DNA from: a virus | Reading direction: 5' to 3' (one strand) | Length of the DNA: 24,622 bases | Virus record (IMG/VR): IMGVR_UViG_3300020220_000314 | Span: 1-24,622 of that record | In this document: in pieces, positions 1-24,622 of the stretch | Layout: each line of letters opens with the position of its first letter | Numbering within the stretch: position 1 is the stretch's first letter | Translations under genes and position numbers: made by a program | The notes under the pieces: generated by a model | The model's input: only the letters and a program-made list of their open reading frames with translations | Database searches by the model: none | What the model was told of the DNA's origin: nothing

Positions 1-291
1 AATAGTGAACAGTATGTAATATGGATTTCGACTACCAAATAGACCAACATTCTCAGGATAAGACAGATGCTTAAATTTATATGGGTTGTCTTCAAGTGCT
101 GATAGAGGACCCTTTGTCCGTTCACCCTTAGCTACAGCTTTAGATCCCGCCTCGGAAGGATTGGCCAATTCAATTGCCGCCACGACGCCGCCTGCCACAA
201 GTACTTTGGTGGCGGTGGGATTTTTTTTAAATATGTTTCCTGCTTTTTTGACGACTGTACCGGCTGCACCAATTACCTCTCTTAAACCCAT
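1..291 (-). CDS. Baseplate tail-tube protein, gp48/gp54-like (N-terminal part, runs off left edge)
   Basis: An open frame of 97 codons starts with ATG at 291 and has no stop before the window edge, so the gene is partial. A strong Shine-Dalgarno (AGGGGGG) lies just upstream and a TATAAATA late promoter sits at 319-326. Residues 1-60 are Gly/Ala/Lys-rich with a weakly hydrophobic stretch (about 28-41). Residues 75-97 contain YPENVG followed by RNPYYILFTI, which resembles the start of T4 gp48/gp54-type tube-associated baseplate proteins (a YP..LG motif followed by HY..F.I). I recall this family pattern; I have not aligned it. Known role of the family: it caps the baseplate and starts tail-tube polymerisation. 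It is divergent to the other structural genes. The family name is moderately sure; that it is a gene is nearly sure. Confidence 0.6.
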   Translation of the reverse strand, partial: MGLREVIGAAGTVVKKAGNIFKKNPTATKVLVAGGVVAAIELANPSEAGSKAVAKGERTKGPLSALEDNPYKFKHLSYPENVGLFGSRNPYYILFTI

Positions 292-303
292 ATTATCCCC
301 CCT

Positions 304-311
304 AATAAATA
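304..311 (+). promoter_or_regulatory. Probable late promoter (AATAAATA) for the plus-strand structural operon
   Basis: AATAAATA differs from the T4 late consensus only at the first base. It lies 14 bp before the ATG of the gp4 gene, so a transcript would start near 317 and have a leader under 10 nt. No Shine-Dalgarno is visible before that ATG. It forms one arm of a palindrome whose other arm is the minus-strand late promoter. Confidence 0.45.
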
Positions 312-325
312 TATAATATATTTAT
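305..325. repeat. Perfect 21-bp palindrome in the divergent promoter region
   Basis: Arms ATAAATATAT (305-314) and ATATATTTAT (316-325) are exact reverse complements around a single central A at 315. Each arm carries a late -10 core, so one short element can serve both divergent structural transcripts. Confidence 0.8.
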
Positions 326-326
326 A
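319..326 (-). promoter_or_regulatory. T4-type late promoter (TATAAATA) for the left-edge baseplate gene
   Basis: Reading the minus strand from 326 to 319 gives an exact TATAAATA, the T4 late (gp55/gp33/gp45-dependent) -10 element. The predicted start near 313 leaves about 20 nt of leader containing the AGGGGGG ribosome binding site of the gene starting at 291. Confidence 0.7.
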
Positions 327-760
327 TGTTTTATCAAGGAAAATTCTCGCCACGGAACCCTCAGAAGTATAAAGGCAACCCAGCGAATATCGTCTACCGA
401 AGTAGCTGGGAACTGAGGGTCATGAACATTCTGGATACCCATCCGCAGGTGATCTGGTGGGCCTCTGAGGAACTTCCAATTCGGTATCAGTCGCCTATCG
501 ATGGCCGAGAACGAAGGTACTTTCCTGACTTTATTGTTCAGATGCGCCGTAAAGACGGGGCTTCTGCGATCTATATGCTCGAAATCAAGCCCGAATCTCA
601 AACCTCGGCCAGAACACTCCGACGAACCTCAAGAAAACTACGTGAGGAAGCCGCACAGTTGGCGGTCAACCAGGCTAAGTGGACCGCAGCAGATGAGTTC
701 TGCCAAGACCAGGGTTGGACCTTCAAAGTTATCACGGAACGACACCTGAATTTGCTCTAA
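326..760 (+). CDS. 4: Head completion nuclease, T4 gp4-like
   Basis: 144 aa, close to T4 gp4 (about 150 aa). The protein opens with a QGKFSPRNPQKYKGNP block and then YRSSWELRVM, a highly characteristic gp4 signature. A TnsA/PD-(D/E)XK-type nuclease core is visible: E29 in the SSWE segment, D68 in YFPDF, and E86-x-K88. In T4 gp4 acts with gp50 to finish the packaged head before tail joining; it probably trims or seals the DNA end. The start was chosen because MFYQGKF matches the family start, although there is no Shine-Dalgarno and the gene may be translated from a nearly leaderless message. It is first in the plus-strand operon and is followed after 17 bp by a gp2-like gene. Confidence 0.9.
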   Translation: MFYQGKFSPRNPQKYKGNPANIVYRSSWELRVMNILDTHPQVIWWASEELPIRYQSPIDGRERRYFPDFIVQMRRKDGASAIYMLEIKPESQTSARTLRRTSRKLREEAAQLAVNQAKWTAADEFCQDQGWTFKVITERHLNLL

Positions 761-777
761 CTTCACTAAATACTACT

Positions 778-1356
778 ATGGAAACTTTGATACAACGACT
801 AGCCAAATCACTAGAAAAAGAGGGTCTGAAAGTGGGGTCTTTCAAGGCTCAAACTTGGCTTCGGGAGAAAACAAAATCACTAGCCGTGAATCGTAAATCC
901 CTGATGAAGAATTCGGATCAGACACGAGGTGGGGTGCTGACAGGTCGGATGTTTCACTTTTTCTATGATCCCAAGTTGAAGAAGACACTACCCTATTATG
1001 ATCGCTTTCCCCTGACGATTCCCATCAAATTTTATGATGATGGATTCCTGGGGATCAATCTACACTATCTCTCCCCCAAAATGAGGATCGCGTTTCTGAA
1101 TAAATTGAGCGAGTATATCAATAATACGAAGTATGATCAATCGACCAAGTTTCGTATCTCCTATGCGTTTCTCACAAAGGCCAGCGAGCTATCAGAATTT
1201 CAGCCCTGTCTGAAACGATACTTAGGCGATCATGTTCGGTCGCAATTCCTAGAGATCGAACCAAACGAATGGGATATTGCTTGTCTGCTCCCCTCGGAGT
1301 ACTTTGCAAAAAAGAGCCAAACAATGGTCTGGCATCATTCTAAGGAGTTGGTGTAA
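778..1356 (+). CDS. Conserved T4-like virion protein, possibly gp2-type DNA end protector
   Basis: 192 aa from ATG at 778. A longer reading from a TTG at 715 would overlap gp4 by 46 bp and is unlikely. The core (about residues 50-100) has GRMFHFFYDPK, TLPYYDRFPL and a GFLGINLHYLSP segment. I recall this pattern from proteins in T4-like marine phages that are sometimes annotated as DNA end protector (gp2), which in T4 protects packaged DNA from host RecBCD. T4 encodes genes 2 and 4 close together, which fits the placement directly after gp4. T4 gp2 is longer (about 270 aa), so the functional name is tentative. The gene itself is well supported by its position, length and abutment to the next gene. 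Confidence 0.65.
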   Translation: METLIQRLAKSLEKEGLKVGSFKAQTWLREKTKSLAVNRKSLMKNSDQTRGGVLTGRMFHFFYDPKLKKTLPYYDRFPLTIPIKFYDDGFLGINLHYLSPKMRIAFLNKLSEYINNTKYDQSTKFRISYAFLTKASELSEFQPCLKRYLGDHVRSQFLEIEPNEWDIACLLPSEYFAKKSQTMVWHHSKELV

Positions 1357-1359
1357 ACT

Positions 1360-2448
1360 ATGGAAAATCAGGAACCAGATTGGGGCGGAGGGGCCGATCC
1401 GGATGAATTCGGTGGTCCTGGCCCAGCATTAAAAAACGTAGACTATCCCACTGATGCAGTTCAACCCAGGACGTATGTTCGGGCGTCGGGTGGTATCGAT
1501 GATTTCCTGAGCCATATTCGGGAACGAGGGACCGCGAAAACCAGTCATTTCGATGTGGGGATTAGTGTTCCGACATTACTCCTGCAAGATAGTAGTGGTA
1601 AATTTCAAGGTAATTTGCCCAAGGCGCTCAAGTTTCGTTGTGAGACGGCTGAAATTCCAGGTCGCCAAATTGCCACCACGGATAATAAGATTTTTGGTCC
1701 GATCTATAAAGTTCCGTATACGACAATTTACGCAGAAATGACCATGACGTTCATTGAAGTTCAGGATATGTTGATTCGGAAATTCTTTGAAGCCTGGGCT
1801 GATATCATTTACGATTCTCAGGTGAACATGGCTAATTATCCCGATGATTTTAAGCTCGATATATTTGTTACCCAGTATGATACCACTGGATTCCCGGGTG
1901 CTCTGAATCCAGTGCTGAAATGTAAATTGATCGGGGCGTTTCCGACCAATATCAATCAACTGACTGTCAACTGGGCTGATGATTCCTTGCATAAGCTCGC
2001 GGTGACATTCTTTTATGAGCGATATGAAATAATGGAAGATGAAATGGAAGAGCCCATGTTCATTCCATTCACTGAGGATGATTTGATCCCGTATGTCACC
2101 AATGATACGATGATCGAATTGCCAGAGGATGAAAAGCTGAACGACATCCAACTCAATTCTGGCGAACGAGCCAATGAGGAAATCGCCAAGATTATGATTG
2201 AACTGCCAGAAAATGCCAAGCAGAACGATGAACAACTCAATGGCATGGAACGAGCCAGGGCTGAACTAAAGAATCTGAAAGGCAAGGATTCGGGACTATT
2301 GGGTATCATTAAACGATTGAGGGGATTGAGTGGCGGTGGTGAATTCGGAACACTAGATTTCCCTTCGTTTGATCCCAAGACCCTTCTACGAAAAGTTGGT
2401 CTTCCAGTACCTGATCTTATTGGTACCACGAATGTTCCTAAACCCTAG
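1360..2448 (+). CDS. Baseplate tail-tube initiator, gp54-like (tail-tube fold)
   Basis: 362 aa, starting 3 nt after the previous stop, with AAGGAG at about 1341 as ribosome binding site. After an acidic, Gly-rich N-terminus, residues 45-60 (GIDDFLSHIRERG) and about 60-235 form a gp19/gp48/gp54-type tail-tube domain. Visible landmarks are FRCETAEIPGR, IFGPIYKVPYT, a YAEMTMTFI strand, EAWADIIYD and a DIFVTQYD strand. Known role of the family: it sits on the baseplate hub and nucleates the tail tube. The C-terminal 120 residues are an acidic extension with an internal 28-residue duplication (251-274 and 279-302), a Gly-rich hinge near 325 and a Pro-rich end. It could instead be the tube protein gp19, but it is about twice as long as gp19. 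Stop codon is TAG. Confidence 0.7.
   Translation: MENQEPDWGGGADPDEFGGPGPALKNVDYPTDAVQPRTYVRASGGIDDFLSHIRERGTAKTSHFDVGISVPTLLLQDSSGKFQGNLPKALKFRCETAEIPGRQIATTDNKIFGPIYKVPYTTIYAEMTMTFIEVQDMLIRKFFEAWADIIYDSQVNMANYPDDFKLDIFVTQYDTTGFPGALNPVLKCKLIGAFPTNINQLTVNWADDSLHKLAVTFFYERYEIMEDEMEEPMFIPFTEDDLIPYVTNDTMIELPEDEKLNDIQLNSGERANEEIAKIMIELPENAKQNDEQLNGMERARAELKNLKGKDSGLLGIIKRLRGLSGGGEFGTLDFPSFDPKTLLRKVGLPVPDLIGTTNVPKP
2110..2265 (+). repeat. Internal 28-residue (84-nt period) duplication in the gp54-like gene
   Basis: Two copies at 2110-2181 and 2194-2265 encode M-I-E-L-P-E-x-x-K-x-N-D-x-Q-L-N-x-x-E-R-A-x-x-E. Their DNA has diverged, so the duplication is old and probably selected at protein level. 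Confidence 0.8.
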
Positions 2449-2464
2449 ATGATGAGGTGATTGA

Positions 2465-3187
2465 ATGAGTTTACCACAAATAACTGTTCCAACGTACGAG
2501 ATTACATTGCCCTCGGGTACGGAGGTTACGCACCGGGTTTTTCTGGTCAAGGAAGAAAAGCTGCTACTGATCGCACGGGAGGCCGATGATCCTGAAACGA
2601 TTGTCAATACGGTCAAGCAGGTTATTCAGAATTGTATCGTGAAAGGACCAGCGGTTGATGATTTGCCGATCTTTGATACCGAGTATTTGCTGCTCCACCT
2701 TCGGGCTCGATCCACAGGAGAAGTATCAACACTTCGATATCGGTGCGTCAACAAAGATACCGAGGGCAAGACCTGCGGAGAAATTTCTGAATACAAAATC
2801 AATTTGCTCGAAGTGGTTCCAATAACATTTCCGTCTCATACAAAAAGAATTATGCTGACTAATGATATCGGAGTCATGCTGAAGTATCCAACAATGAAAT
2901 CGTTTTACAAAATCTTACAGCACGGATTAACTAGCACCGATATCATTCCCGTGATCTTGCAATGTATTGATTCGGTCTTTGACGACAGCACCGTTCAGAA
3001 AACAGAGGGGGTGCCGCAAGAAGAACTTCTGAACTTTATCGAATCTCTGACCGCTGAACAGTTAAGTCGGATGGATAAATTTTTCGATACCATGCCAAAG
3101 ATTGAGTATACAATTAATTTTCACTGTCCGAAATGCGGATTTAAGCAAGATATTGTGGTTAGAGGCATTGTCGATTTTTTCGGCTAA
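2465..3187 (+). CDS. 26: Baseplate hub protein gp26
   Basis: 240 aa (T4 gp26 is 208 aa). The N-terminus (MSLPQITVPTYEITLPS, then FLVKEEKLLLIA and IVNTVKQVIQNC) is the hallmark of gp26. Two cysteine pairs, C94/C104 and C221/C224 (CPKC), look like a four-Cys zinc site. In T4 gp26 is needed for assembly of the central hub of the baseplate. The start at 2465 has GAGGTGATTGA ahead of it. The last codons read GAT TTT TTC GGC TAA, placing an exact X-XXY-YYZ slippery heptamer (T TTT TTC, 3175-3181) in the gp26 frame two codons before the stop. A -1 shift there would extend the protein by 63 residues into the next ORF. Confidence 0.88.
   Translation: MSLPQITVPTYEITLPSGTEVTHRVFLVKEEKLLLIAREADDPETIVNTVKQVIQNCIVKGPAVDDLPIFDTEYLLLHLRARSTGEVSTLRYRCVNKDTEGKTCGEISEYKINLLEVVPITFPSHTKRIMLTNDIGVMLKYPTMKSFYKILQHGLTSTDIIPVILQCIDSVFDDSTVQKTEGVPQEELLNFIESLTAEQLSRMDKFFDTMPKIEYTINFHCPKCGFKQDIVVRGIVDFFG
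3175..3181 (+). promoter_or_regulatory. Programmed -1 ribosomal frameshift site (T TTT TTC)
   Basis: In the gp26 frame codons 3176-3178 and 3179-3181 are TTT and TTC, preceded by T at 3175. This is a canonical slippery heptamer. After a -1 slip the next codon is CGG at 3181 and the frame stays open to the TAA at 3370-3372. The -1 frame is closed upstream by a TAG at 3160-3162, so it opens only just before the slip site. A small hairpin lies at 3221-3240. Confidence 0.75.
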
Positions 3188-3372
3188 TTTTTGGTTATGA
3201 TACACTGGAGAACTATTTTCGGACCAATTTCGCATTGGCCAAGCATCATGGATACTCCATTGGTGAATTAGAGAATATGTTGCCCTGGGAACGAGCGGTC
3301 TATGTATCATTGATTACACAGTATGTTCAAGAGGAAAATGAGCGCATTCAGGCCAAACGACGTAAGAGATAA
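3181..3372 (+). CDS. -1-frame ORF after gp26, expressed probably as a gp26 fusion (tail-assembly chaperone-like)
   Basis: 63 residues from the slip site to the stop at 3370-3372. The content looks like a real, selected domain: an aromatic/charged helix (YDTLENYFRTNFALAKHH), then SIGELENMLPWERAVYV, then a Glu/Lys/Arg-rich helix ending KRRKR. I recall short proteins with the same HxYSxxELExMxPxER pattern beside gp26 in other T4-like phages. There is no ATG in frame before the middle of that conserved motif, so independent initiation would delete most of the domain. The predicted fusion is 302 aa (239 from gp26). Many tailed phages make such a -1 fusion of a tail-assembly chaperone just before the tape-measure gene, and the next gene here is tape-measure-like. 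The chaperone role is inference. Confidence 0.7.
   Translation, partial: RLIFGYDTLENYFRTNFALAKHHGYSIGELENMLPWERAVYVSLITQYVQEENERIQAKRRKR
3221..3240 (+). other. Small hairpin 40 nt downstream of the slippery site
   Basis: CCAAT and ATTGG pair around a TTCGC loop, extendable by GG/CC across a bulged A. It lies farther from the slip site than the usual 5-9 nt, so a role as frameshift stimulator is uncertain. Confidence 0.35.
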
Positions 3373-3374
3373 TC

Positions 3375-5609
3375 ATGCCAGAAGAAAAACCGAAAATCGT
3401 TAAGCTCGATAAAGAAACCAAGGCACAGGTTCTTGGTGCCCTGACTGGCATCTCTACACTTCTAAAAGAGAAGAAAGAGAAACCAGTTAGTATTGCCGAC
3501 AAAATGAGTGAGAAAATTCGCCAGGATCCATCGAGGGGGGTATTCTCGGCATTAGGAGCATCTGTGCGGGAGAAAGCTGGCGAGGGGCTAGAGGGACTTA
3601 AAAAGAAACTCGATCCTGTTAATATGATGGAAAGTCTTACTGGAAGCAAGTTGGCAGGAACACTTACCGCGAAAGCATTAGGAAGATTGAAAGCTCCTGA
3701 GCCTGAGGATGAACCAAAAACTGAACCTGAGGCTCTTGATGGTTCTGGTGGATTGGGCGGTGGGGCGGCGCTCGATCACATAGCCTCGACCCTTGATGTC
3801 ATTGCCATTCGTGTTGAAGGTATTGCTAAAACAATGGGAGCCACCAACCCCGCTGAATTTGATGAAAAGGCGATGCGATGGAGAGGTGCTGGTGGAAAGT
3901 TCGTCAGTAATGAAGAGGGTGAAACTGAATTTCATATCGCCAAAACACTTGATAGTATTAAAAGCACTCTTGATAAAGGATACAAAGAGGAGCATGACGA
4001 AAGAACCAAGAAAGATGCTGCCTCAGGAGAAGACCTAGAAACATCCCTCGAAGCTGGAAGAAAAAAATCGGGCTCTCTTACTCCTGAAAAAGTGGGTGCG
4101 GGCGATAAAGACGGTAAGAAGAAGGATGAAGAAAAATCCCCATTCGCAGCCTTTACGGGATTACTCGGTGGAATTGGAGAATTGGGTGCCGCACTGGGCG
4201 GCAAAAAGCTTTTAGGTGGATTATTTGGTAAGGGCGGTGCTGAAGGCGCCGAGGCTGCTGCTAAAGGTGGTGCTGAAGCTGCTGCAAAGGGTGGTACTAA
4301 AGCTGCTGCAAAGGGTGGTGCTAAAGCTGCTGCAAAGGGTGGTGCTAAAGCTGCTGCTAAAGGTGCTGAAAAAGCTGCAAAGACCGCAACCAAAGAAGGC
4401 ATCAAGAAAAAAATAGCCAAGGTCATTGCTAAAAAAGTTCCAAAGGCACTGTTAGGTGCGATTGGTAAATCCGTGCCTTTGCTGGGCGCGGCGGTCGGAT
4501 TGGGAATGGCAATGAGTCGTCTGGTTGAGGGTGATCTTTTTGGTGCTGGACTTGAAGCTGTATCTGGTTTAGGATCGGCCGCGACAGCTATTCCAGCTAC
4601 GATAGCTGGACTCGTGCGAGATGTATACACTGAAGTCTATGAAGTTTCACCTGAAAGTGATCCGGCTGTTGGAGAACGAATGTCCGAATTGAAACAGATG
4701 GTGGAGGACTCGGCTACAGATTTTCTTCAGAATAAAGGCGAAAGCGCGAAGGCACCAACTGAAGAGCCTGCTCAAGGTTCTCCTACGCCAACTGAAGCGC
4801 CAACTGAAGCGCCAACTGAAGAGTATGCTGAAGATATGGACTTTCGTACGCCAACTGGACAGCCCGCTCAAGATTCTCCTACGCCAACTGAAGAGTATGC
4901 TGAAGATATGGACTTTCGTGCGCCAACTGGACAGCCCGCTCAAGGTTCTCCTACGCCAACTGTACAGCCTGAACAGCCCGCTCAAACTGCTTTGGCCCCC
5001 ATTCTACCCCCATCCGCCCCGACGAAATCACTGACTCCTGTTCAAGAGAGACTAATGCAAGAACGAGCCAAACAAGTTCTAGATGCCCAAGCTCGGGGAG
5101 GGCGGGGACTAGCTGAACAGCCTGTACAGCCTGTACAGCCTGGACAGCCTGTACAGCCTGAACTTCAGGCGCCACCGCCCGCTCAAGGTTCTCCTACGCC
5201 AACTGAACAGCCTGAACTTCTGACGTCGGAGCAGCGGGCCGCTGAAAATGCTGCATACGGAGACAAGCTGGACAAACTCAGGGGATTGGCCATGTGGGAT
5301 CAAACACCCGGTGTACCTCGATCACAACGACCTCCTAAAGGAGAGGTCCTCCCGTCGGTTAAAAAAGCATTGGACGAACGAGCCCAAATGCTCACAAATA
5401 TCAGAAATAAGGGGGCACAACTCGATCAGGGTTCACGCGAGTTGAGTGCTGAAAAAGAAGCGAATGCGGCGGGGCCTGTCGTCAACAATATCACGAATAC
5501 AACAAACAACAATTCCCCCAAAACTACGGTGATACCTGGAATGCCTGGGACTAGAACTGAAGAAACGACCTGGCTTAGCGCGAATCGAGAAAACTCATGG
5601 GGAGACTGA
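3375..5609 (+). CDS. Repeat-rich virion protein, tape-measure-like (possible gp29 counterpart)
   Basis: 744 aa. Residues 1-130 are Lys/Glu-rich and probably helical; 250-290 are Gly/Leu-rich; 293-332 contain five 8-residue Ala-Lys-Gly repeats. About 355-420 is the only hydrophobic region (ALLGAIGKSVPLLGAAVG, then GDLFGAGLEA), of a kind common in tape-measure and hub proteins. Residues 455-610 are Pro/Gln/Thr-rich with 24-residue repeats. The C-terminus has an Asn/Thr-rich NNITNTTNNN stretch and a short tail (RTEETTWLSANRENSWGD) similar in style to tape-measure C-termini. It is the largest structural gene here and directly follows gp26 and its frameshift ORF, the usual place for a tape measure. 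T4 gp29 is about 590 aa, and I see no direct gp29 motif, so it may be another virion protein. It starts 2 nt after the previous stop. Confidence 0.65.
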   Translation: MPEEKPKIVKLDKETKAQVLGALTGISTLLKEKKEKPVSIADKMSEKIRQDPSRGVFSALGASVREKAGEGLEGLKKKLDPVNMMESLTGSKLAGTLTAKALGRLKAPEPEDEPKTEPEALDGSGGLGGGAALDHIASTLDVIAIRVEGIAKTMGATNPAEFDEKAMRWRGAGGKFVSNEEGETEFHIAKTLDSIKSTLDKGYKEEHDERTKKDAASGEDLETSLEAGRKKSGSLTPEKVGAGDKDGKKKDEEKSPFAAFTGLLGGIGELGAALGGKKLLGGLFGKGGAEGAEAAAKGGAEAAAKGGTKAAAKGGAKAAAKGGAKAAAKGAEKAAKTATKEGIKKKIAKVIAKKVPKALLGAIGKSVPLLGAAVGLGMAMSRLVEGDLFGAGLEAVSGLGSAATAIPATIAGLVRDVYTEVYEVSPESDPAVGERMSELKQMVEDSATDFLQNKGESAKAPTEEPAQGSPTPTEAPTEAPTEEYAEDMDFRTPTGQPAQDSPTPTEEYAEDMDFRAPTGQPAQGSPTPTVQPEQPAQTALAPILPPSAPTKSLTPVQERLMQERAKQVLDAQARGGRGLAEQPVQPVQPGQPVQPELQAPPPAQGSPTPTEQPELLTSEQRAAENAAYGDKLDKLRGLAMWDQTPGVPRSQRPPKGEVLPSVKKALDERAQMLTNIRNKGAQLDQGSRELSAEKEANAAGPVVNNITNTTNNNSPKTTVIPGMPGTRTEETTWLSANRENSWGD
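4251..4370 (+). repeat. Five 24-nt tandem repeats encoding (A/E/K)AAAKGG-type units
   Basis: Unit pattern is aaa-gct-gct-gca-aag-ggt-ggt-gct. Units three and four (4299-4346) are identical in DNA. The array encodes an Ala/Lys/Gly helix-like linker and could change copy number by slippage. Confidence 0.85.
4812..4955 (+). repeat. Two 72-nt direct repeats in the Pro-rich C-terminal part
   Basis: Copies at 4812-4883 and 4884-4955 are nearly identical and encode a 24-residue unit containing PTEEYAEDMDFR and PTGQPAQ. A third, truncated copy begins at 4956. High DNA identity points to a recent duplication. Confidence 0.9.
5118..5160 (+). repeat. 9-nt tandem repeats encoding QPV/QPG units
   Basis: The unit cag-cct-gta recurs with one gga variant, giving a short Gln-Pro-Val run. 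It is a low-complexity linker inside the 744-aa protein. Confidence 0.8.
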
Positions 5610-5625
5610 CGGCAGGAAGGCAAAA

Positions 5626-6723
5626 TTATTCAAATAGAGATTCCAGGGCCTTGCTATTCACGAATCGATCTATTCCAGGCTCTGCGTTCAGTTCATTCCA
5701 TTTCTTACCATCCCACCAACGTCCCACTTCTTCATCTTTCCAGAGTTTGTAGTCGCATCGTGAGAACGTGATATTACATTTCGCGCAAGCATAGGACGTA
5801 TCGGCTCTGTTCTTTTGGCGAAGACGACGACGAACTCGCTGCATCTCCTCCCCAAACCAAAACTTCTTAAATCCAGGTATGCCATCATTCACTGTTCCAA
5901 ACTTGCCACGTGTGACCTGAAGCCCATCTTGGCAGCACAGAAGATAATTACCGCTGGCCGAAACTGTGGCATAGAGAAATGGCTGATTGCACCGACGAGT
6001 CAGCGGCTTACCCAGTGGCTTCATGCCAAATTGTTTCTGAGCATCACCACGTTCCCAATTCATGTTCCCATACCAATTACCCAATAGTCCCGCTTTCAAT
6101 CGAGACTTCGGCCACGTAGAGGGCTCGTCCATCAGAACAATCATTTTCAAATCAGGACCCCAATACTTCCAGGGCGTGGGTGCATTCTTCGGAGCATCAT
6201 AGTATTGATAAAACGGATAGCCGCTTTCATACGCTAGTTGCTCATATCGGGCAGGATCGCCGTATTGATCGACATAGAGAACATTGGCTCCTGCATCAAG
6301 CAGCGCCTTCATATTCACGGCTCCTGTTAAGAGTTTTGTGCCATTAGTGGTAATTTGAATTTGTGTCTGCGGTGCCAGTGATCGTGCAATTGGGAGCAGG
6401 CGTGTCAGTTCAGGATTGAGCGTGGGCTCTCCGACATATCCGCACAAATCCACTCGGACCGTGGGTGATATCTCATTCAGAATAGAGAATGCAGAACGCC
6501 ACGTTTCCTCGGTCATCAACTGATTATCGGATTTCGGAATAAGGTCAGCGCAACAATGGGCACAAGCAAGATTGCATCCAAACGCAGGTTCAATACTCCA
6601 CACAAGAGGTGTCTGTGAACCAAGCGGATGAATCTTTTTCGGCTGTTTCACCTTCAGAAACGGTGGGCTTTTAAGTTTTGATTTCGATCTGATCGTTGCA
6701 AAGAGTTTGAGTTCTGTAGCCAT
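5626..6723 (-). CDS. Radical SAM protein with SPASM-like C-terminal cysteines
   Basis: 365 aa from ATG at 6723, with AAGGA 8 nt upstream. The radical SAM [4Fe-4S] motif CxxxCxxC is at C50, C54 and C57 (GCNLACAHC). A GEP motif follows (CGYVGEPTLNP), typical of the SAM-binding barrel. The C-terminal third has a second set of cysteines: RRCNQP, NYLLCCQDG, and YACAKC followed by FSRC, which resembles a SPASM/twitch auxiliary cluster domain. Such enzymes modify peptides, proteins or RNA; the substrate cannot be told from sequence. It is convergent with the structural operon (16 bp between the genes) and is the last gene of the gp32 transcript, from which it is separated by a strong stem-loop (6750-6802). 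No precursor-peptide gene was recognised next to it. Confidence 0.85.
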   Translation of the reverse strand: MATELKLFATIRSKSKLKSPPFLKVKQPKKIHPLGSQTPLVWSIEPAFGCNLACAHCCADLIPKSDNQLMTEETWRSAFSILNEISPTVRVDLCGYVGEPTLNPELTRLLPIARSLAPQTQIQITTNGTKLLTGAVNMKALLDAGANVLYVDQYGDPARYEQLAYESGYPFYQYYDAPKNAPTPWKYWGPDLKMIVLMDEPSTWPKSRLKAGLLGNWYGNMNWERGDAQKQFGMKPLGKPLTRRCNQPFLYATVSASGNYLLCCQDGLQVTRGKFGTVNDGIPGFKKFWFGEEMQRVRRRLRQKNRADTSYACAKCNITFSRCDYKLWKDEEVGRWWDGKKWNELNAEPGIDRFVNSKALESLFE

Positions 6724-6749
6724 AATTTATTCCTTCACAGTAAAAGCGA

Positions 6750-6802
6750 CCTCCCCACCTAGCCTTTCGGCAGACCACCTTGTGATCTTGTCGGTGGGGA
6801 GG
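6750..6802 (-). terminator. Long stem-loop between gp32 and the radical SAM gene (terminator or RNA regulatory element)
   Basis: A perfect 10-bp stem (CCTCCCCACC with GGTGGGGAGG) encloses a 33-nt loop. On the minus strand the loop holds a small GCC-GAAA-GGC hairpin with a GNRA tetraloop and a second GGTGG that could compete for the same CCACC. It begins 25 nt after the gp32 stop. A CGCTTTT follows the stem, so it may be an attenuating terminator, or a 3' stabiliser of the gp32 message. Confidence 0.6.
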
Positions 6803-6827
6803 AACCTTTACGCATGGGCGAACTTAT

Positions 6828-7712
6828 TTAGTTTTCAGCCCCGTCAGCAATTTCATTAAACATATCGAGGGTCTTAGAATTTTCATCCGACAACACCTCG
6901 CCTTCATCATTATCAAAATTTCTGGCGATAGTCTTTCGCTGAATAGCCTTATCAAGGGCATTCGAGGCAGGACGTTGATTCCGCTCTTTGAAGCTCTCGA
7001 ACTTGTCCTTGATTTCATCATAGGACTTGAACAGCGAGGGATCAATAAATGGATTCAGCGCATAACCTGATTCCCAAATCTTTCGAATTTCGGCATCAGT
7101 CTTGGCAATCGGGCCAGCCTTCTCAAAGGCACTCAGTTCATAATTACGATAACCATCTAGCATTCGCGCCTTCAGCACAAAGTTCGCACCCTCGAACAAA
7201 TGAAACGGATCGATAGGGGCTTCTTCTGCAAACGGCGGCTTAGCGGCCAGACCGATCTTATCGAATAATGACTTCCCGAATGTCACGACCTTGACCTTAC
7301 CGTTGAGTTCAGGATTGACAGGATCATTGATAATCAGAGCGTTCATATAGTAGGTGACTTTCCGCTTCTGTAGTCTCCCAATATCAATGTTCGCCTGAAT
7401 CTTAGACGACCAGAGCGTGGTATTATCCTCGCACACGGGGCAATCTCGCCCGATGGTCGTGGGGCAATCGACACGAAACCACTTACCATTTGGCGTCTTG
7501 AACGAATGCCGATAATGACGAACCCAATTTGCGGGTTCATTGTATTCAGATTCGATACGAGGTAAGAGTCGAACGACGGCTCGTCCATTACCAGCAGCAT
7601 CAACCTCAATAAACCACAATCGTTCATCTTGATTGTACTTGTTGTCTTGCGTCAGGGCTGCGGTTAGTTTACTTAGATCATTTCGTTTTAGTGAGGCAAA
7701 TACATCAGTCAT
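6828..7712 (-). CDS. 32: Single-stranded DNA-binding protein gp32
   Basis: 294 aa (T4 gp32 is 301 aa). The zinc site is visible as H66 or H69 with C83, C91 and C94 (VDCPTTIGRDCPVC), matching T4 His64, Cys77, Cys87 and Cys90 in order and spacing. The N-terminus (SLKRNDLSKLTA) is the basic cooperative-binding segment and the C-terminus is acidic (residues about 268-294), as in T4 where it contacts polymerase, gp59 and UvsY. It coats single-stranded DNA during replication, recombination and repair. AAGGAG lies 7 nt before ATG 7712. It lies 35 bp after gp59, the T4 order 33-59-32. No clear pseudoknot operator was found in that short gap. Confidence 0.95.
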   Translation of the reverse strand: MTDVFASLKRNDLSKLTAALTQDNKYNQDERLWFIEVDAAGNGRAVVRLLPRIESEYNEPANWVRHYRHSFKTPNGKWFRVDCPTTIGRDCPVCEDNTTLWSSKIQANIDIGRLQKRKVTYYMNALIINDPVNPELNGKVKVVTFGKSLFDKIGLAAKPPFAEEAPIDPFHLFEGANFVLKARMLDGYRNYELSAFEKAGPIAKTDAEIRKIWESGYALNPFIDPSLFKSYDEIKDKFESFKERNQRPASNALDKAIQRKTIARNFDNDEGEVLSDENSKTLDMFNEIADGAEN

Positions 7713-7747
7713 TTTAGAACTCCTTTGAATTGTAAAAGTAATAGTTG

Positions 7748-8347
7748 TTAAATAAGAGATACAAGCATTTCAGCATTTTTGGCAGTCAACTGATTGAACG
7801 TCCCTTCACAAAAGGGAGCATACTTCGTGAACAAAAGCCTAAATGCTGGCCATTCAATGTCATCATGAATGGCTGTGTTCCAATGTTCAATGCAATGATG
7901 TACCTTGTTGACAAACACGAGCGTATCGAGCGTAATCTCCTTTCTTTGGAACAATTGAATAATTCGCGGCAAGCTGCCCCACTCTGTACAAGCAATCAGC
8001 TCGGTGATGGGACCGTACTCTTTGAGTTTCATTAGGTCCGATTTGAGATAGTAGGACACCGCTTGCTTTCTTTTTTGATAATTTCTGAATATATCCATTG
8101 TCTCTTCCGTGACCATAGCGTGTTTGAAGAAATATTGATCATGGATACGGTTTGAGACTAAGAAATCAATAATCACCTCCTCGTGTTTGAATTTTTTAGC
8201 AAGGAACTGAATGAACATTTGTCGATAATGTCGATTCCTCTTTCGTTTATTGACTGTGCCACGATACTTAAAGAAGTCGTAATTTGTAGTGCCGAAATGC
8301 AAACGGATCGATTCATATAATATCTCAACACGTTCAGGATCAATCAT
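7748..8347 (-). CDS. 59: Replicative helicase loader gp59
   Basis: 199 aa (T4 gp59 is 217 aa). It is basic, and the N-terminal region with YESIRLHFGTTNYDFFKYRG, then KRKR and a QFLAKKF helix, follows the gp59 pattern (LY..IK.H.N..YD..KY followed by a basic helix). It has no enzymatic motif, as expected. In T4 gp59 binds fork DNA and gp32 and loads gp41 helicase. Synteny is decisive: it lies directly upstream of gp32 and downstream of gp33/DsbA. The start at 8347 has GGAAGGAG about 20 nt ahead, a long spacing. A 14-codon ORF overlies that leader (ATG near 8401), and its end contains the AAGGAG, so gp59 translation may depend on a short leader peptide. Confidence 0.85.
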   Translation of the reverse strand: MIDPERVEILYESIRLHFGTTNYDFFKYRGTVNKRKRNRHYRQMFIQFLAKKFKHEEVIIDFLVSNRIHDQYFFKHAMVTEETMDIFRNYQKRKQAVSYYLKSDLMKLKEYGPITELIACTEWGSLPRIIQLFQRKEITLDTLVFVNKVHHCIEHWNTAIHDDIEWPAFRLLFTKYAPFCEGTFNQLTAKNAEMLVSLI

Positions 8348-8460
8348 GCTACTATTACTTAGTTAATCTCCTTCCAGCTTCCAGAATCGGAAGATTTGTT
8401 CATTTCATTTTTCCTTTTTGTTTGAATGAGAGTTAATATTGAATTTCATATTTTCGGCGG

Positions 8461-8637
8461 TCATGGTTGCTCGTCCCATCGTCGTAGAGCCTCCATTGTC
8501 GTCAATTCAGGCACCACGGTTGAGCTATATCGGCCAGTGGTGGCATGGCCGCACAGTCGTACAGTTGCCCACTTGACTAACCATCTGGGCAGTCTCCAGG
8601 CGATCCACATTTGCAGACGTTCTAGCTTGTTGGTCAT
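8461..8637 (-). CDS. Small conserved phage protein (58 aa)
   Basis: Start ATG at 8637 chosen over an upstream GTG (8658) because AAAGGAG sits 4 nt before it. The protein is Trp-rich (MWIAWRLPRWLVKWATVR) followed by HATTGRYSSTVVPELTTMEALRRWDE. I recall a family of tiny phage proteins with the same W..PR.LV.W...R...HAT.G.YS...VP pattern; no function is known to me. The amphipathic Trp/Arg helix might sit on a membrane. It lies between gp33 and gp59. Confidence 0.75.
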   Translation of the reverse strand: MTNKLERLQMWIAWRLPRWLVKWATVRLCGHATTGRYSSTVVPELTTMEALRRWDEQP

Positions 8638-8654
8638 GGCTACTCCTTTCACAT

Positions 8655-8879
8655 TCACAGAGACAATCTACCACGTCTCGGTATAAAATGCAAATCCTCA
8701 GCGGTCTGAGCGAGCAGGGCTTTCAACTTCTCATTCACCAGAAGTCCACCTGTATCAATATCCATATCACGCTCTTCCAGCACCATCAGTACCGCCTCAA
8801 TGACATTGACCTGATGCTTTTTCTTAGTATCAATGACAGTCTGAAAAAACTGTTCTTTCTCCTCGATGGTTGCGGTCAT
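8655..8879 (-). CDS. 33: Late transcription co-activator gp33-like
   Basis: 74 aa, shorter than T4 gp33 (112 aa) but similar to the compact versions I recall from marine T4-like phages. Those share an IIEA helix, an acidic EE..(I/M)(E/D) segment, and LK..L..TAEDLHFIP. In T4 gp33 bridges RNA polymerase (beta flap) and the gp45 sliding clamp to activate TATAAATA promoters; its C-terminal hydrophobic tail binds the clamp, and here the C-terminus is a short GRLSL. The ATG at 8879 overlaps the stop of dsbA by one base (TAATG), indicating translational coupling. Name supported by synteny with dsbA, 59 and 32 and by late promoters in this window. Confidence 0.75.
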   Translation of the reverse strand: MTATIEEKEQFFQTVIDTKKKHQVNVIEAVLMVLEERDMDIDTGGLLVNEKLKALLAQTAEDLHFIPRRGRLSL

Positions 8880-9199
8880 TATTCGGTTGCCTTTCCTGAT
8901 TCATGCACAAGCTGCTGATAGAGCATTTCCAGTTCCTTGTGCTGAGCCTGTTCCTCGCTAAAATTCTGCTTATGGAAAATCTTGACCAAACCGCGGACAG
9001 ACTTCTTATCGATATTCAATTCCTCTGCAATTCTCTTGGTGGCCTCGCGGACATATTCACGCTCTCCCTCACTTCGAGTCAGGCTCTTATCCATTTCCTT
9101 GATCGCGCCCAGGAGTTTACCTCGCTGTTCACTCGTCAGAGACGTGGCTCCGCCCTTCTTCTCGGACTTCATTTTCACCGTAAACTTTCTCAATCGCAT
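8879..9199 (-). CDS. dsbA: dsDNA-binding protein DsbA-like, late transcription regulator
   Basis: About 106 aa, basic and helical; T4 DsbA is 89 aa. It shares the pattern of a helix with LLGAIKEMDKSLTRSEGERE, then LNIDKKSVRGLVKIFHKQNF. In T4 DsbA binds double-stranded DNA at late promoters and enhances late transcription. The gene order dsbA-33-59-32 is exactly that of T4. Three consecutive ATGs (9205, 9202, 9199) follow AAAGGAGA. The first is only 1-2 nt from the GGAG, whereas 9199 has the best spacing and is taken as the start. Confidence 0.82.
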   Translation of the reverse strand: MRLRKFTVKMKSEKKGGATSLTSEQRGKLLGAIKEMDKSLTRSEGEREYVREATKRIAEELNIDKKSVRGLVKIFHKQNFSEEQAQHKELEMLYQQLVHESGKATE

Positions 9200-9214
9200 C
9201 ATCATTCTCCTTTA

Positions 9215-9775
9215 TTAAACTCGATCACGATAAAATAAATGATCCCCAATTTGAGCCGTAAACTCCTTTTGTTTCGCCCAATGGGGCATGACATAGGACG
9301 CATGAAAATACTTTGCTGTTCCGATTTTCTTAATTGTACCATATTCAAAGCTGTTTGTCAAGCTACGGCGCGCGATCATCGTAGATTCTTTCCACCATTC
9401 CGCATTGATTTTCTTGCTGGGTATCTCACAGTAATATGAGAACTGACAGATCAATCGATCCCGAATTCGAGTGGATTGATGCACCACACCGCAAATACTC
9501 TTGGCATAATGGGGCTGATTCACACGATTCAGAATCACCAGGGCTACTGCTTCTTTACCCTGTCTCGGTTGATTTCCTGCTTCATAATAGATCGCCTGAG
9601 TTAAACAGGCTTCCTCTGTTTTAGTTATCTGTGGTGGCGTACCCCAGGTACGGTGCATCACGGTTTGATCAGAAGTGATATATCGAAATGCCTGACCTAC
9701 TGTGGTCGGCTCAAATAACCAGATCGTGACGATGAAAACAATCAGTGGTAATAGTTTCGCTCGAAGCGCAACCAT
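9215..9775 (-). CDS. Endolysin: cell-wall hydrolase of the SleB (Hydrolase_2) family
   Basis: 186 aa. N-terminal basic residues and a hydrophobic stretch (9-21), followed by VGQA-F, look like a signal peptide or a signal-anchor-release segment, so the enzyme may be exported by the host Sec system. The catalytic domain (about 53-186) shows the SleB signature: CLTQAIYYEAGNQ with the expected catalytic Glu at 65, VILNRV, SICGVV, CQFSYY, then KYFHASYVMPHWA and a final GDHLFYR. It cleaves peptidoglycan (amidase or lytic transglycosylase activity is reported for relatives). GAGG lies 7 nt before the ATG. It is preceded by a single-TM protein and a late promoter at 10045-10052, consistent with a lysis cassette. 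Confidence 0.85.
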   Translation of the reverse strand: MVALRAKLLPLIVFIVTIWLFEPTTVGQAFRYITSDQTVMHRTWGTPPQITKTEEACLTQAIYYEAGNQPRQGKEAVALVILNRVNQPHYAKSICGVVHQSTRIRDRLICQFSYYCEIPSKKINAEWWKESTMIARRSLTNSFEYGTIKKIGTAKYFHASYVMPHWAKQKEFTAQIGDHLFYRDRV

Positions 9776-9806
9776 ACTTTAACCTCGCATACAGGGTGAA
9801 TTGCTA

Positions 9807-9947
9807 CTACTTCCGAAGCCATCCTTGAAATTTGACAATGGCTTTGTTGACCAACCAGCGTTGAAGAACATACAGTATACCAGCGGCAATAATCGCAACT
9901 GTGAGGGCAATCAATATCCAAGATGATGTTTCAAAATGTGCTTCCAT
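9807..9947 (-). CDS. Single-TM small protein, possible holin or lysis partner (46 aa)
   Basis: The ATG at 9947 is chosen because GGGAGG stands 5 nt before it; a longer form from 9992 has no ribosome binding site. The protein has a short acidic N-terminus, one hydrophobic helix (about residues 10-29) and a basic C-terminus. It is the first gene after a late promoter and lies immediately before the SleB hydrolase. Position, size and topology suggest a holin or other lysis helper, but this is inference; nothing in the sequence is diagnostic. Confidence 0.6.
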   Translation of the reverse strand: MEAHFETSSWILIALTVAIIAAGILYVLQRWLVNKAIVKFQGWLRK

Positions 9948-10044
9948 AAGAACCTCCCGAAATAGTCGCCGCACCGTTGTTTGTATACCCATTGGAAATG
10001 AATTGAAAAGAAGAGGGGTGAGGCGTGTATGGTCTGTCTAGTAG

Positions 10045-10052
10045 TATTTATA
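10045..10052 (-). promoter_or_regulatory. T4-type late promoter (TATAAATA) for the lysis pair
   Basis: Exact TATAAATA on the minus strand. It overlaps the TAA stop of the upstream nuclease gene (10048-10050), so the promoter is embedded in the end of an early gene. The expected start is near 10039, about 90 nt before the 46-aa membrane protein. Confidence 0.7.
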
Positions 10053-10758
10053 TTTTATTGGTAGCAAACCTCTCGATTCTTCTATTCAGTTCGGGAATAA
10101 ATTGCTGTTTGTCCTCATGAAACACCTGTGGCTTCGTAATAGAAAAATCATCCACTGCGATCAAGATAGTGATAGAGGGCACGATCAGATTGTTTAGTTC
10201 TTCCAGGGCCAGGGCATAGATCGTACTCTGAAGAAAATAATCCATGATATGCTCTTTACGCTTGGGCTTATTAGATCGCTTGAAATCGGTAATACAGGGT
10301 ATACCATCCCAGAGTCCAAACAAGTCTAATCGTCCCGCAAGTTTCAGTCTATGACTATACACCTGTCGCTCCTGAGCATAGACCATTGAGACATGCTCTT
10401 GCAGCGTGGGAACTACCTGACGAAGCAATCGCTGAACATCGGATGAGGTGGCCAATTGATCGAATGTAGACCACTGATTGTTCAGAATTTTCTCTAGACT
10501 CTGGTGCATTTTGGTACCCTGATTAGATGCAGCCGTGGCAATACTCTGAGCTTTATCTTTCCCCAATCGCTCTTGCCATTGTAGCAGCCCGTCCTTCTTA
10601 TCAGTATTCGTGGCAGCAAGAAAGGACGTGACCGATTGGTATTGAGTCCCGTCGGGTAATATGTAGTATCGTTGCCCATCCCGATTCGTCTCGTTCAGCA
10701 CAAGACTCTCGTGCAGGATTGCTTGGTGAGCAAACGTATTCCACATAAAATTAGGCAT
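10048..10758 (-). CDS. PD-(D/E)XK exonuclease (RecB/Cas4-like)
   Basis: 236 aa. The nuclease motifs occur in order: H85 in the helix after QGTKMH, E130, the GRLD motif with D145, DFK with D158 and K160, and the QxxxY motif with Q177 and Y181. This is the usual arrangement of phage RecB/Cas4-like nucleases acting on DNA ends, two-metal dependent. The N-terminus carries a YILPDGTQYQSVTSFL segment, common in these phage proteins. No Cys cluster for an Fe-S centre is visible, unlike Cas4. The ATG shares one base with the stop of the preceding gene (TGATG). Likely role: recombination or host DNA degradation. Confidence 0.85.
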   Translation of the reverse strand: MPNFMWNTFAHQAILHESLVLNETNRDGQRYYILPDGTQYQSVTSFLAATNTDKKDGLLQWQERLGKDKAQSIATAASNQGTKMHQSLEKILNNQWSTFDQLATSSDVQRLLRQVVPTLQEHVSMVYAQERQVYSHRLKLAGRLDLFGLWDGIPCITDFKRSNKPKRKEHIMDYFLQSTIYALALEELNNLIVPSITILIAVDDFSITKPQVFHEDKQQFIPELNRRIERFATNKI

Positions 10759-11018
10759 CAGTATTCTCGTGAGGTATTGAACCGTCCTGTCTTTACGCTT
10801 CCGTGATTCCGCTTCATGATTGGATCACGCACGTATTTGAGAAAATCACTCGGTGGCTTGTCTTTACCCATCACAAAAGGATCAACCATCGCAGGTGAAG
10901 CAAGTATCACCAATTCCAACTCTGGATGCTCGGTCTTGAACGTATCCAGGGTTGATATAGACATAGTATGCTCCTGAATTTCCTCTGTCTCACGGACACG
11001 AAATGAATATGTGGGCAT
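10758..11018 (-). CDS. Conserved small phage protein, FmdB-like N-terminus without zinc cysteines
   Basis: 86 aa. The opening MPTYSFR, then an MSIS-LDTFK-EHPELE segment, and a later PPSDFLKYV motif match a family of short proteins I recall from T4-like marine phages. The N-terminal strand resembles FmdB-type zinc ribbons, but the two CxxC pairs are absent, so a metal-binding role is unlikely. Function unknown. It is translationally coupled to the exonuclease gene that follows. Confidence 0.72.
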   Translation of the reverse strand: MPTYSFRVRETEEIQEHTMSISTLDTFKTEHPELELVILASPAMVDPFVMGKDKPPSDFLKYVRDPIMKRNHGSVKTGRFNTSREY

Positions 11019-11020
11019 AA

Positions 11021-11341
11021 TTATCTTCGTGCTTTCTTGAATGCTCGATACTGCTGCCGCACGTATCTGGCGGTTTGCTTAACTAGAATTCGATCTTCAT
11101 TGGTCGGGGCTGCAAAGAAATCGCTTGAGGTCGGATGTTCATGATCGATATACATGACTCGTGCTATTTGCTGAACAAAGGGATTCTTTATGGATTCCAC
11201 AAATCGCTCGGCTCTTTGATCCACGGATTGATTCAATTCACGATATATCCTACGCTTCTCGGCTCTAGACAGCTTCGGTTCAGCGACGGCTCGGTATTCT
11301 TCTTCCTCAATTCCACTATACACTAACGATCTTGATTTCAT
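11021..11341 (-). CDS. Hypothetical protein (106 aa)
   Basis: Strong ribosome binding site (AAAGGAGA 5 nt before ATG 11341) and only 2 nt to the next gene. The protein is charged and predicted helical, with an Arg/Glu-rich middle (LSRAEKRRIYRELNQSVDQR) and a basic C-terminus ending KKARR. No known domain is recognised. Basic helices could bind nucleic acid, but there is no direct sign of this. Confidence 0.65.
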   Translation of the reverse strand: MKSRSLVYSGIEEEEYRAVAEPKLSRAEKRRIYRELNQSVDQRAERFVESIKNPFVQQIARVMYIDHEHPTSSDFFAAPTNEDRILVKQTARYVRQQYRAFKKARR

Positions 11342-11352
11342 ACTATTCTCCT

Positions 11353-11856
11353 TTATAGTTCATTCATCTTTGGGGCACGAGGTGTGGTTCGCCAAGTAAT
11401 GGCATTGATAAAGTCTACCATTCTCGGAACCGAACTGGCATTGGGCATGATTTCTGCCCGTATCGTGTTCACCGTATCATCGTATAAGACATAGTGAGCG
11501 GCTTGTTCTTCGGGATATAAACATACTATCGCATTCATGAACATCATCATTTTATCATTGTTTCGGAAATACTCATCCCAGGCTTCGGTACTGGTTTTCA
11601 GCCCAATCACTTCTGGCAACAAGAGCGTGGCATCAATACGTATACCCAACTCGTCCTCAATTGCGGGATAGATTCGCCGCTTAGCCTCTTTCAATTCATC
11701 CTGAGATAAGACCGCCAGACTAAAAATTCTGATTGAATGCGGCTGAACGGCCTCAATTAAATCCCGATTCTCCCGCTGATAAATCAGATTATTAGAAAAC
11801 CAGTCATCGATCAGGGTGTTTTCAAGATCAATATAGAGGTGGGTGTCGCGTCTCAT
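11353..11856 (-). CDS. HAD-like protein with altered catalytic motif
   Basis: 167 aa. The N-terminus LYIDLENTLID aligns with HAD motif I (DxDxT/V), but the second Asp, the general acid/base, is Glu (D10, E12). A hydrophobic strand with a Ser (IRIFSLAVLS) fits motif II, and YVLYDDTVN near residue 122 fits the acidic motif IV. The Asp to Glu change suggests weak or different activity, or a binding role. It follows a canonical HAD nucleotidase-like gene (11866-12447) by 9 bp with an AAGGA ribosome binding site. Function is not known. Confidence 0.6.
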   Translation of the reverse strand: MRRDTHLYIDLENTLIDDWFSNNLIYQRENRDLIEAVQPHSIRIFSLAVLSQDELKEAKRRIYPAIEDELGIRIDATLLLPEVIGLKTSTEAWDEYFRNNDKMMMFMNAIVCLYPEEQAAHYVLYDDTVNTIRAEIMPNASSVPRMVDFINAITWRTTPRAPKMNEL

Positions 11857-11865
11857 TTTGATCCT

Positions 11866-12447
11866 TCAGGACTGTTCAATCTCCTCGAGAAATTCCTCCA
11901 CCGTTTTCACACGACGGACATGGCTGCTGCCAAGCATCGTCGGATCGGCGTTATATGGATAATCCCTTAGATACGACTTGCACTTGCCATTGGTGAACCA
12001 ATGCACACACCAGGCATTAGACGCTTTATCATCGATACAGAAATGCGCGCCCACGGCTTTGGCCAGCTCGCCCTTGGCCTTGGTTAAAATGACCGTCGGA
12101 TTGTCAATTCCGCGATCACGCAGCCAGGCCTCGGTCTGCTCTTTCGCCCTCACGCCATGGCGCGCGGTCACGAAGTACACGACATTGCCTTCCTGCTTTA
12201 TGCGCTCGATCTCATTGAACACGTCCTGGCTCGTTGCCGCCGGCATTGTCCTCCAGAACTCCGCGCTGTTATTGATGTGCTTCCAGACCTCGTCGCTCTG
12301 CACAGGCGTCATACAGTCAAAAACATCCCACGACCGATGCTGATGGGAAGTGTGGATCGACGTTCCGTGCAGTGTGTGACCAAGCATGGTGAAGCTCAGA
12401 ATAAACTCTGCCAGGACGCCGTCTAGGTCGAACATGATCGTCTTCAT
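11866..12447 (-). CDS. HAD-family 5'(3')-deoxyribonucleotidase-like protein
   Basis: 193 aa. HAD motif I is FDLDGVLAEF (D7, D9), motif II is YFVTARHG (Thr), a Lys follows in LTKAKGELA and motif IV is HFCIDDKASN. This order and the N-terminal placement fit 5'(3')-deoxyribonucleotidases (NT5C type), which dephosphorylate deoxynucleoside monophosphates and could tune phage nucleotide pools. The ATG overlaps the preceding stop by 4 nt (ATGA). Its DNA is visibly richer in G+C (many gcc/cgc codons) than its neighbours, hinting at recent acquisition. Confidence 0.8.
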   Translation of the reverse strand: MKTIMFDLDGVLAEFILSFTMLGHTLHGTSIHTSHQHRSWDVFDCMTPVQSDEVWKHINNSAEFWRTMPAATSQDVFNEIERIKQEGNVVYFVTARHGVRAKEQTEAWLRDRGIDNPTVILTKAKGELAKAVGAHFCIDDKASNAWCVHWFTNGKCKSYLRDYPYNADPTMLGSSHVRRVKTVEEFLEEIEQS

Positions 12448-12809
12448 CGCTGCGTCCTCTCATGCACACGTCCCGCCCACTTAATCAGGTAAGCACGGCC
12501 ACGATCACGTTGATTTGGAGAAAACTGGGATAGATTTTCCCAAATGTACTTTTGCATAATCGACCCCATCGTCCACCCATGCCATCGGAACAGTTTCAAA
12601 TAACCGCACAGCTTGATCGAGACGTTCTCGAAGGGCTGAATGTCTGGCGACACGATTTCATCGATAGAGATTCGTTGTGAACCCGCCCTCGCCCGTTTCA
12701 TCCAAGCGGGAGCGTGTTCACGATCCGCCCAATAATCAATATGTTTCTGTCTCAGACTCATGAGCTTACCCATTGACCACGGCAGATTGTTCAGATTCTT
12801 CCTTGTCAT
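12444..12809 (-). CDS. Hypothetical protein downstream of the MoxR ATPase (121 aa or shorter)
   Basis: The frame is open from ATG 12809, which overlaps the end of the MoxR gene by 44 bp. Internal ATGs at 12773 and 12761 would reduce the overlap; none has a good Shine-Dalgarno, so the start is unresolved. The core SLRQKHIDYWADREHAPAWMKRARAG is rich in His, Trp and Arg, and the rest is basic and helical. No known family is recognised. It ends with a 4-nt overlap to the nucleotidase-like gene, so it belongs to the MoxR transcript. Confidence 0.6.
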   Translation of the reverse strand: MTRKNLNNLPWSMGKLMSLRQKHIDYWADREHAPAWMKRARAGSQRISIDEIVSPDIQPFENVSIKLCGYLKLFRWHGWTMGSIMQKYIWENLSQFSPNQRDRGRAYLIKWAGRVHERTQR

Positions 12810-13704
12810 TAGCCATGCTCACAGTGGCATCCTGCTTGGTATACAGGTCCAGGAACGCATTCTTGCTGATTTCATCGAATCGATTGAGACAGTAGGTCAG
12901 GGCCTTCATACGATTTCCAAAAATCGCATGGGCCTGAACAATCTGAACCAATCGACGGGTCGAAATCGTATCGGTAATCACCTGCTGGTCAAACGAGTCC
13001 CGAATTGCAAAGGCCCAATTCACCAGGTTCGTCACAAATTCCTTTTGCTCAGGAGCTTCCTTCAACAGAATCTTGGTCTCCACCACTTGCGTGGGCCAGG
13101 ACTGTTCAAACATCACAGGGAAACGTTCCAGGAACGCTTCGTTGAGGATATTGGTATACATATACCGACCGCTATCACTCCCGCGTCCCTTCGTGTTCGC
13201 CGTGGCAACAATCGTGAACCCAGGCGCGGGAACAACGACCTCGCCCTTCTTCTTGAGCAGGAACGGCTTGCCTTCCAGGACTCGCTGCAAGGTACTGAGA
13301 TTCGACCCGCCGTAGTCAATTTCATCGAGGCACAGCACCGCGCCCTTACGAGCCGCTTGCGTCACGGCACCATCGCGCCAGACCATCGAATGATTTACCA
13401 GAACATACGTGCCCAACAAATCGCTCTCGTCAGTCTCAGGCGTCATACTCACGCAGACAAACTTACGGTTCGTCATGGCGCAGGCTTGTTCAACCGAGAA
13501 CGTCTTTCCCAGTCCGCTGTGCCCTGTGATGAACACAGGATAAAACTTCCTTGATTCGATGATCGATTTCAATTCAGCGAAATTCTTCATGGGCACGAAA
13601 TTCGCGTGTTTTCGGGGCACTTCACCCAACCCGCCGTCCTGAATCTTCTGCTCCTTCACATTTTCCTCCTTCGTCACTATCGTTCTCTTCACTGACTTTC
13701 TCAT
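12766..13704 (-). CDS. MoxR/CobS-type AAA+ ATPase
   Basis: 312 aa. Walker A GHSGLGKT (61-68), Walker B VLCLDEID (123-130), sensor 1 ATANT (167-171) and the arginine finger region NEAFLERF (R194) are all present. The insertion between motifs and the ATANT sensor are typical of the MoxR clade, which includes CobS. These hexamers remodel partner proteins, usually together with a VWA-domain protein; such a partner (13791-15941) is encoded immediately upstream. The gene has its own sigma70 promoter (13741-13769) and AGGAGG before ATG 13704. Related cobS genes occur in T4-like cyanophages. Target unknown. Confidence 0.9.
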   Translation of the reverse strand: MRKSVKRTIVTKEENVKEQKIQDGGLGEVPRKHANFVPMKNFAELKSIIESRKFYPVFITGHSGLGKTFSVEQACAMTNRKFVCVSMTPETDESDLLGTYVLVNHSMVWRDGAVTQAARKGAVLCLDEIDYGGSNLSTLQRVLEGKPFLLKKKGEVVVPAPGFTIVATANTKGRGSDSGRYMYTNILNEAFLERFPVMFEQSWPTQVVETKILLKEAPEQKEFVTNLVNWAFAIRDSFDQQVITDTISTRRLVQIVQAHAIFGNRMKALTYCLNRFDEISKNAFLDLYTKQDATVSMANDKEESEQSAVVNG

Positions 13705-13740
13705 GCTCTCCTCCTATTGGTTGTAGTCATCAACATTATA

Positions 13741-13769
13741 ATTATACTGCAATTGGGCCTGTTAGTCAA
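13741..13769 (-). promoter_or_regulatory. Sigma70-type promoter for the MoxR gene
   Basis: TTGACT (13764-13769 on the minus strand), 17-bp spacer, then a perfect TATAAT (13741-13746), about 37 bp before the ATG. It would be read by unmodified host RNA polymerase early in infection. Confidence 0.8.
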
Positions 13770-13790
13770 TAGTTTTTTTCGCTTATATTA

Positions 13791-15941
13791 TCAATAGTTT
13801 ACAGCATACTTGGCCATCATCGGAATGATCCGCTTGGCGATCATGGTCTGCTGTTTATTGATATTCTGCCCCAGCTTGAACACCTTCTTTAAGGTGTTTT
13901 TGGTAGATGTCTTCTTCAGAATATTCTCAATTTCAAGCAGGGCTTTACGTTCCTCAACTTCCTTGTTTGAAATCAGCACGAAATTAAATCGATCATAGCC
14001 TTCCACAGGCATATCGAAGAAGTAATTCTGCTTGAGCAACTTGGTTTTCTGTATGGCTGTCGCTCGGAGTCTATTCCGCCACTCTCTCCTTTCCTCAAAC
14101 GAGGCAGAGCGATACTCTGAACGGCGTTCCTCAATTGAGCGCCACTGACCTATCAGGTCTTTCAGCCGATTTGAAATGAACAACCCATAGATATTAACTT
14201 GATACGTCTCTCGAATCATATTAAGGATCGCCGTCAGTCCTGGATTGTGGCCGCTGACATCGCGCAGTCCCCCGACATACTTGAGCAGATGGCGGTTACG
14301 ATTGACATCAACCCAATAGGGTACAATCTTTTCTTCACCAAAATTATAATTAATCGCATGCTCACTATCTCCATCTTGAATAATCATAAGATGGGCAATA
14401 TCCACATGCTGTTTCTTGCGAAAGTTTCCAATCACCTGATACATACCCAGAAGCGATTCGACCAGTGGCGTATCACGAAACGCCTCATGCTGCGTAATTG
14501 AGTGACCGTTCATTAGCCAATATGACTGAATGGCAAACTCGGCAGCAGTGGTGTGAGAACTGAGATATTTACGCAGACCAAACGAGTGGCATCTGAAATA
14601 TCCCGAAATCTCGTTCTTGTTCTTCCAGTATTCCATCGAGCGTATTTTCCCAGGAAGTCCCGTGGGATTCGTGAACCCGTAGACCTCAAACGGAATCTGC
14701 ACCTTCTTACAAAACGAGGCCAGAATCAAGACTTGTTTCACACAATCGGCATACTTCGCGGACATAGAGCGTGACCGATCTAACAGAATCACAACCCCAT
14801 GCGATTTACCCTTTTGCACCACGATATTCTTCAGGAAAATGTTCTCGTCCAGAGCGCGGTACCGATACAGGGCTGCGATATCAATCTCTCCAGACTTCGC
14901 GGATTTCTGTTCAGCATAAGACCGAGCGGCCTTCAATCGCTGAAATTCATTGACCATCGCATCGATCATCGGACTAAATTCCTCTTGAAATTTCCGATAA
15001 AAATCAGTCGCCGTGGGCACCTTAATCATTTCTAAAGCCAGACCCAAGATTTCCTTTTCCGTCACCAAGCAATTCTCTAGGTTTGCAATAGGCAGTGGCA
15101 CTTCCTTGAACACCACATCTTTAGAATACGCAAAGGACTCTAGCTTATTCTTGAACGTCTCTTGAGTCTGAATGGTTGGCTCGGCATCTTGCTTCGCTTC
15201 CTCGCTCTCGGAACCACCGTTAGATTGCATTATCGATTCATTACTGTCGCCATCATTAAAGCCTTCCTCGGACTCCTCAGCTTCATCATAATACATAGCA
15301 TCGCTCTCGTCCCCATCCGCATCACAAGCGTTCGCTTTTATTCTCATTTCGTCCTGAAGTTCTTTCATGCGGGCTTTGTCTTGCTCATAAATCTTCTCAG
15401 CGAGCGCAATCACTTCCTCAAACGTAGTAACCTGTTCCATCGCGGTGATAGCCCACAATTCACTTTTCTTGAAATCAACAAGCGCCTGTTGTCCCTTAAA
15501 AAACAAATTCAGACGGTCGCCCAGGGAAGAATGAGCGGTATCGGCCTTCGTTTGCACACCGAAGAAATTATGAGCAAGCAATTCGCGGCACCCACCGAGA
15601 TACGACATTCTCAACCCAGGGTAACGAGCCTGAATCAACCGATCCACTCGGGCATCTTCAACCAGGTTCAAATAGCTACCATAGTTCTTGAGCTTGGGAC
15701 GATCATCAATCGCCTTTTTCCATTCCTCCGCGGGTGTATGTAGCGCATGACTAACCTCATGACCCACAAACATATCGCACAAGGTCGGACCAATACCAAC
15801 CCAATTCGGCAAAATCAAGCGGCGATTTTTCAGGTCAAACGCGGGGGTCTTGACATTCTCAATATCAACTAGAAAATTCTCTCCTGCCATCAACTTAGCA
15901 AGCTGACTTTTCACCGAGAAAAAGTCTTTTTCTCTAATCAC
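13791..15941 (-). CDS. VWA-domain protein with N-terminal HExxH motif (CobT-like MoxR partner)
   Basis: 716 aa from GTG 15941, with AAGGAG 8 nt ahead. Residues 1-125 hold HEVSHALHT (H61, E62, H65) followed by LNLVEDARVDRLI (N92, E95, D96), a zinc-metallopeptidase-like arrangement found at the front of CobT-type proteins. Residues 200-260 are a very acidic linker. Residues about 383-580 are a von Willebrand A domain with the MIDAS motif DRSRS (D388, S390, S392), T491 and D523. A basic C-terminal region (585-716) follows. CobT works with CobS in metal insertion into cobalamin precursors; other MoxR-VWA pairs remodel protein complexes. The phage function is unknown. The next gene downstream is the MoxR ATPase. 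Confidence 0.87.
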   Translation of the reverse strand: MIREKDFFSVKSQLAKLMAGENFLVDIENVKTPAFDLKNRRLILPNWVGIGPTLCDMFVGHEVSHALHTPAEEWKKAIDDRPKLKNYGSYLNLVEDARVDRLIQARYPGLRMSYLGGCRELLAHNFFGVQTKADTAHSSLGDRLNLFFKGQQALVDFKKSELWAITAMEQVTTFEEVIALAEKIYEQDKARMKELQDEMRIKANACDADGDESDAMYYDEAEESEEGFNDGDSNESIMQSNGGSESEEAKQDAEPTIQTQETFKNKLESFAYSKDVVFKEVPLPIANLENCLVTEKEILGLALEMIKVPTATDFYRKFQEEFSPMIDAMVNEFQRLKAARSYAEQKSAKSGEIDIAALYRYRALDENIFLKNIVVQKGKSHGVVILLDRSRSMSAKYADCVKQVLILASFCKKVQIPFEVYGFTNPTGLPGKIRSMEYWKNKNEISGYFRCHSFGLRKYLSSHTTAAEFAIQSYWLMNGHSITQHEAFRDTPLVESLLGMYQVIGNFRKKQHVDIAHLMIIQDGDSEHAINYNFGEEKIVPYWVDVNRNRHLLKYVGGLRDVSGHNPGLTAILNMIRETYQVNIYGLFISNRLKDLIGQWRSIEERRSEYRSASFEERREWRNRLRATAIQKTKLLKQNYFFDMPVEGYDRFNFVLISNKEVEERKALLEIENILKKTSTKNTLKKVFKLGQNINKQQTMIAKRIIPMMAKYAVNY

Positions 15942-15973
15942 GGTCTGTTCTCCTTAATAGTAATCATGGTTCT

Positions 15974-16002
15974 ATTGTATTGAATTTACAGAGAAAAGTC
16001 AA
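15974..16002 (-). promoter_or_regulatory. Sigma70-type promoter for the VWA/HExxH gene
   Basis: TTGACT (15997-16002), 17-bp spacer, TACAAT (15974-15979) on the minus strand, about 33 bp before GTG 15941. Confidence 0.75.
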
Positions 16003-16031
16003 TAGAAAAGTTTCTTATATAAATCAATAAC

Positions 16032-16445
16032 TTAGCTCACTATGGCTTGTTGATACACTGCATCATCCGTCGAATACAGAACCCGCTTGATGCCGAACTC
16101 AACCACAGCGCGTTGACAGCCGATGCAGGGAAATGAATTTGCCATGATGTACTGATTCGTTTCCCAATTGTACTTAATACGTAGCACAACCAGCGTTGAC
16201 TTTTTCAACTGACGCGAGGTGAGATGATTCAGCGCAAGTTTGATCGCCATCGTCTCGGCATGGAGATAGATTGAGGATTCGCATTTAGCAAATCGAATCT
16301 GGAACGGATCAGTCTTTTTTCGATTGGTGCCCAGGGAGATCAGATTATCTTGATAAATGATCGCGGCAGTATGGCGAGACTTGTGCAACCCCTCCGTGAT
16401 TTCAGCCAAACGAAAGAGCGTATTATGAATAGTTCGCAGATTCAT
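16032..16445 (-). CDS. Cytidine/deoxycytidylate deaminase-family protein
   Basis: 137 aa. The zinc and catalytic motif HAETMAIKLAL (H62, E64) and the second motif PCIGC (C107, C110) define the deaminase fold. N-terminal TAAIIYQDNLISLGTNR is the usual substrate-side strand. At 137 aa it is shorter than T4 dCMP deaminase (193 aa) and lacks its extra zinc segment, so the substrate could be cytidine, dCMP or another base. It likely feeds dUMP/dTMP supply for phage DNA. The sigma70 promoter at 16452-16480 places the transcript start at or next to ATG 16445, and there is no Shine-Dalgarno. Confidence 0.85.
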   Translation of the reverse strand: MNLRTIHNTLFRLAEITEGLHKSRHTAAIIYQDNLISLGTNRKKTDPFQIRFAKCESSIYLHAETMAIKLALNHLTSRQLKKSTLVVLRIKYNWETNQYIMANSFPCIGCQRAVVEFGIKRVLYSTDDAVYQQAIVS

Positions 16446-16451
16446 TCTGCT

Positions 16452-16480
16452 ATTCTAAAATGATGCGTCCAGAATGTCAA
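16452..16480 (-). promoter_or_regulatory. Sigma70-type promoter placing the start at the deaminase ATG
   Basis: TTGACA (16475-16480), 17-bp spacer, TAGAAT (16452-16457) on the minus strand. The -10 ends only 6 nt before ATG 16445, so the mRNA is predicted to be leaderless. Confidence 0.7.
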
Positions 16481-16491
16481 GAGATTTTTGA

Positions 16492-16689
16492 CTAGAACAG
16501 TAGGCGAAAGAGTCTGAAGAATAGTCGAAAGCGAAAGGCGTTGCATTGCATCGCGGATCGCATACACCGCAGAATATAGAGCCGAATCAGAAGTTTCTCA
16601 TGAAGGGTAACAGCCAGTTCTTTCTTTTTCTCACACTCAATTATGATGGCCCGGCACACCGAGTTATATGCACCGCGAAAACGAATCAT
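16492..16689 (-). CDS. Hypothetical small basic protein (65 aa)
   Basis: The ATG overlaps the stop of the preceding gene by 4 nt (ATGA), which suggests coupling. The protein is rich in Arg, Cys and Phe, and its end alternates Phe/Arg/Leu (FRFRLFFRLFRLLF), which could form an amphipathic helix. No family is recognised. It overlaps the -35 side of the deaminase promoter only slightly downstream of its stop. It may be a real gene or a fortuitous frame. Confidence 0.4.
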   Translation of the reverse strand: MIRFRGAYNSVCRAIIIECEKKKELAVTLHEKLLIRLYILRCMRSAMQCNAFRFRLFFRLFRLLF

Positions 16690-16928
16690 AATTTCAGGTC
16701 ACTCATAACGTCTAAGTACAATTGTGGATTATCCAAACACGGGCTCACATAATTATTTAGCAAAGATCGCTTGTAGGCTCCCCGCACTATCTCGCAGTCT
16801 TGCCTCAGGAGAAACGATTGCACTATCACTGTCTGGCCATTGGGCTTGACAATCCAGAAAAACCACAACCCCAGAATCAGAACAAACGCGAGGCACAACG
16901 AGCGATTGGTATATGATTCGTGAGACAC
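16686..16928 (-). CDS. Single-TM small protein (80 aa)
   Basis: GTG start at 16928 with GAGGA about 10 nt upstream. Residues 11-27 are a hydrophobic helix, preceded by a short polar N-terminus and followed by a soluble domain starting PNGQTVIVQSFLLRQDCEIVRG. This layout suggests an inner-membrane-anchored protein with its C-terminal part in the periplasm or cytoplasm. Two Cys (C45 and C64) could form a disulfide if periplasmic. No family is known to me. Confidence 0.58.
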   Translation of the reverse strand: MSHESYTNRSLCLAFVLILGLWFFWIVKPNGQTVIVQSFLLRQDCEIVRGAYKRSLLNNYVSPCLDNPQLYLDVMSDLKL

Positions 16929-16975
16929 AGTACATATTCCTCAGCAAACACTAGGAGCAACATAAAAATAATCAT
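16877..16975 (-). CDS. Possible tiny hydrophobic protein (32 aa or a few residues longer)
   Basis: ATG 16975 opens MIIFMLLLVFAEE, one strong hydrophobic segment, and ends inside the next gene in another frame. The open frame extends upstream to WLWVLLVFGA through a GTG at 16996, which would lengthen the helix. There is no clear Shine-Dalgarno. It fills the gap between the zinc protein (ending 17035) and the 80-aa protein, but support is weak. Confidence 0.3.
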   Translation of the reverse strand: MIIFMLLLVFAEEYVLCLTNHIPIARCASRLF

Positions 16976-17034
16976 TGCTCCGAACACTAACAACACCCAA
17001 AGCCAGGATCGATCTGAAAATAAGTTTTGCCTGA

Positions 17035-17223
17035 TTATTGGATATACGACTCTTGTTTACAATGTTCGCAGCGGATAGGCTTTGGTTCAGTCCGCAAACG
17101 AATCGTGCGTTTACGACAGGAGATACACCAACAGACAATCTTATCATGGTCGATCAATTCGATATCATAGAGTTGAGTCGGATATATCCACCCAATCTCG
17201 ATTAAAGGCTTCTGATTCTGCAT
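17035..17223 (-). CDS. Small zinc-ribbon protein (62 aa)
   Basis: Residues 31-57 carry CWCISC and, 18 residues later, RCEHC, a two-knuckle zinc ribbon. The N-terminal half is IGWIYPTQLYDIELIDHDKI. Such minimal ribbons in phages often bind nucleic acid or RNA polymerase, but this is a guess from the motif alone. It follows a terminator-like hairpin at 17240-17261, so its promoter is unclear. Confidence 0.65.
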   Translation of the reverse strand: MQNQKPLIEIGWIYPTQLYDIELIDHDKIVCWCISCRKRTIRLRTEPKPIRCEHCKQESYIQ

Positions 17224-17239
17224 CGGGATTATTTAGATG

Positions 17240-17261
17240 AAAAAGAACGGCATAGACCGTT
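17240..17261 (-). terminator. Rho-independent terminator-like hairpin
   Basis: On the minus strand AACGG and CCGTT pair around a 6-nt loop and are followed by CTTTTT. It lies about 30 nt after the stop of the 128-aa gene. The stem is short (5 bp), so termination may be partial. Confidence 0.5.
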
Positions 17262-17289
17262 ACCACTTTGTCCGAGTATGAGACCAGTT

Positions 17290-17676
17290 TCAGGGAACTT
17301 GACTGGTATCACCAATTGATTCACAGTATGCACGATTAACCTTCAGTTCCTGAAACATATCAAGTTGATCGGGGTCAGAAGATTGTCCATACGTATCTTC
17401 CAGCAGGACAAACGACACCACAACGCCTGAAATGATATGGGCCTTGAATCGAATCCAGCGTTGCTCCTCAGAAAAGTATTCATAAAATTCCAGGTTCATC
17501 GTGACTCGCCGTAGCTGCATTCCGTTTTCATTCTGCAATAATCCTGTATCCGAAATATAGTATCGGCTCAGACACGGCGCGGGAAACGATTTTGTCTGAA
17601 ACATAGTATTCTCAGGAATCGGTCTGATGGTGGCGGGAAACGGATAATCGCACTTGACATAATCAAACATACCCAT
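17290..17676 (-). CDS. Conserved phage protein with MGMFDYV start (128 aa)
   Basis: The opening MGMFDYVKCDYPFP, a following FQTKSFPAPCLSRYYISDTGLL, and a strand-rich C-terminal half are typical of a widespread phage protein family of unknown function that I recognise by its start. AAGGAG lies 6 nt before ATG 17676. The core looks beta-rich. It is the last gene of the TusA transcript before a terminator-like hairpin. Confidence 0.82.
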   Translation of the reverse strand: MGMFDYVKCDYPFPATIRPIPENTMFQTKSFPAPCLSRYYISDTGLLQNENGMQLRRVTMNLEFYEYFSEEQRWIRFKAHIISGVVVSFVLLEDTYGQSSDPDQLDMFQELKVNRAYCESIGDTSQVP

Positions 17677-17688
17677 TGGTCTCCTTAG

Positions 17689-17805
17689 TTAAATGATTTC
17701 TGAGCCCTGACGAAGTCGCTCATAGACTGGATTAATTTTCGTAACGGATATCACGGGAATTTGTTCTACACCCAATAGCGAATCTCGTGTCAGAGCGATA
17801 TCCAT
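17689..17805 (-). CDS. Small coupled ORF after tusA (38 aa)
   Basis: The ATG at 17805 shares one base with the tusA stop (TAATG), the same coupling seen for dsbA/33 and for the pair at 21243. The product is MDIALTRDSLLGVEQIP followed by VISVTKINPVYERLRQGSEII, without TM segment or known motif. The next gene's ribosome binding site begins directly after its stop, so the three genes form a tight operon. Confidence 0.55.
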   Translation of the reverse strand: MDIALTRDSLLGVEQIPVISVTKINPVYERLRQGSEII

Positions 17806-18029
17806 TACTTGGCTTTCAGTGTATAAGTAGTATAATTCGACTCTTGTTTCTTCTCAACCAATTCAATATTGGCGAGTTTCAAAAACAAGGGCAATTCTTT
17901 CTTGAATTGAGGATCACTGATAGACGCCGAGACTGTATCCCCAGGTTGCATTTTATTCAGAGCTAACCGAATTCGCAAAAGCGGAACAGGACACTTAACA
18001 TCCAAACAATCGACATCTAAATGAGCCAT
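17805..18029 (-). CDS. TusA-family sulfur carrier protein
   Basis: 74 aa, the normal size for TusA/SirA/YeeD. The signature LDVKCPVPLLRIRLAL gives the CPxP motif with the persulfide-carrying Cys at 13. The rest (LNKMQPGDTVSASISDP, then LPLFLKLANIELVEK) fits the two-layer alpha/beta fold. TusA-type proteins relay sulfur from cysteine desulfurase to tRNA 2-thiouridine or molybdenum cofactor synthesis, or act in sulfur oxidation. No DsrE/TusBCD or desulfurase gene is in the window, so it would plug into the host's relay. The sigma70 promoter at 18036-18064 puts the transcript start at the ATG and no Shine-Dalgarno is present. Confidence 0.9.
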   Translation of the reverse strand: MAHLDVDCLDVKCPVPLLRIRLALNKMQPGDTVSASISDPQFKKELPLFLKLANIELVEKKQESNYTTYTLKAK

Positions 18030-18035
18030 AGAAAT

Positions 18036-18064
18036 ATGATATTACAAATCAAGGGAAATGTCAA
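18036..18064 (-). promoter_or_regulatory. Sigma70-type promoter at the tusA-like gene
   Basis: TTGACA (18059-18064), 17-bp spacer, TATCAT (18036-18041) on the minus strand. The start site is predicted at about 18029, the first base of the coding sequence. Confidence 0.7.
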
Positions 18065-18102
18065 ATCTTGTTACTGGTCTTCTCTCGTATTGATCGTAAG
18101 CA

Positions 18103-18210
18103 TCACCGCCGTAGCAGTTCCCGAGACTGTTTTGCGGCCAACAGAACCGATTCAAAAATCGATTTGTTGGTAGATAGAAACTCCTTAGTCTGATTGGAAT
18201 ACTGCGCCAT
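18103..18210 (-). CDS. Possible small late protein (35 aa)
   Basis: ATG 18210 opens MAQYSNQTKEFLSTNKSIFE, then SVLLAAKQSRELLRR, a single amphipathic helix. It lies 21 bp downstream of a TATAAATA late promoter (18231-18238), with a weak AGAGAAG in the leader. It resembles one helix of phasin-like proteins, but the length is too short to judge. It is the only ORF between that late promoter and the tusA promoter. Confidence 0.45.
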   Translation of the reverse strand: MAQYSNQTKEFLSTNKSIFESVLLAAKQSRELLRR

Positions 18211-18230
18211 CTAGATACTTCTCTATTATG

Positions 18231-18238
18231 TATTTATA
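18231..18238 (-). promoter_or_regulatory. T4-type late promoter (TATAAATA)
   Basis: Exact TATAAATA on the minus strand, 13 bp past the end of the 56-aa gene. It would drive the 35-aa ORF and possibly the TusA operon late in infection. Confidence 0.65.
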
Positions 18239-18251
18239 ATCGATTGAATGT

Positions 18252-18422
18252 CTAGGAGGAAAGATTATGCTGAAATAATTGTTGTTCCAGACGATCTTTT
18301 TTGCGCCGATAGTATTCGATTCGGCGGGCGTGTTTAATCAGCATTCGTTCAACTCGCTTGAGCTTACGACGATACTGCGCCATATTCAGAATACCAGGGA
18401 GCAGATAATCTTCATGTTGCAT
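18252..18422 (-). CDS. Small basic helical protein (56 aa)
   Basis: ATG 18422 lies 1 nt after the stop of the preceding gene and is preferred over an overlapping GTG at 18437. The middle is strongly basic and helical (YRRKKLKRVERMLIKHARRI-type content, residues 16-45), so coiled-coil or nucleic-acid binding is possible. No family is recognised. It is co-transcribed with the upstream two-TM protein. Confidence 0.55.
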   Translation of the reverse strand: MQHEDYLLPGILNMAQYRRKLKRVERMLIKHARRIEYYRRKKDRLEQQLFQHNLSS

Positions 18423-18423
18423 C

Positions 18424-18654
18424 TTAACTCGCTTCACGAACCCGACCTTTTCGAATCAAAGAGCTAATTCCCATGATCAAAAACAACAGTACCCATACCA
18501 GACTCTTTATCACGATGGTCAGAATCCACCAGATCAATCGAACAGCCTGATAAATGAGATAGCAAAGTCCCGCAACCAGGGCGAGACCGATACCCCAACC
18601 AAGCGAGGTGCTGAGAGCTGAGGATGAAAAGACTGGAGTTGAAACTAATTGCAT
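18424..18654 (-). CDS. Small membrane protein, two TM segments (76 aa)
   Basis: AAGGAA lies 7 nt before ATG 18654. Hydrophobic segments at about 19-37 and 41-66 are Trp/Leu/Ile-rich (LIWWILTIVIKSLVWVLLFL within the second), and the C-terminus is basic (IRKGRVREAS), which predicts a cytoplasmic tail. It could modify the host envelope or act as an alternative holin; neither is shown. A sigma70-type promoter lies about 75 bp upstream (18732-18761). Confidence 0.65.
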   Translation of the reverse strand: MQLVSTPVFSSSALSTSLGWGIGLALVAGLCYLIYQAVRLIWWILTIVIKSLVWVLLFLIMGISSLIRKGRVREAS

Positions 18655-18731
18655 GATATTTTCCTTCTGTTATTGGGCCAGCCCTCGCTACGCAGTGATC
18701 AGCCCCTAATTCAAACTTGACTCTATTATAT

Positions 18732-18761
18732 ATTATATACCAAACAGGAGAAGAAAATCAA
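18732..18761 (-). promoter_or_regulatory. Sigma70-type promoter upstream of the two-TM gene
   Basis: TTGATT (18756-18761), 18-bp spacer, TATAAT (18732-18737) on the minus strand; a second TATAAT overlaps at 18725-18730. The leader of about 65 nt contains GGGC/GCCC segments that could fold. Confidence 0.55.
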
Positions 18762-18765
18762 GCAT

Positions 18766-18882
18766 TTATTGCATGATGTTTTTGATTAGAGCAAACACAA
18801 CCACTAGAATTGCTAACAGATATAGAATCATGTCTCCAAAATAACTCGGTTGGTCGGGGGGTCGATTAGCATCCTGTGTCAT
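18766..18882 (-). CDS. Tiny single-TM protein (38 aa)
   Basis: ATG 18882 has AGAGGA 8 nt upstream, inside the end of the preceding gene, which it overlaps by 17 bp in another frame. The product begins MTQDANRPPDQPSYFGD and then has one hydrophobic helix, ILYLLAILVVVFALI, ending KNIMQ. A polar Pro-rich front plus a TM tail is typical of small phage membrane proteins. No function can be assigned. Confidence 0.6.
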   Translation of the reverse strand: MTQDANRPPDQPSYFGDMILYLLAILVVVFALIKNIMQ

Positions 18883-19051
18883 TAGCATCTTCCTCTTCTT
18901 TTACGTAAAACATCAAATCGATATCGTTCTCATTTTCATTTTCATGAAATGATCGGACTCGTTTATGTTTCTGTGGGAGACTGTGTTGCTCATATTGCTC
19001 CCGAAACTTGGTTTTGGTTCTCATTTTTTCTAGTGATCGACTGCCTTGCAT
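18866..19051 (-). CDS. Hypothetical charged protein (61 aa)
   Basis: GAGGA 7 nt before ATG 19051. The N-terminal half is basic (RTKTKFREQYEQ, then QKHKRVR), and the C-terminal half acidic with an NENENDID stretch and KEEEDAND. It has no hydrophobic segment or known motif. It is separated from the glycosyltransferase stop by 22 bp, so it is probably in the same transcript. Confidence 0.55.
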   Translation of the reverse strand: MQGSRSLEKMRTKTKFREQYEQHSLPQKHKRVRSFHENENENDIDLMFYVKEEEDANDTGC

Positions 19052-19073
19052 AATTATTCCTCGTTGGTTAAAA

Positions 19074-19808
19074 TTACATACTCCACTGATGCCGAAAAGC
19101 GGTCTCTCGGATCAGCTTACCCTGCGCCGCAATATTTCCCTGTGTAAAAAATTGTTCCTGCACTGAACCCTCATTTCCACCTAAACGATAATTCACAGTG
19201 AACTGTCCTGTCCCAGCAAACATTTTTGAGTATTGCCGCAGTGCATTACAGAACACTCGATCCTGGCCCCACTTACCATACCAGGCCATACCCAATGTTC
19301 GGGTCAGATTGATATCAACGCAGAAACAACTTGAATCGATATGATAGTATCCACCGTTCCAACACGGGGCCACACCCACAGATTCGCATTGATCCTGGCA
19401 AACAAAGCTGCCATCTTTTCGGTGAATGTTCCGATACGAAAATGCCCATGGCACTTGAAATTCTTGAATGGCTTGCAGACAACTCTTGGCATGATTCGGG
19501 TTCAGCCAATTGTCTGCATCGAGGTACATCACGTAATCGCAATTCATCAGAATCGGTACACTAGCATAGGCTCGGTGAGAGTAGTATTCCTTCCCGACAT
19601 TTTCTTCTAGTGTAATGAGCTTGATCTGATCACGTTCCTCAAAAGTCAATTGACTAAGCTGCTGAAAGACACGATCCACATACTGATAACCATCAATCAC
19701 CAGGTAGTGTTTGACAGGAATTGTTTGAGAATAAACACTCCGCAGGCATTGCAGTAATTCTACATTACCAATCGTCGGAGTCACGATACCAATTGTGGGG
19801 TCTGCCAT
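19074..19808 (-). CDS. Family-2 (GT-A) glycosyltransferase
   Basis: 244 aa from ATG 19808, preferred over an in-frame TTG at 19817. The N-terminus IGIVTPTIGNVELLQCLRSV and VIDG fit the nucleotide-sugar binding half. The metal-binding DxD is D97-A-D99 in YLDADNWLNP. Residues 145-180 have several Cys and Trp (CESVGVAPCWNGGYY, SCFCVD) and HIDS. It may glycosylate phage or host components such as modified bases or cell-surface glycans. It starts 5 nt after the GP88-like gene, so it is expressed from the same late promoter. Confidence 0.85.
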   Translation of the reverse strand: MADPTIGIVTPTIGNVELLQCLRSVYSQTIPVKHYLVIDGYQYVDRVFQQLSQLTFEERDQIKLITLEENVGKEYYSHRAYASVPILMNCDYVMYLDADNWLNPNHAKSCLQAIQEFQVPWAFSYRNIHRKDGSFVCQDQCESVGVAPCWNGGYYHIDSSCFCVDINLTRTLGMAWYGKWGQDRVFCNALRQYSKMFAGTGQFTVNYRLGGNEGSVQEQFFTQGNIAAQGKLIRETAFRHQWSM

Positions 19809-19813
19809 AACAA

Positions 19814-20941
19814 TCAATGAATATAGAGTAGGGTGTTTTTCACATCAGAACGAGTTGCGGACAAGTCGCCATCACCAGGAATCACAATCACAGAATAAGT
19901 CAGAGAAGGACCCTGTGGCGTCTTGAGCATTTCTGGATAAGTCAGAATCACTTTCGGATTCAGGTGATAGTGTTTAGCCAATCGTTCTTTAGCTTCTTCA
20001 ACATCCGTGATTGTCCATGCACCAGGAACTTTCTTTATCAAATCACCAAGCAATTCTTTCGGTACGACCATTGCTTGTTTGGTTGAAGTGGGATTGATAA
20101 GTTTTTCTTGTGATGGTTGCGCTCCCTGCGAGAAATTGAACAAGAAATTGCTCGGCTTGGTAGAGGAATTAGCCACTGCTGCTACTTTGGTATACGCATA
20201 GAATTGAATGTTTGGAAAGCGTCGGGCCAGATCAAAAGCCAATTCCATATATTGAGGACTGAAAAAGTCTCCAGCATCGTGCCAGCGAAAAATGATCGTG
20301 GCAGATTTCTTTGTAGCAGACTTCTCGGCATTCGTTAATTCCTTTGTGAGCATCGCGGAAAATCCATCGGGATCATTCAGGAGAAAATTGAGGACACGAG
20401 AGGCCGACATAGAAGGGGCGGCGTACTGAACATAGCCACCCTTCATAGCATAACAATAAATTTTGCAAGCCCCAGCGCCAGGGCAGGTATTGACAATCAC
20501 GAACTCGCCTGTCTTTTCATTGACAGCCAATCCACGTAGAGCGGGGAGACCTAGATTATAAACGATCTGTGTTGCACCACCTGTATGCTTAATTTTTTCG
20601 TTCTGTTTCAGTAGTGAGGTTGGACGTGTAGTAATATCTTTTTTCAGTTTATCCAGATCAAAGGTCTTGCCACTTTCATCCTTCACTGTTAAATTGGAGC
20701 GATGAACATAGGGCATCTTATACTTATCAGAAGCCAATTTTGATTGCGAATGAATTCTTCCTGCGTAATCCTGCATATCATCAGCACTAATTACGTTCGT
20801 TGGCGCACCCAGAAACGAAGCATAACCTTCGTTCAAATAGAATTCCCCAAAGTCAGTAGCCTTAATCACAGACAGACCATTGATTGTCTCCAACAATTCA
20901 GCTTCGCGTTGTTCTCGGCAAAATTGAGTAAATCGTTTCAT
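19814..20941 (-). CDS. GP88-like conserved phage protein (375 aa)
   Basis: AGGAGG stands 6 nt before ATG 20941. The middle contains NTCPGAGACKIYCYA (C153, C159, C163) and, later, FRWHDAGDFFS (R219, H221, D222, D225), followed by AFDLARRFPNIQFYAYTK. This combination matches the phage 'gene product 88' family as I remember it; three Cys plus His/Asp suggest a metal site, possibly a radical SAM-like or hydrolytic centre, but the function is not known. The N-terminal 110 residues are an additional helical region. It lies 123 bp downstream of a late promoter and is followed by the glycosyltransferase. Confidence 0.65.
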   Translation of the reverse strand: MKRFTQFCREQREAELLETINGLSVIKATDFGEFYLNEGYASFLGAPTNVISADDMQDYAGRIHSQSKLASDKYKMPYVHRSNLTVKDESGKTFDLDKLKKDITTRPTSLLKQNEKIKHTGGATQIVYNLGLPALRGLAVNEKTGEFVIVNTCPGAGACKIYCYAMKGGYVQYAAPSMSASRVLNFLLNDPDGFSAMLTKELTNAEKSATKKSATIIFRWHDAGDFFSPQYMELAFDLARRFPNIQFYAYTKVAAVANSSTKPSNFLFNFSQGAQPSQEKLINPTSTKQAMVVPKELLGDLIKKVPGAWTITDVEEAKERLAKHYHLNPKVILTYPEMLKTPQGPSLTYSVIVIPGDGDLSATRSDVKNTLLYIH

Positions 20942-21063
20942 TGTGTCCTCCTAAAACTCAAAACAGTAGCATATAGAGCGAAGCTGGGGAGGCGGCAGAA
21001 TATACGAATGCCCGACGTAGAATGAACCACCGGCGTATAGATGGGCAAAAGGTATCATACTAC

Positions 21064-21071
21064 TATTTATA
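21064..21071 (-). promoter_or_regulatory. T4-type late promoter (TATAAATA) for the GP88-like/glycosyltransferase pair
   Basis: Exact TATAAATA on the minus strand; it overlaps the TAA stop (21067-21069) of the upstream 58-aa gene. The leader to ATG 20941 is about 117 nt. Confidence 0.7.
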
Positions 21072-21243
21072 ATAGAAACGTCCTCTGTTCCTCAGTCAAG
21101 ACCGCGGGATTTCGCTTTGGAAGTGTCACCTTAACGTGGTATTCAGTCTCAGTCTCTTGCACCTCGACCTCAATCGTCTGACAGCCAGGTAAACACTCTC
21201 TCCGAATCGCCCCCGCAATTAGGTGTTCTAATGGAGTATTCAT
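21067..21243 (-). CDS. Small conserved-looking protein (58 aa)
   Basis: The ATG at 21243 shares one base with the stop of the preceding gene (TAATG), with AAGGA 8 nt before it. The product starts MNTPLEHLIAGAIRREC, continues with alternating strand residues (TIEVEVQETETEYHVKVTLP) and ends LTEEQRTFLL. It looks like a small alpha-beta domain; no family is recognised. Its stop lies within a late promoter. Confidence 0.6.
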   Translation of the reverse strand: MNTPLEHLIAGAIRRECLPGCQTIEVEVQETETEYHVKVTLPKRNPAVLTEEQRTFLL

Positions 21244-21692
21244 TATATATCCTTCAGTTCGTTCGGAAAGATTTCTTTGGCGAATGAGGGTGTAAGCCCC
21301 TTGACTATTTTTGAAAGCGTCTTGGTCATCATGGCTTTAAAAATAACGGCCTCGTCTGCATGAAGCGATTCAAAAATTTGTGTCAAGATCGCTTGCTCGC
21401 GCTTCTGAGTCAACTTGTGAATTCGCCGTGGATGATTATCGATGAATAGATACACCTTAGACAGTTCATTATGAATATAGGTATCGTTCATTCCTGGCGC
21501 CAGCTTCGAGGGTTTATACTCAGGATATTTCTCAATATCAAATTTGATTTTGGGACTAAGCGACAGAAAGAGAAAATAAGGCAATCGTGACCCATGACGA
21601 GTGGCCGAAAATGACTTGAGAATAGCGGCCTTCTCCTGCTTCGTCTTGACATTCGCAAAGCGATCAAACATCTCAGAATATAACTCGTGCAT
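21243..21692 (-). CDS. Conserved T4-like phage protein (149 aa)
   Basis: AAAGGAGA lies before ATG 21692. The pattern DRFANVKTKQEKAAIL at the N-terminus, then PKIKFDIEKYPEYKPS, resembles a family of unknown function I recall from T4-like phages (opening with AKTKKEK and a PRIKF..P.G..PPYKP motif, DUF6433-like). The remainder is helical. It follows Rnh by 12 bp and probably shares its transcript. Confidence 0.7.
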   Translation of the reverse strand: MHELYSEMFDRFANVKTKQEKAAILKSFSATRHGSRLPYFLFLSLSPKIKFDIEKYPEYKPSKLAPGMNDTYIHNELSKVYLFIDNHPRRIHKLTQKREQAILTQIFESLHADEAVIFKAMMTKTLSKIVKGLTPSFAKEIFPNELKDI

Positions 21693-21704
21693 GGGCGTCT
21701 CCTT

Positions 21705-22637
21705 TTAGGTTAGAAGTTTTTCTAGGGCTGTAGTAGTGGGACGATTAAGCCGCTTCGCGCCAAATTCATCTACCACCGAGGCCAGATGACTCAGTCGATT
21801 CGTAATGAGGTAGTGATAGAATTCATTATACGTAGAGGGCGCGCATTTCTGATATTCCGAGCGAATCTGTGTTTGCAGAGGATCAGGAATGAAAGTGAAA
21901 TCGATCAGCTTCTGGTTGAGCTTAAAGCGATCTCGTTCATCCCGATCACGACACGAATCAATTCCTGTGATTAGAAATTCCTGGATACGAGCCTTCCGAA
22001 AACTCTTTTGCCGAGCGTCTTTCTTCACAAACGTATCACTCGGTGAGCAGATATTCGGAATACCATCACCGGCATCACCTGTGCAAATCTTTTCCATCAG
22101 TGATTGCTTTGCGGTATGCTCGGGTTCAATAAGCATCCGCTTTATTGGAGAATACTGTCTGATAACAAAGGGATGGACCTGATGCAATTGCAAGAAATCC
22201 TTATCCGATGAACAAATCAGCACAGGCTCCTGAGCTTCCTTCGCCAGCACTGCAATAACATCATCGGCCTCGGCTCCATCAATCTGCACGACCGCATAGG
22301 GCAGGGATGTTTTCAATTCTTTCTTGATATCATGCGAAGCCTGAAGCAATTCCTTGACATGATCGGGTAGCGCATTCCTCTGATCCTTACGTTTGGCTTT
22401 GTAGTGAGGAAACACATGTTTGCGCCAGCACTCTTTACCTTCCATCACGACCACTGGTGTTCCGTATTCCTTGGTGAACGTCTTGACCAGGTTTCGGATT
22501 GAATTGAGAATCAGGTGACGAATGAATCCCACCTTGTCCACATCTTCACTGACACCAGGTTCGAGTGTTGGGGCGGGATGAAAATGAGTGTTCATCACAG
22601 CGGCAAATATTAACTGTTGTAAATCGATCAGAATCAC
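21705..22637 (-). CDS. rnh: RNase H / 5'-3' exonuclease (T4 Rnh, FEN-like)
   Basis: 310 aa (T4 Rnh is 305 aa). GTG start at 22637 with AAAGGAG 7 nt ahead. FEN/5'-exonuclease metal-site motifs are in order: D5 in ILIDLQQL, the basic HYKAKRKDQRN helix at 79-88, GAEADDVIA (D125, D126), SSDKDFLQL (D145, D147) and GDAGDGIPN (D188, D191) of the helix-three-turn region. It removes RNA primers and flaps during lagging-strand synthesis. In T4 rnh is adjacent to dsbA; here about 12.5 kb of other genes separate them. Confidence 0.9.
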   Translation of the reverse strand: MILIDLQQLIFAAVMNTHFHPAPTLEPGVSEDVDKVGFIRHLILNSIRNLVKTFTKEYGTPVVVMEGKECWRKHVFPHYKAKRKDQRNALPDHVKELLQASHDIKKELKTSLPYAVVQIDGAEADDVIAVLAKEAQEPVLICSSDKDFLQLHQVHPFVIRQYSPIKRMLIEPEHTAKQSLMEKICTGDAGDGIPNICSPSDTFVKKDARQKSFRKARIQEFLITGIDSCRDRDERDRFKLNQKLIDFTFIPDPLQTQIRSEYQKCAPSTYNEFYHYLITNRLSHLASVVDEFGAKRLNRPTTTALEKLLT

Positions 22638-22661
22638 GGCTTAACTCCTTTGGCTTTAGCT

Positions 22662-23198
22662 TTAGGAACCCCTCAGGATTACTGGGTCCAACAATCGATT
22701 CACCAGCACCTCGCCAAGACGCGCTTTGGCTTTGGCTCTATCACGGTTCATCTTCTGGTTCATCTTCTTCGCGTTCCATTCTTTACCTTTGGCGTCAACC
22801 CATCGCGCTTTATTTCCCCAACCAAAACGATTGTAATCATATCCACCGTCTACGAAAATCTGCGTCTCAGAATCGCTCTTACATCGGCATTGCACAAAAT
22901 CGTGTGTGAAATGACTGGCAATTGTGGTATAACAAGTTAGACAGCGAGCCTGATTCTTACAGCGAGCCTGATTCTTCGGGTGCGTATTCGTATCATCATT
23001 AATCATAGCCTGAGCTAACACTACCGTACCATCATTACAATGATGGGAAATGGTCCGCACAAGCTTGTGGTTTTCATCGTACACCGTGTACTCATGATGA
23101 TCGTTGTAGGGATCACTCTTGTCACCCAACTTTTTCGAGAGTAGAGCGTATCTCGTCAGAAGGTTCTTGTTATGAAGTGAAATCGTCACCTTGAACAT
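22662..23198 (-). CDS. Zinc-ribbon conserved phage protein (178 aa)
   Basis: The C-terminal half has a short domain common in phages: CLTCYTTIAS-HFTHDF, CRC, then FVDGGYDYNRFGWG. Four cysteines, C86, C89, C104 and C106, form the presumed zinc site. The N-terminal 75 residues are a strand-rich region (MFKVTISLHN, then HHEYTVYDENHKLVR). A perfect 18-nt tandem duplication gives KNQARC twice just before the first knuckle, adding an extra Cys at 80. The end is Lys/Arg-rich. Function unknown. Confidence 0.7.
   Translation of the reverse strand: MFKVTISLHNKNLLTRYALLSKKLGDKSDPYNDHHEYTVYDENHKLVRTISHHCNDGTVVLAQAMINDDTNTHPKNQARCKNQARCLTCYTTIASHFTHDFVQCRCKSDSETQIFVDGGYDYNRFGWGNKARWVDAKGKEWNAKKMNQKMNRDRAKAKARLGEVLVNRLLDPVILRGS
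22941..22976 (-). repeat. 18-nt perfect tandem duplication inside the zinc-ribbon gene
   Basis: Copies 22941-22958 and 22959-22976 are identical and in frame, encoding KNQARC twice. Complete identity indicates a very recent event, or an assembly slip. Confidence 0.9.
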
Positions 23199-23212
23199 GA
23201 TAAAAAATCTTC

Positions 23213-24349
23213 TTACTTAAAGACCCTCACGATGACGGTCTGCTTGTTGAGCCGTTCCTGCAACTTCATCGGCTTGGTAGTCAACTGCTTCATGATTTTG
23301 TTGGTCTGCGGCTTAGTACCATCCAACAACGTTTGCAGTGTTATCTTGGGCTTCCGCAATTTCTTGGTACACGATTCTGTGGTATCAAGATTCTTAATCG
23401 TGGTCCCCTTAATCAAGAGGCCACGATCATCAGCCGCGACATACTTGGTCAGGGCACGGTTCTTGATATTGAATCCCCAGACCACATGTGCCCCAGGGAC
23501 TACTGTGGGAGATTGTCCCGTCAGGTTCATTTCTGCATAGAGAGCGCAGACCTTGACGCTCTTGACCTGTTTGGCAACCGTGGGAAGTTTTTTCTTTCTG
23601 GGGGCTCGCAGTTCATTGGAGACCTTGATAATCTCCAACCCCGCATTCATGACATTCTCAGCATATCCGATCAGAGCTTTCAGATCAGCCTTTGAGAGTG
23701 TTGAATACCCCTCCACCATTTCGGGATCAGACCCAGACCAAGCGGCCTCCCATTCTTTCTTTTGCTTTAGAGCCCACTGAATCACGAGCTTGGCATGAGG
23801 TCCCTTGAGATTATGATTTTGCATGACGCCTAGCGGCGGTGGTATAGTTTCCTTATTCGACAAAATAATCTTGTCAATCTGCTGTTCAAAAATACCAATA
23901 CATACGCCTGTCTGCCGTGCAATTGCATCCTGAATCGTTGACGGCTTGGTGACCACAGGCTTGATCGGAATGATCTCACAATTCTTTTCTGCGGTCGCAA
24001 GACGTTGAGCAGAATAGTGTTGAGCCGCAAACACCGTGAATTCATTCATGCGTTCCTCAAGCCATCGTGTTGAACTCGCGGGAAGAATCCCACCGCGCAT
24101 AATGATCCGACAGACAAAGCCCAAGGTTGGTGATCGCAGTTCCATATATCGGGCACTGATTTCATTGATCGAGGAATCATGCTTCACGCCCATCTTATTC
24201 AGGTAAATTTTCAAATAGTCCTGGAAATACTGGAGAGCCGAATAGACATCAGCATTCTCGCGGTACCATCCAAGCCAATCTGATAATTCAATTGTCGTAA
24301 GTTCTGCGGCGGTTTCTCGACTCGGTTCAATCAATTTAATTTTTGCCAT
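23213..24349 (-). CDS. Conserved T4-like phage protein of unknown function (378 aa)
   Basis: AGGAGG 8 nt before ATG 24349. The N-terminal 90 residues are helical with LSDWLGWYRENADVYSALQY. A basic hinge (APRKKKLPTVAKQVKSVK, about 248-265) leads to a C-terminal domain with VVPGAHVVWGFNIKNRALTKYV, GLLIKGTTIKNLDTTES and KKLRKPK. I recall this C-terminal pattern from proteins in many T4-like phages, always hypothetical. Basic segments suggest nucleic-acid contact, which is inference. It heads the early transcript starting at the sigma70 promoter 24391-24419. Confidence 0.78.
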   Translation of the reverse strand: MAKIKLIEPSRETAAELTTIELSDWLGWYRENADVYSALQYFQDYLKIYLNKMGVKHDSSINEISARYMELRSPTLGFVCRIIMRGGILPASSTRWLEERMNEFTVFAAQHYSAQRLATAEKNCEIIPIKPVVTKPSTIQDAIARQTGVCIGIFEQQIDKIILSNKETIPPPLGVMQNHNLKGPHAKLVIQWALKQKKEWEAAWSGSDPEMVEGYSTLSKADLKALIGYAENVMNAGLEIIKVSNELRAPRKKKLPTVAKQVKSVKVCALYAEMNLTGQSPTVVPGAHVVWGFNIKNRALTKYVAADDRGLLIKGTTIKNLDTTESCTKKLRKPKITLQTLLDGTKPQTNKIMKQLTTKPMKLQERLNKQTVIVRVFK

Positions 24350-24390
24350 GATAGACTCCTCCTAAAATTATTTAGTCATTCTCATTCTCT

Positions 24391-24419
24391 ATTATATCAA
24401 AAACCAGCCTTCTTGTCAA
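24391..24419 (-). promoter_or_regulatory. Perfect sigma70 promoter heading the minus-strand operon
   Basis: TTGACA (24414-24419), 17-bp spacer, TATAAT (24391-24396) on the minus strand, about 42 bp before ATG 24349. It overlaps the 3' end of the HNH remnant, whose stop is at 24397-24399. An early, host-read promoter. Confidence 0.88.
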
Positions 24420-24618
24420 GAACAAGACCATTATGAGTGACGACCTTCAAGCACCATGATAAAAAGTCTGTCATAGTCAGAGTATGTTTCATCATATTCA
24501 ATCTAGGGAGAACCCATTGCACATTACCAGGAATATATCCTTTATTACTATCAATTCGATCTGGCGATGCTATATCCCAATCTGATAAATCCTCACCTGA
24601 CAAAGCACACTGGCAAAT
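24397..24618 (-). pseudogene. HNH homing endonuclease, 3' remnant with in-frame TAG upstream
   Basis: The frame from 24618 to the TGA at 24397-24399 encodes ICQCALSGEDL, then ASPDRIDSNKGYIPGNVQWVLPRLNMMKH and a final DFLSWCLKV. This is the C-terminal half of T4-type HNH homing endonucleases: the DRIDSxKGYxxxNVQWV block and the NxMK helix contain the HNH Asn residues. The same frame has a TAG at 24619-24621, immediately before the conserved C-x-C-A-L-S-G segment, with no ATG after it. TAG is used as a normal stop elsewhere here (gp54-like gene), so recoding is unlikely. The gene is therefore probably inactivated, or interrupted by a frameshift; the rest lies outside the window. Confidence 0.65.
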
Positions 24619-24622
24619 CTAT

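Follow-up and report, generated by a model that had tools for sequence, protein, structure and literature searches.

The window, by which we mean the whole stretch of 24,622 nucleotides that was analysed, is an IMG/VR virus record in which Pfam and PHROG profile searches identified a set of T4-like genes: head-closure nuclease, DNA end protector, tail tube, gp26, single-strand binding protein and helicase loader. The features in and around the gp26 gene are as follows.

1360..2448, plus strand: tail-tube-like gene directly 5' of gp26 (phrog_45, 1.8e-34)
2465..3187, plus strand: gp26, short form, 240 aa, T4_baseplate family (PF12322, 9e-59; phrog_150, 3e-60)
3161..3165, plus strand: AGAGG, Shine-Dalgarno-like putative internal stimulator, ~10-14 nt 5' of the slip site (anti-Shine-Dalgarno duplex -5.8 kcal/mol)
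3175..3181, plus strand: slippery heptamer T TTT TTC, X XXY YYZ pattern, in gp26 phase
3181..3372, plus strand: -1 frame, gp51 domain of 63 residues plus stop (phrog_634, 1.5e-25; C-terminus of phrog_150, 4.9e-7), proposed to be read only after slippage
3182..3240, plus strand: possible downstream stem, 3182-3188 with 3234-3240, with inner hairpin (-14.1 kcal/mol, z -2.06)
3185..3187, plus strand: 0-frame stop TAA that terminates the short form, read from the sequence
3375..5609, plus strand: gene that follows, 744 aa, rich in repeats and with hydrophobic stretches (weak PHROG match only, 'peptidase', 8.5e-4)

The gp26 open reading frame carries a CPKCG zinc-ribbon-like motif at its C-terminal end and closes with the codons GAT TTT TTC GGC TAA. 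The heptamer is thus in the phase suited to simultaneous slippage and is separated from the stop by a single GGC codon, confirming the original prediction, made from the letters alone, of a T TTT TTC in the gp26 frame just before its stop. An independent metagenome contig is identical to positions 2465-3372 base for base, and a read error is therefore unlikely. The number of TTTTTTC heptamers in the window was also considered as evidence and was rejected, as the 10 occurrences are at chance level (8.7 expected); what exceeds chance, to judge from the homologous sequences, is the conservation of the heptamer at this gp26 site and not its mere presence. The -1 frame is closed upstream by TAG at 3160-3162, is open from 3163 and continues to 3372 with TAA at 3370-3372, just as had been predicted. 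The predicted lack of an early start codon was borne out as well: before the core of the domain ends, the only ATG, GTG or TTG codons in this frame are TTG at 3235 and ATG at 3277, both inside the conserved domain, and none precedes the former.

When the 63-residue segment was searched against phage proteins, it matched phrog_634 ('baseplate hub assembly catalyst', gp51; 1.5e-25) as well as the final 50 positions of phrog_150, the gp26 family; the Pfam scan of the domain gave weak matches only, such as DUF6760. The two frames of the locus therefore divide between the two families, the 0-frame product matching gp26 (9e-59 and 3e-60) and the -1 segment matching gp51, and these matches identify the segment as T4 gp51's C-terminal domain. 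T4 gp51 itself (249 aa) matches phrog_150 over its full length (1e-87), whereas T4 gp26 matches over the first part only; T4 gp26 and gp51 are therefore paralogues, a short and a long form. The 302-aa frameshift product of the window, assembled in silico, aligned to T4 gp51 with no gap at the junction, where VDFF is followed by RLIFGYDTLENYF in the window and VDVF by KLLVNPDEIFTFY in T4 gp51. On this alignment, T4 gp51 is itself a fusion of gp26 and the gp51 domain, and a paralogue of T4 gp26.

In order to follow the site through its relatives, 111 distinct homologous junctions were collected, 105 of which had the gp51 domain in the -1 frame. At these gp26 3' ends both the slippery heptamer and the -1 gp51 domain are conserved: T_TTT_TT[C/T/A] was present in 104/105 distinct -1 junctions, usually 10 nt ahead of the gp26 stop, and the following base was C in 77, T in 24 and A in 3. 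Among 33 further loci, taken later from MAG contigs, 32 had the heptamer. All 102 of the Phe-Phe sites at the junction were T_TTT_TTY, where synonymous usage predicts 45.5 (an unconditional test; codon statistics conditioned on the T-run were set aside), whereas just 8 of 119 Phe-Phe pairs elsewhere in the gp26 genes took this form; the loci share ancestry, so that junctions are not independent events and probabilities computed from them overstate independence. An ATG within -8 to +25 of the gp26 stop was absent in 75/105 junctions and present in 30, and in 34/105 there was no ATG, GTG or TTG in this interval. Homologues with a conserved ATG and ribosome-binding site for the small frame, and no slippery site, would have spoken against the original prediction; the relatives instead keep the heptamer and do not keep a start codon.

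Coding constraint was assessed in 52 loci whose first six codons include no start codon and whose first 15 include no ATG. After the slip, the -1 frame contained no stop in any of the 52, whereas the other two frames contained stops in 50/52 and 51/52, respectively, and the synonymous fraction of single-base codon differences was 0.387 in the -1 frame, versus 0.213 and 0.103. By these measures the -1 frame is constrained as coding directly after the slip site even where any start codon is lacking, a pattern which fits translation beginning at the slip site and not at an internal start.

These data bear on the possibility that gp51 is translated separately, with ribosomes re-initiating, or being translationally coupled, at a start codon close to the end of gp26. 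An ATG does overlap the gp26 stop (at -1 or +2) in 20/105 junctions, and several database records annotate gp51 from near-junction starts. We nonetheless hold separate translation to be improbable as the general explanation: most junctions lack an ATG, about a third lack every one of the three start codons, and the window has none before 3235; the T-run occupies the place needed for the Shine-Dalgarno sequence of such an ATG; constraint on the -1 frame is already seen ahead of any start; and T4 gp51 is covalently fused. In addition to the frameshifted fusion, some phages could make free gp51, as suggested by the 30 junctions where the gp51 frame has an ATG close to the stop.

Frameshifting at the heptamer would be helped by elements on both of its sides. 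Across the family, anti-Shine-Dalgarno pairing is strongest, at a mean of -6.2 kcal/mol, in 9-mers whose first base lies 15-16 nt 5' of the heptamer; in the junction set the best upstream pairing, with the element 10-16 nt upstream, beats synonymous recoding (z -10.7). The 45 nt 3' of the heptamer fold better than their shuffles (mean z -1.49 +/- 0.19, versus +0.09 +/- 0.10 for control windows); for the window alone the downstream fold is weak to modest, 4/200 shuffles being equally good. An Rfam search at the junction returned nothing beyond one sub-threshold chance match. The combination resembles the E. coli dnaX -1 frameshift, in which A AAA AAG, with a Shine-Dalgarno-like element about 10 nt upstream and a downstream structure, gives a shorter product; slippery heptamer, upstream element and downstream structure are alike, and gene and purpose differ. 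Slippage of RNA polymerase on the T-run, yielding edited transcripts that encode the fusion, could be argued from the runs of 7-8 T in some relatives and from one locus with 9 T in which the two parts are fused. Yet most sites have six T and then C, which is short for polymerase slippage, the X XXY YYZ phasing is kept in nearly all loci, and the Shine-Dalgarno-like element and downstream structure indicate ribosomes; transcriptional slippage is thus very improbable. A third alternative, an untranslated -1 remnant or a single gene split by a sequencing error, could appeal to the frequent omission of the segment by annotation pipelines, but it is contradicted by the identical second contig, the conservation in >130 loci and the coding constraint, and is extremely improbable.

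We reasoned that the gp26 gene very probably yields two proteins, gp26 and a -1 frameshifted gp26-gp51 fusion; the original prediction of a programmed -1 frameshift joining gp26 to a 63-residue domain is strongly supported by the comparative evidence. Most ribosomes would terminate at 3185 and release gp26 of 240 aa. A minority would pause on T TTT TTC, aided by the upstream Shine-Dalgarno-like AGAGG and probably also by downstream RNA structure, whereupon both phenylalanine tRNAs would move back one base and translation would continue into the 302-aa fusion. The fusion would be the equivalent of T4 gp51, a gp26 paralogue with the same C-terminal domain in one frame, and the short and long forms would probably serve the tail hub and the tape measure protein as assembly chaperones, like lambda G/GT. 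The sequence elements, their conservation, the coding constraint and the homology to T4 gp51 are observed; slippage in the cell, and its rate, we infer.

The frameshift arrangement was found in Kyanoviridae, Cinqassovirus (Aeh1), Angelvirus, Cronobacter phage S13 and Schizotequatrovirus, and also in pf16, Cr30, phiM12 and Stenotrophomonas phages; in Aeh1, the -1 gp51 domain follows T TTT TTC. Representatives of Tevenvirinae, Twarogvirinae, Krischvirus, Tulanevirus and Slopekvirus have a two-gene layout, in which gp26 is without heptamer and without -1 domain. In T4 the homologous proteins, gp26 as the short form and gp51 as the long, are encoded by separate paralogous genes on opposite strands, and T4 gp26 carries G TTC TTT and lacks the -1 domain, whereas in Klebsiella phage Matisse (Slopekvirus; L122:1501-2795) the long (gp51) and short (gp26) paralogues stand in tandem on one strand. 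Since T4 gp51 is a fused paralogue that aligns without a gap over the junction, most sampled T4-like phages would make their short and long forms by frameshifting. The distribution points to frameshifting and two separate genes as alternative routes to the same short/long pair; a direction of change between the one-gene and two-gene layouts is something we could only infer, without tree reconstruction.

Several loci depart from the common pattern. At L015:1998-2867, the fused locus mentioned above, gp26 and gp51 lie in one frame by virtue of one extra T (9 T), which is either genuine or a homopolymer error. In Ackermannviridae and Vibrio phage K397 (L034, L128, L129 and L037), the gp51 domain lies in the -1 frame behind a non-canonical N NTT TTC and lacks a conserved start, and a contig in a Robiginitomaculum bin (L156) has G TTT TTT at the site. 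In a phage recorded as infecting Streptococcus agalactiae (L039:1135-1884), the -1 frame of a gp26-like gene yielded no gp51 domain.

Sullivan et al. (2010) reported cyanophage gp51 at ~20% length and gp51 missing in Aeh1 (PMC3037559). A gp51 that is the frameshift tail of gp26 would explain both the short cyanophage gp51 and its absence in Aeh1; with T4 gp51 as the long gp26 paralogue, this puzzle is removed. Under the same reading the long and short products would be two versions of a single hub/tape-measure chaperone, and annotations in many marine phage genomes would be corrected. No report of a gp26/gp51 frameshift was found in a literature search that included frameshift papers; as most subscription journals were outside its scope, priority is not established.

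P2 E/E+E' and Mu gp41 (Pfam Phage_TAC_7) are examples from contractile-tail phages of a frameshifted chaperone gene that precedes the tape measure gene; a Pfam scan of gp26, in contrast, gave no match to Phage_TAC_7. PMC5009743 attributes the conserved -1 frameshift in tail assembly genes, lambda G/GT included, to Xu, Hendrix and Duda (2004). As in lambda, the short reading frame ends in a slippery heptamer and the long form carries a -1 domain, and the small gene comes after a tail-tube-like gene and ahead of a large gene that may be tape-measure-like. Unlike lambda, the protein family is that of T4 gp26/gp51, outside the known tail-chaperone families, and here a Shine-Dalgarno-like stimulator is conserved.

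Regarding function, PMC3004832 places T4 gp26 and gp51 among the hub assembly chaperones, and in the record of one Acinetobacter phage both are named tape measure protein assembly chaperones; a chaperone role is therefore likely, though inferred by analogy, for gp26 and its fusion as for lambda G/GT. A PDB sequence search with gp26 and T4 gp51 gave no match. Two AlphaFold2 models were confident (pLDDT 88.5 and 90.2), and Foldseek with them returned no structure at or below the E threshold of 0.001; the highest-probability PDB match in both searches (0.44) was 2ob9, the HK97 tail assembly chaperone, at a non-significant E of 1.2-1.6. Of the proposal that gp26 and its fusion are the T4-like equivalent of lambda G/GT, the frameshift layout thus held, whereas homology to a chaperone did not reach significance (HK97, E > 1).

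The gene at 3375-5609 occupies the position of the tape-measure-like gene in relatives; a nearby downstream gene is annotated as tape measure in Cr30 and is tape-measure-like in phiM12, and in S-BM3 there are weak tape measure profile matches. Its product is a possible tape measure or hub protein. The 744 residues include low-complexity alanine/glycine/lysine and proline/threonine-rich repeats with no family match. Directly after this structural block, in the opposite orientation, lies a Radical SAM domain gene (5626-6723, minus strand).

In 21 bacterial loci (L165-L183, L187 and L192), mostly from the phylum of a Chloroflexi MAG, DUF6760 was observed after a gp26-like gene with a CPxCG zinc ribbon. 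Wherever this pattern was found DUF6760 was in the -1 frame (21/21), G-rich sites (G GGG GGG/GGA or G GGG GAA) lay near the stop, and about half of the loci were without an ATG, GTG or TTG start. One bacterial gp26-like protein matched Phage_TAC_7 weakly (E 0.055). Profile comparison of the phage and bacterial proteins supported the zinc-ribbon part only (E 1.4e-4, probability 52) and did not support a link between DUF6760 and gp51. We regard it as possible, if on balance somewhat doubtful, that the gp26/gp51 frameshift layout is general to contractile machines, including bacterial loci that resemble contractile injection systems, where frameshifting may likewise produce a short and a long chaperone; alternatively, the bacterial G-run might serve coupled genes as a ribosome-binding site. 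At L166, where the neighbours were scanned, contractile-sheath and tail-tube genes lie upstream.
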